64,000 nucleotides of DNA from positions 62,001 to 126,000 of the forward strand of contig NZ_NPKQ01000004.1 of NCBI RefSeq assembly GCF_008329525.1. The letters are read 5' to 3'. Both the position numbers and the translations under genes were made by a program. This DNA comes from Tardiphaga sp. P9-11 (GTDB lineage: Bacteria > Pseudomonadota > Alphaproteobacteria > Rhizobiales > Xanthobacteraceae). How positions within the stretch are numbered: the first letter of the stretch is position 1; every line of letters starts with the position of its first letter. Below are positions 1 to 64,000 of this stretch, piece after piece. The notes under the pieces are model-generated. The model saw nothing but the letters and a program-made list of their open reading frames with translations. It was not told where the DNA came from and ran no database searches.

Positions 1-159
1 TATACCAGCAATCATGACGCCATCGCGGCGAAGGGGATCGGCTCTTTCAGGTGGCTGGCGCTTCATGCCGTCGATGCCGTTGGGGTCGTCCACGCGATGT
101 TGCTGCGTATCCAGGCGTTGTTGCTTCCAGTCAAGACACTGGTGATGAGCGGGCACTGA
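1..159 (+). CDS. Possible 3' end of an unidentified gene cut by the window edge
   Basis: Frame 1 is open from the first base to a TGA at 157-159 (52 codons), with mostly G or C in third positions as in coding DNA of this genome. The C-terminal part is hydrophobic, rich in Ala, Val and Leu. I recognise no family, and the start lies outside the window. The only neighbour is the minus-strand DUF4260 gene, which ends at 259, so the two would converge. It could equally be non-coding; the evidence is only codon composition and the open frame. Confidence 0.25.
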   Translation, partial: YTSNHDAIAAKGIGSFRWLALHAVDAVGVVHAMLLRIQALLLPVKTLVMSGH

Positions 160-258
160 ACTCCGCGTATGCTGCCATGCTACGGGCTTATGGCCGAGGA
201 AAGCAGACCGCCCGGCAAGGAAGTGCCCTTCAAGCCCGGTGAGCCTTGAGGCTGCGCG

Positions 259-720
259 TCAGGCAGCCTTGATCTGGTTGCCTGTGGTCGGGTTTTCCGC
301 CTTGGCGGCTGGTGCAGTCGCATCCTTTCCGATGCGGCCGAGATGCGTGAAGCGGAAACCGGCATCGTATTTCAGCCCGTAGCCGAGTGCGCGGTCGAAG
401 CCGATATGGGCGAACCAGACCAGTGCAATCGAGCCGGCGAGGGGCTCTGCGGTTGCGATGCCGGCCAGCGCGAGCAGCAGCGGTACGATGGTCGCATGCA
501 CCAGGTTATAGACCCCTGCACCGATCCGTGGGCCGGCCAGATAGGCCAGCATGCTGAGGTCCGGGGCGAAGAAGAACAGGGCATAGACCTGCCAGGGCGC
601 GCCGGAGATCCAGTAGAACAGCGTCATTCCGACAAACAGCGCCGCGCCTTCCCAGCGCAGCAGATCGCGTACGCCACCCGTGGCTGCGCCACTACTTTCA
701 TTGATCACGATATTGGCCAT
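259..720 (-). CDS. DUF4260 family integral membrane protein
   Basis: This 153-residue protein matches the DUF4260 pattern: an N-terminal RWEGAAL segment, then several hydrophobic helices with FFFAPDLSMLAYLAGPRIGA and NLVHA, and the C-terminal signature HIGFDRALGYGLKY followed by HLGRIG. About four membrane spans are expected. No function is known for the family. I chose the ATG at 720 rather than the upstream one at 774 because GGGAGAG sits six bases before it and family members begin near here. It is divergent from pccB, with about 190 bases of shared upstream DNA. Confidence 0.8.
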   Translation of the reverse strand: MANIVINESSGAATGGVRDLLRWEGAALFVGMTLFYWISGAPWQVYALFFFAPDLSMLAYLAGPRIGAGVYNLVHATIVPLLLALAGIATAEPLAGSIALVWFAHIGFDRALGYGLKYDAGFRFTHLGRIGKDATAPAAKAENPTTGNQIKAA

Positions 721-908
721 CCGGCGCTCTCCCTTGTCTGGTTCGGATATAGGCAGGATCGGCGCCGGCGCCATGCGATTTTGGGCGATTCAACCCTTCT
801 TGATGGGCGTTTCCACCGCCGAAAACGCCATGCTAGAACCTCGCCCAAACCTGCGGCCCAAGCGGCCGACAAGTGGGCAATAACACGTGAATTGACGGGC
901 TGGAGCAC

Positions 909-2441
909 ATGAAAGACATCCTGGACACCCTCGAAGCGCGTCGGGCAGGCGCCAAACTGGGCGGCGGCGAGAAGCGCATCGAGTCGCAGCACAGCAAGGG
1001 CAAGCTGACCGCCCGCGAGCGCATTGAGCTTCTGCTCGACAAGGGGTCTTTCGAGGAATTCGACATGTTCGTCGAACACCGCTCCGTGGAATTTGGCATG
1101 GATAAGTCCAGGATTCCCGGCGACGGCGTCGTCACTGGCTGGGGCACCGTCAACGGCCGCAAGACCTTCGTCTTCGCCAAGGATTTTACCGTGTTCGGTG
1201 GCTCGCTATCCGAGACCCACGCGCTCAAGATCACCAAGCTGCAGGACATGGCGATGAAGGCGCGGGCGCCGATCATCGGTCTCTATGACGCGGGTGGCGC
1301 GCGCATCCAGGAGGGCGTCGCGGCGCTCGCCGGTTACTCCTACGTATTCCGCCGCAACGTGCAGGCCTCGGGCGTGATCCCGCAGATCTCCGTTATCATG
1401 GGTCCCTGTGCCGGTGGCGACGTCTATTCGCCGGCCATGACCGACTTCATCTTCATGGTGAAGAACACCTCCTACATGTTCGTCACCGGCCCCGACGTGG
1501 TGAAGACCGTCACCAACGAGGTGGTGACCGCCGAAGAACTCGGCGGCGCCAGCGTGCATGCGACCAAATCCTCGATTGCAGACGGCGCCTTCGAGAATGA
1601 CGTCGAGACGCTGTTGCAGATGCGCCGGCTGATCGACTTCCTGCCGGCCAACAACACCGAAGGCGTGCCGGAATGGCCGAGCTTCGACGATATCGAGCGT
1701 ACCGACCTGTCGCTGGACACGCTGATCCCCGACAATCCGAACAAGCCCTATGACATGAAGGAGCTGATCCTGAAGGTCGTGGACGAAGGCGATTTCTTCG
1801 AGATCGCCGAGACCTTCGCCAAGAACATCGTCACAGGTTTCGGCCGCATTGCCGGCAAGACCGTGGGCTTCGTCGCCAACCAGCCGATGGTGCTGGCCGG
1901 CGTGCTCGACAGCGACGCTTCGCGCAAGGCTGCGCGCTTCGTGCGTTTCTGCGACGCCTTCAACATTCCGATCGTGACCTTCGTCGACGTGCCGGGCTTC
2001 CTGCCGGGCACCGCGCAGGAATATGGCGGCCTCATCAAGCACGGTGCCAAGCTGCTGTTCGCCTACAGCCAGTGCACCGTGCCATTGGTCACCGTGATCA
2101 CTCGCAAGGCCTACGGCGGCGCCTTCGACGTGATGGCCTCGAAGGAAATCGGCGCCGACATGAACTATGCCTGGCCGACGGCGCAGATCGCCGTTATGGG
2201 CGCCAAGGGCGCGGTGGAGATCATCTTCCGCCAGGATATCGGCGACGCCGACAAGATCGCCGCGCGCACCAAGGAATATGAAGACCGCTTCCTGTCACCC
2301 TTCGTCGCCGCCGAACGCGGCTATATCGACGACGTTATCATGCCGCACTCCACCCGCAAGCGCATCGCCCGCGCGCTGGCGATGCTGAAAGACAAGCATC
2401 TGGAAGTGCCGATGAAGAAGCACGACAATATGCCGTTGTAG
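909..2441 (+). CDS. pccB: Propionyl-CoA carboxylase beta subunit (carboxyltransferase)
   Basis: At 510 residues this is full length for the beta subunit of a biotin-dependent acyl-CoA carboxylase, which moves the carboxyl group from carboxybiotin to propionyl-CoA to give methylmalonyl-CoA. Two crotonase-like halves are visible: GGARIQEG (129-136) with [12 protein letters not shown] (165-176) in the N half, and VPGFLPG with AYGGAFDVM (401-409) in the C half. Asp407 in GGAFD corresponds, by motif alignment, to the Asp that favours propionyl-CoA over acetyl-CoA in Streptomyces PccB. The ATG at 909 follows GGAG. The partner alpha subunit with biotin carboxylase and carrier domains is not downstream in this window. 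Confidence 0.95.
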
Positions 2442-2466
2442 CGGCGTCACGCTGGAGGGAGCTCAC

Positions 2467-2994
2467 ATGCAGATAACACGAGCCGCTGTTTGTCTTGTTG
2501 CGTTCATGCTGCCTTCCGTCGCCGTTCAGGCCGCGTCCGTCCACATCGTAGCGCTCGGCGCCAGCAACACTTATGGTCATGGCCGCGGCAGGACCAATGG
2601 CGGTGTCGAACCGTCGCAAGCCTTTCCAGCCCAGCTTGAGGCGATGCTTCGAGCGCGCGGAGTCGATGCCCATGTCGCAAATGCCGGAATTCCTGGCGAT
2701 ACGACCGGCGGCATGTTGCAGCGGCTCAATTCGGCCGTGCCGGACGGTACGCAAATTGTCATTCTCCAGCCCGGCGGAAATGACGCGCGACGCGGCGAAG
2801 GCGCCAGCCGCGCCGGCAATGTAGCTGCCATCCAGCAACAACTGGCGGCGCGCCATATCAAGGTGATCGTGACCGGCATGACCGCGCCGGCAAGCACGCG
2901 CGATCCCGATGGCCAGCATTTCAATGCCAGCGGCCATGCGGCAGTCGCGTCATCGCTCGTGCCAAGGGTAATGGCGGCGATGCGGGGGAAATAG
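2467..2994 (+). CDS. Secreted SGNH/GDSL-type esterase, short TesA-like form
   Basis: A 175-residue protein with an N-terminal signal peptide (cleavage near the AQAAS region, residues 19-24) and the four SGNH blocks: catalytic Ser33 in GASNTYG, Gly in NAGIPGD (73-77), Asn105 in GGND, and D148-G-Q-H151 as the Asp/His pair. It should hydrolyse esters or thioesters in the periplasm. Compared with TesA, the stretch between block III and the DxxH motif is about 35-40 residues shorter, so the fold is compact. It starts 25 bases after pccB behind GGAGGG (CTGGAGGGAGCTCAC) and probably shares the pccB transcript; whether the two cooperate is unknown. Confidence 0.8.
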   Translation: MQITRAAVCLVAFMLPSVAVQAASVHIVALGASNTYGHGRGRTNGGVEPSQAFPAQLEAMLRARGVDAHVANAGIPGDTTGGMLQRLNSAVPDGTQIVILQPGGNDARRGEGASRAGNVAAIQQQLAARHIKVIVTGMTAPASTRDPDGQHFNASGHAAVASSLVPRVMAAMRGK

Positions 2995-3008
2995 CCGAAC
3001 AATCTTAG

Positions 3009-3034
3009 CCCGGATGAGCGCAGCGAAATCCGGG
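3009..3034. repeat. Short inverted intergenic repeat (CCCGGA...TCCGGG)
   Basis: CCCGGA and TCCGGG flank a 14-base loop. The element and the DNA after it (to about 3095) look like one of the common interspersed hairpin elements of Bradyrhizobium-type genomes, by recollection. It lies just after the esterase stop codon and could also act as a weak terminator, although no T-run follows. Confidence 0.5.
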
Positions 3035-3233
3035 AGGAATTGTCCGACGCGGTCCCCGCATGTTGCTTCGCTTGCGCGGACTACAGGGCACCCTTACGCC
3101 GCCATCGGGTTCATCCGCTTCCGCGAAGCGCTTGCATCTTTCGGAACGCGGAGCGAACGTATCCATCGCTTGCCATCGGGTATCGCCGGAAACAGCGATA
3201 GTTGCTCATGACAGGAAACAGGCGAAGCCGCAG

Positions 3234-3941
3234 ATGACGAAGCAACGTATCTGGATCGGCCGCATCATCGCCACCATGACGCTGATCGGCGTGGCCTGCA
3301 GTGCGGCGCTCGCCGACGAGACGGTCAGTATTGGCGGGTCGCGGGCGGTCTTGATCAGACCGAAGGCGCCGCGGGCCAGCGTGATCCTGATGCCCGGCGG
3401 CAACGGCGCCAACAGCCCGGGCGAACACGGCGAGATCAATGGGTTGAAGGGCAATCAGCTGGTGCGCACGCGCAGTGCCTATGCGGCGCGCGGTCTGGCG
3501 GTGCTGGTGGTCGATGCTGGGACCGATCTGTCCAGCGCGGTGCAATACATGGCCGCGATCAAGCGGCCGGTGACGGTGGTGGCGACCAGCCGCGGGACAC
3601 AGCGTGCCGCCGAGGGGATTGCGCGCGGCGCGCGGCCGGATGCGCTGGTGCTGACCTCGGGTTTTCTCAGCGCGGAGTCTGGCAGCGGCAGTAATGTGAT
3701 GTCGATCATTGGCTCGCCTTCGGCATTGCCGCGCACGCTCGTCATCCATCATCGCAACGATGGCTGTAAATTCACTGCGCCGGCGGGTGTCGATCCGTTC
3801 GTGAAATGGTCGGCGGGGCGGGCCCGCGTGTGGTGGCTGACTGGCGGGCGCAACGACGGCGATCCGTGCGAGGCGCGGGGATATCATGGCTTCAACGGGC
3901 TCGATGGCCAGGTCGTCGGGCTCGCTGCCGGCTTTCGATAG
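3234..3941 (+). CDS. Periplasmic alpha/beta hydrolase-like protein
   Basis: The 235-residue product begins with MTKQRIW and a hydrophobic signal peptide ending in SAALADE. Downstream features fit an alpha/beta hydrolase: VILMPGGNGAN as the oxyanion strand-loop, VVATSRGTQRA in the place of the nucleophile elbow (first Gly replaced by Ala), LVIHHRNDGC for the acid region, and a late GYHGFNG carrying a candidate catalytic His. The open frame extends 58 codons further upstream, but that stretch overlaps the hairpin repeat region and lacks protein character, so the ATG at 3234 before the signal peptide is preferred. The substrate is unknown. The 200 bases upstream hold repeat DNA rather than another gene. 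Confidence 0.65.
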   Translation: MTKQRIWIGRIIATMTLIGVACSAALADETVSIGGSRAVLIRPKAPRASVILMPGGNGANSPGEHGEINGLKGNQLVRTRSAYAARGLAVLVVDAGTDLSSAVQYMAAIKRPVTVVATSRGTQRAAEGIARGARPDALVLTSGFLSAESGSGSNVMSIIGSPSALPRTLVIHHRNDGCKFTAPAGVDPFVKWSAGRARVWWLTGGRNDGDPCEARGYHGFNGLDGQVVGLAAGFR

Positions 3942-4040
3942 TCTCGACGTCTGAATATTTGAGTTCCCGCGCGCATTCAGTTTCCATTCATGCCGCTGGT
4001 CCGATCCTGATCTCCTCACGGATATCAGGGAGAGATTGCG

Positions 4041-4355
4041 ATGGAACGCCGTCATTTTCTGAAGATCGCCTTCGGTTTTGCCGCGGGCGTCGGGTTGGCC
4101 GCTCAGGCCATCACCCAGGCTCAAGCCGCTCCGCTGCTGCCGACCAATCCGCTCGACAATCACAAGCTGGGCAACGAACCGCAGCCTGCCGTGGCGTCAC
4201 AGGATGACGTCGATCGGCTGCAGCCGGAGCAAGTGCGGTGGGGACGTCGCGGCTGGCGGCGTCGCCGGTTCTGGGGTTATCGGCGCCGGCATTGGGGCTG
4301 GCGTCGCCGTTATCGGGTCCGCCGTCGGTACTGGCGCCGCCGCCGCTACTGGTAG
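4041..4355 (+). CDS. Small Tat-exported protein with Arg/Trp/Tyr-rich tail
   Basis: A 104-residue protein opening with ERRHFLK, a close match to the twin-arginine consensus RRxFLK, then a hydrophobic helix and AQAAP cleavage site (near 30). The middle contains DDVDRLQPEQVRWG and the last 40 residues are almost entirely Arg, Trp, Tyr, Gly and His in clusters such as WGYRRRHWGW. A strong GGGAGAG precedes the ATG. Similar Tat-signal proteins with basic aromatic tails occur in Bradyrhizobium genomes without known function; binding of polyanions or envelope polymers is my guess only. Tail-to-tail with the next minus-strand gene. Confidence 0.75.
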   Translation: MERRHFLKIAFGFAAGVGLAAQAITQAQAAPLLPTNPLDNHKLGNEPQPAVASQDDVDRLQPEQVRWGRRGWRRRRFWGYRRRHWGWRRRYRVRRRYWRRRRYW

Positions 4356-4378
4356 GGCAAACCCGATTGTACTGACGC

Positions 4379-4648
4379 TCAGTCTCTCCAGGGCGTCAGC
4401 GGTTTGGTCTGGCCGGGTTCAATGCCGCTCAGGTGGCGACGCACGTTGTCATAGCTGCGATCGCCGGGGGCAAAGGTCTGCGAGCCGTCAGCCGGCTTGC
4501 CGTCCACCGTGCGGGTGAAATGCAGCACCAGGCTGTCATCCGCATTCATGGTGGCGCTGCCGTAATAGGGCATCGACAGCCGCGCGTCCTCCGCCATGGC
4601 CGCGCCAGCCATGAGTAGAATGGGGAGGGTGAGAAACAGACGGGTCAT
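4379..4648 (-). CDS. Small secreted protein of unknown function
   Basis: An 89-residue product with a clear signal peptide (MTRLFLTLPILLMAGAAMAE). The mature part is about 68 residues, soluble and without cysteines, ending in GQTKPLTPWRD; I know no family for it. The ATG at 4648 is fixed by a perfect AGGAGGTG eight bases upstream, so the longer open frame to 4726 is not used. It faces the TRIC-like gene across a 120-base divergent intergenic region and ends 23 bases from the Tat-exported protein gene. Confidence 0.7.
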   Translation of the reverse strand: MTRLFLTLPILLMAGAAMAEDARLSMPYYGSATMNADDSLVLHFTRTVDGKPADGSQTFAPGDRSYDNVRRHLSGIEPGQTKPLTPWRD

Positions 4649-4770
4649 GACACCTCCTACTGTGAGGTTGTGATGGAGGCTCAGGAAGATGGCGGGGATT
4701 TGTCCGCCGCCGGTCACCGCATGCACGGATTTGTGTTACAGGTCGCCGTCATCCGCTGCCGACGAGTCCC

Positions 4771-5403
4771 ATGCCCCACACCGAAGCACTACTGTTCCCT
4801 CTCGCCATGATCGCGCTCATTGCCGAGGCGATGACGGCTGCGCTGGCTGCCGGGCGGCGCAAGATGGATTGGCTCGGCGTCGCCATGCTCGGCTGCATCA
4901 CTGCGCTCGGCGGTGGTTCGGTGCGCGATATGCTGCTCGGGCACTATCCGCTGTGGTGGGTGAAGAGCCCGTATCTGCTACTGCTGACCGGCGGTGCGGC
5001 GCTGCTGACCATCGTGCTCGCACGGGTCGTGCATCGTTTTCACGCGCTGTTTCTGGTGCTCGACGCCATCGGCCTCGTGGTCTTCACCATCATGGGCTGC
5101 AATATCGCGCTCGCCATGGATCAGCCGCTGCTGATCGTCGTGGTGGCGGGGATGATCACAGGCTGCGTCGGCGGCGTGCTCCGCGACGTGCTGTGCAACG
5201 ACGTGCCGCTGCTGTTTCGCGCCGAACTCTATGCGAGCGTGTCGATCGTCACGGGGCTTCTCTATATCGGCGGCATCAAATACGGATTCAGTCCCGATCT
5301 GGTGACGCTCGTTGCCGCCGTGACCGGACTGGCGTTCCGTCTGCTGGCAATCCGGCTGAAGCTGGAGATGCCGAAATTTATCTATGACAGCGACGCCAAA
5401 TAG
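4771..5403 (+). CDS. TRIC/UPF0126 family channel-like membrane protein (YicG/YadS type)
   Basis: A 210-residue polytopic protein built from two copies of the same unit of about three helices. Each unit has the family's glycine-rich motif followed by Arg-Asp: ALGGGSVRDMLLG near residue 50 and GCVGGVLRDVLC near 130. This is the UPF0126 fold shared with trimeric intracellular cation (TRIC) channels; bacterial members conduct monovalent cations, and some are linked by context to glycine transport. The length is normal. The ATG has only a weak GAG ahead of it. It converges with the glycerophosphodiesterase gene, leaving nine bases between stop codons. Confidence 0.88.
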   Translation: MPHTEALLFPLAMIALIAEAMTAALAAGRRKMDWLGVAMLGCITALGGGSVRDMLLGHYPLWWVKSPYLLLLTGGAALLTIVLARVVHRFHALFLVLDAIGLVVFTIMGCNIALAMDQPLLIVVVAGMITGCVGGVLRDVLCNDVPLLFRAELYASVSIVTGLLYIGGIKYGFSPDLVTLVAAVTGLAFRLLAIRLKLEMPKFIYDSDAK

Positions 5404-5412
5404 CGTGCTGCG

Positions 5413-6657
5413 TTAGCGCAGCCCCACGCAGCTGGCATAGAATGTCGTGGTCGCCGGCCAGTCGGAAAACACACCGCGCACGCCGACATCCTTCGCCAGC
5501 ACATTCAGCACCGTCAGCGTGTCGCCATCGCGGTCGATGGCAGGTTTGATCGAGCGATGGAAGAAGCCGCCGCCATGGGCGAGCGGCCCGTCGCGCTCCA
5601 GCGACCAGGTGATCAGATCGAGCCCGGCATCGCGTGCTGCCTTGGCATAAGGAGAGGGCACGATCTGGCCGCTGCCATCGAGCGTCAGCAGCATATAGAT
5701 CGGTGGCGCGAGAATCTTCACGCCGGCAGCCTTGAGCTCCGCCATCGACGGCTTCCACGTTTCCGCGCGCATATGGTCGAAACTCGGCGTTTCATAGCGG
5801 CCGTCGAGATAGACTGCCTGCGCGCCGAAATCCGGCGCGGTGTGGATCCAGAACTTGATGTCGTTGAGATCGAAGCCCTGGGCAAAAACGTCGCCAGGTG
5901 GAATGCCGGCGGCGCGATATTCGTCGAGCATCTGCGTCGCGTACTTCTCCTGACTGTAATCGCCATCGAACGGCATCGGCACTTCCGGCGCCTTCAGCTC
6001 GGGCGTGAATTTGGCGCCCAGGCTCTTGATCAGCGCGATGCTTTCCGCATGGGTCATCAGCGTGCCCGAGCTTGCATAAAGGTCGGTGCGCCAGCGCGGC
6101 GTGCCGTTCTGATAATCCGCGACGGTGGTCGCTGACGTGTTGGCGGCGTCCATCTTCGCCGTCAGCGTCCTGAACTCCGCCAGCGTGATGTCACTGGTGC
6201 AGCATTTCGCCGTTGCCTTTTTTCCGCTGGCGGGATCTGCCGGGCTGAAAGGTTGCGTGCATTTGTTCGCCAGCGCCGGCACCGAGAGAATATTGGTCGT
6301 CGTGTGCAGGTCGCATTGCGAATGCCGGCAGACCAGCTGGCGATCTTTGGTGAAGGTGACGTCGCATTCGATCACACCTGCGCCCATGCGCGCTGCGGCG
6401 AGATAGGACTCCCGTGTATGTTCGGGAAATTGCAGCGGCGCGCCGCGATGGGCGATGGAGAAATCGCTCTTGCGGAATGGCCCGGTGCAGGTGCTCAGCT
6501 TCGTCTTCAGCGGGCCGTCTTTCATCTTGTCGACAAGATAGAACGGTCGCGGGCCCAGTTGTGGCTCGGGCAGGGAAATGGTCTCGGCATGGCCGGTCGT
6601 CAGCGATGAGAGACCGAGTAGCCCGGCCAGAATGAGACGATGCAAGGCGCGCGACAT
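5413..6657 (-). CDS. Periplasmic glycerophosphodiester phosphodiesterase (GlpQ-like)
   Basis: A 414-residue exported enzyme predicted to split glycerophosphodiesters into glycerol-3-phosphate and an alcohol. After the signal peptide (cleavage near TGHAE) come the GDPD motifs: AHRGAP with a following PEHT, then [12 protein letters not shown] and LVCRHS, which supply the metal-binding Glu/Asp and the catalytic His pair. Several cysteines (STCTG, CRHSQC, KCCTS) suggest disulfides. It is longer than UgpQ-type enzymes and resembles the larger periplasmic class. I chose the ATG at 6657 over 6693 because GGAG lies six bases before it and it opens the signal peptide. A second, short GDPD sits at 41643-42389. 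Confidence 0.88.
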
Positions 6658-6730
6658 GACGATCTCCAGAATAGCGATGCGCCATTCTGTCATCTTCGTA
6701 TGACGGCTGTAACCGGCGCGTGGGCAACAA

Positions 6731-6755
6731 AAAACCCCGCCATTGGCGGGGTTTT
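6731..6755 (-). terminator. Rho-independent terminator
   Basis: A perfect 11-bp stem (AAAACCCCGCC / GGCGGGGTTTT) with a 3-base loop. On the minus strand it is followed by a T-rich tract (TTTTTTGTTG), so it ends the transcript of the small protein gene at 6778-7035. Confidence 0.85.
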
Positions 6756-6777
6756 CGTCGTCAGGATTGCGCAGCGA

Positions 6778-7035
6778 TCACCAGCGGCGGATACAGCGGC
6801 CGTAGGGATTGCGGAAGAAGCCGGGTGGGCAGAAGCGGGCGCGTGGCGGCGGAGCGCGGTACATCGGGCGGCAACCGCCATAGGGGCCGCGGGCATAGCC
6901 GGGGCCGCAGCCCTGAGCGACCTGGATCACGCCTGCCGTGTCTGTAGCGCTCAGCGGAGCCACAGGCATTGCGCTGGCGGCACCGATGCCCCCGACGCTG
7001 ACGGCAAACAAGGCTGCCGCAAAGATCGTCTTCAT
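6778..7035 (-). CDS. Small secreted Gly/Cys/Pro/Arg-rich protein (GCG_CRPN-like)
   Basis: An 85-residue protein with signal peptide (cleavage near ASAMP) and a mature part with spaced Cys, Gly, Pro, Tyr and Arg: GCGPGYARGPYGGCRP, then CPPGFFRNPYGRCIRRW. This matches the GCG_CRPN-type small proteins common in Bradyrhizobium and Methylobacterium, for which no function is established; four cysteines in the mature part could form two disulfides. GGGAGAA precedes the ATG and a strong terminator follows, so it is a monocistronic unit. The region from 7036 to 7222 upstream holds no other gene. Confidence 0.75.
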   Translation of the reverse strand: MKTIFAAALFAVSVGGIGAASAMPVAPLSATDTAGVIQVAQGCGPGYARGPYGGCRPMYRAPPPRARFCPPGFFRNPYGRCIRRW

Positions 7036-7222
7036 TCGTGTTCTCCCTCGATGGCGCCGCGATGCGGCGCAGAGAATAATGATGGCATCGCATCACCCGC
7101 TGCAGACTCTTACGACGTAAGAAAGTTGCAGAGGATCAACGCTGCACAGCACGATTAAGCCGATTCGATCTGAATACAGCATGAATGTTTCGGGATATCC
7201 GCGTAACAGGCCGCGGCAGTTG

Positions 7223-8230
7223 CTACTTCGCCGCGAGGAAGCCCAGCATCAACTCGTTGAATTTGGCCGGTGCATCGAGAAACACGATATGGCCTGCGTT
7301 CGGCAGTACCTCGGCCTTCGCGTTCGGCATCTTCGCCGCCAGCGCCTTTGCCAAATCGGCGTTCTGGCCCATCTTTGGCCGCAACGCTTCCGGCGCATTC
7401 GGCTTTCCTGGCGCGTTGTGATCGTCGGCGCCCATGATGAACAGGGTCGGCAGGGTGATCAGCGGGATTTCGTGGACCACGGGCTCGCGATAGATCATCT
7501 GCGCCGAACTGACGAAGGCGCGCAGCCAGCGCGGATATTCCGGTGAGCCCTTGATGTTGAAACGCGCGTCGATAAAGGGCGTTACCTGATCGGGTTGCAT
7601 CTTCAGCGAATAGTTCACCTCGAGCTGTTTGCGGTAGCCCTCCGCCGTCAGCTTGTCTTCGGTCTCCAGAATCTTCTCGGTCGGCGTCGGTGGCACATAG
7701 AGGCGATAATCCTCAAGCCCGATCGGTGCCGCGAGCAGCAGGTGGTCGATACGATCGGGATAAGCGCGCGCGATACGGACGCTCACCATGCCGCCGAGGG
7801 AATGCGCAACGATGTCGAATTTGGAAACTCCAAGGTGATCCATCAGCGCGATGGTGTTGCGGGCAAGGGTGTCGAAATGCAGGTCGCCCGACGGCTTCGA
7901 CGATTTGCCGAAGCCGATCTGGTCGGGGACCACGACGCGGTAACCGGCCTCGTTCAACGTGCCGATCACCGGCGCCCAGTAGCTCGACGGGAAATTGCGG
8001 CCATGCAGCAGCACCACAGTCCGACCATTGGGCTTGGTCGATGGCACGTCCATATAGGCCATGCGCAGTTGCTCGCCGTCATTGACCAGCGGCAGCATGT
8101 TGACGGGGTAGGGATAGGGGAAGCCTTCGAGACCGATGCCATAGGGCTCGCGCGCCGCCGGTGGCTCGGCCGCTTGCGATGAGGTGAACGGTAAGGTTGC
8201 AATCAGCGCAGCGAGTAGAAGGCGGTTCAT
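7223..8230 (-). CDS. Secreted alpha/beta hydrolase
   Basis: A 335-residue exported hydrolase. A signal peptide (cleavage near SQAAE) precedes a full alpha/beta hydrolase domain: LLHGRNF (oxyanion region), VPDQIGFGKS, nucleophile Ser in VAHSLGG, acid Asp in MGADDHNAPG and catalytic His in NAGHIVFLD. This is the epoxide hydrolase/haloperoxidase-like branch rather than a lipase, but the substrate cannot be told. GGAG precedes the ATG. It ends in KFNELMLGFLAAK, a normal C-terminus for the fold. Upstream lies the ArsR-like regulator in the same direction, 70 bases away, so co-transcription is possible. Confidence 0.88.
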   Translation of the reverse strand: MNRLLLAALIATLPFTSSQAAEPPAAREPYGIGLEGFPYPYPVNMLPLVNDGEQLRMAYMDVPSTKPNGRTVVLLHGRNFPSSYWAPVIGTLNEAGYRVVVPDQIGFGKSSKPSGDLHFDTLARNTIALMDHLGVSKFDIVAHSLGGMVSVRIARAYPDRIDHLLLAAPIGLEDYRLYVPPTPTEKILETEDKLTAEGYRKQLEVNYSLKMQPDQVTPFIDARFNIKGSPEYPRWLRAFVSSAQMIYREPVVHEIPLITLPTLFIMGADDHNAPGKPNAPEALRPKMGQNADLAKALAAKMPNAKAEVLPNAGHIVFLDAPAKFNELMLGFLAAK

Positions 8231-8300
8231 CGGGGGCTCCGGGAGAAGGAAGGTCCGGCGCGGTTTCGGGCTGCATTGCGGCGAAGGTAAGCCGGCGTCT

Positions 8301-9014
8301 TCACGTTTTCCGGATGGCGTCGCCGGTCGTGCCGAACAATGCCTCGAAGCGCTTCTCGCCGCTGCGGGTGAAATGCACTACGCGGCTGCCCGGCAAGGGG
8401 TCTCTAGCCGCCCATTTCATGGCAGTGAACGAGGTCATGATGGCGGCGCCAAGTGTCCCGGCCAGATGGTGGCGCCGCTCGCTCCAGTCTAGGCAGGCCT
8501 TGCAGACCGGCCGACGTGGATGCGTCAGCGTCGCCGGATCTATCCTCAATTCTTCAGCAACGAACCTGCTGCCCTGAGCCGTGAGTTCGACGGTCTGCTT
8601 GGTCTGCCGGATCAGCTTCTGTGCCCGCATGCTGTCGAGCATCTGTACGCCGAGATCGCCGGCGAGATGATCGTAGCAAATCCGTGCACGCCGCAGTGCG
8701 GGTTCTTTCGGCCCGGTGCGAACGCGGAGATGGCCTGCGCGGGCTGCCAAGCCGGCCAGACCTTCCAGCACACCGGCGACATCGGGGCCGGTGAGGCGAT
8801 AATAGCGATGACGCCCTTGTTTTTCCGGCTCGATCAGGCCACCGGTTTCGAGTTTGGAGAGGTGTGAACTCGCGGTCGGCGCCGTAATTCCGGCTTCCTG
8901 GGCGAGTTCGCTCGCAGTCAGCGCACGGCCTGTCATCAGCGCCGTCAGCATATTGGCGCGTGCAGGATCGCCAACAAGTGCAGCGATCATGGCGATGTCC
9001 GGGCCTGCTTTCAT
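8301..9014 (-). CDS. ArsR-like winged-helix transcriptional regulator with C-terminal extension
   Basis: A 237-residue regulator. Residues 1-90 form an ArsR-type winged helix: ALVGDPARANMLTALM, then TASELAQEAGITAPTASSHL as helix-turn-helix and GRHRYYRL as the wing. The C-terminal 140 residues (with ARICYDHLAGDLGV and HPRRPVCKACLDWSERRHH) are a domain often seen in this subgroup; its Cys/His residues may bind a metal or ligand, but no classical ArsR metal motif is present. It is divergent from the NIPSNAP gene, with a dyad overlapping its own start codon, so it probably represses itself and perhaps that gene. Confidence 0.85.
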   Translation of the reverse strand: MKAGPDIAMIAALVGDPARANMLTALMTGRALTASELAQEAGITAPTASSHLSKLETGGLIEPEKQGRHRYYRLTGPDVAGVLEGLAGLAARAGHLRVRTGPKEPALRRARICYDHLAGDLGVQMLDSMRAQKLIRQTKQTVELTAQGSRFVAEELRIDPATLTHPRRPVCKACLDWSERRHHLAGTLGAAIMTSFTAMKWAARDPLPGSRVVHFTRSGEKRFEALFGTTGDAIRKT

Positions 9015-9036
9015 ACTTCGACGCTAATCAAAGTAT
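9013..9036. promoter_or_regulatory. Candidate operator of the ArsR-like regulator
   Basis: ATACTT and AAGTAT form a perfect inverted repeat with a 12-base spacer, overlapping the regulator's start codon in the divergent gap to the NIPSNAP gene. Autoregulatory ArsR-type operators commonly sit here; binding is inferred. Confidence 0.4.
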
Positions 9037-9084
9037 TGCAGTCGATCAAGCGGCTATATCGAGGCATCTGCAAAGGGAGCTGTC

Positions 9085-9393
9085 ATGACGATCACTGTCT
9101 TCATTCGCTATCAGATTGATCCGTTCAAACGCGAATTGTTTGAAGCCTATGCCAGGCGCTGGCTGACGATCATTCCGAAATGCGGTGGCGATCTACTGGG
9201 CTATTGGATGCCGCATGAAGGAACGAACAACATCGCATTCGGCCTGATCTCGTTCCTAAATCTGGCGTCCTATGAAGCCTATCGCGCCAGATTGCGCAGC
9301 GACGCGGACGGCGTCGCGAATTTTGCTTCGGCCGAGGAGCACCAGTTCATCCTCGCGGAGGAACGCACGTTCCTGCGTCAGGTGACCGCATAA
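9085..9393 (+). CDS. NIPSNAP family protein
   Basis: A 102-residue protein of the NIPSNAP/dimeric alpha-beta barrel type: it begins with [12 protein letters not shown], has the family's YWMPHEG and the later [12 protein letters not shown]. Such proteins are small dimers; bacterial members have no settled activity and are often paired with regulators or oxidoreductases. AGGGAGC stands nine bases before the ATG. It is divergent from an ArsR-like regulator with a shared 70-base control region, which suggests that the regulator controls it. Confidence 0.8.
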
Positions 9394-9453
9394 TCCATGC
9401 GCAACAAAGCCGCGGGTATTGATGCCCGCAGCCTTGTCTGCCCGATCGCGCCG

Positions 9454-9918
9454 TTACTTCGGCGCGCCGCCCTTCGAGCTGTCGATCTCGGTGCCGGTCG
9501 GAGCCGATTGCGGAGCCTGCGGTCGTGCTGGTGCCGCACCGGTCGTGACGCCCCGCTGGCTATTGGTCGGCGTGACGTCCCGCACGCCGGGAGCCACTGG
9601 CGGCTTCGAATAGGAATCCGCGATGTTGTTGGTTGGCGCCGGCGCCTTTGGCGTGCTGTCCTGCGTCGCCGGCGCGGATTGGGATGCGGTCTTCGTCGGG
9701 TCGCCCGGATTCATCGATGTATTGTTAAGGCCGTAGAATACGGCGCCGAGCAAGACAACAATGCCAAGTGCATAAATAGCCATGCGGCTACCGCTGGCGG
9801 ACCCTTCCGCGAGTTCGGGATCGGCCTGCAGCTCATTATCGAGCCGCGCCGGATTGCGAATGTCGTCATCGGCGGGAGTCGGACGATACGGGTCGTTGGG
9901 GTTGGGGATATTCGCCAT
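9454..9918 (-). CDS. Single-span membrane protein with Pro/Thr/Ala-rich periplasmic tail
   Basis: A 154-residue protein: a polar cytoplasmic start with NPNDPYRPTPADDD (an opening seen in many Bradyrhizobium hypothetical proteins), one membrane helix at about 45-65 (MAIYALGIVVLLGAVFYGL), and a low-complexity tail rich in Pro, Thr, Ala, Ser and Gln. No catalytic motif is visible. AGGAGGACTC before the ATG at 9918 fixes the start. Upstream is a GGAAC-N17-GTT match, suggesting control by the general stress sigma factor EcfG. Similar in architecture to the small protein at 10799-11047. Confidence 0.7.
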   Translation of the reverse strand: MANIPNPNDPYRPTPADDDIRNPARLDNELQADPELAEGSASGSRMAIYALGIVVLLGAVFYGLNNTSMNPGDPTKTASQSAPATQDSTPKAPAPTNNIADSYSKPPVAPGVRDVTPTNSQRGVTTGAAPARPQAPQSAPTGTEIDSSKGGAPK

Positions 9919-9943
9919 GTCGAGTCCTCCTTTGCGGCAAGAC

Positions 9944-9968
9944 AACCGCTAAGCGATGGGCAGGTTCC
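9944..9968 (-). promoter_or_regulatory. Candidate sigma-EcfG (general stress) promoter
   Basis: On the minus strand GGAAC (9968-9964) is followed after 16 bases by GGTT (9947-9944), matching the alphaproteobacterial stress consensus GGAAC-N17-GTT. The start codon of the downstream gene lies 26 bases beyond. The first base of the -10 differs from the ideal CGTT. Confidence 0.5.
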
Positions 9969-10085
9969 GGAAATTTGCCACCGCAGACCGCGTCTCGTGC
10001 GACAATGCGGCGCGATCGGCACCTGCTCATCAGTTGTTAAGGCCTGACTGCGAGTCTGAGGCGATTGTTGATTCGCAGAAGGCGT

Positions 10086-10802
10086 ATGGCGGCCCGAATG
10101 TTCGATACGATTATCCTCCTTACGGGTCCCGCTGAGCACTCGGTCTTTACAACGTTGCTCCGTGGTCACAATCCCGACCTGACCGTGCTGCCTGTTTTCA
10201 CCGCCGAAGATCTGGCTGCGATCGAGCCAGACTGGCTGCGCCGTGCGCGATTAATCTCGTTCACCACCGGTGTGATTGTTCCGGGCGCGATTCTCGATCA
10301 GCTCGGCTTTGGTGCCTACAATTTCCATCCCGGCCCGCCGCAATATCCCGGCCGGGCTCCGGCGCAGTTTGCGCTTTACGATCACGCGACCGACTTCGGC
10401 TGTACGGTCCATCGCATGATTGCACGCGTCGATGCCGGACCGATCGTGGATGCTGAGGCGTTCCCAATTCCAGCTGACATCAGTGGCGCCGGTCTGGAAG
10501 AGCTCGCTTATACGAGGCTTGTGCAAACGTTCTGGCGCATGGCGCGCGTACTCGCGACGCAGCCGGAGCCGCTGATCGAGCGTGCGTTGCGCTGGGGTAG
10601 CAAGCGCCATGCACGCAAGGCCTATGAACAGATCTGCGATGTCCCGGTGACCATCGCAAGGGACGAACTCGCGCATGGCGTCAAAGTCCTCGGCGCCGAT
10701 CATTTCGGTATCGTGCCAACAATCGGTCTGCACGGTTTTCAGTTTCGGGTGGTCGTCCCCGAAACTGAAAGCGCTGCCACGAACGAAGCAGCCGAAGCCT
10801 AG
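10086..10802 (+). CDS. Formyltransferase-fold protein of unknown substrate
   Basis: A 238-residue protein with the N-terminal catalytic domain of formyltransferases such as methionyl-tRNA formyltransferase and GART. The signature is present: YNFHPGPPQYPGRAP supplies the catalytic Asn and His, and VDAGPIVD the Asp, so an active N10-formyl-THF or related transferase is plausible. The tRNA-binding C-terminal domain of Fmt is absent and the protein is shorter than Fmt, so it is not the housekeeping enzyme. I chose the ATG at 10086 (AGAAGG four bases upstream); a TTG at 10065 and an ATG at 10098 are alternatives. Its 3' end overlaps the convergent small gene by four bases. Confidence 0.75.
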   Translation: MAARMFDTIILLTGPAEHSVFTTLLRGHNPDLTVLPVFTAEDLAAIEPDWLRRARLISFTTGVIVPGAILDQLGFGAYNFHPGPPQYPGRAPAQFALYDHATDFGCTVHRMIARVDAGPIVDAEAFPIPADISGAGLEELAYTRLVQTFWRMARVLATQPEPLIERALRWGSKRHARKAYEQICDVPVTIARDELAHGVKVLGADHFGIVPTIGLHGFQFRVVVPETESAATNEAAEA

Positions 10803-11047
10803 CGGTTGGCCGCGAAGCTCTGGTGCTGCGCGGGCGGGGGTGCTGACGTGAGTCTGCCGGCTGCCTTACCGTTGAATTCATAAAGCAGGAAACTCAGCAC
10901 CACGAGCAATCCAACGCCAATGATGGCCTTGGTCGGCTTGTGGTCGTGTTCTTCGCCGCAATCCGGATGGTAGGCGCCGTCATTCGATACCAAATCGCTG
11001 CCGGCGAGTTCAGGCTGCGACGGCCAGTTATGCAAGTTCTGGTTCAT
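10799..11047 (-). CDS. Small single-span membrane protein
   Basis: An 82-residue protein with a polar N-terminus containing HPDCGEEHDHKP, one membrane helix near 41-58 (AIIGVGLLVVLSFLLYEF) and a short Pro/Gln-rich tail. The His/Cys/Asp cluster before the helix might bind metal, but this is only a compositional remark. AAGGAG precedes the ATG. It lies head-to-head with the KaiC-like operon and may share a stress-promoter arrangement with it. No family recognised. Confidence 0.65.
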   Translation of the reverse strand: MNQNLHNWPSQPELAGSDLVSNDGAYHPDCGEEHDHKPTKAIIGVGLLVVLSFLLYEFNGKAAGRLTSAPPPAQHQSFAANR

Positions 11048-11080
11048 TTCCGTTCTCCTTGCCTGATGTCGTCAGACACC

Positions 11081-11105
11081 AATGGCGCGCAAAGGCCGAC
11101 GTTCC
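11081..11105 (-). promoter_or_regulatory. Weak candidate sigma-EcfG promoter, divergent from that of the KaiC operon
   Basis: On the minus strand GGAAC (11105-11101), a 16-base spacer and CATT (11084-11081): one mismatch from the CGTT of the EcfG consensus. It would serve the small membrane protein gene whose ATG is at 11047. The support is modest. Confidence 0.3.
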
Positions 11106-11178
11106 GTTTAATGGCCGCCATTTGCGGGATGCTGCTTGCATATAAGAAGGCATCTCAAAATATTTCCGAAAAAGCCTT

Positions 11179-11203
11179 GGAACCCATTCCTCGCTGGCGC
11201 GTT
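11179..11203 (+). promoter_or_regulatory. Sigma-EcfG (general stress response) promoter of the KaiC-like operon
   Basis: GGAAC at 11179-11183, a 16-base spacer, then CGTT at 11200-11203: an exact match to the consensus GGAAC-N16/17-CGTT used by the alphaproteobacterial stress sigma factor. The start codon of the downstream gene is 45 bases further on. Confidence 0.7.
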
Positions 11204-11248
11204 TCAGCATCCCACCGTCGTGGGTGATACCTTAGGGGCAGTTTCGGA

Positions 11249-12736
11249 ATGAGTGGTGATAACGGCCGGTTTGCAACCGGCGTACCGGGTCTCGATGCGA
11301 TCCTGGGCGGAGGCGTTTTCGACGGCGGCATCTACATCATTCAGGGCGCCCCAGGCGCCGGAAAAACGATTCTGGGCAACCAGATCTGTTTTGCCCAGGC
11401 TGCCCAGGGCCGCAACGCGCTTTACATCACGCTGCTCGCGGAGAGCCATGCTCGCATGATCGGGCATATGCGGCGGATGACCTTCTTCGATGAAGCTGCA
11501 ATCCCGGATCGTATGTCCTATGTCGGCGCCTTCAAGACGCTGGAAGACGACGGGCTGCGCGGCCTGCTCGACGTGGTCCGCCGCGAGGTTCGCACCCGCA
11601 AGGCCAGCATCCTCGTGCTCGATGGCCTCATCACCGTGCACGAGAAGGCGCGCTCCGAGCTTGAGCTGAAGAAGTTCATCCACGAACTTCAGACCCAGGC
11701 TGCCTTCAGCAACTGCACCATGTTCCTGCTGACCAGCGCGTTCGATGCAGATGCGCATCCGCCTGAGCATACGATGGTGGATGGTCTGATCGAGTTGCAG
11801 TCGTCGCTGCACGGCCGCCGCGCCGAGCGCTCGCTGCAGGTTCATAAATTGCGTGGCAGCTGGTTCATGGGCGGCAAACACGCCTATCGGATCACCGAAA
11901 ACGGCCACGCCATCTATCCACGGATTGAGGCGCTGTTGGAGACGCCGAGTGTCTGGGACAGCGCCGACGGTCCGATGGTCTCCGTCGGCATCGGCGGCGT
12001 CGACAAGATGCTCGGCGGCGGTGTCGATACGCATTCGGTGACGGTGGTGCTCGGCCCGTCGGGCTCAGGAAAGACCACGGCTGGTCTTCAGTTCCTCACC
12101 GGCGGTCCCGCAAGTGAACCGGCGATGCTGTTCGGGTTTCACGAAAATCCGATGTCGTTGCGCATCAAGGCCGACAGCCTCAAGCTGCCGCTGAAATCGC
12201 GGGGCGACAAAGTCACGCTGATGTGGCGTCCGCAGACAGAAGCCGTGCTCGACGAGGTCGCAACCGAGCTGCTTTCGACCATCAGGCAGAACGGCGTGCG
12301 CCGTCTGGTGATCGATGGCATCGAAGGCTTCTCGAAGCTCACCGACGAAAAGGAGCGCATCGGCTCTTTTTTGTCGGCGCTGTGCAACGAGTTGCGCGCA
12401 CTCGGTGTTACCACGCTGGCGACGGCAGAAACCGATCACGCTGGCATGACACCCGGGCAGCCGCTCAAGGGGGTCAACCAGACGGGTCTCTCGGCAGTTG
12501 CCGAGAACATCATTGCGCTGCATCTCGCAGCCCTGCGCTCGGAAAACCATCGTCTGATGACCATTCTGAAATCGCGTGACCGCCGGACCGATATGCGCAT
12601 GCGCCGCTTTGAAATTCTCGATGGCGGCATCGTTCTCGATGCCAATTTCCAGAGCGCGGAGCGCATCCTCAGGGACATTTCAAGTCAAGGACCTGCACCA
12701 ACTCCATCTACGGATCTCAAGTTGACTGGAGAATAG
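11249..12736 (+). CDS. Double-domain KaiC-like RecA-fold ATPase
   Basis: A 495-residue protein with two RecA/KaiC domains in tandem. Domain 1 has Walker A GAPGAGKT (33-40) and Walker B ILVLDGL (121-127); domain 2 has GPSGSGKT (269-276) and RLVIDGI (352-358). Both ATP sites look intact. Where cyanobacterial KaiC has paired catalytic glutamates there is one Glu in each domain (TLLAESHA, GFHENPMS), and no clear Ser-Thr autophosphorylation pair near the C-terminus, so clock function should not be assumed. It belongs to the broad KaiC-like signalling ATPases of non-cyanobacteria. A stress-type promoter precedes it and a receiver-domain gene follows two bases after its stop. Confidence 0.9.
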   Translation: MSGDNGRFATGVPGLDAILGGGVFDGGIYIIQGAPGAGKTILGNQICFAQAAQGRNALYITLLAESHARMIGHMRRMTFFDEAAIPDRMSYVGAFKTLEDDGLRGLLDVVRREVRTRKASILVLDGLITVHEKARSELELKKFIHELQTQAAFSNCTMFLLTSAFDADAHPPEHTMVDGLIELQSSLHGRRAERSLQVHKLRGSWFMGGKHAYRITENGHAIYPRIEALLETPSVWDSADGPMVSVGIGGVDKMLGGGVDTHSVTVVLGPSGSGKTTAGLQFLTGGPASEPAMLFGFHENPMSLRIKADSLKLPLKSRGDKVTLMWRPQTEAVLDEVATELLSTIRQNGVRRLVIDGIEGFSKLTDEKERIGSFLSALCNELRALGVTTLATAETDHAGMTPGQPLKGVNQTGLSAVAENIIALHLAALRSENHRLMTILKSRDRRTDMRMRRFEILDGGIVLDANFQSAERILRDISSQGPAPTPSTDLKLTGE

Positions 12737-12738
12737 CG

Positions 12739-13104
12739 GTGCGAACTGTCCTGATTGTCGAGGACGAATGGGCGATCGCCGACTGGCTCGAAGTCCTGTT
12801 GAGCGAATACGCCTTCAATGTCCTCGTGGCCGGCAACGGCCGTGAGGCGCTCGACATTCTGCATCGGGACACCCCCGATCTCGTGCTTACCGATTTCATG
12901 ATGCCGTTCCTCGACGGCGCCGGCCTGATCGCAGCGATGGGGCAGGACGAACGTCTTCGCAGCATTCCGGTGGTGGTCATGACCTCGTTGCTGGAGCATG
13001 TCGTGCGCGACCGGGCAGGGCATTTCCGCGCCTATCTGCGCAAGCCGTTTCGCGAAGCCGATCTGATGAAGATCATTGGCGAGATTTTCCCGGACGAAGC
13101 CTGA
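12739..13104 (+). CDS. CheY-like single-domain response regulator coupled to the KaiC-like gene
   Basis: A 121-residue receiver domain without output domain: acidic pair in VEDE (8-10), phospho-acceptor Asp52 in LTDFMMP, Thr82 in VMTSLLE and Lys102 in LRKPFRE, so phosphorylation chemistry is intact. It starts with GTG two bases after the TAG of the KaiC-like gene, with its ribosome site (GGAGAAT) inside that gene's end: translational coupling and joint stoichiometry are likely. No histidine kinase is adjacent, so the phosphodonor is unknown. It probably works with the KaiC-like ATPase through protein contact. Confidence 0.9.
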   Translation: MRTVLIVEDEWAIADWLEVLLSEYAFNVLVAGNGREALDILHRDTPDLVLTDFMMPFLDGAGLIAAMGQDERLRSIPVVVMTSLLEHVVRDRAGHFRAYLRKPFREADLMKIIGEIFPDEA

Positions 13105-13390
13105 ACCTTTTATATCTGTCGTGCTGCACTGCACTGTCGCGCGATGCCGTTACGTCCTTGCGCCCAAGGCCTTGGCGGCGACACAACGTGACGAACACAC
13201 CGGCCGCTTTCATCACGAAGTTGCGTTCTTTGGACGCGGGGCTCCATTGCCCAGAATTGTGGTGCGCCCCGTTCAAAATCCAACATAGACTGTTTCTAAG
13301 GGAGTCGAACGACCCCAGATAATCAGGCGCGAGCAGGCTGGATTGACGCAATCCGGGCGATAGCCCGAGGCCGCAGTGGCGAGGGTGGGA

Positions 13391-16300
13391 ATGGGAATTA
13401 ATCAAGGCGCGATCAGTCTCGATCAGAAATACACCCAGGGCTCCGGCCATATCTTCCTGACCGGCATTCAGGCGCTGGTGCGGCTGCCGATGGCACAGGT
13501 CCGCAGGGACCGTGCGGCGGGTCTCAACACTGCGGCCTTCGTTACCGGCTATCGCGGTTCGCCGCTCGGCGGCTATGACCAGCAACTGACGGCGGCGCGG
13601 AAACATCTCGATCAGTACGGCGTCAAATTCCAGCCCGGCGTCAACGAAGATCTCGCGGCCACCGCGATCTGGGGCACCCAGCAGCTCAATCTGTCGCCCG
13701 GCGCCGAATATGATGGCGTTGTCGGCATCTGGTACGGCAAGGGCCCCGGCGTCGATCGTTGTGGCGACGTCTTCCGCCATGGCAATGCCGCCGGCTCGGC
13801 GAAATTCGGTGGCGTGCTGTGTCTCGCTGGCGACGATCATGGCGCCAAGTCCTCCACCGTGCCGCATCAGTCCGACCATGCCTTCATATCGGCGCTGATG
13901 CCCTATCTTTACCCGTCGTCGATCCACGAGATGATTGAGATGGGTCTGCTCGGCATTGCGATGTCGCGCTATTCCGGCTGCTGGGTCGGCATGAAGGTGA
14001 TCACCGAAACCGTGGAAACCACGGCGGAGATCAACCTCAACGACGAGATGACGCCGTTCAATATTCCCACCGATTTCGAAATGCCGGCGGATGGTCTGAA
14101 CCTGCGCTGGCCGGACGACCGCTATGTGCAGGATCGCCGCCTGCAGGACTACAAGGGCTTTGCCGCCATCGCCTTTGCCCGTGCCAACAACATCAACCGC
14201 GTCACCATGGACTCGCCGAATGCGCGCTTCGGCATCATGGCCTCCGGCAAGAGCTATGAGGACGTGCGCCAGGCGCTGCGCGAACTCGGCATCACAGAAG
14301 AGGTCGCCGCGAAAATTGGTCTGCGCCTCTACAAGATCGGCATGCCGTGGCCGCTGGAGCCGGAAGGCGTGCGCAAATTCGCAGTGGGTCTCGAGGAAAT
14401 CTTCATCGTCGAAGAGCGCCGCGAAATCGTCGAGAATCAGGTCAAGCAGGAACTGTTCAACTGGCGTGACGATGTGCGGCCACGCATCATCGGCAAGATG
14501 GATGACAAGGACCATCGCTTCCTGCCATTCGCCGAGGAGCTGAGCGTCGCCAAGGTGGCGACCTCGCTGGTGGATCGCCTGCTGGCGATGGAGATCGATC
14601 CGGATATCGCAGCACTGCTGCGCGCCAAGGCCGACTGGTTTCACGGCCGCGAAGCGTCGCAGGTCCAGAACGTGGTGCCCATCACGCGCACGCCGTATTT
14701 CTGCTCGGGCTGCCCGCACAACACCTCGACCAAGGTGCCGGAGGGCTCGCGCGCGCTGGCCGGCATCGGCTGCCATTTCATGTCGCTGTGGATGGACCGC
14801 TCCACCGAGACCTTCACCCATATGGGCGGCGAGGGCGTGCCGTGGACCGGCATCGCGCCGTTCACCAAGGAGAAGCATATCTTCGCCAATCTCGGCGACG
14901 GCACCTACTTCCATTCCGGCTCGCTGGCGATCCGCCAGTCGATCGCCTCCAAGGCCAACATCACCTACAAGATCCTCTACAACGACGCCGTCGCCATGAC
15001 CGGCGGCCAGAAGCATGACGGCGAGTTGTCGCCGCAGCAGATCACCTTCCAGCTTCATTCCGAGGGCATTCGCGAGATCTATCTCGTGTCGGAAAATCCC
15101 GACCTCTATCCGGCGAGCACCATCGCGCCGGGCACCAAGCTGGCGCATCGCGACGAACTCGACAGCGTGATGAAGGCGTGCCGCGAAGTGCCGGGCTGTT
15201 CGGCCATCGTGTTCGTGCAGACCTGCGCGGCCGAAAAGCGTCGCCGTCGCAAGAAGGGTATTCTCGAAGACCCGCAGCGCCGCGTCATCATCAATCCTGC
15301 GGTCTGCGAAGGCTGCGGCGATTGCTCGGTGCAGTCGAACTGCATTTCGGTGGAGCCGCTGGAGACCGCGCTGGGTCGCAAGCGCACCATCAACCAGTCG
15401 TCCTGCAACAAGGACTATTCATGCCTCAAGGGCTTCTGCCCATCCTTCGTCACTGTCGATGGCGGCAAGCTGAAGCGCAAGGCGCCTGTCGAACTCGGCA
15501 CCATCGGCGCGTTGCCGGAGCCGGCCACGCGGCCGTCGCTCGACAAGCCCTATAACGTTGCGGTTGGCGGTGTTGGCGGTACCGGTGTGCTGACCATCGG
15601 CGCGCTGCTCGGCATGGCCGCGCATATCGAAGGCAAGGCCTCGATGATCCTCGACATGTCAGGGTTGGCGCAGAAGGGCGGCGCGGTGCTCAGCCACGTG
15701 CGTCTCGCCAACGACACCGGCGATGTGACCTGTTCGCGCATCGTCACCGGCACGGCCGATGTCCTGATTGCAGCCGATGAAGTCGTAGCGATCGCCAAGG
15801 ACACGATCTCGCTCTGCGAGAGCTCGCGCACTTATGGCATCGTCAACACCCATCTCATTCCGATCGCGGATTTCGTGCGTAACCGCGACTTCAATTTCCA
15901 GTCCCGCAAGGTCAACAACGTGCTGGAAATGTCGCTGCGCAAGGAATCGACATTCCTCGACTTTACCAAGGCCTCCGAAGCGCTGCTTGGCGATTCCATT
16001 GCCACCAACATGATGATGATGGGATTTGCCTATCAGCAGGGACTGCTGCCGCTGCAGGCGGCGTCCATCGAGCAGGCCATCGAGCTCAACGGCGTCTCGA
16101 TCAAGATGAACATGCTGGCGTTCCAGTTGGGGCGTCTGGCGGCCGCCGATCCGGCGCGGTTGGCAGACATGCTCAAGGGTGCCGACGAGACCATCGCGCC
16201 GAAGACGCTGGACGATATGTCGCTCGATGAGATCGTCGCCCATCGCAGCGGACTGCTCACCGACTATCAGAATGGCAAGCTCGCCCAGCGCTACCAGGCA

Positions 16301-16879
16301 ATGGTCGATCTGGTCCGTGAGGCCGCGATGCGCGGTGGTTATGATGATGAACTGCCGCGTGCCGTGGCGATCAACTATGCCAAACTGCTCGCCTATAAGG
16401 ACGAATACGAGGTCGCGCGGCTCTATACCGATGGCAAGTTCGAGAAGCAGCTGCGCGATCAGTTCGAGGGCGACGTCAAGATCAACTTCAATCTCGCGCC
16501 GCCGATGCTGCCGGGTACCGATGCGTCGGGGCGTCCGAAGAAACGCGCGTTCGGCGCCTGGATGCTGCCGCTGTTTCGTATTCTGGCGAAGCTGCGCATC
16601 TTGCGCGGCACGCCGCTGGATGTGTTCGGCTACAGTGCCGACCGCAAACTGGAGCGCGACCTGATCGCCGGCTACGAGAAGGACGTTGCCACGGTGTTGA
16701 ACCTGTTGTCACCGCTGACGGTGGATACGGCCGTGCAGTTCCTCTCGCTGCCGGACAGCATCCGCGGCTACGGTCCTGTGAAGGAAGCCTCGGTCAAGGC
16801 GGCGAAAGCACGTTATGCCGAACTCGCCAAGGACCTCGCCAATCCGCCGCCGGTGCCGCGCCAGATCGCGGCGGAGTAG
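13391..16879 (+). CDS. Indolepyruvate:ferredoxin oxidoreductase-type 2-oxoacid oxidoreductase, fused alpha and gamma parts
   Basis: A 1162-residue single-chain enzyme that would convert an aryl or branched 2-oxoacid plus CoA into acyl-CoA and CO2, passing electrons to ferredoxin. Domains in order: N-terminal TPP pyrimidine domain (GYRGSPLGGYD near 53), TPP-diphosphate domain (LGDGTYFHSG near 502, then NDAVAMTGGQ), a ferredoxin-like cysteine region (CEGCGDCSVQSNC near 638, with CNKDYSCLKGFC), the gamma/catalytic domain (VGGVGGTGVL near 725), and the family's C-terminal domain. The ATG at 13391 matches the usual MGINQG start; a GTG lies five codons upstream. Aerobic alphaproteobacteria use such enzymes in Phe/Trp or phenylacetate-type catabolism; the substrate here is not shown. 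Bases 13105-13390 upstream hold no gene. Confidence 0.9.
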   Translation: MGINQGAISLDQKYTQGSGHIFLTGIQALVRLPMAQVRRDRAAGLNTAAFVTGYRGSPLGGYDQQLTAARKHLDQYGVKFQPGVNEDLAATAIWGTQQLNLSPGAEYDGVVGIWYGKGPGVDRCGDVFRHGNAAGSAKFGGVLCLAGDDHGAKSSTVPHQSDHAFISALMPYLYPSSIHEMIEMGLLGIAMSRYSGCWVGMKVITETVETTAEINLNDEMTPFNIPTDFEMPADGLNLRWPDDRYVQDRRLQDYKGFAAIAFARANNINRVTMDSPNARFGIMASGKSYEDVRQALRELGITEEVAAKIGLRLYKIGMPWPLEPEGVRKFAVGLEEIFIVEERREIVENQVKQELFNWRDDVRPRIIGKMDDKDHRFLPFAEELSVAKVATSLVDRLLAMEIDPDIAALLRAKADWFHGREASQVQNVVPITRTPYFCSGCPHNTSTKVPEGSRALAGIGCHFMSLWMDRSTETFTHMGGEGVPWTGIAPFTKEKHIFANLGDGTYFHSGSLAIRQSIASKANITYKILYNDAVAMTGGQKHDGELSPQQITFQLHSEGIREIYLVSENPDLYPASTIAPGTKLAHRDELDSVMKACREVPGCSAIVFVQTCAAEKRRRRKKGILEDPQRRVIINPAVCEGCGDCSVQSNCISVEPLETALGRKRTINQSSCNKDYSCLKGFCPSFVTVDGGKLKRKAPVELGTIGALPEPATRPSLDKPYNVAVGGVGGTGVLTIGALLGMAAHIEGKASMILDMSGLAQKGGAVLSHVRLANDTGDVTCSRIVTGTADVLIAADEVVAIAKDTISLCESSRTYGIVNTHLIPIADFVRNRDFNFQSRKVNNVLEMSLRKESTFLDFTKASEALLGDSIATNMMMMGFAYQQGLLPLQAASIEQAIELNGVSIKMNMLAFQLGRLAAADPARLADMLKGADETIAPKTLDDMSLDEIVAHRSGLLTDYQNGKLAQRYQAMVDLVREAAMRGGYDDELPRAVAINYAKLLAYKDEYEVARLYTDGKFEKQLRDQFEGDVKINFNLAPPMLPGTDASGRPKKRAFGAWMLPLFRILAKLRILRGTPLDVFGYSADRKLERDLIAGYEKDVATVLNLLSPLTVDTAVQFLSLPDSIRGYGPVKEASVKAAKARYAELAKDLANPPPVPRQIAAE

Positions 16880-16892
16880 GGCTCTTGCTTTT

Positions 16893-16933
16893 CCCTCCCC
16901 CTAGCGCGGCGCAGCCGCGCGACGTGGGGAGGG
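16893..16933. repeat. Long hairpin repeat (CCCTCCCC...GGGGAGGG)
   Basis: Outer arms CCCTCCCC and GGGGAGGG enclose an inner perfect hairpin GCGCGGC-gca-GCCGCGC. There is no T-run, so it looks like one of the interspersed palindromic elements of this group rather than a standard terminator, though it sits 14 bases after the oxidoreductase stop. Confidence 0.6.
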
Positions 16934-17070
16934 ATTCCACGAACGCCTATGCGTCATCGCAGATGTGAATATCAAACAGCCACTGTGCTTCAGACATGCG
17001 TCATCACCCCTGTTGTTTGCGGCGCGGGGGCGCCGTCGTCTGCTGCATTCCGGCTCTCATTCAAGAGGGC

Positions 17071-17485
17071 GTGCGGAACGCCGGGTGCCCGTTGCACCCT
17101 TGGGCCTGATGCGATGCGGTCTTCCGCAATAGTGAATGCATCAGGACTTTCGGACGCGCCGAGCAAGTGCCCAGCGTTCCGCACGCGGTGTTGTTTCGGT
17201 TGCCTGCACTTTGCCATGGTGCCGAGTCCATCACACCAATTTACAGGCCCAAGGCGAGGGGCCAGGGAGCCTCAAACAACCGGAACGGATTTCTCGGATG
17301 AGGTCGTCCGTCCCGTGATCTGCAGGTGGCCACCGCAAGACAAACCGTGCCGCCTGTCCCGCGGACAGACGATCCGGCCTGCCCGAAGACAGCCGTCCCC
17401 ACATATCCCGTGACGCCGCATCTCCGGCGTCCACCGCATCCCACCCCGCGAACGTGACGATCGCGATCGCCCCTCTCGGTGGGGC
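17071..17485. repeat. Highly structured non-coding element, cloverleaf-like; probable dispersed repeat or ncRNA
   Basis: No credible gene lies between 16880 and 17592. Inside, an 11-bp closing stem (17071-17081 with 17174-17184) encloses three perfect hairpins: 17083-17099 (GGGTGC/GCACCC), 17105-17145 (CCTGATGC/GCATCAGG with an inner GCGG-tctt-CCGC) and 17150-17162 (TCGG/CCGA). Further stems follow at 17246-17263, 17354-17368 (CTGTCC/GGACAG), 17412-17431 (GACGCCG/CGGCGTC) and 17469-17485 (GCCCC/GGGGC). From memory, translations of this kind of sequence recur as spurious short proteins across Bradyrhizobium genomes, pointing to a multi-copy element; this was not checked. An AT-rich stretch (about 17495-17560) follows before panC. 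Confidence 0.6.
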
Positions 17486-17592
17486 AGGACGATGAGGAAA
17501 ATAATCAATGCAGGGATATTGTCAAGATTAAATAGGAAAAAATATTTGAGCGCTGTCTTGGCCGATGCATGAGGCCCCCTGACGACAGCCCG

Positions 17593-18444
17593 TCACACTC
17601 CGATATTGTCGATCAGCCGTGTCTTGCCGATCCTTGCAGCCACCAGTAGTCGCACCGGGCCATCCTGCATCGAGGTCACGGGCGCGAGTGACTCCGCATG
17701 GCGTGCTTCAAAGTAGTCGAGTACGAAGCCGGCTGCGGTGATCATCGCGGCGCCGCCCGCCATGGCGGTCTCGAAACGATCGCCCGCCTTCAGGCGCTTT
17801 GCGGTTTCCTTCATCGCGCGATAAAGCACCGGCGCCGTGGCGCGGTCTTCCGGCGAGAGATAGATGTTGCGCGACGACATCGCGAGACCGTCGCGCTCGC
17901 GGATCGTGGTGGCGCCGGTTACCTTGACGCCGAGATCGAGGTCCCGTGCCATGCGCGTGACGACCTTGAGCTGCTGGTAGTCCTTCTCCCCGAAGAACGC
18001 CATGTCCGGTCGCACCTGCGTGAACAGCTTGCCGACGACCGTGGCGACGCCACCGAAGAAATGCGGGCGGAAGCGATCCTCGAGGTCGGCGGTGGCGGGG
18101 CCTCCGGTCGTGATCTTCGTTGCGAAGCCTTCCGGATACATGACCTTGGCGTCGGGATTCCAGATCAGGTCGACGCCGGCTTCGGTGAGCTTGGCGACGT
18201 CGCTCTTCCAGGTTCGCGGATAGGAGCCGAAGTCCTCGGTCGGGGCGAACTGCGTTGGATTGACGAAAATCGACACTACGACCTTGCTGGCGCGGCGCTG
18301 GGCGAGGCGGACGAGCGAGACGTGGCCGTCATGCAGCGCCCCCATGGTCGGCACCAGGCCGATGGTCGCCTTGCGTGCCCGCAGGCCTTCGAGCGCCTTG
18401 CGGAGGGCGGGCAGGGTGCGGGCGACGATCGGAGTGCGGGGCAT
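17593..18444 (-). CDS. panC: Pantothenate synthetase (pantoate-beta-alanine ligase)
   Basis: A 283-residue cytoplasmic enzyme that joins pantoate and beta-alanine using ATP, the last step of pantothenate synthesis. The nucleotidyltransferase motifs are intact: [11 protein letters not shown] (HxGH site), [17 protein letters not shown], and the KMSKS-like [14 protein letters not shown]. The length is standard. The open frame continues 66 codons upstream to 18642, but the family starts at [11 protein letters not shown] (ATG at 18444), with only a modest AGAACGAG ahead. No panB is adjacent. The gene is divergent from mipZ. Confidence 0.95.
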
Positions 18445-18677
18445 TGCGGCTCGTTCTTGTTGTTGGCTGCGGCGGGTGAGGGCGTGCGCGCCCTGCTTAT
18501 CAAAGCTCGCGGGATCACCCAAGCCTCCCGATCCCAGGCTGCGGGTGTCTCGATGCCGCAACCGGCAGCTGAGATTCATGATTAAGCGCGGCTGATCGCC
18601 CGGAGAGCAGGATGCCCCTGTATTTAGCTTGACCCTTGCCACGCCTCGCGATTTGAAGATGATCGAGGGATCGCGCG

Positions 18678-19601
18678 ATGTTGATGCAAACCACCCAGGG
18701 ACAGTCCGGCACGGCGCATGTGGTTGTGCTTGGCAATGAGAAGGGCGGGTCGGGCAAATCGACCACTGCGCTTCATATTGCCGTGGCGCTGCTGAAGGCT
18801 GGTCAGCGCGTCGCTACTATCGATCTTGACAGCCGTCAGCAGAGCTTCACGCGCTATATCGCCAACCGCGCGGGCTGGGCGCAGAGCGCCGGGCTTGCGC
18901 TGGAAGTGCCGACCCATAGCTGCGTCAAGCTCGGCGAGACGATGCAGATCGCCGACAACGAAGCTTTCGAACTCGATCAGTTCATGACCGCGGTGAGCGC
19001 GGTGGAACGAACTCATCATTTCATCGTCATCGATACGCCGGGCAGCGATACCTATCTGATGCGTCTGGCGCATTCGATGGCCGATACGTTGGTGACGCCG
19101 ATCAATGACAGCTTCCTCGATTTCGACGTGCTCGGCACCGTCGATGCCGCAAGCTACAAGGTGACCGGCGAGAGCCACTATTCGAAGATGGCGCGTGAGG
19201 CGCGGCGCAAGCGCCGTCAGCACGATGGCTCCACCACAGACTGGATCGTGGTGCGCAACCGGCTCTCGATGCTCGGCTCGCGCAACAAGATGCTGGTCGC
19301 CGGCGTCCTCGATCAACTCTCGCTGCAACTCGGTTTCCGCGCCATCGACGGTCTCGCCGAGCGCGTGATGTATCGTGAGTTCTTCCCGCGTGGCCTGACG
19401 GCGCTCGACGATCTCAACGAAGCCACGCTCGGGCGTCGTCCGAGCATGGGCCATGTCACCGCGCGCGAGGAAGTCATCGAACTGCTCCGCAAGTTGAAGC
19501 TGCCGCTCGATGAGCGTGGCCGTCGCCGCGCCGCCAACCGCGCCGAGTGGTTTGCCCAGGTCGACAAGCCGCTGGATGTTCACGACATCCTTGGCAACTG
19601 A
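18678..19601 (+). CDS. mipZ: MipZ-type ParA family ATPase, division-plane positioning
   Basis: A 307-residue ParA/MinD-superfamily ATPase. The deviant Walker [12 protein letters not shown] (20-30) carries the signature Lys22; [17 protein letters not shown] is the MipZ-type switch segment, and [10 protein letters not shown] the switch II. The internal [12 protein letters not shown] and FREFFP-like region ([15 protein letters not shown]) follow the MipZ pattern. In Caulobacter, MipZ forms bipolar gradients with ParB and blocks FtsZ assembly near the poles; the same role is expected here. Neither ParB nor FtsZ is nearby, as is usual. GAGGGATC precedes the ATG; a second ATG lies two codons in. 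Confidence 0.92.
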
Positions 19602-19995
19602 GTCGCGCCCGCCGATTAAAGCCGGCGCTGTCCGTTCGGCAGGTTATGAACGATTACGCACTCAACTTCGTCTTCACAGGACGGGTATCATTTTCTGCAC
19701 CCAGGGAACGAGTAGCCCGTCCGACAGTTGGTTTGTCGTTGAAATCAGGGCGTTTTTGAAATTCCGATCTCTTGCGAAACTCGTTCAAAATCGCTCAATT
19801 TGACCATGGCTTTCTTTAGCAGCTGCACAAGAAACGGGTGCAACGCACAATAACATGGCTCGGAATTCACAATATTTAGCCTTTCTGTCACCGAGCTGTG
19901 ACATATATGCTGTTGAAGCAGCCGCTTGAGGGTCATCCGACCCCATAAGTGTTGTAGCCGGCCGAGACTTACTAACCGGCCGATCAGGGACGAAC
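19602..19995. other. 394-base intergenic region, no gene seen
   Basis: No reading frame here has protein character. There is one GGAAC-N17-GTT match at 19705-19729 on the plus strand, but it lies about 270 bases before the next start codon and may be chance. Near 19957 the sequence CCGGCC occurs twice with 16 bases between the copies, just before the hydrolase ribosome site. Confidence 0.4.
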
Positions 19996-20871
19996 ATGAA
20001 ACGCGGACTACTCATTCTGCTTTCGGTTTGCGTGCTGGCCACCGCCGCGTACTTCACCGCGTCGAAATGGGCGATCCGGCATGAGACGCTGACGTTCTTC
20101 GATGCGTCGCGTAACCGTCCTGTGCAGGTGGACGTGGCCGTTCGTCGCGACAAGGAAATGCAGGCCAATGCGGGCATGATTACCTTGCCAGTCGCAGTTC
20201 TCAATCATGGCAATACCGTCAAGTTCACCGAGTATTCGTTTCTCGCCAACGTGTTCGCGGCGCGCGGCTATATGGCCGTGAGCATTCAGCACGATCTCGA
20301 TACCGATGCTCCGCTGGTAACCAAGGTCGGCGAGCTCTATGTCGGACGCCTGCCGGTATATGAGCGCGGCGTTGAGAACATCCAGTTCGCGGTCAAGGAG
20401 CTGAAGAAGATTCAGCCGAACTCGGACTACGATCATCTGACCATGGTCGGTCATTCCAACGGCGGCGACATCTCGATGTTCTTCGCCAAGGAATTCCCGA
20501 ACCAGGTGAAGAAGGTCGTGACGCTGGATAATCTGCGCGTGCCGTTCATGACCGATGGCAAATTCAAGATCCTGTCGTTCCGTTCGCACGATACGGTGTT
20601 CAAGCCGGATCCCGGTGTCGTGCCGGATGACGAGATCTGCGAGAAGGCCGGTATCACGGTCGTCAACACTGGCGCGCAGCATACCGACATGAGCGATCGT
20701 GGTCCGGAAACCCTGAAGACCAAGATTCAGGGGCTGCTCGACAAGTTCCTTGACGACGACAGCAAGCTGTCGCCGGTCACCGGCAAGCCGAAGATCATCG
20801 AGCAGCCCGCTCAGCAGAGCAATGCTGCTGACCCGAGCAAGATCGCGCAGTATACGCCAAGCGTGAACTGA
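19996..20871 (+). CDS. Membrane-anchored or secreted alpha/beta hydrolase
   Basis: A 291-residue protein with an N-terminal hydrophobic segment (residues 4-22) acting as signal or anchor. The hydrolase core shows VAVLNHGNTV, FAARGYMAVSIQHD and the nucleophile elbow MVGHSNGGD (Ser about 155), followed by a candidate acid in LSFRSHDTV and a His in TGAQHTDMSD. The C-terminal 40 residues are polar and low complexity (PAQQSNAADPSK). This resembles small dienelactone hydrolase/chlorophyllase-like exported enzymes; the substrate is unknown. The ATG at 19996 follows CAGGGACG. Confidence 0.75.
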   Translation: MKRGLLILLSVCVLATAAYFTASKWAIRHETLTFFDASRNRPVQVDVAVRRDKEMQANAGMITLPVAVLNHGNTVKFTEYSFLANVFAARGYMAVSIQHDLDTDAPLVTKVGELYVGRLPVYERGVENIQFAVKELKKIQPNSDYDHLTMVGHSNGGDISMFFAKEFPNQVKKVVTLDNLRVPFMTDGKFKILSFRSHDTVFKPDPGVVPDDEICEKAGITVVNTGAQHTDMSDRGPETLKTKIQGLLDKFLDDDSKLSPVTGKPKIIEQPAQQSNAADPSKIAQYTPSVN

Positions 20872-20941
20872 GTCCTGTGCTGCGCGGTTGACCGCGCGGC
20901 CCATGCTCGCCACATGAAGCTTGCAGCAAGCGCGAGTTCAA

Positions 20942-21664
20942 ATGGCCAGCGATCCCACCATTCCCAAATCGAAGACCGATACGCTGACCCAACCGTCGGC
21001 ATCGGCCGACATCGCGGCATTTGTAGCAAAGGCCAAGGCGATGGCGTCACATGCGGCGGGCGGGCGCGGACGGCTCGTGTTCGCGCTTGATGCAACGATG
21101 AGCCGGCAGCCGACCTGGGACATGGCCTGCGCGCTGCAGGCCGATATGTTTCGCGAGGCGGCGTTGATTGGCAGTCTCGATATCCGTCTCGTCTATTTCC
21201 GTGGCCTCGGCGAGTGTCGCGCGACCGGCTGGATTTCGGACACCGCGCAACTGGCACGGCTGATGAGCAAGATCTCCTGCCGGGGTGGACACACGCAGAT
21301 CGGCAAGGTGCTGTCGGAGACGCGGCGCGAGGCGGTGGCCTCCGGCGTGCGGGCGCTGGTGTTCGTGGGCGACGCCATGGAAGAGTCCATCGACGAGCTC
21401 TGTGCGCGGGCTGGTGAACTCGGTCTGCTGAAAGTGCCGGTCTTCATGTTCCAGGAAGGGCAAGACCCTGTGGCCGAACAGGCATTTCGCGAGATTGCAC
21501 GGCTGACCGGTGGTGCCTGGTGCCGGTTCGATCCGGGAGCCGCTGCGCAGCTCCGCGAATTGCTGCGCGCGGTAGCGGCCTATGCCGCTGGCGGACGGGA
21601 AGCGCTGACGCGGCTGGCGTCGTCGGCGCCGGGTGCGGCAAAGCTGCTCGGCCAGATGAGGTAA
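20942..21664 (+). CDS. VWA-like protein
   Basis: A 240-residue soluble protein with the outline of a von Willebrand A domain: LVFALDATMSRQPTWD is a MIDAS-like start (DxTxS), followed by the strand LDIRLVYFRG, CRGGHTQIGKVL where the MIDAS Thr is expected, and ALVFVGDAMEESIDEL for the acidic loop. Homologues in Bradyrhizobium are annotated only as VWA-domain or hypothetical. The ATG at 20942 is preferred over the TTG at 20921. The next gene in the same direction encodes a membrane J-domain protein about 100 bases away across a tandem repeat; a joint role is possible but unproven. Confidence 0.65.
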   Translation: MASDPTIPKSKTDTLTQPSASADIAAFVAKAKAMASHAAGGRGRLVFALDATMSRQPTWDMACALQADMFREAALIGSLDIRLVYFRGLGECRATGWISDTAQLARLMSKISCRGGHTQIGKVLSETRREAVASGVRALVFVGDAMEESIDELCARAGELGLLKVPVFMFQEGQDPVAEQAFREIARLTGGAWCRFDPGAAAQLRELLRAVAAYAAGGREALTRLASSAPGAAKLLGQMR

Positions 21665-21677
21665 GCCGCCTTGACGT

Positions 21678-21736
21678 AAGGCCTGGCTTCCAAGGCCTGG
21701 CGTTCGAAAGCCTGGCGTTCCAAGGCTTGGCTTTCA
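21678..21736 (+). repeat. Tandem repeat, four units of 14-15 bases
   Basis: Four imperfect direct copies of AAGGCCTGGCGTTCC at 21678, 21692, 21707 and 21722 fill the gap between the VWA-like gene and the J-domain gene, ending about 30 bases before the latter's ATG. It may vary in copy number between strains. Confidence 0.75.
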
Positions 21737-21766
21737 TCGCGGGCGGCAACCGACTATCTAAAGCTC

Positions 21767-22492
21767 ATGCCTACTTTGATCGCCGGCGCGCTCGCCGTCT
21801 TCGTGCTCTACATGCTGCTGCAGATGTTCCGCTCGGCCAACCCGGCGCTACTGGCGCGCGGTATCAAGCTGGCCGGCGGCGTGCTGGCGCTGGCTGTGGC
21901 GGCATTCACCGGGATCAAGGGCGAACTGGCCGTGGCGATCCCGCTCGGGATCTTCGGTGCGGGTCTCTTGGGCTGGGCGCCGTTCGGCACCGCGGGGTTC
22001 GGCAATATCGGCGGCATGTTCGGGGGCGGGACCAAATCGTCCGGCCAGACCTCGCAGGTCCGTTCCGCATTTCTCGACATGACCCTCGATCACGACAGCG
22101 GTCAGCTCAGCGGACGGATCGTCGCCGGCCCCTATGCCGGGCAATCGCTCGATGCATTCGACCTGCCGCAACTGGCGGCGATGATGGCCGGCTTCGACGC
22201 CGAGAGCGTGGCGCTACTTGAAAGTTATCTTGACCGCCGGTTTCCCGCATGGCGTCAGAACGCGCAGGGCGATACGGCAGGGCGGTACGACCGCGCGACG
22301 TCTGGCAGTAAAATGACGGAGGAGGAGGCCTATCAGATCCTTGGCGTGAAGCCGGGTGCGACCCGCGACGAGATCAGCCGCGCGCACCGATCCCTCATGA
22401 AGAAACTGCATCCCGATCAGGGGGGCTCGACGTACCTCGCGGCCCGGGTCAACGAGGCCAAGGACACTCTGCTTCGCACGCATCGCAGCTAA
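21767..22492 (+). CDS. Membrane-anchored DnaJ-domain protein
   Basis: A 241-residue protein: N-terminal hydrophobic helices (residues 1-20, 33-50 and 54-75), a soluble middle with a conserved patch (MTLDHDSGQLSGRIVAGPYA), and a C-terminal J domain (about 183-241) whose helices II and III flank His215-Pro-Asp, needed to stimulate DnaK. The layout, membrane anchor first and J domain last, recalls TIM14/DNAJC19-type co-chaperones and DjlA-like proteins; it probably recruits DnaK to the inner membrane. The J domain ends the protein without Gly/Phe or zinc regions. Confidence 0.88.
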   Translation: MPTLIAGALAVFVLYMLLQMFRSANPALLARGIKLAGGVLALAVAAFTGIKGELAVAIPLGIFGAGLLGWAPFGTAGFGNIGGMFGGGTKSSGQTSQVRSAFLDMTLDHDSGQLSGRIVAGPYAGQSLDAFDLPQLAAMMAGFDAESVALLESYLDRRFPAWRQNAQGDTAGRYDRATSGSKMTEEEAYQILGVKPGATRDEISRAHRSLMKKLHPDQGGSTYLAARVNEAKDTLLRTHRS

Positions 22493-22657
22493 CTCCAGCA
22501 CGCTTTTACGCTACAACTGCGAGCAGCTTCCGTTTCTCTGAGAACGCCTCATCGCCCACCGTTGTCCGGCATGGTCGATCAATCCCCTGTCTGAATTTGT
22601 ACCGCCTAAGTCTTGACGAGAAGTTGTCGCTACGGGAATTTATGGTGACCAAAAGCA

Positions 22658-22685
22658 AAATGGCCGGGACGATGTCCCGGCCATT
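22658..22685 (-). terminator. Rho-independent terminator of the DD-carboxypeptidase gene
   Basis: A perfect 13-bp stem (AAATGGCCGGGAC / GTCCCGGCCATTT) with a GAT loop, followed on the minus strand by TTTTGCTTTTGG. It lies 37 bases after the carboxypeptidase stop codon. Confidence 0.85.
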
Positions 22686-22722
22686 TGCGTATCCGACGGT
22701 GTCAGTCGATCAGTTCTTGCGA

Positions 22723-24549
22723 TCAGTTCTTGATGGTGATGCAGGAGATTTCGGAGCGCTTCAGGGTCTTGCAGATGGCTTCGGCTTTTTCGCGGTCGAG
22801 GCCGGCGAAGCGGGCACGGTAGAGCTTCCTGTCGCCCTTGCCGACGACGGCTTCAGTGAACGGGTCGGCCTTGCCAAGGAGGCCGCGGGCCTGTTCACGC
22901 GCAGCGTCGAGGCGGGTCCGTGCCTCGCTCTCGCTCTCCAGTGCGCCGACCTGAATGATCCAGCCGGTGTGGCTTGCGGCGGGCTTGATGGCGCCGCCCT
23001 GTTGTACGGCCTGCGGAGCGGGAGCCTGAGGGGCTGGCGCGGTACGTGGGGCAGGGTCGGCGGCATAGGCCATCTGGGTGCCGCCCTGGGCGCTTCCCTG
23101 AGCCGGCAGAACGCCGAGAAGTCCATTGCCGGTCCCGAAGCCTGCCGGCTGGCGGGGCATCTCCGAGCGTGCGTAGAGCGAATTGGTGGTCTCGGGCGAG
23201 CGGGCGGTGGGCTCAGAGCGCGCCGTGATGGCGTTGGTCGTGGCCGGAGGGGCGGGCTGCTCGCCGCCAGCGGAGGCCAGCTTGTACTGACCGGACTTGA
23301 CCTGAACGGTGCGGACGCGAACCGGCTTCATCGGCTCCGACGAGCCGGGAATGGTCGAGATGGGCTCGGACTGGATGACGCCTGAATTCAGCGGGCCGGG
23401 TTCTGGCTTGCGCGCCTGCGGCAACGGCGCTGCCGGGGGCAGGGCTGCAGTGGCGGCAGCGAAGACGGATGGGCGGGCAACCGGTGCGGCGGGACGAACT
23501 GGAGCCTCAGCGACTGGCTCGGCGGAGACGGGCGCAGCGGCTGCCACCTGGATGGCGCCATTGAGCTGTTTGGTTTCGGTCGGACGCGACTTGGCCTCGG
23601 CTTCGGCGACCTCGGTCGCGGCTTCGGACGGGTTGCGCTCGGTAATCGCGGCCACGGTACGGCGGGTGGCGCCCTTGTCCAGGTTCTCGGCAAGCAGGTT
23701 GCGCATGGCGGCGTCACGTGCGCCGCCGCTGCGGCCGCCGAGGACGACGCCAACCAGGTGGCGGTTGCCGCGCTTCATGGACGAGACGAGGTTGAAGCCG
23801 GAGGCGCGGGTGTAACCGGTCTTGATGCCGTCGACGCCTTCGACTGACCCGATCAGGCGATTGTGGTTGCGAATGTTGCGGCCGCGATAATTGAAGGAGG
23901 CGGTGGCAAAGTAGCGGTAATAACGCGGGAAGCGATCCTGGATGGCACGGCCGAGCGTGGATTGATCGCGGGCTGTGGTGACCTGATCGTCGTCTGGCAG
24001 GCCGGAGGCGTTGCGATAGACGGTGCGGCTCATGCCGAGCGCACGGGCCTTCTTGGTCATCAGCTTGGCGAAATCGTCTTCGTCACCGGCAATGGCTTCG
24101 GCGATCACCACGGCGGCGTCGTTGGCGGAGCGGGTCACCAGCGCCTTGATGGCGTCCTCGACACGCAGCGTCTGACCGGGGCGCAGACCAAGTTTGGTCG
24201 GAGCCTGCACGGAGGCGTGCTGCGAGACGTCCATTTCGCTGTCGAGGGTGAGCTTGCCGGATTCCAGCTTCTCGAACAGCATGTACAGCGTCATGATCTT
24301 GGTCAGCGACGCCGGATGCCGTGAGCCATCGGGATTGTTGGACGAGAGAACCGCACCGGAATTGCCATCGACAATGATCGAGGAGAAAGCGGGATTGTAG
24401 CTCGAGACACGTGCGACGTGGCTTCGCGATTTATGTCGGCGGCGGGCATCCGCGCTGTCAGTCGTAAAGATGACGGCGATGCTGAGCGTTGCCAGCCCAA
24501 GAGCGCACACCCGCAAGGTGCGCGACGAAGCAAACGTTGTGCGAAGCAT
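22723..24549 (-). CDS. D-alanyl-D-alanine carboxypeptidase (PBP5/DacF family) with C-terminal SPOR domain
   Basis: A 608-residue exported peptidoglycan enzyme that trims the terminal D-Ala from pentapeptides. The signal/anchor helix is at 12-30. The penicillin-binding fold carries Ser81-Leu-Thr-Lys84 (SxxK), Ser141-Ala-Asn143 (SxN) and Lys243-Thr-Gly (KTG). After the catalytic part comes a linker of about 220 residues rich in Pro, Ala, Glu and Thr, then a SPOR domain (from about 528: GWIIQVGALESESEA...YRARFAGLDREKA), which binds denuded glycan at the septum. The fusion suggests division-site targeting. GGGGAAG precedes the ATG. A strong terminator follows. Confidence 0.93.
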   Translation of the reverse strand: MLRTTFASSRTLRVCALGLATLSIAVIFTTDSADARRRHKSRSHVARVSSYNPAFSSIIVDGNSGAVLSSNNPDGSRHPASLTKIMTLYMLFEKLESGKLTLDSEMDVSQHASVQAPTKLGLRPGQTLRVEDAIKALVTRSANDAAVVIAEAIAGDEDDFAKLMTKKARALGMSRTVYRNASGLPDDDQVTTARDQSTLGRAIQDRFPRYYRYFATASFNYRGRNIRNHNRLIGSVEGVDGIKTGYTRASGFNLVSSMKRGNRHLVGVVLGGRSGGARDAAMRNLLAENLDKGATRRTVAAITERNPSEAATEVAEAEAKSRPTETKQLNGAIQVAAAAPVSAEPVAEAPVRPAAPVARPSVFAAATAALPPAAPLPQARKPEPGPLNSGVIQSEPISTIPGSSEPMKPVRVRTVQVKSGQYKLASAGGEQPAPPATTNAITARSEPTARSPETTNSLYARSEMPRQPAGFGTGNGLLGVLPAQGSAQGGTQMAYAADPAPRTAPAPQAPAPQAVQQGGAIKPAASHTGWIIQVGALESESEARTRLDAAREQARGLLGKADPFTEAVVGKGDRKLYRARFAGLDREKAEAICKTLKRSEISCITIKN

Positions 24550-24945
24550 GAACTTCCCCGTCAGATCAGTCTCATTCCCCGGATCGTGAGGCTAAATTAT
24601 GCCCAACAACCGAGATGTGTCTCAGTTTTAGGCGTCAGCCTGAGCGATTCTCTCGGCGGGATGGCAGAAGCATACGCGGCCATTCTGGCTAAGAGTATGT
24701 ACTCATGCAGTTTTCAGGCTTTTGGCCCCAACGCACCAATGCAAGAAATCAGCGTAGGTCCGGCGAGTTTCCAAAAGGTTAAGCAACCCTTGCACGCCAC
24801 CCCTGCATTTATCGCCAATGGTAAAAATTGTGCATTGCACAGGATTCTTGACGTCATTGTGCACCGCACGGTAGATGGACCGGTCAGATCAGACCGGGGG
24901 CCACCCGGCCGCGGCTGACCCGTCCAATCCGGGAAAGGATTTGCA
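24550..24945. other. 396-base divergent control region between DD-carboxypeptidase and phasin
   Basis: No gene is visible. The right half carries the phasin control elements, given as a separate entry. The left half should contain the carboxypeptidase promoter, but I see no strong match. A short reading frame across 24418-24918 overlaps the carboxypeptidase gene and has no protein character. Confidence 0.5.
24829..24876 (+). promoter_or_regulatory. Phasin promoter region with two TGCN3GCA sites (candidate PhaR operators)
   Basis: TGTGCATTGCACA (24829-24841) is a perfect dyad containing TGCATTGCA, and TGCACCGCA (24860-24868) is a second TGCN3GCA match 29 bases away, about three helical turns. 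The second lies between a -35-like TTGACG (24848-24853) and a weak -10 region near 24871-24877, where a repressor would block polymerase. The PHA-responsive repressor PhaR of Rhodobacter and Paracoccus recognises such TGC/GCA motifs; application here is inferred. Confidence 0.5.
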
Positions 24946-25281
24946 GTGATCAAGGTCGAAGACATCCAGCAGTACGGCAAGCAGCAGTTCGAGAGTGCAG
25001 TCGCATCGGCGGCCACGCTTCAGAACGGTGCACAGGCTATCGCTGTCGCGGTTGGCGACTACACCAAGAAGTCGTTCGAGGACGGCAACGCCTTCGTGAC
25101 CAAGCTGTCCGGCGTGCAGTCGCTCGACAAGGTGCTTGAAGTGCAGACCGAATACGCCAAGTCGGCCTATGAATCCTTCGTGGCTGAATCGCACAAGATC
25201 AGCGAACTCTATGTCGATCTCGCCAAGCAGGCCTACAAGCCGTTCGAAGGCTTCGTTGCCAAGATGACTCCGGCGCGCTGA
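24946..25281 (+). CDS. Phasin family protein (polyhydroxyalkanoate granule-associated)
   Basis: A 111-residue, mostly helical amphipathic protein with the Phasin_2 pattern: VEDIQQYGKQQFESAVASA at the start, then LDKVLEVQTEYAKSAYESFV, ending in KQAYKPFEGFVAKMTPAR. Phasins coat polyhydroxybutyrate granules and set their size. It starts with GTG, with GGAAAGGA upstream. A perfect terminator follows, so it is monocistronic. Upstream TGCN3GCA motifs suggest repression by a PhaR-type sensor when granules are absent. No pha synthase gene lies in the window. Confidence 0.9.
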   Translation: MIKVEDIQQYGKQQFESAVASAATLQNGAQAIAVAVGDYTKKSFEDGNAFVTKLSGVQSLDKVLEVQTEYAKSAYESFVAESHKISELYVDLAKQAYKPFEGFVAKMTPAR

Positions 25282-25301
25282 CGCGACACGGTTTTCAAAT
25301 C

Positions 25302-25333
25302 AAAACGCCCGGCCGTGATGGCCGGGCGTTTTT
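25302..25333 (+). terminator. Rho-independent terminator of the phasin gene, possibly bidirectional
   Basis: A perfect 13-bp stem (AAAACGCCCGGCC / GGCCGGGCGTTTT) with a GTGAT loop and a T-run on the plus strand. The complementary A-run means it may also serve the convergent gene ending at 25354. Confidence 0.9.
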
Positions 25334-25353
25334 CGTTTGAGATGTGCTCTTTC

Positions 25354-26718
25354 TTATCTCGCGACGCGAAGCTTGTTCAGCGAGTTGCCGATGGCGGTGA
25401 AAGCGGTGGCGATGCCGCTTGCCGTCGTTGTTGCAAAGAAATTGCCGGAATCGGCGCAGTATTTGAGAACCGCGAAATCCGGGCCGCCGTCAGTGTTGAC
25501 CTGGATCGTGTAGATCGCGGTCTTTCGCTTGCCATCGACAAGCTCGGCCTTAATGTTGTCGCAGAGTAGCTTCTGGCGCGCGTCAACTGCCGGTGATGAA
25601 TGCTGGCCGTCACCGTCCCATCTGTTCTTGGTATTCTCGCCGTCCGATAGCAAGATGATAGCATCCGTGTATTTGTAATTGGAGTCCTTGGCCGGTGCCG
25701 GGAATGGATCGTTACCGATCTGTAAGGTGCGCCAGGCCCAGGCCATGCCGATCGGCTGGTTGGTGCCGCCATTCGCGGACAGGGCATCGATCTTGTCTTT
25801 CAGCGTCTTAACATTGTTGGCGCCATAGGCCGTTGTCATCCCCAGAATGGCCGAGGGGCATGCATTGTACTGGTAGGCCGGATAACGTGCTGTGCCCGAC
25901 GGGGCTTCGTTGGTGGTGTCGTAAGGCTGATCGCGGTCGGTGACGCAGCCATTCCAGGCGTTCTTGTTGGAGCTCGCGTTCCAGGTCTTGTTAGCCGCTT
26001 GGCACTCGGCTTTGGTGTCGTAGTACGAATAGCTGCAGGATCCATATTCGTCCCATTTGAGCCAGGTCGCATTCTTGTTCGACGCGCCGACATTGACCAT
26101 CTGGGCAAACGGAATGATCGAGATATAGAGGTCCTCGGTCATGCGCGAGTTGGCGCTCAGCGTATCGATCAGATTTTTGGCAGCTAACTGCATCGCCTCC
26201 AATTTTCCGCTCCCCAGACCCATCGAGCCGGTAACGTCGAGCGCCATGGCAACGCGCATGCGCGTCGAGCCCCAGGTCGTGGTCGAGCCGCTGCTGATCC
26301 CCAACTGAGGGAAGCCGACCATCTTCATGAAATCGGTTGCAACGGCACCCGCGCCGTTCACCGTGACCGTCGAGCCGTCCTTGGTATTGGTCGTGTAGCT
26401 CGCCGTCACCGTGATCTGGCCGGCACTCGTGTTGGTGTATAACGAGTTGAAGTAGGCGGTCGCCTTGTTGGTGACATCGGTCGCCGACATGGTCGGATTG
26501 GCCGACAGGTCCTTCGAGACCATCAGGGCTGCGGAGTCCAGCGCCGCCTGCATCGCCGAGCGGGCGGCATTGGCACGGGAATAGTCGACGGCGGCGCCCA
26601 CGAAGCCGAGCAGGGGCACCAGAGCGACAGCGAAGGTTATCGCGATATTGCCGCCGTCGTGGCGGGCAAACCGGGATGCGAGGCGCTTTGCCTGGCTCGA
26701 CACGGACTGAATAAACAT
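25354..26718 (-). CDS. TadG-like protein with TadE/TadG N-terminus and VWA domain
   Basis: A 454-residue protein. Residues 15-50 hold the TadE/TadG-type start (RHDGGNIAITFAVALVPLLG, then AVDYSRANAARSAMQAALD), a membrane helix exposing the rest to the periplasm. A VWA domain begins with the MIDAS motif ALDVTGSMG (Asp161) and later has LLSDGEN; a cysteine-containing insert (GSCSYSYYDTKAECQAANK) lies between. TadG proteins belong to Flp/Tad pilus systems, but no other tad genes are nearby, so this may be a solitary paralogue. The ATG at 26718 follows GGTGGTAA; a 14-base dyad (26722-26735) covers that ribosome site. Confidence 0.85.
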   Translation of the reverse strand: MFIQSVSSQAKRLASRFARHDGGNIAITFAVALVPLLGFVGAAVDYSRANAARSAMQAALDSAALMVSKDLSANPTMSATDVTNKATAYFNSLYTNTSAGQITVTASYTTNTKDGSTVTVNGAGAVATDFMKMVGFPQLGISSGSTTTWGSTRMRVAMALDVTGSMGLGSGKLEAMQLAAKNLIDTLSANSRMTEDLYISIIPFAQMVNVGASNKNATWLKWDEYGSCSYSYYDTKAECQAANKTWNASSNKNAWNGCVTDRDQPYDTTNEAPSGTARYPAYQYNACPSAILGMTTAYGANNVKTLKDKIDALSANGGTNQPIGMAWAWRTLQIGNDPFPAPAKDSNYKYTDAIILLSDGENTKNRWDGDGQHSSPAVDARQKLLCDNIKAELVDGKRKTAIYTIQVNTDGGPDFAVLKYCADSGNFFATTTASGIATAFTAIGNSLNKLRVAR

Positions 26719-27151
26719 TGTTACCACCAGTGGTAGATTTCTGGCGGTTATGTCCACGGCTGCGGCTAAACAGGTGGTAAAGGTGTCCTCAGAAAATAGG
26801 TAAAAGGCCGACTATTGGTATGCCGCTGGGCCAGCGTCCGGTATCATCGTCAACATCGGCTAAATCGCTGGTTTGCGGATCCGTTCAAATCGAACACGAT
26901 CGGTTAACCCTGACCGGACCGGGGGGCCATCGGGCGGGGGCGCGGCGAGCCATGCAAGGTGTGTTCAGTGCGCTTGCGAGAATGCCCGCAGGAACCCATA
27001 TTGGCTCGATCGGTCCTGCAACGGACAGCGTCGTACCCATGCGGCGACCCGGGGCGCCTCCGTGCCCGAGGCGTCCGGCAGCACGTCGTGGCTGGGGACG
27101 CTGTCAATTCGGGGCTGGCCAATATCCGCTAGGGACTTTTATACAGGCGCC
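26719..27151. other. 433-base region between the TadG-like gene and clpS, no separate gene seen
   Basis: The frame of clpS stays open upstream to 26873, but the added residues are low-complexity GC-rich translation without family resemblance. The dyad TACCAC-CA-GTGGTA (26722-26735) lies at the start of the TadG-like gene. I see no convincing promoter for clpS. Confidence 0.4.
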
Positions 27152-27592
27152 ATGTTCCAGAAACCTTCGAAATTCATGCCTGACGGCATCCCGATGCCTG
27201 TGGCCGGCGCACCCGACGATCGCCGCCGGCAGTCGCGTGGCATGGCAGAGCCACACGGCATGGCAGAGGACGACAATCGGTCCAATGCGCCCGGCGGGCC
27301 GGCCACCTCGGTCATCACCAAGGTCAAACCCAAGACCAAGCGTCCCAACCTGTATCGCGTGCTGATCCTCAACGACGATTACACGCCGATGGAATTCGTC
27401 GTCCACGTGCTGGAGAAATTCTTCCAGAAGGACGCCGAGGCGGCGACGCAGATCATGCTCCACGTTCATCATCACGGGATCGGGGAATGCGGCGTTTTCA
27501 CCTATGAGATCGCCGAAACCAAAGTGACGCAGGTGATGGATTTTGCGCGCAAGCACCAGCACCCTTTGCAATGCGTGATGGAAAAGAAGTAG
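27152..27592 (+). CDS. clpS: ATP-dependent Clp protease adaptor ClpS
   Basis: The 146-residue reading has an unstructured N-terminus and a ClpS core (from about residue 60): [20 protein letters not shown], with the Asn-Asp-Asp of the N-degron pocket, then [21 protein letters not shown] and HPLQCVMEK. ClpS binds the ClpA N-domain and delivers N-end-rule substrates to ClpAP. The core of about 85 residues is typical; the N-terminal 60 residues are longer than usual, so the true start may be the ATG at 27242 or 27260. Next to clpA (252 bases apart), the usual arrangement in this group. Confidence 0.92.
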
Positions 27593-27844
27593 CCTCGCGT
27601 GAATTCCCGGAAACTGGGAACGGGTCTTGCATTGATCTGATGTGAGTCGAACGCGGTCGTTCGGCTGCGTCAACAGCGCATGTGACAATGCACTGGAATG
27701 AACAGACGTGCTCTGCGGACACGTCACAACAAGCAGCGGGAACCAGCCTTTCACCACGATCAGACATCACTATATGTGAGAAAGGTTCTTGTTGCCTGAC
27801 CCGGCAACGACGATCATGATGGTGGGGGCCAACGAGGACGCGGA

Positions 27845-30244
27845 ATGCCAACTTTTTCTCAAAGCCTTGAACAATCGCTGCATCGGGCGCTCTCGATTGC
27901 GAACGAGCGACACCACCAATATGCGACGCTGGAACATCTCCTGCTGTCGCTGGTGGATGACAGCGACGCCGCAGCAGTGATGCGGGCGTGCAGCGTCGAT
28001 CTCGACAAGCTGCGCGGAAGCCTTGTCAATTATCTCGAAACCGAATTCGAAAACCTGGTAACGGATGGCGCAGATGACGCCAAGCCGACCGCCGGTTTTC
28101 AGCGCGTGATTCAGCGCGCGGTCATTCACGTGCAGTCGTCGGGTCGCGAAGAAGTGACCGGCGCCAATGTGCTGATCGCGATCTTCGCCGAGCGCGAAAG
28201 CCATGCCGCGTATTTCCTGCAGGAGCAGGACATGACGCGCTACGACGCGGTGAATTACATCAGCCACGGCATTGCCAAGCGGCCGGGGGTCTCCGAGGCG
28301 CGGCCGGTGCGCGGCGTCGATGAAGAGACCGAGACCAAGAACGGCGACGACGCCAAGAAGAAGGGCGAGGCGCTCGATACCTATTGCGTCAACCTCAACA
28401 AGAAGGCGCGTGACGGCAAGATCGATCCGGTGATCGGACGTACCGCCGAGATCAACCGTGCGATCCAGGTCTTGTGCCGCCGTCAGAAGAACAACCCGCT
28501 ATTCGTCGGCGAAGCCGGCGTCGGCAAGACCGCGATTGCCGAAGGTCTGGCCAAGCGCATCGTGGACAGCGATGTGCCGGAAGTGTTGTCGGCGGCCACC
28601 GTGTTCTCGCTGGACATGGGCACGCTGCTGGCCGGCACGCGCTATCGCGGTGACTTCGAGGAACGCCTGAAGCAGGTGCTCAAGGAACTCGAAGCGCATC
28701 CAAATGCGATCCTGTTCATCGACGAGATTCACACGGTGATCGGCGCCGGCGCCACTTCGGGCGGCGCGATGGATGCCTCGAATCTGCTCAAGCCCGCGCT
28801 GGCTTCGGGGGCGATTCGCTGCATGGGCTCGACCACCTACAAGGAATATCGCCAGCACTTCGAGAAGGACCGCGCACTGGTGCGCCGGTTCCAGAAGATC
28901 GATGTCAACGAACCCACCGTTGAAGATGCGATCTCGATCCTGAAGGGGCTGAAGCCGTATTTCGAGGATTATCACAAGCTGAAGTATACCAACGAAGCCA
29001 TCGAGGCTGCTGTGCAGCTGTCGTCGCGCTACATCCATGACCGCAAGCTGCCGGACAAGGCGATCGACGTGATCGACGAGTCGGGTGCGGCGCAGATGCT
29101 GGTGGCCGAGAGCAAGCGCAAGAAGACCATCGGCATCAAGGAGATCGAGACCACGATCGCGACCATGGCGCGGATCCCGCCCAAGAGCGTGTCGAAGGAC
29201 GATGCCGAGGTGCTGCGGCATCTTGAGTCGACTTTGAAGCGCGTGGTGTTCGGACAGGACAAGGCAATCGAAGCCCTCTCGGCTTCGATCAAGCTGGCAC
29301 GTGCCGGGTTGCGCGAGCCGGAGAAGCCGATCGGCAGCTACCTGTTCTCGGGTCCGACCGGCGTAGGCAAGACCGAAGTGGCGAAGCAGCTGGCGTCGTC
29401 GCTGGGTGTCGAGCTCATTCGGTTCGACATGTCCGAATATATGGAGCGGCACACTGTGTCGCGCCTGATCGGCGCTCCTCCCGGCTATGTCGGCTTCGAT
29501 CAGGGCGGCCTTCTGACCGACGGCGTCGATCAGCATCCGCATTGCGTGGTGTTGCTCGACGAAATCGAGAAGGCGCATCCGGATTTGTACAACGTGCTGC
29601 TGCAGGTGATGGATCACGGCCGGCTGACCGACCACAACGGCAAGCAGGTCTCGTTCCGTAACGTGATCCTGATCATGACGACCAATGCCGGCGCCGCCGA
29701 CATGGCGCGTGCGGCCTTCGGCTTTACCCGCGGCAAGCGGGAAGGCGAGGATCAGGAGGCGATCAACCGGCAGTTCGCGCCGGAATTCCGCAACCGCCTC
29801 GATGCGGTCGTGTCCTTCGCACATCTGAATTCGGATGTGATCGGGATGGTGGTGGAGAAGTTCGTACTGCAGCTGGAAGCCCAGCTCGCGGATCGTGACG
29901 TCACCATTGAACTGTCCGAGCCCGCCAAGGCCTGGCTGATCCAGCACGGCTATGACGAGCAGATGGGTGCGCGCCCGATGGGGCGCGTGATCCAGGAGCA
30001 CATCAAGAAGCCGCTGGCCGACGAACTCTTGTTCGGCAAGCTCAAGAATGGCGGCCATGTCCGCGTCGTGCTGAAGAAGGACGAGGCGGTGCTCGGCGTC
30101 GAGCAGGAAAGCATTGGCTTCGAATTCGTCGATGGTCCTGTGACGCCGAAGCCGGAGAAGTTGCCGGCGAAGCGTGGCGCCGCCAAGAAACCGAAGTCGG
30201 GCAAGGGCTCCGGGTCAGCAAAGGCGCCGCTCGAGAAGGCGTAA
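27845..30244 (+). CDS. clpA: ATP-dependent Clp protease ATP-binding subunit ClpA
   Basis: A 799-residue AAA+ unfoldase that feeds proteins into ClpP. The Clp N-domain (1-145: [25 protein letters not shown]) docks ClpS. AAA1 has GEAGVGKT (222-229) and [16 protein letters not shown]2 has GPTGVGKT (503-510) and [13 protein letters not shown]. There is no coiled-coil M domain, which separates it from ClpB. A C-terminal extension of about 30 residues is rich in Lys, Ala, Gly and Pro (from [13 protein letters not shown]) and is longer than in E. coli. The ATG follows GAGGACGC. A strong terminator follows. Confidence 0.97.
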
Positions 30245-30267
30245 GCCATCGGGCGATTGAACAAATG

Positions 30268-30300
30268 AAAACGGCCGGTGAGGGATCACCGGCCGTTTTT
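30268..30300 (+). terminator. Rho-independent terminator of clpA
   Basis: A perfect 14-bp stem (AAAACGGCCGGTGA / TCACCGGCCGTTTT) with a GGGA loop and a T-run, 24 bases after the clpA stop codon. It may also serve the convergent PilZ gene. Confidence 0.92.
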
Positions 30301-30329
30301 GCTTTGAGCTAATTGGTTGGTGCCGAGCT

Positions 30330-30680
30330 TTACTGCCCCAGCAGTTTCTGAATCTGCTTTTGCAATTCGCGCTTTTTCTTCTCGCTCTTGCGCAACCGCT
30401 CTTCGATGTCGGAGCTTTCCTTGCTCTCCACCGGCGGATCGGTGAAGGCGACGCCGACGATGTTGTCGCGCCACCAGACGATCCTGGCGAGAAACGAGCG
30501 GCCCTTTCGCGCGATGTTGAGCGTCAGCTCATCCTTTGGCAGCCGCGCGCCGCTACCAAATTCAATGCGGGCGCCATCCTCGGAAATGTCGCGCACGACA
30601 CATTCCTTGGCCTTCTGGTCCTTGGACGCGACGGCACCGTAGATCACCTTGTCCCTGACGTTCTTGCGCCGCTCGTCCAT
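30330..30680 (-). CDS. PilZ domain protein
   Basis: A 116-residue protein consisting of one PilZ domain: DERRKNVRDKV supplies the basic RxxxR-like segment, and RDISEDGARIEF the (D/N)xSxxG motif, together the usual cyclic-di-GMP site. It ends in a charged coiled-coil-like tail (EERLRKSEKKKRELQKQIQK). The first motif has DERRKNVR, so two arginines are spaced four apart as needed. I set the start at the ATG at 30680, 48 bases inside the longest frame. Its partner is unknown; a diguanylate cyclase (pleD) lies 21 kb away. Confidence 0.85.
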   Translation of the reverse strand: MDERRKNVRDKVIYGAVASKDQKAKECVVRDISEDGARIEFGSGARLPKDELTLNIARKGRSFLARIVWWRDNIVGVAFTDPPVESKESSDIEERLRKSEKKKRELQKQIQKLLGQ

Positions 30681-30826
30681 GTCCTGATGTCCCCTGAGGT
30701 TGCAGGCGGGGACTGTACGCAGTTCCATCCGCCGGGGAAGGCTCTCGCACGGATTGAGCGGATTTAACGTAAACCAAAGTTAAGGGCGATCGCCGAAAGA
30801 CGGGGGGATTGTCCCTGGAGGGTGGT

Positions 30827-31762
30827 TCAGGCCGCCGTCTCACGCAAGGTGCGGGCGATGTCCTTCTGCTTGTCGAATTCGGCCCGGCGGCGCGCCAGTT
30901 CCTCGGCGCTGAGAAGGGCGACATTGTTGTAGTCGCGCTTCCAGACCGCGTCGCTGGCCCAGCGTTGCGGCGACTGCAGGGTGGTCTGCGGTCCTACGGC
31001 GGATTCCAGCAGGCGCAGGGCCAATTCCAGGGTCTGCGCCTGCGAGGTCTTGTCATGCGGCTTGCCGGCAGAATTGCCGAGCGGGAAGTCGCTGAACAGG
31101 AAGCGCGGCACGGCGGCGTGCTCGACGATGTCCTTGGCGCAGCCCATGACCACGGTGGAAATGCCATTGGCCTCCAGCTCGCGTGCAACGAGGCTGATGG
31201 TCTGGTGGCAGACCGGGCAGTTCGGCACCAGGACGGCGACATCGACCCCGTCAGCCTTGGCGCGCTTCACGATCTCCGGCGCGTCGGTGTCGGTGGTCAC
31301 GCGATGGCTGCGATTGGTCGGCGCGCCGTAGAAGCGCGGCGCGACACTGCCGATGCGGCCAGACGCTGCGAGGGCGCGCAGCGTGGGCAGCGGGAACCAG
31401 GTGCCGCTGTCGTCCGCCGTGGTGTGCACGCGGTCATAAGCGATGTGCGAGATGCGCAGGTCGTGATCCACCGCCGTGTCGCCGTCATAGACCTGATAGA
31501 ACTTGGCGCCGCCATTATAGAGCGCGCCCGGACCCTGGTCGCCCTTGGCGGGATCGAAGGGCGCTGCGGTGGTGACGATGGCGACGCGCGACTGCGCCAG
31601 CGGTTTCCTGAGCGGCTGGAACGGCGCGTCGATATGATGAGCCCAGCGATAGGGAACGTCATAGCCGATCGCCTGATAATAGGCGCGGGTGCGGGCCATG
31701 TACTGGATCGGAACATCGTCGTCGCTGGCGAAGCCGGATGTGTCGTCGCGCGCGTCGGCCAT
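30827..31762 (-). CDS. GrdB-like protein (glycine/sarcosine/betaine reductase selenoprotein B family), cysteine form
   Basis: A 311-residue protein with the GrdB fold pattern: VPIQYMARTRAYYQAIGY, then VAIVTTAAPFDP, DLRISHIAYDR and the redox site VPNCPVCHQ (near 180). Classical GrdB carries selenocysteine there; this protein has a Cys-Pro-Val-Cys pair and no in-frame TGA, so a thiol chemistry is expected. The clostridial reductase partners GrdA and GrdC are not present, so amino-acid reduction is unlikely and the real substrate is open. GGGAGT precedes the ATG at 31762; the frame upstream of it is antisense to the transglycosylase gene and is rejected. Confidence 0.75.
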   Translation of the reverse strand: MADARDDTSGFASDDDVPIQYMARTRAYYQAIGYDVPYRWAHHIDAPFQPLRKPLAQSRVAIVTTAAPFDPAKGDQGPGALYNGGAKFYQVYDGDTAVDHDLRISHIAYDRVHTTADDSGTWFPLPTLRALAASGRIGSVAPRFYGAPTNRSHRVTTDTDAPEIVKRAKADGVDVAVLVPNCPVCHQTISLVARELEANGISTVVMGCAKDIVEHAAVPRFLFSDFPLGNSAGKPHDKTSQAQTLELALRLLESAVGPQTTLQSPQRWASDAVWKRDYNNVALLSAEELARRRAEFDKQKDIARTLRETAA

Positions 31763-31853
31763 TGTTTGTACTCCCGCTTTTGCCGTCTTTCGTTCATAGC
31801 TAGCTGCTGGGGTCTCGCTGTCAAGGCGCGGGGAATCCGCGCGGGGATCAGGC

Positions 31854-32825
31854 ATGGCGTTCGGAAGCATCATCGGCCGGATAGTTTGCCTCGCGGCGCT
31901 GTTGCTTGCGCCGGTCGCGGGCGTGCGCGCCGAAGAGCTCCCGGTTAGCGAATTGGCGAAGCCCGGCGCGGATCGTATGCTGCCTCTGGCGGTGCCTTCG
32001 AAGCCGAATCTGACACGTGACAGTGATACCCGCGAGTCGATGTGCCTGATGATCGAGTCCGCAGCGCGGGCCAATGATCTGCCGCTGGAATTCTTCGCCC
32101 GCGTGATTTGGCAGGAGAGTCGGTTTCAGCCCGATGCCGTGGGTCCCGTGACGCGCAGTGGCCAGCGCGCGCAGGGCATCGCGCAGTTCATGCCGGGCAC
32201 GGCCAATGAGCGGCGTCTGCTCGATCCGTTCGATCCGGTGCAGGCGCTGCCGAAATCGGCGGAGTTTCTCAGCGAGCTGCGCAGTCAGTTCGGCAATCTC
32301 GGCCTCGCGGCAGCGGCCTATAATGCTGGACCGCGCCGCGTGCAGGACTGGCTCGACGGTAAGGGTTACATGCCGGGCGAGACGCGAAATTATGTCTCCG
32401 CGATCACCGGCGCGACGGTCGAGGACTGGCAGGCCACCGGGCGTAACGGCAAGACGCCGCCGCGTGCCGCGACGTCGAGCTGCCGCGAGCTGATGGCGCT
32501 GCTGCAGCGCGCGCCAAATCCGTTCGTCACGCAACTGGAAGCGCGCGTGAAACTTGGCGAAGCGCGGCCTTGGGGCGTGCAACTGGCGGCCGGATTCAAT
32601 CGCGATCGTGCGCTGATGCAATATGCGCGGGTGATGTTACGGCTGCGTTCCGTGGTCGGCGATCGCGATCCGAACCTGTTGAACTCGCTGTTTCGCAGCC
32701 GCGGCACGCGGACATTCTATCAAGTGAGGATCGGGACCGATACGCGCGACGAGGCCAACGATCTGTGCGGCAAGATCCGTCGCGTCGGGCAGGGCTGCCT
32801 CGTGTTGCGCAACGGCAGGGCGTGA
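31854..32825 (+). CDS. Lytic transglycosylase (SLT family) with C-terminal SPOR-like segment
   Basis: A 323-residue secreted muramidase-type enzyme that cleaves peptidoglycan to 1,6-anhydro ends. The signal peptide ends near VRAEE. The SLT domain shows catalytic Glu88 in VIWQESRFQPD, GIAQFMPGTA and AAAYNAGPRRV. The last 60 residues (TRTFYQVRIGTDTRDEANDLC...GCLVLRN) look like a SPOR-type fold that could bind bare glycan. The gene stands alone between the divergent GrdB-like gene and the convergent ars operon. Confidence 0.88.
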   Translation: MAFGSIIGRIVCLAALLLAPVAGVRAEELPVSELAKPGADRMLPLAVPSKPNLTRDSDTRESMCLMIESAARANDLPLEFFARVIWQESRFQPDAVGPVTRSGQRAQGIAQFMPGTANERRLLDPFDPVQALPKSAEFLSELRSQFGNLGLAAAAYNAGPRRVQDWLDGKGYMPGETRNYVSAITGATVEDWQATGRNGKTPPRAATSSCRELMALLQRAPNPFVTQLEARVKLGEARPWGVQLAAGFNRDRALMQYARVMLRLRSVVGDRDPNLLNSLFRSRGTRTFYQVRIGTDTRDEANDLCGKIRRVGQGCLVLRNGRA

Positions 32826-32831
32826 GCGATC

Positions 32832-33545
32832 TCAGGTCGCTCTCTGCAGGCTCAAACGTTCTTGCAGGATATCGGCGTGTTCCTTCCGCTCGCTGTAGCG
32901 ATCCGTCAGATAAGAGCTGTGCTGTCGCGTTAGCAGCGTGAACTTCACCAGTTCCTCGGCAACATCCACGATGCGGTCATAATAGGATGACGGCTTCATG
33001 CGACCGGCCTCGTCGAATTGTTCATAGGCACGAGCTACCGAGGACTGGTTGGGGATCGTAATCATCCGCATCCATCGCCCGAGGATGCGCAGCTGGTTGA
33101 CCGCATTGAACGACTGCGATCCGCCGCTGACCTGCATCACCGCGAGTGTCTTGCCCTGGGTCGGGCGAAGCGCGCCGATCGAGAGCGGGATCCAGTCGAT
33201 CTGTGCCTTCATGATGCCGGTCATCGCGCCGTGCCGTTCCGGACTACACCAGACCTGGCCTTCGGACCATGCGGACAGCTCGCGCAACTCGCCGACTTTT
33301 TCGTGGTCGACGGGGGCGCTGTCGGGCAATGGCAGGCCGGCCGGATTGAAGATGCGCGTTTCGGCGCCGAATGCCTCAAGCAGTCGCGCCGCTTCCTCAG
33401 TTGCGAAACGGCTGTAGGATCGTTCGCGCAGCGACCCATACAGCAGCAGAATGCGTGGCCGGTGAGACATCGGCGCGGCTGGGTTCCGGCTGAAGTCGGG
33501 CACGTCGAATGCCGTTTCCAGGATGTTGGGAAGATCAGGCTGCAT
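32832..33545 (-). CDS. arsH: Arsenical resistance protein ArsH (NADPH-dependent FMN oxidoreductase)
   Basis: A 237-residue flavodoxin-like protein. The phosphate-binding loop [13 protein letters not shown] is followed by [21 protein letters not shown] and [14 protein letters not shown], all ArsH-typical; the N- and C-terminal extensions beyond the small NADPH-FMN reductases also fit. ArsH oxidises trivalent methyl- and aryl-arsenicals to less toxic pentavalent forms. It is the last gene of the ars operon and its start overlaps the arsC stop by 11 bases. The ATG at 33545 has GCGAGATC upstream; a start five codons earlier is possible. Confidence 0.93.
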
Positions 33546-33939
33546 CGATGATCTCGCCATCCTCTTTGACGAAGCGGCCGATATGTGGATTGGGCAGGAT
33601 CTCCAACACCAGCTCCGACGGTCGGCATAGGCGCGTGCCTCTTCCCGTCACAACGATGGGTCGATTGATCAAGATCGGATGCGTCATCATTGCATCGAGC
33701 AACGCGTCGTCGCTCAAGCGCTCGTCGTCCAGCCCGAGTTCCGCAAACGGCGTGCCTTTTTCGCGCAGCAGGCTACGCACGGGAATTTGCATCGCCGCGA
33801 TCAGCTCGACCAGACGCGCGCGCGTTGGTGGTGTCTTCAGATATTCGATGACCGTCGGCTCGACGCCGCTTTGCCGGATCATGGCCAGGGTATTGCGCGA
33901 CGTGCCGCACGACGGATTGTGGTAGATCGTGATGCTCAT
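33535..33939 (-). CDS. arsC: Arsenate reductase, glutaredoxin-dependent type
   Basis: A 134-residue enzyme that reduces arsenate to arsenite with glutathione and glutaredoxin. The catalytic loop [10 protein letters not shown] places Cys11 as nucleophile, and the three arginines for substrate binding can be placed in RSLLREKG and [13 protein letters not shown]. This is the E. coli plasmid R773 class, as in Sinorhizobium. Its ATG overlaps the aqpS stop (ATGA), so the two are translated together. The product, arsenite, would leave through AqpS encoded just upstream. Confidence 0.95.
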
Positions 33940-34667
33940 GGAGATGCCTTGCCGGTGATGGTTCCGTTGGTCGGACGAAGCAGCCAGCTCATAACGGCCA
34001 GTGCGGCGACTGCGCCGATGAGCTGCGCGATGATGAAGCCGGGAAGATCGATCGGCCGGATGCCGGAGAATGTGTTGCTGAACGCACGGGCGATCGCGAC
34101 AGCCGGATTGGCGAATGATGTGGATGCGGTGAACCAATAGGCCGCGATGATGTACAGCCCGACGAGCCACGGCACGCCGGCGCGTTGAAAGCGAAGGCCC
34201 GCAAGGATCGTCCCCACAAGGCCGAAGGTTGCGACACTCTCGGCGAACCACTGGGCACTGCCGGTGCGGATCTTCAGCGAGGCCTCTATGGGCAGTGCGA
34301 ACATCAGATGCGCGATCAGTGTGCCAGCCAGCCCCCCTGCGATCTGCGCCAACACGTAAAATAACGCATCGGATCGGGCGATGTCATGCCTGAGGGCGAA
34401 GGTCAGCGTCACGGCCGGGTTAAAATGCGCGCCCGAGATCGGCCCCAGGATGGTGATGAGAACGACGAGCATCGCGCCGGTCGGCAGGGTGTTGCCGAGC
34501 AGGGCAAGCGCCATGTCCTTGGTCAGCGTCTCGGCCATGATGCCCGATCCGACCACAGTTGCGACCAGCAGTGCCGAACCGAGCGCTTCCGCGACCAGCC
34601 GTCGCGGAAGATCGAAGCCTGGTATCATGTCCGTTGCTGCCGCAGTTTCGTTGGCGTTCAGCAACAT
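33936..34667 (-). CDS. aqpS: Aquaglyceroporin AqpS, arsenite channel of the ars operon
   Basis: A 243-residue major intrinsic protein with six membrane spans and the two half-helix motifs: FNPAVTLTF (first NPA near 83) and FANPAVAIARAF (second NPA near 187). Placed directly before arsC, it matches the Sinorhizobium meliloti AqpS, which lets internally formed arsenite diffuse out and replaces the ArsB/Acr3 pump. The start is uncertain: ATG at 34667 overlaps the arsI stop by ten bases, and 34628 or 34700 are alternatives with equally weak ribosome sites. Stop and arsC start overlap in ATGA. Confidence 0.9.
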   Translation of the reverse strand: MLLNANETAAATDMIPGFDLPRRLVAEALGSALLVATVVGSGIMAETLTKDMALALLGNTLPTGAMLVVLITILGPISGAHFNPAVTLTFALRHDIARSDALFYVLAQIAGGLAGTLIAHLMFALPIEASLKIRTGSAQWFAESVATFGLVGTILAGLRFQRAGVPWLVGLYIIAAYWFTASTSFANPAVAIARAFSNTFSGIRPIDLPGFIIAQLIGAVAALAVMSWLLRPTNGTITGKASP

Positions 34668-35122
34668 CGGTCTGCCGTCGCTGCGTCGGATGTGCAGCAT
34701 GCTGCCTGTTGTCCATGCGCAAGGCGCGCAGCGCGCTGGCCGCTCCCGTCGCCATAGGTGATGCTCTCGCCTGTGGTGAGGAAGGTCTCCCACGAAATGC
34801 CCGAGGGATCCTCGATCCATGCCTTTTCGGACTTGGCATAACAACATTCCGTCTGACCTTGCTCGACCACCGTTCCGCCGGCCTCGCGCAGGCGGGCATA
34901 GACGTCGCCGAGTTCCGCACTGTCTTCGACCTGGACGCCGAGGTGGTCGAGGCCGGGCTCTCGGCCGCGCGTCGAGATGGCGAAATTCACGCGGGGATCG
35001 TCGAGCATCCATTTGGCATAGTCGGACTTCACGACGCTGGGTTGGGTCGCGAACAGCGTGGAGTAGAACCCGATCGATTGCGACAGATCCCGGACCGCGA
35101 CGTGGACATGGAGGCGCTTCAT
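34658..35122 (-). CDS. arsI: ArsI/CadI family dioxygenase-fold protein, probable C-As lyase
   Basis: A 154-residue VOC-fold protein. ArsI cleaves the carbon-arsenic bond of trivalent organoarsenicals with Fe(II) and O2. Its metal ligands and thiol pair are present with the right spacing: His5 (KRLHVHVAV), His60 (GLDHLGVQ), Glu112 (SWETF), and the As-binding vicinal pair Cys93-Cys94 in TECCYAK. The C-terminus has two more Cys pairs (AACC, RCC). The related CadI of Mycobacterium is a cadmium-induced homologue, so specificity needs proof. AAGGAACACC precedes the ATG. It lies between arsR and aqpS. Confidence 0.85.
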   Translation of the reverse strand: MKRLHVHVAVRDLSQSIGFYSTLFATQPSVVKSDYAKWMLDDPRVNFAISTRGREPGLDHLGVQVEDSAELGDVYARLREAGGTVVEQGQTECCYAKSEKAWIEDPSGISWETFLTTGESITYGDGSGQRAARLAHGQQAACCTSDAATADRCC

Positions 35123-35133
35123 GGTGTTCCTTT

Positions 35134-35529
35134 CTAGGCTGAGACTTTGCTGCGCTTGACGCGCGACGCTTTGCCGGGCGCGACCTTTCTGGCGGGTGTG
35201 CAGCACGGCAGCAGACTCTCGACCAGCGGCGCACATAATTCGGCGCTGCCGCCGCAACAGTCCTGGATCATGAACAGTGTCAGCTTGCGAAAGCCTTCGA
35301 GATCGACGCGGTAGATGATCGAGCGGCTATGGCGCTCGCCCATGACGAGGCCTGCGCGCGACAGGATCGCCAGATGCGCCGACATCGTGTTCTGCGGCAC
35401 ATCCATCAGGCGCGCGAGTTCGCCAGCCGGGATACCCGTCGGCTCATGCTTCACGAGCAGCCGGAACGTCTCGAGGCGGGTAACTTGCGCCAATGCCGAC
35501 AAGGCCGTAATAGCTTCTGACGATTTCAT
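35134..35529 (-). CDS. arsR: Arsenite-responsive repressor ArsR
   Basis: A 131-residue winged-helix repressor: ITALSALAQVTRLETFRLL, ELARLMDVPQNTMSAHLAIL (recognition helix) and RSIIYRVD (wing). The sensing cysteines are in the C-terminal part: Cys91-Cys92 and Cys99 in QDCCGGSAELC, with Cys109-Cys110. That resembles the Acidithiobacillus ArsR site (C95, C96, C102) rather than the E. coli one in the DNA-binding helix. The ATG at 35529 is used; the longer frame runs into the operator and the MFS gene. First gene of the ars operon, likely autorepressed. Confidence 0.93.
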   Translation of the reverse strand: MKSSEAITALSALAQVTRLETFRLLVKHEPTGIPAGELARLMDVPQNTMSAHLAILSRAGLVMGERHSRSIIYRVDLEGFRKLTLFMIQDCCGGSAELCAPLVESLLPCCTPARKVAPGKASRVKRSKVSA

Positions 35530-35550
35530 ATATCCAGATTTACGGATATA
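35529..35550. promoter_or_regulatory. Candidate ArsR operator
   Basis: TATATCC and GGATATA form a perfect 7-bp dyad with an 8-base spacer in the 67-base divergent region between arsR and the MFS gene. It touches the arsR start codon, a fitting place for repression of both directions. Confidence 0.65.
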
Positions 35551-35596
35551 TTGGCGTGTGTCAAGCTTGGCGAGTCGTGGATATTCAAGGGGCGGA

Positions 35597-36781
35597 ATGA
35601 GCGAGAAACAGATGCGGGTTATTCTCGCTTTGGGCACGACGCAGACACTGGCGTGGGCGTCCAGTTATTATCTGCCGGCGATCCTCGCCAATCCGATCGC
35701 GCATGATCTCGGCATTTCGCCCAACCTGTTTTTTGCAGCGTTTTCCGGTTCGCTGGTGATTTCGGGTTTGCTCGGTCCGCGTGTCGGACGTCAGATCGAT
35801 CGCGTTGGAGGTCGGCAGGTGCTGTCGATCTCGAACGTGACATTCGCAACGGGGCTGGCACTGCTTGGCGCCGCGCATTCGATCGCGGTGCTGATGGTCG
35901 CGTGGCTGTTTCTCGGCGTCGGGATGGGGCTCGGTCTGTACGATGCCGCGTTCGGGACCCTCGGACGCATCTATGGCGACAAGGCCCGTCGTGCCATCAC
36001 TGGCATCACGCTGATGGCCGGCTTTGCCAGCACCATCGGGTGGCCGTTGTCGGCATGGGGGCTCGAACATATCGGCTGGCGCAACACCTGCTATGTCTGG
36101 GCGGCCGCGCATATCCTGCTTGGACTGCCGCTGAACCTGCTGTGTCTGCCGCGTATCGAACGGCGCGCGATGACGGCAGCGGCCGGTACCAGGCCGAACA
36201 TTCCCATCGACCGGCCGATGGTTCTGCTGGCCGTTGCGTTTGCAGCGGCGTGGGCGGTCACCGGCGCGATGGCGGCGCACCTGCCGCGCATTCTTGAAAG
36301 CTTGGGTGCCACCACTGTACAGGCTGTTGCAGCAGGTGCGTTCATCGGACCGGCGCAGGTGCTGGCGCGGATCCTCGAGGCCAGCCTGCTCAGTCGATCG
36401 CATCCGCTGTTGTCATGCCGGTTGGCCTGTGCGGCGCATCCGTGCGGGGCGGTGATCATCGCCCTGATCGGAGGCCCGGCCGCGATCGCCTTTGCAATCT
36501 TCCACGGTGCCGGCAATGGCATTCTGACCATCGCGCGCGGCACTGTACCGCTGGCGATCTTCGGGCCGCACAATTATGGCTATCGCCTCGGGCTGCTCGG
36601 CGCGCCCGCCAGAGTAGCGCAGGCTTTTGCGCCGCTGGCCTTCAGCCTGCTGATCGATGACCTGGGCGGCTATGTTCTGGTGGTGTCCTCCGGCCTGAGC
36701 TTGTTGGCACTGTTCGCCCTCGGCATGTTGAGGGTGACGCGATTTGATCCGGCTGCAGCCGAAATCGTTTCGACCCGGTAA
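35597..36781 (+). CDS. MFS exporter divergent from the ars operon
   Basis: A 394-residue, 12-span major facilitator. The N-half has LAWASSYYLPAILANPIA and the inter-helix motif GRQIDRVGGRQVL (A-motif, between helices 2 and 3). It is divergent from arsR across the candidate ArsR operator, so arsenic-dependent expression is likely. MFS proteins near ars genes include ArsK (arsenite, antimonite and organoarsenic export) and ArsJ (with a GAPDH, absent here); an ArsK-like role is the better guess but not shown by sequence. The ATG at 35597 has AAGGGGCGG upstream. Confidence 0.8.
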   Translation: MSEKQMRVILALGTTQTLAWASSYYLPAILANPIAHDLGISPNLFFAAFSGSLVISGLLGPRVGRQIDRVGGRQVLSISNVTFATGLALLGAAHSIAVLMVAWLFLGVGMGLGLYDAAFGTLGRIYGDKARRAITGITLMAGFASTIGWPLSAWGLEHIGWRNTCYVWAAAHILLGLPLNLLCLPRIERRAMTAAAGTRPNIPIDRPMVLLAVAFAAAWAVTGAMAAHLPRILESLGATTVQAVAAGAFIGPAQVLARILEASLLSRSHPLLSCRLACAAHPCGAVIIALIGGPAAIAFAIFHGAGNGILTIARGTVPLAIFGPHNYGYRLGLLGAPARVAQAFAPLAFSLLIDDLGGYVLVVSSGLSLLALFALGMLRVTRFDPAAAEIVSTR

Positions 36782-36920
36782 TGCAGGTGCCGCATAGGCC
36801 TCAGCTTGTGGTCTGCGATGGGAGCGGGGGATCTGCGTTATCCCCGCAAAAGGCGATCTTGACGACGGCGTCTTTCGGCAGCCTATGACAGTCTGGATCA
36901 ATCAATAAGAAACAGGCACC

Positions 36921-37655
36921 GTGACGCTTCCTGCACTGGATTCACCGAGATGGCAGGGCAGTGCCGCCGCGTTCCTGCTCGGGGTGGGGTCGATCACCAG
37001 GACCATCCTGACGCTGGTGCTGTTCGCGACCTATGTCGGCATCGGCGCGCTGGCCCATGACACGCATTTCAGCCTGTTCTGGGCGCTCGCATCGACTCTG
37101 TTCGTCTGGGCCGGCCCTGCGCAGATTATCCTTCTCGTCGCGCTCGGCTCCGGCGCCACGGTGATCCAGGCAGCGCTCGCTGTCACCGTGAGCGCGATCC
37201 GTCTGTTCCCCATGGTGGTATCGGTGCTGCCGATGCTGCGCATGCCGGATACCAAAAAGCGGCAACTGATCCTGCCGTCGCATTTCATTGCCGTGACACT
37301 GTGGGTGGAGTGCTTCCGCCTGATGCCGCTGGTGCCGCGCGAGCGACGCATCGCCTTCGTCAACGGACTCGGCTTCGGACTCGTCTCGTCGTCTCTGACC
37401 GCGACCTTCATCGGCTATCATCTCGCGGCCAATCTGCCGCCGCTGTTCGGCGCGGCGATCCTGCTGCTGACGCCGCTGGCGTTCCTGTTGTCCACCGCGC
37501 GCAACTGCAAGCAGCTCGCCGATGTCGTGGCGCTGGTGCTCGGCCTCGCACTATTTCCGGTGGTGTCGATGCTCAACACCGGCGTCGATATTCTGATCAG
37601 TGGCGTCTCCGCCGGCACGATCGCTTATGGCGTGCATCGCTGGAGGCGGCGATGA
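36921..37655 (+). CDS. azlC: AzlC family branched-chain amino acid exporter, large subunit
   Basis: A 244-residue AzlC-type membrane protein: GSITRTILTLVLFATYVGIG and FWALASTLFVWAGPAQIILL, then LPSHFIAVTLWVECFRLM. Together with the small subunit AzlD it exports branched-chain or other hydrophobic amino acids (YgaZH in E. coli exports valine). It starts with GTG and its stop overlaps the azlD ATG. The N-terminal first span differs from typical GxxPIxxG openings, a mild divergence. Confidence 0.85.
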   Translation: MTLPALDSPRWQGSAAAFLLGVGSITRTILTLVLFATYVGIGALAHDTHFSLFWALASTLFVWAGPAQIILLVALGSGATVIQAALAVTVSAIRLFPMVVSVLPMLRMPDTKKRQLILPSHFIAVTLWVECFRLMPLVPRERRIAFVNGLGFGLVSSSLTATFIGYHLAANLPPLFGAAILLLTPLAFLLSTARNCKQLADVVALVLGLALFPVVSMLNTGVDILISGVSAGTIAYGVHRWRRR

Positions 37656-37996
37656 GCGACTTCATCGGCGACTGGCATGCTCTGCTCGTGCTCCTGCTGG
37701 CAGGCTTCCTGCCCAATGAAGTCTGGCGCATGCTCGGCCTGTGGCTCGGCGGCGGGGTCGATGAGGAGTCCGAGATCCTGGTCTGGGTGAGGGCGGTGGC
37801 CACTGCAATCCTTGCCGGTGTCATCGCGCAAATCCTGGTCGTGCCGCCCGGCGCGCTGGCGAGTATTCCGCCGCCGTTGCGCTATGGCGCGGTGGCTGTC
37901 GGACTCGTCGTCTTCGTCGCTTTCAGGCGCTCGATCTTCCTCGGCGTTGCATGCGGTGAGCTGGTGATGGTCACCGGCAAATACATCCTCGGTTGA
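37652..37996 (+). CDS. azlD: AzlD family amino acid exporter, small subunit
   Basis: A 114-residue, four-span protein of the AzlD/YgaH type: LAGFLPNEVWRMLGLWLGG, a central ILVWVRAVATAILAGVIAQ helix, and a final RRSIFLGVACGELVMVTGKY helix. The ATG overlaps the azlC stop (ATGA), with GGAGGCGG as ribosome site, so both subunits are made together. The sequence is somewhat unlike standard AzlD, but size, topology and position support it. Confidence 0.82.
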   Translation: MSDFIGDWHALLVLLLAGFLPNEVWRMLGLWLGGGVDEESEILVWVRAVATAILAGVIAQILVVPPGALASIPPPLRYGAVAVGLVVFVAFRRSIFLGVACGELVMVTGKYILG

Positions 37997-38086
37997 TAGA
38001 CGACAGCGTCAGGCTGTATCGGCCTTGTATGACTGCGTGAACGCGATAGTCTCCACCCAACTTAAAAATAGGGGGTGGGAGACGAT

Positions 38087-39073
38087 ATGAGATTGCGTGC
38101 AAGATCTGCCTTGATATCTGGCCTTATCATTGCTGCGATGGGATTTGCCGCTCCGCTCGCCCGTGCGGCGGAATATCCGACGCGTGTGATCAAACTCGTG
38201 GTGCCCTATGCGGCCGGCGGTCCGACCGATGTGCTTGCGCGTCTGGTGGCGGATTATCTCGGCCGCGACCTCAAGCAGACGATCATCGTCGAGAACAAGC
38301 CGGGCGCGCAGGGCGCCATCGCCGCCGAGATGGTTTCGCGTGCAGACCCCGACGGCTATACGCTGTTCGTCACCGCCGCATCCATCATGGTGCTCAACCC
38401 GCTGCTCTACAAAAAGCTGTCCTACGATCCGCAGAAGGATCTGCGGATGCTGACGGTGGTCACCGATCTGCCGGTGGTGATGGAAGTGCATCCGTCGGTG
38501 CCGGCCAAGACGGTGAAGGAATTCGTGGCTTACGCGAAGGCCAATCCGGGCAAGCTTAATTTCGGTTCGGCCGGCACCGGCGGCACCATTCATCTTGCCG
38601 GCGAGATGTTCAAACAGATCGCCGGCGTCGATATGGCCCATGTGCCTTACAAGGGCGCGGGACCGGCGCTGACCGATCTGCTCTCCGGCAATATCCAGGT
38701 GATGTTCGATACGCTCTCCACCGCGCTGCCGCCTGTGAAGGCCGGGTTGCTGCGGCCGCTCGGCGTCAGCTCGAAAGAGCGCAGTCCCGATCTGCCTGAT
38801 GTGCCGACCGTCATCGAGAGCGGCTATCCCGACTATCAGGTCGGCGTCTGGTTCGGTCTGGCGGGATCGTCGAAACTGCCGGACGATGTCGTGAAGACCG
38901 TGATGGCTAGCATGGACCGCGCCTTGAACGACAATACATTTCGCGCGTCGCTGGAAAAGATCGGTTTCCCGGTGCTGCGGCCGAAGAGCGTCAAGGAGAT
39001 CAACGAATTCGTTGACGAGGACCGGGCACGGTGGTCGAAGGTGATCAAGGCGCAGAATATCTCGCTGGATTGA
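38087..39073 (+). CDS. TctC/Bug family periplasmic solute-binding protein
   Basis: A 328-residue receptor of the tripartite tricarboxylate transporter type. After the signal peptide (ending ARAAE) come the Bug motifs: YPTRVIKLVVPYAAGGPTD, NKPGAQGAIAAEMV and the GSAGTGGTIHLAGEMFK ligand loop with VPYKGAGPAL. It would bind a carboxylate in the periplasm. No TctA or TctB membrane genes are adjacent, as is common for the many orphan Bug proteins of this order. The ATG at 38087 has GGGAGACG upstream; the GTG at 38075 is less likely. Confidence 0.92.
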   Translation: MRLRARSALISGLIIAAMGFAAPLARAAEYPTRVIKLVVPYAAGGPTDVLARLVADYLGRDLKQTIIVENKPGAQGAIAAEMVSRADPDGYTLFVTAASIMVLNPLLYKKLSYDPQKDLRMLTVVTDLPVVMEVHPSVPAKTVKEFVAYAKANPGKLNFGSAGTGGTIHLAGEMFKQIAGVDMAHVPYKGAGPALTDLLSGNIQVMFDTLSTALPPVKAGLLRPLGVSSKERSPDLPDVPTVIESGYPDYQVGVWFGLAGSSKLPDDVVKTVMASMDRALNDNTFRASLEKIGFPVLRPKSVKEINEFVDEDRARWSKVIKAQNISLD

Positions 39074-39099
39074 TCGACAGGATGCAAGCACGGTGACCA

Positions 39100-39591
39100 A
39101 TGGTTCGTGAAAGTGAAATCCGCGCCGGCGAACTCGCCGTCGATGCACCGAAGCCGAACCATGCGGGCCTGGTCTATATCGGGCGCATCCGCACGCCCTG
39201 GACGTCGCGGCTGGAAACGCCGCGGCAGGGCCGCCATGACGGCCCGGTGTGCCGGCTCGAGATCTTCGAGCCATGGGTGCCGGGGCTGAAGGACCTCGAC
39301 CTCTACAAGCACCTCGAAGTGATCTACTGGCTGCATCTGTCACGCCGCGACCTGGTGCTGCAGAGTCCGAAAAACGACGGCAATGCGCGCGGCATCTTCT
39401 CGTTGCGCACACCGGTGCGGCCCAATCCGCTCGGCACATCCATGGTGAAGCTGGTGGGGATCGAGGGATCGACCGTGCTGGTGCGCGGGCTCGATTGCCT
39501 CGACGAGACGCCGCTGCTGGATCTCAAACCCGACCGCTGCGAATTCACGCCACTGGCACCGCCGCAGCCCGGGGACTTTCAGACGGAGTAG
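39100..39591 (+). CDS. trmO: tRNA (N6-threonylcarbamoyladenosine(37)-N6)-methyltransferase, TsaA/TrmO family
   Basis: A 163-residue protein with the TsaA/YaeB barrel signature: [36 protein letters not shown], and the hallmark [18 protein letters not shown]. TrmO methylates t6A at position 37 of threonine tRNA using S-adenosylmethionine. It lacks the C-terminal domain of E. coli TrmO and is of the short type, whose activity on tRNA is less well established. Starts 27 bases after the solute-binding protein gene. Confidence 0.85.
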
Positions 39592-39599
39592 GGGACTTA

Positions 39600-39643
39600 C
39601 CTCTCCCCGCGCTTTGCGGGGAGAGGTCGCCGCGTCTTCGCGG
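39600..39643. repeat. Double-hairpin intergenic repeat
   Basis: CCTCTCCCCGC-gcttt-GCGGGGAGAGG (39600-39626) followed by CCGCG-tctt-CGCGG (39630-39643). A common interspersed element in this group; an inverted copy occurs at 39755-39795. Confidence 0.7.
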
Positions 39644-39754
39644 CGGGTGAGGGGCTGTGCACGACGTTGACGCGAGTAAACGCTCTCGGGTCGGTAATTT
39701 GACGCCGCAGACAGCGATCCGATAGATCACCATTGCGATTGGCTGTGTGCGTTG

Positions 39755-39795
39755 CCCCTCACCCCACCCCTCTCCCCGCGCAGAGCGGGGAGAGG
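39755..39795. repeat. Inverted partner of the double-hairpin repeat
   Basis: CCCCTCACCCC then CCCTCTCCCCGC-gcaga-GCGGGGAGAGGG (39768-39795): the reverse-oriented counterpart of the element at 39600, so the pair flanks about 110 bases of spacer. It may terminate transcripts of the converging trmO and HIT genes. Confidence 0.65.
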
Positions 39796-39817
39796 GAGCG
39801 CACGGCCGGTGCGTAGC

Positions 39818-40246
39818 CTACAGCGCCGCCAGTGCCGCGATCAGCTTAGTCGCGTTGTCTTCCAGCACCTTCGGGTCTTCCTTGCGCGATGCCGGCGGCA
39901 GCAGGCCGACATTGTCGTGGCGCGGCATCACATGCATGTGCAGGTGAAACACCACCTGGCCGCCGGCCGCTTCACTGTATTGCGCGACGGTCATGCCGTC
40001 GGCCTTGAAGGCCTGTTTGCAGGCCGCGGCGATCTTGTGGGCGGCGCGGATGACATGGGCGTAGTCGTCCGGCGTGATGTCGAAGATATTGCGCGCAGGT
40101 GCTTTCGGGATCACCAGCGTATGGCCGGGCGAGCGCGGCATGATGTCGAGGAACGCCAGCACGTGGTCGTTCTCATAGACCTTGTAGCAGGGGAATTCGC
40201 CGCGCAGGATCTTGGCGAAGATGTTGTTGGGGTCATACGCGGTCAT
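39818..40246 (-). CDS. HIT family nucleotide hydrolase/transferase
   Basis: A 142-residue histidine-triad protein of the Hint branch: YDPNNIFAKILRGEFPCYKV at the start, MPRSPGHTLVIPK in the middle, and the catalytic triad in HLHMHVMPR. Hint enzymes remove small groups from AMP-linked substrates. GGAGGATTCC precedes the ATG. The C-terminal 30 residues extend beyond the triad, as is usual in this order. It follows the acyltransferase-like gene by 58 bases in the same direction. Confidence 0.93.
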   Translation of the reverse strand: MTAYDPNNIFAKILRGEFPCYKVYENDHVLAFLDIMPRSPGHTLVIPKAPARNIFDITPDDYAHVIRAAHKIAAACKQAFKADGMTVAQYSEAAGGQVVFHLHMHVMPRHDNVGLLPPASRKEDPKVLEDNATKLIAALAAL

Positions 40247-40304
40247 GGAATCCTCCGAGAATTTTGGCGACTGTCGCCGCCAGACGTGCCTCGGTCAAGA
40301 CGGC

Positions 40305-41540
40305 TTAATCCTGCTCATCGCCCTTCCTGAACGGGCCGGCATCGGTTAATTCGCGGACGGCTTCCGCGACATATTCGCGCTCGCGCTTCAGATATTCGCC
40401 GACCGCCTGACGCAACCCGCGATCGGCGATGTAATGCGCCGAATAGGTGGTCTGCGGCAGATAGCCCCGTGCGATCTTGTGTTCACCCTGGGCGCCGGCC
40501 TCCACGGTCTTCAATCCGTGGCGGATGGCAAAGTCGATGGCCTGATAATAGCAGACCTCGAAATGCAGGAACGGGTGATGCTCGACGGCGCCCCAGTGGC
40601 GGCCGAACAGCGTATCCGAGCCGATGAAATTGATGGCACCGGCGATCCACTTGCCGTCGCGTTTGGCCATGATCAGCGCGACGTCGTTGCTCATGCTCTC
40701 GGCGATCAGCGCATAAAACTCGCGTGTCAGATAGGGGCGTCCCCATTTGCGGGAGCCGGTCTCCATATAGAAGGCGAAGAACGCGTCCCACGCATCCTCG
40801 GTGATCTCGCTGCCGGTGAGGGGGTGGATGGTGATGCCATTGGCGAGCGCATCGCGGCGCTCGCGCTTGATCGCCTTGCGATGGCGCGAATTCAGCGTTG
40901 CCAGGAAATCGTCGAAGGTGCTGTAGCCATCATTGCGGAAATGAAACTGCTGGTCTGTCCGCTGCAGGAAGCCGCGTGCGGCGAGAAATTGCCATTCGCT
41001 TTCGCGCGCGAAAGTGACATGGACAGATGACGCATCGGTGGCCTCGCAGAGACCGACCAGACCGCCTGCAAGCGCCGCACCGACGCGTTCGACATCGACC
41101 CCGTCGCGGATCAGCAGGCGCGGACCGGTGGCAGGCGTGAACGGAACCGAGGCCTGCAGCTTCGGGTAATATTGCCCGCCGGCGCGCTCATAGGCATCGG
41201 CCCAGCCGCGGTCGAACACGTATTCGCCCTGCGAGTGCGACTTCAGATAGCAGGGCACGACACCGACGATGCGGCCCTCGCTTTTGGCGATCAGATGCCG
41301 CGGTCCCCAGCCGGTGCGGGCGCAGGCCGAATTCGATTTCTCGACGGCCGTGAAAAAGGCATGGGACACGAACGGGTTGTAATTGGCTTTCGAGGTGCAA
41401 CCGTTGCTCACCGGGGCCAGCGTATCGAGGCTCTCGACCCCGCCAAGATCGGCATGGCCGGTGGCACAAGCGTCCCAATCCGTGGCCGGAATCTGGCTGA
41501 TGGACGCCACTGCTTCGAGGGTTATATCCGATGACGTCAT
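40305..41540 (-). CDS. FemAB/GNAT-like acyltransferase (DUF482, PF04339 family)
   Basis: A 411-residue protein of the family annotated as peptidoglycan biosynthesis/recognition (DUF482): NPFVSHAFFTAVEKSNSAC near the N-terminus, AYERAGGQYYPKLQASVPFTPATGPRL split across the middle, and the GNAT-like half with LATLNSRHRKAIKRERRDA, then EAGAQGEHKIARGYLP. The exact reaction is unproven. The ATG at 41540 is chosen; a TTG one codon upstream is possible. It belongs to a minus-strand run RidA-GDPD-this-HIT with gaps of 60-100 bases. Confidence 0.85.
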   Translation of the reverse strand: MTSSDITLEAVASISQIPATDWDACATGHADLGGVESLDTLAPVSNGCTSKANYNPFVSHAFFTAVEKSNSACARTGWGPRHLIAKSEGRIVGVVPCYLKSHSQGEYVFDRGWADAYERAGGQYYPKLQASVPFTPATGPRLLIRDGVDVERVGAALAGGLVGLCEATDASSVHVTFARESEWQFLAARGFLQRTDQQFHFRNDGYSTFDDFLATLNSRHRKAIKRERRDALANGITIHPLTGSEITEDAWDAFFAFYMETGSRKWGRPYLTREFYALIAESMSNDVALIMAKRDGKWIAGAINFIGSDTLFGRHWGAVEHHPFLHFEVCYYQAIDFAIRHGLKTVEAGAQGEHKIARGYLPQTTYSAHYIADRGLRQAVGEYLKREREYVAEAVRELTDAGPFRKGDEQD

Positions 41541-41642
41541 CAATCACTTGAACCGGTCATATGCGATCAACCGTCGCGGTGACCGCTGCTAAGATTGTGC
41601 ATCGCGCCGGACAGTTCAAGTCCCGGCTGCAAGGCCTTCAGA

Positions 41643-42389
41643 TTACGGCACGAAGCCTTCGAACGTCATCTGGTCGGCATAGCGGGCGGTGATGGCGCGC
41701 TGTTCCGGCGTCCGAACGGTCCAGGTCAGGAGCGCGCAGCCAAAGATGTTGCGGGCGATCCACGGCGCCGGGGCGGGCAGTTCCTTTACCCAATAGGAGA
41801 CGAAATGCGGCCGGGTGCGGAAGGCGTGGCGGAGATGGCGCATGCCGTCGCGCTGGGCCTGCGTCAGCGTCAGCCACTCGCCGTCGTCATAGGTGCGCTG
41901 GGCGGTGATGCCGCGCGGCATTTCGGGTGCGATTTTGCGCATCGCGAGAACCTGATCGGGATCGAACGACATCCAGGCAACAGGACCGCGATAGGTTTTG
42001 AGAATCTCGGCGACGCGGGTGACGAGTTTGCGGTCGCCATCGAAGTGGCTCTTGATCTCGATCACGAGCCCGACGCGGCCGTCGATCAGAGCGAGCAGAT
42101 CGCCGAGCGACATCATGCGCTCTGGCGTGTTCTTGAAATTGACCTGCTTGAGTTCGGCGGAGGTCTTCGCGAGCAGGGGGCCGGCGCCCTCGGTCAGGCG
42201 TCCCAACTCATCGTCGTGATGCACCATTGCCTCGCCGTCGGCGGTGAGCTGCACATCGGTCTCGATGCTGAAATTGCCAGATATGGCGGCGTGCATGGCG
42301 CCGGGCATGTTCTCGATGATGCCGCGAGCGCGATCATGCAGGCCACGATGCGCGACCGGCCGGGCGATGAGCCAGTCAGGAGCGCGCAT
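41643..42389 (-). CDS. Cytoplasmic glycerophosphodiester phosphodiesterase (UgpQ-like)
   Basis: A 248-residue GDPD without signal peptide: VAHRGLHD and IIENMPGAM supply the first His, Arg and Glu; FSIETDVQLTADGEAMVHHDD the metal Glu-Asp and catalytic His. IEIKS and the C-terminal LLTWTVRTPEQR are also typical. It splits glycerophosphodiesters in the cytoplasm, unlike the exported enzyme at 5413-6657. RidA lies upstream, separated by a hairpin repeat. Confidence 0.9.
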   Translation of the reverse strand: MRAPDWLIARPVAHRGLHDRARGIIENMPGAMHAAISGNFSIETDVQLTADGEAMVHHDDELGRLTEGAGPLLAKTSAELKQVNFKNTPERMMSLGDLLALIDGRVGLVIEIKSHFDGDRKLVTRVAEILKTYRGPVAWMSFDPDQVLAMRKIAPEMPRGITAQRTYDDGEWLTLTQAQRDGMRHLRHAFRTRPHFVSYWVKELPAPAPWIARNIFGCALLTWTVRTPEQRAITARYADQMTFEGFVP

Positions 42390-42409
42390 CGGGATTGTCC
42401 TGCATCAGA

Positions 42410-42453
42410 GCGTTTTCAAGCGAAGTGGATACCGGTTCGCGTGAAGAAAACGC
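42410..42453. repeat. Interspersed hairpin element (GCGTTTTC...GAAAACGC)
   Basis: GCGTTTTC (42410-42417) and GAAAACGC (42446-42453) enclose a 28-base loop containing ACCGGTTCGCGTGAA. I recognise this as a dispersed element of Bradyrhizobiaceae; it sits between the RidA and GDPD genes. Confidence 0.65.
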
Positions 42454-42467
42454 GTCAAAACGAAAAG

Positions 42468-42935
42468 CTAGATGACTTCGAACACCGCGTCGACCTCGAC
42501 CGCGCAATCGGCGGGCAGCGAGGCGACGCCGACAGCGGCGCGGGAATGACGACCCTTGTCGCCGAAGGCGGCGACCATCAGGTCCGATGCGCCATTGATG
42601 ATCTTCGGCGCGTCGATGAAATCCGGCGTCGAATTGACGAAGCCGCCGAGGCGGACGACGCGGGCCACCTTGTCGAGATCGCCGAGCGCTGCCTTGACCT
42701 GGGCCAGGATGTTGATCGCGCAGCCGCGCGCGGCATTGACGCCCTGTTCGAGCGTGACGCCAGCGCCGAGCTTGCCCTTGGCGATCAGCTGGCCGTCGGC
42801 GCCCATGCAGATCTGGCCGGAGACGAACAGCAGATTGCCCGTGCGGACGAAGCCGACATAGTTCGCCACCGGGCTCACCGGCTCGTGAAGCTTGACCCCC
42901 AGATCCGCAAGTTTCTGCTCGACCGTTCCTGCCAT
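42468..42935 (-). CDS. ridA: RidA/YjgF family protein
   Basis: A 155-residue member of the RidA superfamily, which as trimers hydrolyse reactive imine/enamine intermediates. It is of the longer subgroup: VANYVGFVRTGNLLFVSGQI, QGVNAARGCAINILAQVKA, VVRLGGFVNSTPDF and the C-terminal RAAVGVASLPADCAVEVDAV. The Arg that contacts the 2-imino acid carboxylate in canonical RidA corresponds to RAAVGV here. GGGGAATC precedes the ATG at 42935. Divergent from eipB. Confidence 0.9.
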   Translation of the reverse strand: MAGTVEQKLADLGVKLHEPVSPVANYVGFVRTGNLLFVSGQICMGADGQLIAKGKLGAGVTLEQGVNAARGCAINILAQVKAALGDLDKVARVVRLGGFVNSTPDFIDAPKIINGASDLMVAAFGDKGRHSRAAVGVASLPADCAVEVDAVFEVI

Positions 42936-43186
42936 CGTGATTCCCCAAACAATTGATGATGTGCCCGAACAAAAGTCCCCAAAGGGTTCAGGCGCTCTCT
43001 GTTTCACCCATACCGCGTTGCCATGCAAGTGACGATCCGGCGACACCCGCCTGCCCTGCAATAGTGCGGTTCTGGCAAGATTTGCCGCAGAATATGGCAT
43101 TTGCGCAGTGCGAATCCGGCGCGGCCGTAGTTGCGACGCAATAGGGCGCTCTTTATTGTTGTAGTTCCAGAATCCAGGGAAATCCC

Positions 43187-44062
43187 ATGCGCCGCATATC
43201 CTCCGTTTCGCGCTTCCAGGCTGCCTCGCTGGCGCTGACCATGGCAGCCTTCGCGGCGCCGGTGTCGGCATTCGCGGCTCCGCCCGCTGCGGGCACGCCG
43301 TTCGTGGCGCATCAGGCGCTCTATGAGCTGAAGCTGCTGAAGTCGCGGGGCAATGCCAGCGTGAACAGCGCCAGCGGCCGCATTCTCTATAATTTTACCG
43401 GCAGTGCCTGCGAAGGCTACACGTCGGATTTCCGTCAGGTCTCGGAGCTGAACAGCGGCGAGGACAAGACCACGCTGAGCGATCTGCGCTCCACTAGCTG
43501 GGAAGCCGGTGACGGCAAGAGCTACCGTTTCAAGATCGACACCCGCATGAATGACGGCGATGCCAGTGCCATCGACGGCATGGCGGAGCGCGAAGGCGAT
43601 CACGTCACCGTCAAGCTGAAGCAGCCGGTGGCGAAGACCTTCACGCTGGAGGGCTCCACCGTATTTCCGACCGAGCAGATCCACCGCATCATTGCCGCCG
43701 CACGCGAAGGCAAGTCGGTGCTGGAACTGAATGTATATGACGGCTCGGACACGGGCGAGAAGGTCTACAGCACCCTCTCGGTGATCGGGCAGGCCATCCC
43801 CGGCGATCGCAAGGTCAGCGAGCCCGATCCCTCGACGGGCGCAGATGCGATGAAGAAACTAACTCGCTGGCCGGTCACCGTCAGCTATTTCGATAAGTCC
43901 GCGAAGCGCGGCGACGACGGCGAACAGACGCCGGTCTATGCGATGTCGTTCGAATTGTACGAGAACGGTGTCTCGCGGTCGCTGGTGCTGGACTACAATG
44001 ACTTTGTCATTGGCGGGGCGATGAGCAAGTTCAATGTGAAGGACAGCAAGCCTTGTAAGTGA
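43187..44062 (+). CDS. eipB: EipB family envelope integrity protein (DUF1849)
   Basis: A 291-residue periplasmic protein. The signal peptide ends near AFAAP. The body has the DUF1849 pattern: HQALYELKLL, SGRILYNFTGSACEGYTSDF, RFKIDTRMNDG and the late DYNDFVIGGAMSKF. Two cysteines, in SACEG and the C-terminal KPCK, correspond to the conserved disulfide of Brucella EipB, a beta-spiral protein needed for envelope integrity. The length is normal. AGGGAAAT precedes the ATG. Confidence 0.9.
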   Translation: MRRISSVSRFQAASLALTMAAFAAPVSAFAAPPAAGTPFVAHQALYELKLLKSRGNASVNSASGRILYNFTGSACEGYTSDFRQVSELNSGEDKTTLSDLRSTSWEAGDGKSYRFKIDTRMNDGDASAIDGMAEREGDHVTVKLKQPVAKTFTLEGSTVFPTEQIHRIIAAAREGKSVLELNVYDGSDTGEKVYSTLSVIGQAIPGDRKVSEPDPSTGADAMKKLTRWPVTVSYFDKSAKRGDDGEQTPVYAMSFELYENGVSRSLVLDYNDFVIGGAMSKFNVKDSKPCK

Positions 44063-44107
44063 GGGGGCTGGTGAGGAGGAGCCGTTAGCTCCGTCCGCTC
44101 AACTGTC

Positions 44108-44241
44108 ATCCCCGCGAAGGCGGGGATCCATAACCACGGGCGATAAAACTCAAGCCCTGTCGCATCCACAGCGCTCCGATTTCAGATTCGGAGGCCATGG
44201 GTCCCCGCCCCGCGTGCGCCGAAGGCGCACTAGGCGGGGAC
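44108..44241. repeat. Composite palindromic repeat
   Basis: ATCCCCGC-gaag-GCGGGGAT (44108-44127) and, further on, a large hairpin with outer arms GTCCCCGCC/GGCGGGGAC (44201-44209, 44233-44241) and inner GTGCGCC-gaa-GGCGCAC (44214-44230). It fills the convergent gap between eipB and the decarboxylase gene. Confidence 0.65.
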
Positions 44242-44267
44242 GACGCGTGGATGAGCTGACGCCAAGT

Positions 44268-45647
44268 TCACTCCGCTCGCGTCAGCCGCATGCTGTCCAG
44301 CAAGCGCAACCCACCGCCGCCTTCGCTCTTCAGCAATTTCTTCACCGCGCTCGATGCTGCGATCTCGTAATGATCGGCATAGGCTTCGTGGTTCTTCTCG
44401 ATATCGTCGAGACGATACAGATAGTTCACCATCACGCTGGCAGATTCGCGCAGACCTTTGGCCGAAGTATCGCCAAGCCAGTCGATGCGCTCGAGCCGTG
44501 CGCCGTTGCCGAGATGGAAGCGGGCGACCGAATCGATCGGGCCGCCACGCGGGCTCTTGGCTTTCAGGAAGTAGTGGGCGGCGAGCTGCTCCATCACGGG
44601 CTTGAGCTGCGCCGTCAGCGCCGTGTCGTTGACCCATAGCGGATCGGCGAGCATGTCGACCAGCGCCTGGTCCTCATTGGACAGGTTGAGGTCATCGGCC
44701 TTTTTGAGCCACTTCATGAAGCCCGGTACCGGCGACAGCGTCACGAAAGTGTCGAGCTTCGGCAATTCGCGGCGCAGTTCCTCGACGACCTGCTTGATCA
44801 GGAAATTGCCGAAGGAAATGCCGCCGAGGCCGCGCTGGCAATTGGAGATCGAATAGAACACCGCAGTGCGCGCGCGCTCGATCGGCACCGGCTGGCGATC
44901 GACCGCGAGCAGCGGCGCAATGGCACCCGGAATCGTTTCGGTAAGCGCGACCTCGACGAAGATCAGCGGTTCATCGACAAGCGCAGGGTGGAAGAACGCG
45001 TAGCAGCGACGATCCACGGGATCGATGCGCCGACGCAGATCGTCCCAGTCATGAATCTCATGCACCGCTTCATATTTGATGACTTTCTCGAGCACGTTGG
45101 CGGGCGTGGACCAGTCGATCTTGCGCAGCACCAGAAATCCCCTGTTGAACCACGATGCCAAGAGATGAACGACGTCGCGATCGACGGCGCTGAGGTCTTT
45201 GTTACCATTCTTCAGATCGAGAAGGTCTTCACGCATCTTCACGAGTTCGCTGGTCGCGTTCGGCGCGCGGTTCAGCCGGCGAAATAGTTCCTGCCGTTGC
45301 GGCTCGGATGCGAAATGCAGTTCGCCTGAGATGTCGCCGGTCGGCTTGGCGCGCCATGCCGCGATGGCCTTCTCAAGCTTGTCGCGATCGGGACCGTAAT
45401 TCTGTGCGAGGTTCTCGAAGAAGGTGAGGCGACCGGCCTCGTCGAGACTCTTGTAGCGATCGAGCACGCCACGCGCGAGGACCGTGCCCGACGCTTCGCC
45501 GCGTCCTGACAACAGCTCCGCACAGAGTTCGATCAGGTCCGATGCGTTCTGTTTGGGATCGACAGATGCGGGACCGAACCGCAGCAGAGTGCGTCCGCGT
45601 TCCGAGATGGATGAGAGGAGATCGGAGAAGAAGGAGTCATTGCTCAT
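44268..45647 (-). CDS. mcd: Malonyl-CoA decarboxylase
   Basis: A 459-residue single-chain enzyme converting malonyl-CoA to acetyl-CoA and CO2. An N-terminal helical domain (GRGEASGTVLARGVLDRYKS) precedes the acetyltransferase-like catalytic domain with TLSPVPGFMKWL, AAHYFLKAKSPRG and FHLGNGARLERIDWL; the last carries the catalytic His. The rhizobial homologue is MatA. No malonyl-CoA synthetase (matB) or carrier (matC) is adjacent, so the gene may buffer internal malonyl-CoA. The ribosome site before the ATG (GGGAATTG) is weak. Confidence 0.95.
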   Translation of the reverse strand: MSNDSFFSDLLSSISERGRTLLRFGPASVDPKQNASDLIELCAELLSGRGEASGTVLARGVLDRYKSLDEAGRLTFFENLAQNYGPDRDKLEKAIAAWRAKPTGDISGELHFASEPQRQELFRRLNRAPNATSELVKMREDLLDLKNGNKDLSAVDRDVVHLLASWFNRGFLVLRKIDWSTPANVLEKVIKYEAVHEIHDWDDLRRRIDPVDRRCYAFFHPALVDEPLIFVEVALTETIPGAIAPLLAVDRQPVPIERARTAVFYSISNCQRGLGGISFGNFLIKQVVEELRRELPKLDTFVTLSPVPGFMKWLKKADDLNLSNEDQALVDMLADPLWVNDTALTAQLKPVMEQLAAHYFLKAKSPRGGPIDSVARFHLGNGARLERIDWLGDTSAKGLRESASVMVNYLYRLDDIEKNHEAYADHYEIAASSAVKKLLKSEGGGGLRLLDSMRLTRAE

Positions 45648-45821
45648 GGTGAATCAATTCCCGGGCTGGCAGCCTAACCAGTCTGCTTCAATATAGCCCA
45701 TAGCGAGGCATATTGCGCGATCATTTGAAGCATGAAACAATTGTGAGTGGGGAGCGCTTCGGCAAGAGAATTGCATTCGTTTCTGACTGCGGCCGGGTCG
45801 CTGAAAACAGAGGAATTCAGG

Positions 45822-46808
45822 ATGAAGCGGATCGCATCGAAGCGTGGCGTTGTGGCGGCTCTGGCACTCGGAGCGTTGCTGAGCAGTGGCTCGGCATTTG
45901 CCCAACAAACCATCAAGGTTGGCTGGACCATCCCGGCCGAGGAATCCAAATACTGGATGATGAAGCGTCCGCAGGAATTCGCGGATCTCGGCAAGAAATA
46001 CAATATCGAGTGGGTGCAGTTTCAGGGCACCGCGCCGATGACGCAGGCACTCGCTGCCGGCGCGCTGGACTGCGCCACGCAATCGGTGCTGGCACTGGCG
46101 CAGGGCGTGCAGAGCGGCAACCTCAAGGCCTCGATCGTAGCGCAGCACGTGTTCGAAAAGCCGGGCAGCTTTTCGGTCTATTGGGCGGTAAAGGACGACT
46201 CGCCGATCAAGACCATCGCCGACCTCAAGGGGAAGACGATGTCGATCAACACGCTGGGCTCCGGCATCTATGGCCCGATGGCGATCCTGTTGAAGCAGGC
46301 CGGCCTCGATCCGGCCAAGGACGTCAAGCTGGTTGAAGTCGGTTTCGCGCTCTCGGAAGAAGCGCTGCGTTCGGGCCGCGTCGATTCCGCCGTGATGAAT
46401 CAGCCGTTCGCGGCGCGCATGGAAGCCAAGGGCGGCACACGCAAGCTGTTCTCGCTGTCGCAGCAGCAGGACGGCATCGTGCATATTCTCGAAGCCTGCC
46501 GTGCCGACTTCATCGAGAAGAATCCGGAACTGGCCAGGATGTATGTGCGCGATCTGACGCTCGGCATGCAGAAGGCATTGGCGAACCGCGATGAAACGCT
46601 GAAGGTCGTCAACGAAGTCATGAAGGCGCCGATCCCGGTGCTGGAAACCTACCTGTTGAAGGACAATGATTTCGCCAGGGATCCAGGCGCTGCACCGAAC
46701 TTCGACGCGATCCAGAAGATGCTCGACACTTATGTCGAATCCGGCATGTTGCCGAAGAAGCTCGACGTTTCCGAGCTGAAGGGCAAGATCGTCGCGCCGA
46801 TCAAGTAA
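45822..46808 (+). CDS. ABC transporter substrate-binding protein (SsuA/TauA/NMT1-like)
   Basis: A 328-residue periplasmic binding protein of the SsuA-TauA class: QTIKVGWTIPAEES at the mature start, FQGTAPMTQALAAGALDC, then a SINTLGSGIYGPMAILL ligand loop and GFALSEEALRSGRVDSAV. Such proteins bind sulfonates, thiamine precursors, nitriles or aromatic acids. The ATG at 45822 before the signal peptide has AGAGGAAT upstream. No permease or ATPase genes flank it, so it is an orphan receptor. The strong terminator after it makes it a single-gene unit. Confidence 0.88.
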   Translation: MKRIASKRGVVAALALGALLSSGSAFAQQTIKVGWTIPAEESKYWMMKRPQEFADLGKKYNIEWVQFQGTAPMTQALAAGALDCATQSVLALAQGVQSGNLKASIVAQHVFEKPGSFSVYWAVKDDSPIKTIADLKGKTMSINTLGSGIYGPMAILLKQAGLDPAKDVKLVEVGFALSEEALRSGRVDSAVMNQPFAARMEAKGGTRKLFSLSQQQDGIVHILEACRADFIEKNPELARMYVRDLTLGMQKALANRDETLKVVNEVMKAPIPVLETYLLKDNDFARDPGAAPNFDAIQKMLDTYVESGMLPKKLDVSELKGKIVAPIK

Positions 46809-46837
46809 CGGTGCTTCGAACCAGGCAGGCACGACGC

Positions 46838-46864
46838 AATGGCCGGGAGTTTCCCGGCCATTTT
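46838..46864 (+). terminator. Rho-independent terminator of the binding-protein gene
   Basis: A perfect 11-bp stem (AATGGCCGGGA / TCCCGGCCATT) with a GTT loop and a short T-run, 30 bases after the stop codon. Confidence 0.88.
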
Positions 46865-46912
46865 CGTTCAAGTCGCAGGATGGGAAGAGCGGCGTTGCGC
46901 GAAGCGTGATGT

Positions 46913-46957
46913 AGCGAAACCCATCGATGGCAATTGGGAGAAGCGATGGGTTTCGCT
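46913..46957. repeat. Interspersed hairpin element (AGCGAAACCCATCG...)
   Basis: Perfect 14-bp arms AGCGAAACCCATCG and CGATGGGTTTCGCT with a 17-base loop; the right arm is followed by CTCTACCCATCC. A recognisable dispersed element in Bradyrhizobium-type genomes, here just past the fusion gene's 3' end. Confidence 0.7.
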
Positions 46958-46985
46958 GCGCTCTACCCATCCCACGAAACCAGAG

Positions 46986-47987
46986 TTACTCGCTCGCCAC
47001 ATCCGACATGCCGCTGTCGATCAGGAGATCCAGCGCGTATTTGATGGTCGCGCGCTCATCGTCGTTGAAGCGCTTCAGCAGTTCCGCCTCGTGCTCGAGT
47101 GCCGCCTTCTGCACGGGCTTGACGCGCGCGCGGCCTTTCGCGGTCAGGTAGAGCGTAACGCGGCGGCGGTCGTTCGACGTGCTCTTGCGCTTCAAGAGTT
47201 CGTCGCGCTCCATGCGGTCGAGCACCTTGGTGAGACCGGGCTGCTTCATCAACGCCATCGCGGCGAGTTCGCCGACCGACAGACCTTCGACATCGGCGAG
47301 GCAGGCCAGCACGCGCCATTCCGGCACGGTGAGGTCCCATTCCTTCAGTCGCCCGTGGAACGAACTGGACACGTTGAAGCTGGCACGCGCCAGCAGATAT
47401 GACAGGTAGCTGCGTGCAAAACTGTTGCTGGCCAGGGCCGGCGTGCGGGGCTGTGCCTTGTCGATGCGACGGAGTTGTCCGGAATGGAAGACAAGAGGAT
47501 CGTGATTGCGCTCGACAAAGCGCACGACTTCGCCGACCAGGATGGTGTGGTCTCCGCCGGGATAGCGCGCCCAGGTCTTGCATTCGAAGATCGGTGCGAG
47601 GCCCTCGATCAGTGGTGCGCCGGTGATGCCGGGCTCATGCGCGATGTCGGCAAATTTGTCAGAGCCGCGGCGGCCGAAGCGCAACGCCAGCTCACCATGA
47701 TCGGCGCCGAGAAAGTGAATGGCGAAGGCATCAGCCTCGACGAAGGGATCGTGGCTCGGCGAAGATTTCGCGACGCTCCACAACACCAATGGTGGATCGA
47801 GTGACACCGACGAGAATGAATTGGCGGTCATGCCGACAGGATGATCGCCTGTCGTCGCGGTGACGACGGTAACGCCGGTCGGAAACTGGCCCAGCGCCTG
47901 ACGAAACGTGGCGGGGTTGACCGCCTGCGTTTTGCCCTGGAGCTTGTCGTCCGCGACCTTGTCATGCGCCGTCTTGTCAAACGCCAT
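46986..47987 (-). CDS. Flavin reductase-MarR fusion protein
   Basis: A 333-residue two-domain protein. Residues 23-180 form a flavin reductase-like FMN-binding domain: ALGQFPTGVTVVTA, VGMTANSFSSVSLDPPLVLW, GDHTILVGEVV. Residues 190-330 form a MarR winged helix: VPEWRVLACLADVEGLSVGELA, QPGLTKVLDRMERDELLKR and DRRRVTLYLTAKGR. Alone, the first would supply reduced flavin to a monooxygenase and the second would repress catabolic genes; joined, flavin state or substrate may set DNA binding. Both domains look complete and no frame break is seen. It is divergent from the NicX-like gene and is its likely regulator. The ribosome site GGAGCGGC is ten bases away. Confidence 0.88.
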   Translation of the reverse strand: MAFDKTAHDKVADDKLQGKTQAVNPATFRQALGQFPTGVTVVTATTGDHPVGMTANSFSSVSLDPPLVLWSVAKSSPSHDPFVEADAFAIHFLGADHGELALRFGRRGSDKFADIAHEPGITGAPLIEGLAPIFECKTWARYPGGDHTILVGEVVRFVERNHDPLVFHSGQLRRIDKAQPRTPALASNSFARSYLSYLLARASFNVSSSFHGRLKEWDLTVPEWRVLACLADVEGLSVGELAAMALMKQPGLTKVLDRMERDELLKRKSTSNDRRRVTLYLTAKGRARVKPVQKAALEHEAELLKRFNDDERATIKYALDLLIDSGMSDVASE

Positions 47988-48127
47988 GGAATTCGCCGCT
48001 CCGCGACATCAGGGACTGCCCAAAATACAGTGCCGGACTGTCCTTCAAGATTAAAAATATTCCTTTTCATATAACATGACGGCGCCTATCATCCAACCAT
48101 AATCGCTTTAAAACACGGAGAAACGGC

Positions 48128-49174
48128 ATGCTGGCGGATCGCATCGAGGCGAAATGGATCGACGCATTCTGCGAGATCTTCGAACGCTGCGCGGTCAAGC
48201 CCGGCGACACTGCCGCCATCCTCTCCGAGACGCAATCGCGCGCGCTGAATGTTCACATTGCTGAACTTGCATTGCTCCGCATGGGCGCGCGGCCGTTTCA
48301 TGTCGTGGTGCCGACGCCGCGCAACAAGCAGGTCGTTCCGATCCGCTCCACCGGCGCGTCCGAAGCGATCCAGCAGCTTGGCCCGGTGGTGTCGGCGCTG
48401 CAGCAGGCCGGCTTCGTGGTGGATTGCACCATCGAAGGTCTGATGCATGCGAAGGAGACACCGGAGATCCTGAAGGCCGGCGCGCGCATTCTCGTGATTT
48501 CCAACGAACACCCCGAAGCGCTCGAACGCATGGTGCCGGACTCGGCACTCGAGAAGCGCGTGCGCGCCGCGGCAAAGATGCTGCGCGGCACGAAGCATAT
48601 GAAGGTGACCTCGAAGGCGGGCACCGATCTCGACGTCAACATGGAAGGCGCGGCCACCGTCGGTGTCTGGGGCTGGACCGACAAGCCGGGCACGCTGGCG
48701 CATTGGCCGGGCGGCATCGTGGTGAGCTTCCCGAAGAGCAAGACCATCAACGGCACAGTGGTGATGGATGCGGGCGACATCAACCTGACTTTCAAGCGTT
48801 ACCTGACGTCGCCGGTGCGCATGGTGTTCAAGGACGATTACGTCACCGAGCTGACGGGGGAGGGGGCCGACGCCGAAATGATGAAGCGTTATCTCGCTGC
48901 CTGGGGCGATCGCGAAGCCTACGCGGTCTCGCATGTCGGTTGGGGCATGAATCCCAATGCGCGCTACGAGGCGCTGCAGATGTACGACCAGCGCGACACC
49001 AACGGCACGGAAATTCGCGCGGTGGCCGGCAATTTCCTATTCTCCACCGGCGCCAATGAATTCGCCGGGCGCTACACGGCGGGGCATTTCGATCTGCCGA
49101 TCTTTAACACCACAATCACGCTGGACGGCGTTGCTGTGATCAAGGACGGGCAGCTGCAGGACGTGTTCGGCTAA
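48128..49174 (+). CDS. NicX-like Fe(II) ring-cleaving dioxygenase (M29-type fold)
   Basis: A 348-residue protein resembling 2,5-dihydroxypyridine 5,6-dioxygenase NicX of Pseudomonas putida, which opens the pyridine ring in nicotinate degradation. The NicX metal triad His265/His318/Asp320 is matched in order and spacing by His269 (VSHVGWG), His320 and Asp322 (GHFDLP). The fold is related to M29 aminopeptidases, so automatic annotation may say leucyl aminopeptidase. GGAGAAAC precedes the ATG. It is divergent from the flavin reductase-MarR fusion. Other nic genes are absent, so the natural substrate may be another hydroxypyridine or aromatic. Confidence 0.8.
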   Translation: MLADRIEAKWIDAFCEIFERCAVKPGDTAAILSETQSRALNVHIAELALLRMGARPFHVVVPTPRNKQVVPIRSTGASEAIQQLGPVVSALQQAGFVVDCTIEGLMHAKETPEILKAGARILVISNEHPEALERMVPDSALEKRVRAAAKMLRGTKHMKVTSKAGTDLDVNMEGAATVGVWGWTDKPGTLAHWPGGIVVSFPKSKTINGTVVMDAGDINLTFKRYLTSPVRMVFKDDYVTELTGEGADAEMMKRYLAAWGDREAYAVSHVGWGMNPNARYEALQMYDQRDTNGTEIRAVAGNFLFSTGANEFAGRYTAGHFDLPIFNTTITLDGVAVIKDGQLQDVFG

Positions 49175-49184
49175 AGCTCGCGTG

Positions 49185-50480
49185 CTACTGCCGCGGCTTC
49201 TCCGGGCCATCATAGGCGATGCCGCGCATAACAGCGGCACTTCCGAACTTCTTCCTGAGATCGTCCATCGCGCGTTCGGCATGCGACGACCGGCGGTCGA
49301 GCATATTGTCGTCGCCGGCTTCAGCGCCTGGCTTCAACGCGCTGACGCCGGTGCCGATCAGGCGGAAGGCGGTGCCGTCGATCTCCTTTGCCAGCATCTC
49401 GCGGCTGATATCGAAGATACGCGCCGCCATTTGCGTCGGCGACTGGATCGACTGTGAACGAGTGCGCTGGCGGAAATCCGCGGTCTTGAGTTTCAGCGTT
49501 ACCGTGGTGCCGGACAATTCGCTGCTCTTCAGCCGTGACGAGACCTTTTCTGACAGGCGCCACAGGATCTTTTCCAGCGTGGCGAAGTCGCGAATGTCTT
49601 CGTTGAAGGTGGTCTCATTGGAGATCGTTTTGGCGCCGCGATCGGCGACGACGAGGCGATCGTCGATGCCGCGGGCGAGGCGCCACAGCCTGCGGCCTTC
49701 ACCGCCGAACTGTTTCATCAGGTCCGTCTCATCGGCCTTCTGGATGTCGCTGATCTTGCGGAAGCCGCGCTGCGATAGCTTCTCGGCCGTCGCCGGGCCA
49801 ACGCCGTAGATGAAGCTGACGGGCCTGTCGGCCAGCATGGCCACAGCATCTTCCTGATCGAGCGTGGCGAAGCCGCGTGGCTTGTCGAGGTCGCTCGCGA
49901 TCTTGGCGAGAAACTTGTTCACCGACAGGCCAACCGAAACCGTGATGCCGACAGTGCGTTCGATGTCGGCGGCGAATTTCGCCAGCACCTTGGCCGGAAT
50001 CATGCCGTGGACGCGCTGTGTGCCGGAGAGATCGAGAAAGGCTTCGTCGATCGACAGAGGCTCGACCAGTGGCGTCAGGGCCTGCATGGCCGTCCTGACC
50101 TCGCGGCCGACGCGGACATATTTCGCCATGTCCGGTCGCACCACGACGGCGTTGGGGCACAGATCGAGCGCCTTGAACATCGGCATCGCCGAGCGCACGC
50201 CATAGGTACGCGCGATGTAGCAGGCCGCCGACACCACGCCACGCTTGCCGCCGCCGATAATGACGGGCTGGTCGACGATGTCGGGATTGTCGCGCTTCTC
50301 GACGGTCGCATAGAACGCATCGCAGTCGATATGCGCCAGCGTCAGCGACGGCAGTGCGTGGTGTCGCACCAGGCGTGGCGAGCCGCAGGCAGCGCAGCGC
50401 TTGACGTGAACATCCAGATCCACAAGGCAATCCCGGCAGAAGCAGCGCGGTTCGCTCAGCTCTGTCGGGGAGGGGGTCAC
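49185..50480 (-). CDS. dinB: DNA polymerase IV with N-terminal Cys4 extension
   Basis: A 431-residue Y-family translesion polymerase. The palm carries HIDCDAFYATVEKRDNP (metal Asp52) and SIDEAFLDLSG; the little-finger domain follows (from about 300). The first 45 residues are an extension with Cys15xxCys18 and Cys29xxCys32, a zinc-ribbon-like motif not found in E. coli DinB but usual in Bradyrhizobiaceae. It starts with GTG overlapping the stop of the DUF3572 gene (GTGA). No LexA box was identified upstream. It converges with the NicX-like gene, leaving ten bases. Confidence 0.95.
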   Translation of the reverse strand: MTPSPTELSEPRCFCRDCLVDLDVHVKRCAACGSPRLVRHHALPSLTLAHIDCDAFYATVEKRDNPDIVDQPVIIGGGKRGVVSAACYIARTYGVRSAMPMFKALDLCPNAVVVRPDMAKYVRVGREVRTAMQALTPLVEPLSIDEAFLDLSGTQRVHGMIPAKVLAKFAADIERTVGITVSVGLSVNKFLAKIASDLDKPRGFATLDQEDAVAMLADRPVSFIYGVGPATAEKLSQRGFRKISDIQKADETDLMKQFGGEGRRLWRLARGIDDRLVVADRGAKTISNETTFNEDIRDFATLEKILWRLSEKVSSRLKSSELSGTTVTLKLKTADFRQRTRSQSIQSPTQMAARIFDISREMLAKEIDGTAFRLIGTGVSALKPGAEAGDDNMLDRRSSHAERAMDDLRKKFGSAAVMRGIAYDGPEKPRQ

Positions 50481-50770
50481 GTAAATTCCTGCCCGCGGGG
50501 ATCCAGCGCCTGCCGCGCAGCGGCGATGGTGGTGGGATCCAGTTGCGACGACGCCGAAAACGCTTTGACGGTCTCATCGTCGCGCAGCACGAAATCGAGC
50601 ACGCTGACCAGGAACTGGGGATCCTTTGCAGCCGAGCGAAGAGTCTCTGGACCGATTCCGCTCTCGGACAGGAACAGACCCAACCGCTCGGGGTCCCCGG
50701 CAACGAAGGACAGCGCCTGAATCGCAACGATTTCAGCGACTTCGCGGGGGTGGCGTTGGGGCTTTTTCAT
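50477..50770 (-). CDS. DUF3572 family protein, translationally coupled to dinB
   Basis: A 97-residue helical protein: EVAEIVAIQALSFVAGDPERL and FLSESGIGPETLRSAAKDP, then FLVSVLDFVLRDDETV, the DUF3572 pattern found only in alphaproteobacteria. No function is known. It overlaps the dinB start by four bases (GTGA), so the two are made together, and a role beside the polymerase is plausible. ATG at 50770 or GTG at 50773 are both possible starts. Divergent from divK. Confidence 0.88.
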   Translation of the reverse strand: MKKPQRHPREVAEIVAIQALSFVAGDPERLGLFLSESGIGPETLRSAAKDPQFLVSVLDFVLRDDETVKAFSASSQLDPTTIAAARQALDPRGQEFT

Positions 50771-50991
50771 CACGCGTGTTTGCCTTTCCGTAACTTATCG
50801 TCTCTATTTTGAATTATCATGCCCGAGTCACCGGGGCGATTCCAGTTGCAGGGATACGCGCGGTACACGGGCACTTCGGCGGGGTGGCCGAAGTGAATTT
50901 GGAAGTTCGCTTCGGAAATCGCAGTGCCGGTGACGCAGGGCAATCATGCCCCGCGAAACAAGAACGCTCGGGTTCGGGATTGGAGGGCGGG

Positions 50992-51357
50992 ATGGCAAAA
51001 ACCGTCCTGATCGTGGAGGACAACGAGCTCAACATGAAGCTCTTCCGTGACCTGCTGGAAGCCCATGGCTATCAGACTGTCGGCACGAGCAATGGCTATG
51101 AAGCGCTCGATCTTGTCCGCTCGCTCCGTCCCGATCTCATCCTCATGGATATTCAGCTACCGCAGGTCTCCGGTCTCGAAGTGACCGGCTGGATCAAGAG
51201 GGATCCTGCGATCAGCATGATCCCGGTCGTCGCCGTCACAGCCTTCGCCATGAAGGGCGACGAAGAACGTATCCGCGAAGGCGGCTGCGAAGCCTATTTG
51301 TCAAAACCCATTTCGGTCGGAAAATTTATCGAAACCGTGCGTCGGTTCATCGGTTAG
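50992..51357 (+). CDS. divK: Cell-cycle response regulator DivK
   Basis: A 121-residue single receiver domain: [20 protein letters not shown], phospho-acceptor Asp53 in [24 protein letters not shown] and [11 protein letters not shown]. It is nearly the textbook DivK of Caulobacter, which acts through DivJ, PleC and DivL to control CtrA. GGAGGGCGG precedes the ATG at 50992; the frame upstream is non-coding. pleD follows ten bases downstream, the order conserved across the class. Confidence 0.97.
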
Positions 51358-51367
51358 GGAGTTCCCT

Positions 51368-52741
51368 ATGTCAGCGCGTATTCTTGTCGTCGATGACATC
51401 CCCGCCAACGTAAAGCTTCTGGAGGCCCGCCTCTCGGCGGAGTATTTCGACGTCATCACCGCGTCCAACGGCGCACAGGCGCTCGAAGTCTGTGCGCGTT
51501 CGGAATGCGACCTGATTCTGCTCGACGTCATGATGCCCGACATGGACGGCTTCGAAGTCTGCCGTCGCCTGAAGGCCAATCCGAAGACTCATTTCATTCC
51601 GGTGGTGATGGTCACCGCGCTGGATTCGCCGTCGGATCGCGTGCGCGGCCTCGAAGCCGGCGCCGATGACTTTCTTACCAAGCCCGTCGCCGATGCCGTG
51701 CTGGTGGCGCGCGTGCGCTCGCTGACGCGTTTGAAGATGATGACCGATGAGCTGCGCATGCGCGCTATCACCTCGCTGGAAATCGGTGTGCAGGCGCCTG
51801 AGCGCAGCGCCGTGTCTGATCTGGGCATCGGCGGACGTATCCTGCTGGTCGACGATCGTCCGTCGTCCTATGAGCGGCTGGCGCCGGTCCTGTCGGCCGA
51901 ACACACTGTCGATGTCGAACCCAATCCGACCGAGGCGCTGTTTCACGCGGCCGAGGGCAATTACGACCTGCTCATTGTCTCGCTGAGCCTCGAGAATTAC
52001 GACGGATTGCGGCTGTGCAGCCAGGCACGCTCGCTGGAGCGCACGCGGCAGATACCGATTCTCGCGATTGCCGATGCCGACAACAATCCACGGCTGCTGC
52101 GCGGTCTCGAAATCGGTGTCAACGACTACCTGATGCGCCCGGTCGACAAGAACGAGTTGCTGGCCCGCGCCCGCACGCAGGTGCGTCGTCGGCGCTATAC
52201 CGACCATCTGCGCGACAACGTACAGCATTCCATCGAAGCCGCGATCACCGACGGGCTCACCGGGCTGCACAACCGGCGCTATATGGAAAGCCATCTGGAG
52301 ACGCTGGCAGAGCAGGCGGCCACCCGCGGCAAGCCGCTGGCGCTGATGATGCTCGACATCGACTTCTTCAAGTCGATCAATGACAATCACGGCCATGATT
52401 GCGGTGACGACGTGTTGCGCGAATTCGCCGTTCGCATTCGCAAGTCGATCCGCGGTATCGATCTGGCCTGTCGCTACGGCGGCGAGGAATTCGTCATCGT
52501 CATGCCCGAGACCGACATGCACGTCGCCAGCATGGTGGCGGAGCGTCTGCGCCGCTCGATCGCCGGCGAGCCCTTCTCCATCGACAAGGGCAGCAAGCGC
52601 ATCGAGGTCACGATCTCGATCGGGTTGTCGACGCTGGAGAAGAAGGGCGAGCCCATCGGTGACGTGCTCAAGCGCGCCGACGTGGCGCTGTATCGCGCCA
52701 AGCACGATGGCCGCAACCGCGTGGTTGCCGCGGCCGCTTAA
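51368..52741 (+). CDS. pleD: Diguanylate cyclase response regulator PleD
   Basis: A 457-residue protein: receiver 1 with Asp53 (LLDVMMPDMDG), receiver 2 without a phospho-acceptor (VSLSLENYDG in its place), used for dimerisation, and a GGDEF domain with GGEEF at 371-375. The inhibitory c-di-GMP site RxxD (Arg-Gly-Ile-Asp) stands five residues before GGEEF, so product feedback is expected. PleD makes cyclic-di-GMP during polar development. It lies ten bases after divK and converges with the next minus-strand gene. Confidence 0.97.
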   Translation: MSARILVVDDIPANVKLLEARLSAEYFDVITASNGAQALEVCARSECDLILLDVMMPDMDGFEVCRRLKANPKTHFIPVVMVTALDSPSDRVRGLEAGADDFLTKPVADAVLVARVRSLTRLKMMTDELRMRAITSLEIGVQAPERSAVSDLGIGGRILLVDDRPSSYERLAPVLSAEHTVDVEPNPTEALFHAAEGNYDLLIVSLSLENYDGLRLCSQARSLERTRQIPILAIADADNNPRLLRGLEIGVNDYLMRPVDKNELLARARTQVRRRRYTDHLRDNVQHSIEAAITDGLTGLHNRRYMESHLETLAEQAATRGKPLALMMLDIDFFKSINDNHGHDCGDDVLREFAVRIRKSIRGIDLACRYGGEEFVIVMPETDMHVASMVAERLRRSIAGEPFSIDKGSKRIEVTISIGLSTLEKKGEPIGDVLKRADVALYRAKHDGRNRVVAAAA

Positions 52742-52748
52742 GTTACGA

Positions 52749-53522
52749 TCACAGACGCGTTCGTGCCGACGGTTGCGACCATCGCGACGGCGGTGCGATC
52801 GGGCGCGATCCCGTATCGAAGGTCTGTGAGACCTGCCGGGACGAACAGAACGCCGGCCGTGTCATGCGTTCCCGCAGATAGGCGTCGGCTTCCTTGGTCG
52901 GCAATTCCTTGTCGATCACCAGCTTGTCGAGCGCGCAGGCAAGGGCATCGGCGCCGGGCTTGGTGCCCGTCGCATCGCAGGTCCAGCCGGCGACAAATAC
53001 CACGTTCGTGTCGAAGCGTGAGCTGAAGGCTAGGCACTGTTTCCAGCGACCATCGGCCTCGATGCGCATTTCAACGGCATGGTAAGGACCGTAGCGCGTC
53101 TCGAGATCGAAATGCCCGGCGAGCGTCCGGAAATTGAGATCAGTGAGCAAGCCGTTGCTCAGCACACCCATGCCCGGCGACGTCATTCCGCTGCCACGGC
53201 TCGGGAATGTGATCGCCAGCGCCAAGTCCGTCGTGCGATTTTGCAGCGTACCATAGCGCAGGATGTCGATCCGCGCCTTCGATGCGCGCGAAACGATGTC
53301 GGTGCTCACGGGAAGTCTGGCGATACTCCCGTCTGCAATCCTGAAAGCGGGCTTGTCATCGATGATCCGGGTTCGGTTGTGCCACTGCCAGATCAAGGCG
53401 AGGGCGATGATCCCGAAAACGATCATTCCGAAGAAATAGAATGCGTAGCGGACGGCGATGCCTGCCATGGACACGGCGGAGGTGAGCTGGCCAGCCGTCG
53501 TGTCTGTGTCGCGGAAAGACAA
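52749..53522 (-). CDS. Membrane-anchored protein of unknown function
   Basis: A 257-residue protein with one strong membrane helix near 25-45 (YAFYFFGMIVFGIIALALIW), then a soluble part with TDLALAITFPSRGSG and a Cys-containing WTCDATGTKPGADALACALDK segment. I recognise no family; homologues seem confined to this order. The start is decided by GGGAG six bases before a TTG at 53522 (reading M-S-F-R-D-T-D); the only in-frame ATGs are inside or lack a ribosome site. Converges with pleD, seven bases between stops. Confidence 0.65.
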   Translation of the reverse strand: MSFRDTDTTAGQLTSAVSMAGIAVRYAFYFFGMIVFGIIALALIWQWHNRTRIIDDKPAFRIADGSIARLPVSTDIVSRASKARIDILRYGTLQNRTTDLALAITFPSRGSGMTSPGMGVLSNGLLTDLNFRTLAGHFDLETRYGPYHAVEMRIEADGRWKQCLAFSSRFDTNVVFVAGWTCDATGTKPGADALACALDKLVIDKELPTKEADAYLRERMTRPAFCSSRQVSQTFDTGSRPIAPPSRWSQPSARTRL

Positions 53523-53721
53523 GGGTCGCTCCCGATGCAAATCAATTGCGTCGAATGATACCGACTTGTCGCACGAAATGACGTGAATACCGTTTCAATC
53601 GCAGGCTTCATGCCCGCCATAGTTGTGGCAGGGTAAACACGATACTGCGCGCATCGCTAAAATTGAAACGATTGAGCTGGGCTTCTTACTTAACCTCGCG
53701 TTGCGCGGAGAGGTCAAAAGA

Positions 53722-53747
53722 AAACGGGGCCCGAAAGGGCCCCGTTT
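53722..53747 (-). terminator. Rho-independent terminator of rpmG
   Basis: A perfect 11-bp stem (AAACGGGGCCC / GGGCCCCGTTT) with a GAAA tetraloop; on the minus strand TTTTCTTTTG follows. Confidence 0.9.
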
Positions 53748-53776
53748 CAAAATCCGTCAGCAGCTGTAATCAGCGC

Positions 53777-53944
53777 TTACTTGATCTTGGCTTCCTTGAA
53801 CTCGACGTGCTTGCGCGCGACCGGGTCGTACTTCTTCTTGACCATCTTGTCGGTCATGGTGCGCGAATTCTTCTTGGCGGTGTAGTAGAAGCCGGTGTCC
53901 GCGGTGGAAACGAGCTTGACCTTGATGGTGACCGCTTTGGCCAT
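53777..53944 (-). CDS. rpmG: 50S ribosomal protein L33
   Basis: A 55-residue basic protein: [19 protein letters not shown], then [20 protein letters not shown] and [16 protein letters not shown], standard for L33. It lacks the CxxC zinc motifs of the zinc-binding paralogue. AGAGGTTC precedes the ATG and a strong terminator follows. The rpmG gene near pleD and rnr is a conserved neighbourhood in alphaproteobacteria. Confidence 0.97.
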
Positions 53945-54070
53945 GGCAGAACCTCTGAATGTCGGGAATCGGGTGACAGCCAGAGAACTGGCCGTGTTGG
54001 CGCGCAACCTAGCCCCGAACGCCCCAAAGTCAAGGTTTTCCGGGCCGGTGAATCCGGTGATTTGCGGGTC

Positions 54071-55396
54071 TTAAGCCGGAAAGAAGCGATTTTCGGGCCT
54101 TGGGAGGCCCAAATTCTCCCGCAGGGTCTTACCTTCGTATTCGGTACGGAAAATCCCGCGCTTCTGCAGTTCCGGGACCACCCGGTCGACGAAGTCGTTC
54201 AGCCCTTCCGGCAGGTAGGGGAACATGATGTTGAAGCCGTCGGAGGCCTCGGTTTCCAGCCATTCCTGCATCTGGTCGGCGATGGTCTGGGGCGTGCCCA
54301 CGAAGGCGGAGCCGCCATAGCCGCCGAGTCGCTGGGCGAGCTGACGCACGGTCAGGTTCTCGCGCCGGGCCAGGGCGATGACGCGCTCCCGGCCGCTCTT
54401 GCTGGCATTGGTCTCGGGGATCTCGGGCAGCGGACCATCAGGATCGAACACCGAAGCGTCGGTGCCGAGATTGATCGAGAGCGAGGCGATGGCATTGGCG
54501 TAATGCACCTTGCTGTCGAGCAGCGCGCGCTTCTCTTTGGCTTCCTCGACGCTGTCGCCGACCACCACGAAGGCGCCGGGCAGGATCTTGAGGTGATCGC
54601 GATCGCGGCCGAGCGCGGCCATGCGGCCCTTGATATCGGCATACAGCTTTTGCGCTTCGCCGATCGGACCACCGCCGGTGAACACGGCTTCCGCGGTTTC
54701 GGCGGCGAGCTGCTTGCCGTCTTCCGATGCGCCGGCCTGCACGATCACCGGCCAGCCCTGGACGGGCCGGGCGATGTTTAGCGGGCCGCGGACCGAGAGA
54801 TGCGGGCCCTTGTGATCGAGCACATGCATCTTCTCGGGATCCATGAAGATGCCAGTCTCGACATTGCGGATGAAGGCATCGTCGGCGAAGGAATCCCACA
54901 GGCCGGTGACGACATCGTAGAATTCGCGTGCGCGCTTGTAGCGCTCGGCATGCTCCATGTGATCGTCCAGGCCGAAGTTCAGCGCGGCATCGGGATTCGA
55001 CGTTGTCACGATATTCCAGCCGGCGCGGCCGCCCGAGATGTGATCCAGCGACGCAAAGCGGCGGGCGACGTGATAGGGCGCGTCAAAGGTGGTGGAGCCG
55101 GTGGCGACAAGGCCGATATTGTCGGTGACGGCGGCCAGCGCCGAGAGCAGCGTGAAGGGTTCGAACGAGGTCACGGTGTGGCTGCGCTTCAGCGCCTCGA
55201 CCGGCATGTTCAGCACTGCGAGATGATCGGCCATGAAGAAGGCGTCGAACTTGCCGGCCTCGAGCTTGCGGATCATCTGCTTGAGGAAGGGAAAGTTGAA
55301 GTTGGCGTCAGGCTGAGCGCCGGGATAGCGCCATGCGCCGGTATGGATGCTGATCGGGCGCATGAAGGCCCCGAGCTTCAACTGACGCTTCGCCAT
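54071..55396 (-). CDS. LLM-class flavin-dependent monooxygenase (NtaA/SnaA/DszA family)
   Basis: A 441-residue FMN-dependent monooxygenase of the large bacterial luciferase-like type: KLGAFMRPISIHTGAWR at the start, KFDAFFMADHLAVLNM, GLVATGSTTFDAPYHVARRF, SGGRAGWNIVTTSNPDA and PVIVQAGASEDGKQLAAETAE. Members oxidise NTA, EDTA, alkanesulfonates or dibenzothiophene sulfone, with reduced FMN from a separate reductase, not encoded next to it. GGGGAATT precedes the ATG at 55396. Part of an accessory stretch between rpmG and the Nudix gene. Confidence 0.92.
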   Translation of the reverse strand: MAKRQLKLGAFMRPISIHTGAWRYPGAQPDANFNFPFLKQMIRKLEAGKFDAFFMADHLAVLNMPVEALKRSHTVTSFEPFTLLSALAAVTDNIGLVATGSTTFDAPYHVARRFASLDHISGGRAGWNIVTTSNPDAALNFGLDDHMEHAERYKRAREFYDVVTGLWDSFADDAFIRNVETGIFMDPEKMHVLDHKGPHLSVRGPLNIARPVQGWPVIVQAGASEDGKQLAAETAEAVFTGGGPIGEAQKLYADIKGRMAALGRDRDHLKILPGAFVVVGDSVEEAKEKRALLDSKVHYANAIASLSINLGTDASVFDPDGPLPEIPETNASKSGRERVIALARRENLTVRQLAQRLGGYGGSAFVGTPQTIADQMQEWLETEASDGFNIMFPYLPEGLNDFVDRVVPELQKRGIFRTEYEGKTLRENLGLPRPENRFFPA

Positions 55397-55501
55397 CTGG
55401 AATTCCCCGTGATGCTGGTCGGGAACAGATAGGAACGCCGGCGCGCGGAGGTAGATGCTGCTCACGAGAAGATTATTGCGATTTGGAGATTATCCGCAGA
55501 A

Positions 55502-55600
55502 CCTCATCCTGAGGAGCGGCGTCTTCGCCGCGTCTCGAAGGATGGAGACGGGCGCTCATGGTTCGAGACGGCGCTGAAGTAGCGCCTCCTCACCATGAGG
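55502..55600. repeat. Interspersed palindromic element between the LLM and LysR genes
   Basis: Outer arms CCTCAT (55502-55507) and ATGAGG (55595-55600) enclose, among others, a perfect hairpin GGCGCT-gaagt-AGCGCC (55570-55586). The wording CCTCATCCTGAGGAG...GTCTCGAAGGATGG is typical of a dispersed element in Bradyrhizobiaceae. Confidence 0.7.
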
Positions 55601-55607
55601 ACGGAGC

Positions 55608-56522
55608 TCACACCTTCTTCGGATTGACCGTCGGGTCCATCGCAAATTGCGTTTCCAGGTAGTCGATCATGGCGCGGGTCTTCTGCGGCACGAAGCGGCG
55701 CGAGGGATAGACCGCGCTGATCGGCGCCGGTTTCGGTTCGAAGGCTTCGAGCAGCACAATGAGACGGCCGGTCTCGATCTCATCGGTGAAATGCCAGATC
55801 GGCACAAACCCGATGCCGAGGCCAGACATCACGGCTTCGCGAATGCCTTCCGAACTCTGGGTGCGTACAGGTCCGCTCGCTTCGATCGCGATCGGACCGT
55901 CCGGGCTTTCGAAGCGCCAGGTCACGCCCGCGGTGAAGCGCGTATAGGGGATGCAATCATGCCCGATGAGGTCGATGGGATGTGCCGGTGGTGTCCTGCC
56001 GCGCAGATAGGATGGCGAGGCCACCAGGATACGGCGTGTCACGCCGATCTTCCTGGCGATCAGGTTCGGATCGGTCACGACGCCGGAGCGGATCGCGAGA
56101 TCGATGCCGTCCTCCACGAGGTCGCTGAAGCCGTCACTCATCACGAGGTCGACACTGACGTCGGGGTAGCGCGCCAGAAAGCCCTTCAGATGCGGGATCA
56201 CCCGCAGCCGTCCGAACACCACGGGGAGGGCCAGTTGTAACGTGCCTGAAGGTCTGGCCCGGCGGCGTCCCACCGCACCCTCAGCCTCGGCAACGGCCTC
56301 CAGCGCCAGTTTGGCGCGTTCGTAGAAGCCGCGGCCGTCATCGGTGAGCGTCAGCTTGCGCGTGGTGCGGGTGAACAGGCGGGTGCCGAGATGATCTTCC
56401 AGCGTCGCGATCTGGCGGCTGACCGTTGGCTGGCTGGAATTCCGCTCCTCAGCCACACGGGTGAATGAGCCCGCTTCGACGACGCGGACGAAGGCCTGGA
56501 AAAGGGCGACTGTATCGATCAT
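55608..56522 (-). CDS. LysR family transcriptional regulator
   Basis: A 304-residue LTTR: winged helix-turn-helix at 1-60 (FQAFVRVVEAGSFTRVAEE, SSQPTVSRQIATLEDHLG), then the effector domain with SGTLQLALPVVFGRLRVIPHL and VMSDGFSDLVEDGIDLAIR. It is of the CrgA/DsdC-like subgroup that often represses or activates a divergent oxidoreductase. It is divergent from an SDR gene with a short dyad (56536-56550) between them. Ends at the interspersed repeat. Confidence 0.93.
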   Translation of the reverse strand: MIDTVALFQAFVRVVEAGSFTRVAEERNSSQPTVSRQIATLEDHLGTRLFTRTTRKLTLTDDGRGFYERAKLALEAVAEAEGAVGRRRARPSGTLQLALPVVFGRLRVIPHLKGFLARYPDVSVDLVMSDGFSDLVEDGIDLAIRSGVVTDPNLIARKIGVTRRILVASPSYLRGRTPPAHPIDLIGHDCIPYTRFTAGVTWRFESPDGPIAIEASGPVRTQSSEGIREAVMSGLGIGFVPIWHFTDEIETGRLIVLLEAFEPKPAPISAVYPSRRFVPQKTRAMIDYLETQFAMDPTVNPKKV

Positions 56523-56535
56523 TCATTCAGAATAC

Positions 56536-56550
56536 GGATAAATAATATCC
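56536..56550. promoter_or_regulatory. Candidate LysR binding dyad
   Basis: GGATA-AATAA-TATCC, a perfect 15-bp dyad in the 116-base region between the LysR gene and the SDR gene, the size and place expected for an LTTR box. Confidence 0.4.
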
Positions 56551-56638
56551 AAACAAGCCCATACCAGCAAATGATTGAATGGACGATGTTCTCCACACCG
56601 GACGGCGATGCGCCGTTCCCAGTCAAATGGAGAGCATC

Positions 56639-57376
56639 ATGACCCGCAAACTCGAAGGCAAAATCGCAGTCGTCACCGGTGGCAGCGCCGGCATCGGTCT
56701 GGCCACCGCCCAGCGTTTCATCGACGAGGGCGCCACCGTGTTCATCACCGGCCGCCGCCAGGCCGAACTCGACGCTGCCGTGAAGCAGCTCGGTCCCAAG
56801 GCCGTCGGCGTGCAAGCGGACGCGGCCAAGCTCGCCGATCTCGCGCATCTGTTCGATACGGTGAAGGCCGCCAAGGGCAAGATCGACGTGTTGTTCGCCA
56901 ATGCTGGCGGCTACGAATTCAGCCCGTTCGGTCAGATCACCGAAGACGTCTATGACAAGATGTTCGACATCAATGTGAAGGGCGTGCTGTTCACGGTGCA
57001 GCAGGCATTGCCGCTGCTCTCCGATGGCGCCTCGGTGGTTCTCACCGGCTCAGTGTCGGGATCGAAGGGCATGGAGTCGTTCAGCGTCTACAATGCGACC
57101 AAGGCGGCGATCCGGTCCTTTGCACGTAGCTGGACTGCCGATCTCAAGGCTCGCAGGATCCGCGTCAATGTCGTCAGCCCCGGACCGATCCAGACGCCCG
57201 GTCTCGATACATTCGCCAATGATGACGTGAAGGGATTTCTGAAGACGCTGGTGCCGCTCGGTCGCCTCGGCACCGCGGACGAAGTCGCGAAGGCCGTGTT
57301 GTTTCTGGCATCGGACGACTCCAGCTTCGTCGCCGGTGCAGAACTGTTCGTCGATGGTGGTCTGGCGCAGATCTGA
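56639..57376 (+). CDS. Short-chain dehydrogenase/reductase
   Basis: A 245-residue classical SDR: TGGSAGIGLA (cofactor loop, 14-23), NAGG (about 87), the Ser in GSVSGS and the catalytic pair Tyr-x3-Lys in YNATKAA, plus SPGPIQTPGL. The Arg in TGRRQ after strand 2 suggests NADPH. It would reduce or oxidise a ketone/alcohol. The start is the ATG at 56639 with GGAGAGC before it. Divergent from a LysR regulator that likely controls it. Confidence 0.93.
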   Translation: MTRKLEGKIAVVTGGSAGIGLATAQRFIDEGATVFITGRRQAELDAAVKQLGPKAVGVQADAAKLADLAHLFDTVKAAKGKIDVLFANAGGYEFSPFGQITEDVYDKMFDINVKGVLFTVQQALPLLSDGASVVLTGSVSGSKGMESFSVYNATKAAIRSFARSWTADLKARRIRVNVVSPGPIQTPGLDTFANDDVKGFLKTLVPLGRLGTADEVAKAVLFLASDDSSFVAGAELFVDGGLAQI

Positions 57377-57395
57377 CGATCGCTTTTATGAAGTG

Positions 57396-57423
57396 AGAAG
57401 GCGCCGCGGGTGCGGCGTCTTCT
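57396..57423 (+). terminator. Probable terminator after the SDR gene
   Basis: A 12-bp stem with one G-U pair (AGAAGGCGCCGC / GCGGCGTCTTCT) and a GGGT loop, 19 bases after the SDR stop, between convergent genes. The following T content is poor, so efficiency is uncertain. Confidence 0.5.
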
Positions 57424-57427
57424 CGTA

Positions 57428-57655
57428 TCAGAGCGGGTACATGTGGGACGTGGTGCGATACTCGCTTGCCATCAGTTCTTCATTTTCAGCAACCTGAATC
57501 CACGAGATGGCGAGTTGTAGCAATGCGCGAACTTTGCGCGGATCATTTTCCATGCTTGCACGCTGGCTGAGTGCCGATGCCTTGCGACGATATTCCAGTG
57601 ACGTGCGTGTAAATGTCGAAGGCTCGGCCTCCGACGTCCAATCCATCTGTCCCAT
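57428..57655 (-). CDS. Small helical protein of unknown function
   Basis: A 75-residue protein, mostly one or two helices: LEYRRKASALSQRASMENDP, then RKVRALLQLAISWIQVAENEE. This REKA-x-ARA-x-DPxxRxxLLxLAxxW-like wording is a recurrent small-protein type in Bradyrhizobium with no assigned role. ATG at 57655 or 57646 are both possible; the latter has GGGACAG close by. The frame extends to a TTG at 57709 without support. Confidence 0.6.
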   Translation of the reverse strand: MGQMDWTSEAEPSTFTRTSLEYRRKASALSQRASMENDPRKVRALLQLAISWIQVAENEELMASEYRTTSHMYPL

Positions 57656-57771
57656 AACTGGGAATTCCTGTGAGCGAGAAAGTGGGTAGCTATTACTGCG
57701 TTGCACCAACTATCCCGCTAAGGAAACAGCTAAAATAAGCCGAACAATCGTGACCGGATTGCCTGATTTTC

Positions 57772-58509
57772 TCAGGCATCTCCCGGCAGCATGTCGAGTT
57801 GCATCTTGCCGCTATACCAATGGAAGAAGGGCAGCGGTGCGTCGTGACGCAGCGGGCCGGTGGCAAGGCGCTGCTGCAACTGATTGAGCACGTTCTTCGT
57901 CATCGCATGCGCATCCGCTAAATGTGCGGAGCCGAGTTCGACCCAGACCAGTTCCACGAGTTCGGCATCCGCATGGACGACGCCCTCAACGCGATGCGCG
58001 ATGGCGGATGCATCCGCCGTGAAGAAGCGCGTATCGAAACGCTTGATGCGGCCGGGTGGTGTGATGGCGCGGGCAATCAGAAACAGACCTGAGGGATCGG
58101 GCAGGAGGCGTGCATCGCTAAAAGCTTCCCATACGCCGGGGAGCTTCCTGGTCGTGCCACCAATCTTGCGGCCGAGGCAGAGGCCGGTTTCTTCGCAGGC
58201 TTCGCGGATCGCGGCGACAGCGAGCGAACGCGCGCGTGACGGCGGCGTCTTCGGGCTGCCCTTCATCAGGTTGGCTTCAAGCTCCGGCGGCAAAGGTGCA
58301 GCCACCGGAATCTTGTTGTCGGTCTTGTCGACGCTACCGCCGGGGAAGACAAACTTGCCGGGCATGAACACGACCTTGTCGTGGCGCTTGCCGACAAGCA
58401 CTTTCGGAATCGGACCGGAGCGATCGACCAGCATCAGGGTCGCAGCGTCGCGCGGACGCTTATAGGGATGGTGGTCGGCTTCCTTGCCGATCTCGACTGC
58501 GTCGCTCAT
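57772..58509 (-). CDS. Nudix hydrolase (NUDT19/CoA-diphosphatase-like)
   Basis: A 245-residue Nudix protein: FMPGKFVFPGGSVDKTD begins the Nudix region and AAIREACEETGL is the RExxEExG catalytic helix. Between the glycine pair and the helix there are about 40 residues (LPPELEANLMKG...PPSRARSL), longer than the consensus and like NUDT19/NUDT7-type enzymes, which act on CoA esters. The substrate is not shown. It follows DUF983, rnr and topA in the same direction, 54 bases after the DUF983 gene. Confidence 0.87.
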   Translation of the reverse strand: MSDAVEIGKEADHHPYKRPRDAATLMLVDRSGPIPKVLVGKRHDKVVFMPGKFVFPGGSVDKTDNKIPVAAPLPPELEANLMKGSPKTPPSRARSLAVAAIREACEETGLCLGRKIGGTTRKLPGVWEAFSDARLLPDPSGLFLIARAITPPGRIKRFDTRFFTADASAIAHRVEGVVHADAELVELVWVELGSAHLADAHAMTKNVLNQLQQRLATGPLRHDAPLPFFHWYSGKMQLDMLPGDA

Positions 58510-58563
58510 TCCGTCTCCTGAAATTCTTCTTATTACGTGCTGTTCAAGGGGACGGAGAACGTA

Positions 58564-58986
58564 TCAGTCAGCCGCGCCGTCGCCAAATCCGTGCATGCGG
58601 AATGCCCACTGTAATCCGACCACGGCGCCCTTGACCGGTTGCAGCAACAACAGCGATGCGACCAGTGTGATCGGCAGGTAGATCGCAAGTTGCAGTGCGA
58701 CGGATGGCGAGTAGTTGGTCTCGATCCACAGCGCGATCGGCACGACGATGTGACCGACGATCACGATCACCAGATAGGCTGGGAGATCGTCGGCGCGGTG
58801 CGCGGAGAAATCCTGTCCGCACTTGTCGCAGTGATCTGCGGTTTTCAGGAAGGCGCGAAACATCTTGCCTTCGCCGCAGTTCGGGCAACGGCAGGCGAAG
58901 CCGCGCTTCATCGCGGTCCACACATTGCGTTTGGCGGAGGAATCCAGCGTCGCGCTCCAGATCTTCGGTGTGGTCAATGTCATCAT
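58564..58986 (-). CDS. DUF983 family membrane protein
   Basis: A 140-residue protein: two CxxC knuckles, CRCPNCGEGKMF and CDKCGQDFS, before two membrane helices (LPAYLVIVIVGHIVVPIALW and LQLAIYLPITLVASLLLL). This is the DUF983 layout, a zinc-ribbon plus membrane anchor, of unknown function. AAGGGGTA precedes the ATG at 58986, four bases after the rnr stop, so the genes are one operon. A longer frame to 59061 overlaps rnr and is not used. Confidence 0.9.
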   Translation of the reverse strand: MMTLTTPKIWSATLDSSAKRNVWTAMKRGFACRCPNCGEGKMFRAFLKTADHCDKCGQDFSAHRADDLPAYLVIVIVGHIVVPIALWIETNYSPSVALQLAIYLPITLVASLLLLQPVKGAVVGLQWAFRMHGFGDGAAD

Positions 58987-58990
58987 GACG

Positions 58991-61390
58991 TTACCCCTTT
59001 TTCGGCTTGCCGGGGTTACCACCGGCGCGAGCCTTGTCAGCTTTGGCAGCCTGCCGGGCATTGCGACCGGGTTTGGCTTTCTTGGGTGCCTTGAGCTTCT
59101 TCGACGATTTGAACTTCGTCACACCAGAAGGTTTGGCACCCGGATGACGCGGCCGGTCTGCAGCGTCGTTGCTGCGGGCATGTTCGCGTCGGCGGTTCCG
59201 TTGGGCGGTATTGCCCTCGGAGAGCATTTCGAACCGCAAGGCACCTGCAACGGGGGCGGCTTCGACCAGACGGACATCGACGACGTCGCCCAACCGATGC
59301 ATGGCACCACTGCGTGTACCGACGAGGGCGTGGCGAGCTTCGTCATAGTTGAAGTATTCGGTGCCCAACGTGCGGATCGGGATCAGGCCATCGGCGCCGG
59401 TCTCGGTCAATCGGACAAAGAGTCCAGCCCTGGTGACGCCGGAGATCCGGCCCCGGAAGGTGGCGCCGATCTTGTCGGCCAGAAAATGCGCAATCAGCCG
59501 GTCGGAGGTCTCACGCTCGGCCTTCATGGCCCGGCGTTCGGTGGCCGAAATCTGCGCCGAGATTTCGCTCAGCGTTTCCACGGTTTCGGTCTCGGGCAGT
59601 GCCCCTTCGCCGAGCCCGAGCGCACGGATCAGCGCGCGATGCACGATCAGATCTGCGTATCGCCTGATAGGTGAGGTAAAATGCGCGTAGCGCCGCAGGT
59701 TCAGACCGAAATGTCCGTAATTCTCGGCGGCATATTCCGCCTGGGCTTGCGAGCGCAAAACCACTTCATTCACCAGCGGTTCGGAATCCTGACCTTTGAC
59801 CTGTGACAGCACCCGGTTGAATACCGATGGCCGCAGCACGCCCGCTTTGGCGAACGGCATGTCGAGGGTCTTGAGGAATTCCTGCAAGTTGTGAACCTTC
59901 TCCACCGAAGGCTCATCATGTACCCGATAGATAAGCGGCAGACCCTTCTTTTCAAGCATCTCGGCTGCGGCGACGTTGGCCAGGATCATGAACTCTTCGA
60001 TGAGCTTATGGGCGTCGAGCCGCTGTGGGACGATGACGCGATCGACGGTGCCGTCCTTCTTGAGCAGGATTTTTCGTTCGGGAATGTCGAGATCGAGCGG
60101 GTCACGCTCGTCGCGCGCCAGCTTTACTTGCGCATAGGCCGCATAGAGCGGCTTGAGAATCGGCTCGAGCAGCGGGCCGGTGGTATCGTCGGGATTGCCG
60201 TCGATGGCGGACTGCGCCTGCGCATAGTTCAGCTTGGCCGCCGAGCGCATCAGGATGCGGTGAAACGTATGCGACTTCTTGCGACCATCGGCACCGATCA
60301 CCATCCGCACGGCCAATGCGCCGCGCGGTTCGCCCGGCACCAGCGAACACAGGTCGTTGGAGATACGCTCCGGCAGCATCGGTACGACGCGATCGGGGAA
60401 ATAGACGGAGTTGCCGCGCGTCAGCGCGTCGCGATCGAGCGCCGAGTTGGGACGCACATAGAAGGCGACGTCGGCGATGGCGACGGTGACGATGTAGCCG
60501 CCCGCGTTGTTCGGATCGGGATCGAGCTCCGCATAAACGGCGTCGTCGTGATCCTTCGCATCCGGTGGATCGATGGTGACCAGCGGCACGTCGCGCCAGT
60601 CTTCACGCCCCTGCAATGTCGCAGGCTTCGCGGCTTCGGCTTCCTTCAGCGCGTCGCGCGAGAACGCCTGAGGAATGTCGTGCGAGTGGATCGCGATCAG
60701 GCTGACGGCTTTCTCCGAGGCGAGCGAGCCAAGCCGCTCCTTCACCTTGCCGGAGCCGAGGCCGTAGCCACGGGTGCGAATGAGATCGACGCTGACGAGA
60801 TCGCCGTCCTCGGCGCCGTTGGCGTCTGACGCGGCAATGTTGAGTTCGCGGCCTGCCTGTTTCTTGTCGACCGGGATCAGCCGTCCGCCGCCATTCGGCA
60901 GCGCGCGATAGATGCCGAGCAAGCGCGTGCGCGCACTTTCGAGCACCCGCACGACGCGGCCCTGATAGCTGGCTAATTCGCCCTCGTTCTCGATCTTCTC
61001 GATGCGTAGCAGCGCGCGGTCACCGACACCGGCGGCGGTGCCGGGCAGGGGACGGCGCGGTACATGGATGCGAATTTTCGGCGTGGCACCCTGGGTTGCT
61101 TCGTCCCATTCGGTGGGTACTGCGATCAATTCGCCATCGGCGTCGCGCGTGGCGATATCGACGAGTACCGTCGGCGGCAGCGTCGCGGGCTCGTGTACCG
61201 AACGGCCCTTTTTGGCGATGGCGCCTTCGTCGGTGAGTTCGCGCAACATGCGCTTGAGCTCGACACGGGCGGCATTCTTCAGTCCGAATTCACGCGCGAT
61301 CTCGCGGGTGCCGATCTTGCCGGGATACGCGCGAACAAACGCGACGATGGCATCCCTGGTTGGAAAGCTGCTGTCGCGTTTCTTGTTCAC
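58991..61390 (-). CDS. rnr: Ribonuclease R
   Basis: A 799-residue 3'-5' exoribonuclease that degrades structured RNA. An N-terminal helix-turn-helix (TREIAREFGLKNAARVEL) leads to cold-shock domains, then the RNB catalytic core TIDPPDAKDHDDAVYA with its four acidic residues, RRYADLIVHRALIR, and an S1 domain (FRGRISGVTRAGLFVRL). The C-terminus is Lys/Arg-rich (from RNRRREHARS), as in other RNase R. It begins with GTG at 61390, 11 bases after the topA stop, with a weak ribosome site, suggesting coupling. Confidence 0.96.
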   Translation of the reverse strand: MNKKRDSSFPTRDAIVAFVRAYPGKIGTREIAREFGLKNAARVELKRMLRELTDEGAIAKKGRSVHEPATLPPTVLVDIATRDADGELIAVPTEWDEATQGATPKIRIHVPRRPLPGTAAGVGDRALLRIEKIENEGELASYQGRVVRVLESARTRLLGIYRALPNGGGRLIPVDKKQAGRELNIAASDANGAEDGDLVSVDLIRTRGYGLGSGKVKERLGSLASEKAVSLIAIHSHDIPQAFSRDALKEAEAAKPATLQGREDWRDVPLVTIDPPDAKDHDDAVYAELDPDPNNAGGYIVTVAIADVAFYVRPNSALDRDALTRGNSVYFPDRVVPMLPERISNDLCSLVPGEPRGALAVRMVIGADGRKKSHTFHRILMRSAAKLNYAQAQSAIDGNPDDTTGPLLEPILKPLYAAYAQVKLARDERDPLDLDIPERKILLKKDGTVDRVIVPQRLDAHKLIEEFMILANVAAAEMLEKKGLPLIYRVHDEPSVEKVHNLQEFLKTLDMPFAKAGVLRPSVFNRVLSQVKGQDSEPLVNEVVLRSQAQAEYAAENYGHFGLNLRRYAHFTSPIRRYADLIVHRALIRALGLGEGALPETETVETLSEISAQISATERRAMKAERETSDRLIAHFLADKIGATFRGRISGVTRAGLFVRLTETGADGLIPIRTLGTEYFNYDEARHALVGTRSGAMHRLGDVVDVRLVEAAPVAGALRFEMLSEGNTAQRNRRREHARSNDAADRPRHPGAKPSGVTKFKSSKKLKAPKKAKPGRNARQAAKADKARAGGNPGKPKKG

Positions 61391-61401
61391 AGTTGTCCGT
61401 T

Positions 61402-64000
61402 CTAGCCTGCGCTCTTCTTCGCGGCAGTTTTCACAGCCTTCTTGGCTGCCGTCTTTTTCGCCTTCACGGGCGCGCGCGCCTTGCTGGCGGCAGCCGTTTC
61501 AGCCTTGGGTTTAGCAACATTGGGTTTAGCTGCCGCTTTCTTCGCAACAGCCTTCTTTGCCGCCGGCTTCTTCTCGGCTGCGTCAGCCTTCTTGGTGACA
61601 GCCTTCTTTGCCGGTGCTTTCTTGGCGCCGCGCTTCGGCTTGATGCCGCCCTTGGCCACGCGCTCGTCGATCAGCGCGATGGCTTCTTCGAGCGTGATGG
61701 TCTCTTGCGTCTTGTCGCTCGGGATCGTCGCATTGACGCCGCCCGCGGTGACATAGGCGCCGTAGCGTCCGCCCTTCACGGCAACGCCGCCGAGGGTCGG
61801 GTGGTCGCCGAGCGGTTTGCCAGGATCGGCGCCGAAACGACGGCCGCTCGGGCCCTTTAGAATCTTCTCGGCGATCAGCGTGACCGCGCGGTTGAGGCCG
61901 ATATCGAACACCTCGTCGCCGGCCTCGAGGCTGGCATAAGTCTTCTCATGCTTCACGAATGGCCCGAAACGGCCGAGGCCCGCGGTGATCGGCTCGCCGG
62001 TTTCCGGATGCTTGCCGATTTCGCGCGGCAGCGAGAGAAGCTTCAGCGCCATGTCTAGTTCGACATCGCTGGGCGATGTATTCTTCGGAATGCCCGCACG
62101 CTTCGGCTTCTCGCCTTCCGCGTAGTCCTTGGCGTCGCCGAGCTGGATGTAAGGCCCGAAACGTCCAGCTTTCACGGCAACTTCCAGACCCGACACCGGA
62201 TCGGGGCCGAGCACGCGATCGGCATTGGCGCCAGAGTCCGCTGCGAGCGGACGCGTGTAGCGGCATTCCGGATAGTTGGTGCAGCCGACAAAGGCGCCGA
62301 ACTTTCCGGCCTTGAGGTTGAGCTTGCCGGTGCCGCAGGTCGGGCACTGGCGGGGATCGCCGCCATCTTCGCGCGGCGCGTAGATGTGCGGACCGAGCAT
62401 TTCGTCGAGCGCGTCGAGCACCTGCGCCACGCGCAGATCCTTGATCTCGTCGACGGCGGCGATGAAGCCGGTCCAGAAGTCGCGCAGCACCTGCTGCCAG
62501 GAGATCTCGTTGTTGGAGATCTTGTCGAGGTTTTCCTCGAGCGACGCCGTGAAGTCATACTCCACATATTTGGCAAAGAAATTTTCGAGGAACGCGACCA
62601 CGACGCGGCCCTTGTCCTCGCCATAGAGGCGCTTCTTCTCGAGGCGCACATAGCCGCGCGCCTTCAGAACATCCAGGATCGATGCATAGGTCGAGGGACG
62701 GCCGATGCCGAGCTCTTCCATCCGCTTGACCAGAGATGCTTCCGAGAAGCGCGGCGGCGGTTCGGTGAAATGCTGGGTGACCGCGAGGTTCTCTTTCTTC
62801 AGCGCTTCGCCTTCGCTCATGGCGGGCAGGCGGCGTGAATCCTCGTCGTCGGCGTCGTCGTCCTTGCCTTCCTGATAGACCGCGAGAAAACCATCGAACT
62901 TCACGACCTGACCGGTGGCGCGCAGTTCCAGCACGCGCGATCCTGCCTTCGCAGCGATGTCGACGGTGGTGCGCTCCATCTCGGCGGATTCCATCTGGCT
63001 GGCGACCGTGCGCATCCAGACGAGTTCATAGAGACGGAATTGATCGCTATCGAGCCGCGCCTTCAGGCTAGCCGGGCGACGCGACATGTCGGTGGGACGA
63101 ATGGCTTCATGCGCTTCCTGGGCGTTCTTGGCCTTGCTCGTATATTGGCGCGCGGCCTCCGGGACATATTGCTTGCCGTAGTCCTCGCCGATCACTTCGC
63201 GAGCCTGCGTGATCGCGGAACCGTCGATCGTCACGCCGTCGGTTCGCATATAGGTGATGAGACCGGTGGTCTCGCCGCCGATATCGATGCCTTCATAGAG
63301 GCGTTGCGCGATGCGCATCGTATGCGCCGGCGCAAAACCCAGTTTACGGCTGGCTTCCTGCTGCAGCGTCGATGTCGTGAACGGCGCCTGCGGATTGCGG
63401 CGCGCCGGCTTCGCATCGACAGTGGAGACAGTGAAATTCGCGGCCTCGATGGCCTTCTTGAAATCTTCGGCTTCGGCACCGGTGCCGATATCCAGACGCT
63501 GGATCTTCTTGCCGTCGGCGCCGACCAGGCGCGCTTCGAAGCTTTCGCCGCGCGGTGTCGCCAGTGTGGTCACCAGCGACCAGTATTCGCGGGGGACGAA
63601 CTTCTCGATTTCCTGCTCGCGGTCGCAGACCAGACGCAATGCGACCGACTGCACGCGGCCTGCGGAGCGGGCGCCGGGCAGCTTGCGCCACAGCACCGGA
63701 GAAAGCGTAAAGCCCACCAGATAATCGAGCGCGCGGCGCGCCATATACGCGTCGACCAGCGCGCCATCGATCTCGCGCGGGTTCTTCATCGCGTCGGTGA
63801 CGGCCTGCTTGGTGATCGCGTTGAACACCACGCGCTCGATCTTCTGGTCCTTCAGGGCGCGCTTCTGCTTGAGGACTTCGAGCACGTGCCACGAGATCGC
63901 TTCGCCTTCGCGGTCAGGGTCGGTCGCGAGAATGAGCTTGTCGGCGCCTTTGACGGCCTTGGCTATGTCGTTGAGCCGGCTGTTGGCCTTGGGGTCGATC
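61402..64000 (-). CDS. topA: DNA topoisomerase I, 5' end outside the window
   Basis: The last 866 or so residues of a type IA topoisomerase; the frame is open to the right edge and reads TDPDREGEAISWHVLEVL there (TOPRIM metal motif), so the true start lies beyond 64000 and the GTG at 63885 is internal. The active-site Tyr is in TGLITYMRTDG. After the core come zinc-ribbon-type repeats, one with Cys4 (CPTCGTGKLNLKAGKF and CTNYPEC), others without cysteines, and a 100-residue Lys/Ala-rich tail (AAKKAVAKKAAAKP). It relaxes negative supercoils. First gene of the topA-rnr-DUF983-Nudix run. Confidence 0.96.
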   Translation of the reverse strand, partial: IDPKANSRLNDIAKAVKGADKLILATDPDREGEAISWHVLEVLKQKRALKDQKIERVVFNAITKQAVTDAMKNPREIDGALVDAYMARRALDYLVGFTLSPVLWRKLPGARSAGRVQSVALRLVCDREQEIEKFVPREYWSLVTTLATPRGESFEARLVGADGKKIQRLDIGTGAEAEDFKKAIEAANFTVSTVDAKPARRNPQAPFTTSTLQQEASRKLGFAPAHTMRIAQRLYEGIDIGGETTGLITYMRTDGVTIDGSAITQAREVIGEDYGKQYVPEAARQYTSKAKNAQEAHEAIRPTDMSRRPASLKARLDSDQFRLYELVWMRTVASQMESAEMERTTVDIAAKAGSRVLELRATGQVVKFDGFLAVYQEGKDDDADDEDSRRLPAMSEGEALKKENLAVTQHFTEPPPRFSEASLVKRMEELGIGRPSTYASILDVLKARGYVRLEKKRLYGEDKGRVVVAFLENFFAKYVEYDFTASLEENLDKISNNEISWQQVLRDFWTGFIAAVDEIKDLRVAQVLDALDEMLGPHIYAPREDGGDPRQCPTCGTGKLNLKAGKFGAFVGCTNYPECRYTRPLAADSGANADRVLGPDPVSGLEVAVKAGRFGPYIQLGDAKDYAEGEKPKRAGIPKNTSPSDVELDMALKLLSLPREIGKHPETGEPITAGLGRFGPFVKHEKTYASLEAGDEVFDIGLNRAVTLIAEKILKGPSGRRFGADPGKPLGDHPTLGGVAVKGGRYGAYVTAGGVNATIPSDKTQETITLEEAIALIDERVAKGGIKPKRGAKKAPAKKAVTKKADAAEKKPAAKKAVAKKAAAKPNVAKPKAETAAASKARAPVKAKKTAAKKAVKTAAKKSAG

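Follow-up and report, generated by a model that had tools for sequence, protein, structure and literature searches.

What a KaiC-like ATPase does in a soil bacterium, and which input engages it, is the question raised by a kaiC-like gene and a receiver gene that lie co-directionally on the plus strand of a 64,000-nucleotide stretch of Tardiphaga DNA (the window). We suggest, with a probability of roughly 0.6, that the two products form a unit of a KaiC ATPase and a CheY-like receiver whose input changed in evolution, an upstream kinase having been lost and a promoter of the EcfG type gained. The locus comprises the following features.

11157–11166, no strand assigned: A/T-rich near-palindrome just 5' of the −35 box, GAAATATTTC in several relatives and present in many, not all, Tardiphaga loci.
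11179–11183 (−35 box) and 11200–11203 (−10 box), plus strand: predicted EcfG-type promoter GGAAC-N16-CGTT, exact in 15/15 testable Tardiphaga loci.
11212–11227 (arms 11212–11216 and 11223–11227), no strand assigned: inverted repeat in the 5' untranslated region, seen in the alignment.
11234–11239, plus strand: Shine-Dalgarno-like AGGGGC of the KaiC gene, found by sequence inspection and kept in most alignment rows.
11249–12736, plus strand: KaiC-like tandem ATPase of 495 amino acids (open reading frame, Pfam, AlphaFold model, PDB fold matches).
12739–13104, plus strand: single-domain response regulator (receiver only) of 121 amino acids with a GTG start (open reading frame, Pfam).

Two nucleotides separate the stop codon of KaiC from the GTG of the CheY-like gene, just as a preliminary description of this DNA had it. 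The inverted repeat, TCACC-N6-GGTGA with CCACC as its left arm in the window, is located just 3' of the predicted start, with a left arm whose columns rank among the best conserved outside coding sequence; the repeat could perhaps be an operator. It is not put forward as an RNA structure, since 90.7% of the cells are paired but the covariation score is reached by 122 of 500 shuffles. A sigma-70 consensus scan of 10700–13700 revealed no promoter-like site, and no terminator-like site is present on the plus strand between the receiver gene and the next gene. The latter (13376–16879, plus strand) is of the pyruvate/indolepyruvate ferredoxin oxidoreductase type (POR, DUF6537), and its co-transcription with the pair is doubtful because of the gap of ~270 nt; a similar-sized long gene follows the pair in several relatives. 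On the other side, a divergent open reading frame of 82 amino acids (10799–11047, minus strand) contains a hydrophobic stretch and has no Pfam or NCBIfam match, and similar-sized frames are found at the same place in some relatives.

The first protein of the pair belongs to the KaiC family, as Pfam KaiC (PF06745) matches it in two stretches with 200.2 bits against a cut-off of 26.6. Its AlphaFold model has a mean pLDDT of 84.4, and the best PDB matches of this model are KaiC structures, with a TM of ~0.8 at 22% identity, so that the fold and the tandem ATPase architecture are those of cyanobacterial KaiC. Both Walker A motifs are intact (GAPGAGKT, residues 33–40, and GPSGSGKT, residues 269–276), and the median dN/dS among 14 Tardiphaga sequences is 0.079 (91/91 pairs). 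In contrast to the cyanobacterial protein, each domain carries one Glu (E65 and E299) where clock KaiC has two, the neighbouring residues being A64 and H298, and the equivalents of Ser431 and Thr432 are S415 and A416. The scores also lie far below the cut-offs of the NCBIfam equivalogs for clock KaiC (TIGR02655, 95.6 vs 546.25 bits; NF006799, 165.6 vs 408), and KaiB (PF07689) has 0 matches in the genome, which is rated 100% complete; the same search gave matches in 6 of 14 control genomes, 1 of these above the cut-off. A clock function is unlikely for this KaiC, because it has one Glu per site, S415–A416 instead of a Ser-Thr pair, and no KaiB in the genome. This agrees with the preliminary description, which had listed two intact KaiC-type ATP domains, a single Glu in place of two, no evident phosphosite pair and no KaiB, and had concluded that the protein is probably not a clock.

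The nearest named record of this KaiC is from Tardiphaga robiniae (98% identity). Within a family sample of 391 genomes, the protein is found in 16 of the 18 genomes of the genus and is absent from two, an absence that counts against our reading. Outside the genus, the same sample contains one close relative (G095, 74%), and the other matches are distant KaiCs with 26–31% identity. A profile built from 16 members finds matches at the cut-off in 12/397 genomes of the order, 16/398 of the phylum and 4/385 of the class; genomes with only lower-scoring matches (<320 bits), namely 4 of the 12 and 2 of the 16, were treated as outgroup. The profile searches, the family sample and the named collection together give a branch set of 66 loci with 52 distinct sequences, which is split from other KaiCs with a tree support of 100/98 and has a scattered distribution.

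Throughout this branch the receiver gene follows KaiC directly on the 3' side and in the same direction (51/51 testable distinct loci; the sequence of L056 ends within KaiC and is outside the count). A single receiver directly 3' of KaiC is seen in 0/10 outgroup rows of the tree, and at several KaiC loci of the other type (for example L029, L033 and L035) the receiver matches lie inside a kinase gene. In addition, KaiC and receiver distances correlate with r = 0.73 over 34 rows with near-copies removed, a value that 0/5000 permutations equal or exceed. The pair is also present in beta- and gammaproteobacteria, a myxobacterium and planctomycetes. At two planctomycete loci (L062:5394–5918 and L063:5457–5918) a second receiver gene sits directly 5' of KaiC, besides the downstream one. 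The pairing in all testable branch loci argues that KaiC and receiver are one unit, as had been proposed from the window. Twelve KaiC positions are at least 94% fixed in the branch (36 rows) and at most 20% in ten outgroup KaiCs (Y29, N44, G54, L62, L98, G102, G126, L161, T162, E173, E227 and W326); as candidates for receiver contact, these would be the first places to look.

The kaiC-then-receiver arrangement is an already known kind of gene pair, in print since 2011. The Ramlibacter tataouinensis genome paper describes a third ('black') KaiC group, in which kaiC is often followed by a receiver gene and which is diverse, nearly all members having one or no conserved phosphorylation site (PMC3164672). 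Compared by description, that group resembles the present branch in the receiver gene directly 3', and differs in that the sections of the paper used here describe no stress sigma factor, whereas the Nitrobacteraceae loci have a putative stress promoter.

All branch KaiCs have the Walker A Lys in both domains, and the Ser431 equivalent is Ser in 45/52 members. Both observations would suit a stress hourglass, in which the induced KaiC slowly hydrolyses ATP or autophosphorylates S415 and the receiver reads or resets this state with no KaiA or KaiB. Indeed, hourglass KaiCs operating without KaiA and KaiB have been proposed, for another KaiC group, in the sections of PMC3164672 drawn on here. Nevertheless, half of the members (26/52) have Ala at the Thr432 equivalent (Ser in 10, Thr in 1), and in 48/52 the second domain has His, Tyr or Phe where the first catalytic Glu would stand. 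This Glu has a role in autokinase activity, so its replacement makes such an activity doubtful, and we consider the hourglass improbable.

The second protein scores 68.7 bits against Pfam Response_reg (PF00072), for which the cut-off is 30.2. By its residues it is a phosphorylatable receiver, with E8/D9, D52 and K102 at the phosphorylation site and the usual T and Y switch residues, and 51/51 branch receivers share the second acidic Asp, the phospho-Asp and the Lys. No output domain is present in the branch receivers displayed, in which no more than 23 residues follow the domain. The median dN/dS of the receiver among the 14 Tardiphaga sequences is 0.086 (85/91 pairs within dS limits).

A phosphorylation-competent receiver with no output domain and with no matching kinase gene within 1.5 kb of the pair could also be a phosphate sink or hub in the stress network, like LovR or MrrA/SdrG, with KaiC as a scaffold or ATP-level gate; the pair would then feed back on PhyR signalling and would not be a stress effector. 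LovR and MrrA/SdrG are likewise single receiver domains, and lovR expression is controlled by the stress sigma factor, according to the parts of PMC5964349 used here. These parts also define the FATGUY motif as PFxFATG(G/Y). Here, however, FATG is found in 0/51 receivers, so the receiver was rejected as a FATGUY regulator, the usual T/Y switch residues are in place, and the partner gene encodes an ATPase, not a kinase. Moreover, the pair persists in beta- and gammaproteobacteria, the myxobacterium and planctomycetes, outside the one class, Alphaproteobacteria, to which PhyR is confined (as stated in PMC8069551, in the part consulted). A sink or hub is thus unlikely, and a KaiC–receiver unit remains the preferred reading.

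Upstream of KaiC, an exact GGAAC-N16-CGTT had been noted at 11179–11203, and the preliminary description had staked EcfG-type control on its conservation upstream of orthologues. The motif, which is the conventional EcfG motif in the part of PMC7083833 used, sits 70 nt 5' of the KaiC start with a spacer of 16; in Sphingomonas, EcfG motifs show enrichment at distances of up to 100 bp from the start codon (PMC6599016, part consulted). As evidence by itself the motif was dismissed: the pattern with a spacer of 15–18 is expected 1.79 times in the window and found twice, and with a spacer of 16–17 it occurs 103 times genome-wide compared with 122 for a reversed control, a lack of enrichment that counts against our reading. 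Rather than mere presence, it is conservation of the motif over a diverged spacer that lends weight to EcfG-type control. Every one of the 15 testable Tardiphaga loci has the exact motif, 14 of them between −68 and −70 and L022 at −104; the sequence of the 16th locus, L023, begins near the KaiC start and was left out. In the alignment of these 15 loci, 9/9 motif columns are invariant compared with 0/16 spacer columns, two spacer columns being at least 90% conserved. Family members outside the genus, where the region is partly diverged, have GGAAC-N16-GGTT at −220 (L024) and GGAAC-N16-TGTT at −215 (L048), and TGTT, CATT and GGTT are given as frequent other −10 boxes in PMC7083833, in the part consulted. 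Read on the antisense strand, these upstream stretches contain a loose form of the motif in 3/17 family loci, which counts against our reading. In one Tardiphaga genome the KaiC frame is broken (L025:1501–3428 and L049:6001–7758), through decay or assembly error, with promoter and receiver gene intact.

The regulators that would act on such a promoter are encoded in the same genome, where phyR, nepR and ecfG are adjacent. PhyR scores 366 bits against a cut-off of 240, and the ECF sigma factor beside nepR scores 390 against 307 (PRK12540). NepR lies above its Pfam cut-off (59.6 vs 25.7) and below that of NCBIfam NepR (33.3 vs 100). The divergent region between phyR and nepR-ecfG (L064:2278–2481) contains GGAAC-N16 sites facing both ways, with the −10 boxes CATT and CGTA. 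A conserved upstream promoter of the form GGAAC-N16/17-CGTT, together with PhyR, NepR and EcfG in the genome, is what membership of the EcfG regulon predicts, and thus the EcfG-type control first proposed for this pair appears supported at the level of sequence.

This type of promoter is not special to the pair. A second KaiC of 498 amino acids, 29% identical to the first, is encoded on contig 12 of the same genome (1071733–1075283 with its kinase; L102:5734–9284), where it overlaps by 4 nt the gene of a 685-residue PAS-HisKA-HATPase-receiver hybrid kinase and has GGAAC-N16-GGTT 45 nt before its start. Twenty upstream stretches of distant KaiCs, not sorted by orthology, were compared, one each from 12 Tardiphaga genomes and 8 chosen among the other genera of the family, leaving out the third KaiC of G107 and G222. 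Among these, GGAAC-N16-NGTT is present in 12/12 Tardiphaga stretches and in 7/8 of the others; three of these seven motifs end in AGTT, the weakest variant, and lie between −143 and −168. Family KaiC loci of the other type, four of whose genomes are shared with this set, have an EcfG-like motif in 8/13 cases.

A class-wide search with the second KaiC yielded 24 loci, of which 10 have GGAAC-N16/17-NGTT within 300 nt upstream, compared with 2 on the other strand and 0 in a coding control. Once the three Nitrobacteraceae loci are removed, the motif is found in 7/21 loci (six with exact CGTT) and is missing from 14/21, whereas the rest of the sequence of these 21 loci, 174,514 nt, contains 1 background site; KaiC loci from outside the class have it in 0/21. 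The wider point suggested by these motif counts, that KaiC operons of different branches recurrently lie behind promoters of the general-stress type in Alphaproteobacteria, seems new. The KaiC/receiver module proposed in the preliminary description keeps its conserved putative EcfG-type promoter, a feature that the second KaiC operon and a share of the other KaiC operons of the class have too.

These counts also bear on whether the promoter match is fortuitous or belongs to another sigma factor, the pair being housekeeping. The motif frequency in the genome, no higher than in the reversed control, would fit such a reading, and ECF sigma factors other than EcfG could recognize a GGAAC box. Against it stand the exact motif over a diverged spacer in 15/15 loci, a similar element 5' of the second KaiC in 12/12 Tardiphaga and 7/8 other family loci compared, and the difference between 7/21 loci class-wide and the single background site, with 0/21 outside the class. 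We regard a fortuitous or foreign promoter as highly improbable, the least credible of the readings considered, and retain EcfG-type control as the preferred one.

The preliminary description had remarked on the lack of an adjacent kinase. This is true at the present locus, yet it looks derived, since the nearest outside lineages carry a kinase directly upstream. A histidine kinase gene is located directly 5' of KaiC in 14/52 branch members, ending 0 to ~150 nt before the KaiC start; Pfam, run on 8 of the 14 kinases, places HATPase_c above its cut-off in all 8 and HisKA in 6, HisKA being just below the cut-off in L053 and not found in L061. The 18 Nitrobacteraceae rows of the tree form a clade (support 97/94), in which the pair is kept and 17/17 testable members have no upstream kinase. 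The survey of the two-gene unit in Nitrobacteraceae that the preliminary description called for bears out the pair and the missing kinase there. The successive outer lineages, L056, L050 (Alsobacter soli), L141 and L140/L051/L061, are all kinase-bearing. We infer from these sister lineages that the kinase was lost in the lineage of Nitrobacteraceae, and the simplest reading of the tree would be one loss before their radiation. This simplicity is tempered by the seven changes that the kinase character needs on the tree, which imply that the kinase came or went several times.

Most other branch members also have no kinase directly upstream, and other kinases are encoded beside the unit in some loci, upstream in L154 (a PAS-HisKA protein) and L146 (a hybrid kinase) and divergently in L148 and L149. 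The Tardiphaga genome holds no member of the operon-kinase family by score. Its best profile match reaches 171 bits, compared with 262, 295 and 295 bits for three operon kinases left out of profile building, and the 42 matches form a smooth series (171, 169, 165 bits and downward) with none standing out as the lost kinase. A gene for 1485 amino acids behind the pair in L053, considered as a hybrid kinase, is an Lhr-type helicase by Pfam; an equally long gene is found at the same place in L054.

Upstream of six kinase genes (L050, L051, L053, L055, L056 and L061; L116, L140 and L141 were left out of the scan), the EcfG motif with one mismatch allowed is found only in L055, as GTAAC-N16-CGTT. 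Directly 5' of KaiC, it is present in 0/9 kinase-bearing loci counted as alphaproteobacterial (L051 being named only Proteobacteria), as expected where the kinase gene occupies that stretch. Kinase-less alphaproteobacterial branch loci outside the family have the motif in 3/7 cases, one of them exact, in the gap behind a TspO gene; the site in L126 coincides with the beginning of a divergently oriented kinase gene and could serve this kinase. As the other 4/7 have no motif, loss of the kinase does not require gain of the promoter.

We suggest the following mechanism. In the nearest relatives outside the family, the pair forms the tail of a kinase-KaiC-receiver operon, whose dedicated kinase presumably phosphorylates the receiver, which would then set how active the KaiC ring is. 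Nitrobacteraceae would have lost the kinase gene, and an EcfG promoter now appears to lie 5' of kaiC in this family, such that the amount of the pair would be set by the general stress response, in which PhyR releases EcfG from NepR. The receiver, its phosphorylation site intact, would probably be charged by a kinase encoded elsewhere, dock on KaiC and, depending on whether it is phosphorylated, set the ATPase or the ring state of KaiC. Docking is suggested by the constancy of the pairing with KaiC; EcfG transcription, receiver–KaiC contact and phosphorylation control of the ATPase are steps that we infer.

Among the known systems compared with this locus by description are KaiC1 and KaiC2 of Methylorubrum (Methylobacterium) extorquens AM1, which are also alphaproteobacterial KaiCs. 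Encoded in the clusters kaiC1-kaiB2-kaiB1-kaiR1 and kaiC2-kaiR2, they control UV and temperature resistance; one cluster includes KaiB, and no EcfG control is described in the part of the paper used (PMC8069551). The portions consulted of PMC8069551, PMC10359499 and PMC12573494 likewise describe no PhyR or EcfG control over kaiC, and those of PMC11832031 cite studies of KaiC from Legionella and Pseudomonas that concern stress resistance. The EcfG regulons of Sphingopyxis (PMC7083833) and Sphingomonas (PMC6599016) share GGAAC-N16-CGTT and a variable −10 box with the present locus, as far as the parts used describe them, and the word circadian is absent from either main text. In a search of one open-access library, no paper names both KaiC and EcfG, and we found none that links the two.

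We rate it slightly better than an even chance that KaiCs of at least two distant branches have repeatedly come under the general stress sigma factor, and KaiC would thus be a recurrent member of its regulon, and that in the Tardiphaga lineage stress-driven synthesis replaced the ancestral dedicated kinase as the input of the unit. For the roles of KaiC outside cyanobacteria, conserved putative stress promoters before two distant KaiC operons of one genome, and before part of the others in the class, provide a concrete and cheaply testable lead. The constant receiver partner, in lineages with and without the kinase, would offer a natural series for receiver control of the KaiC ring.
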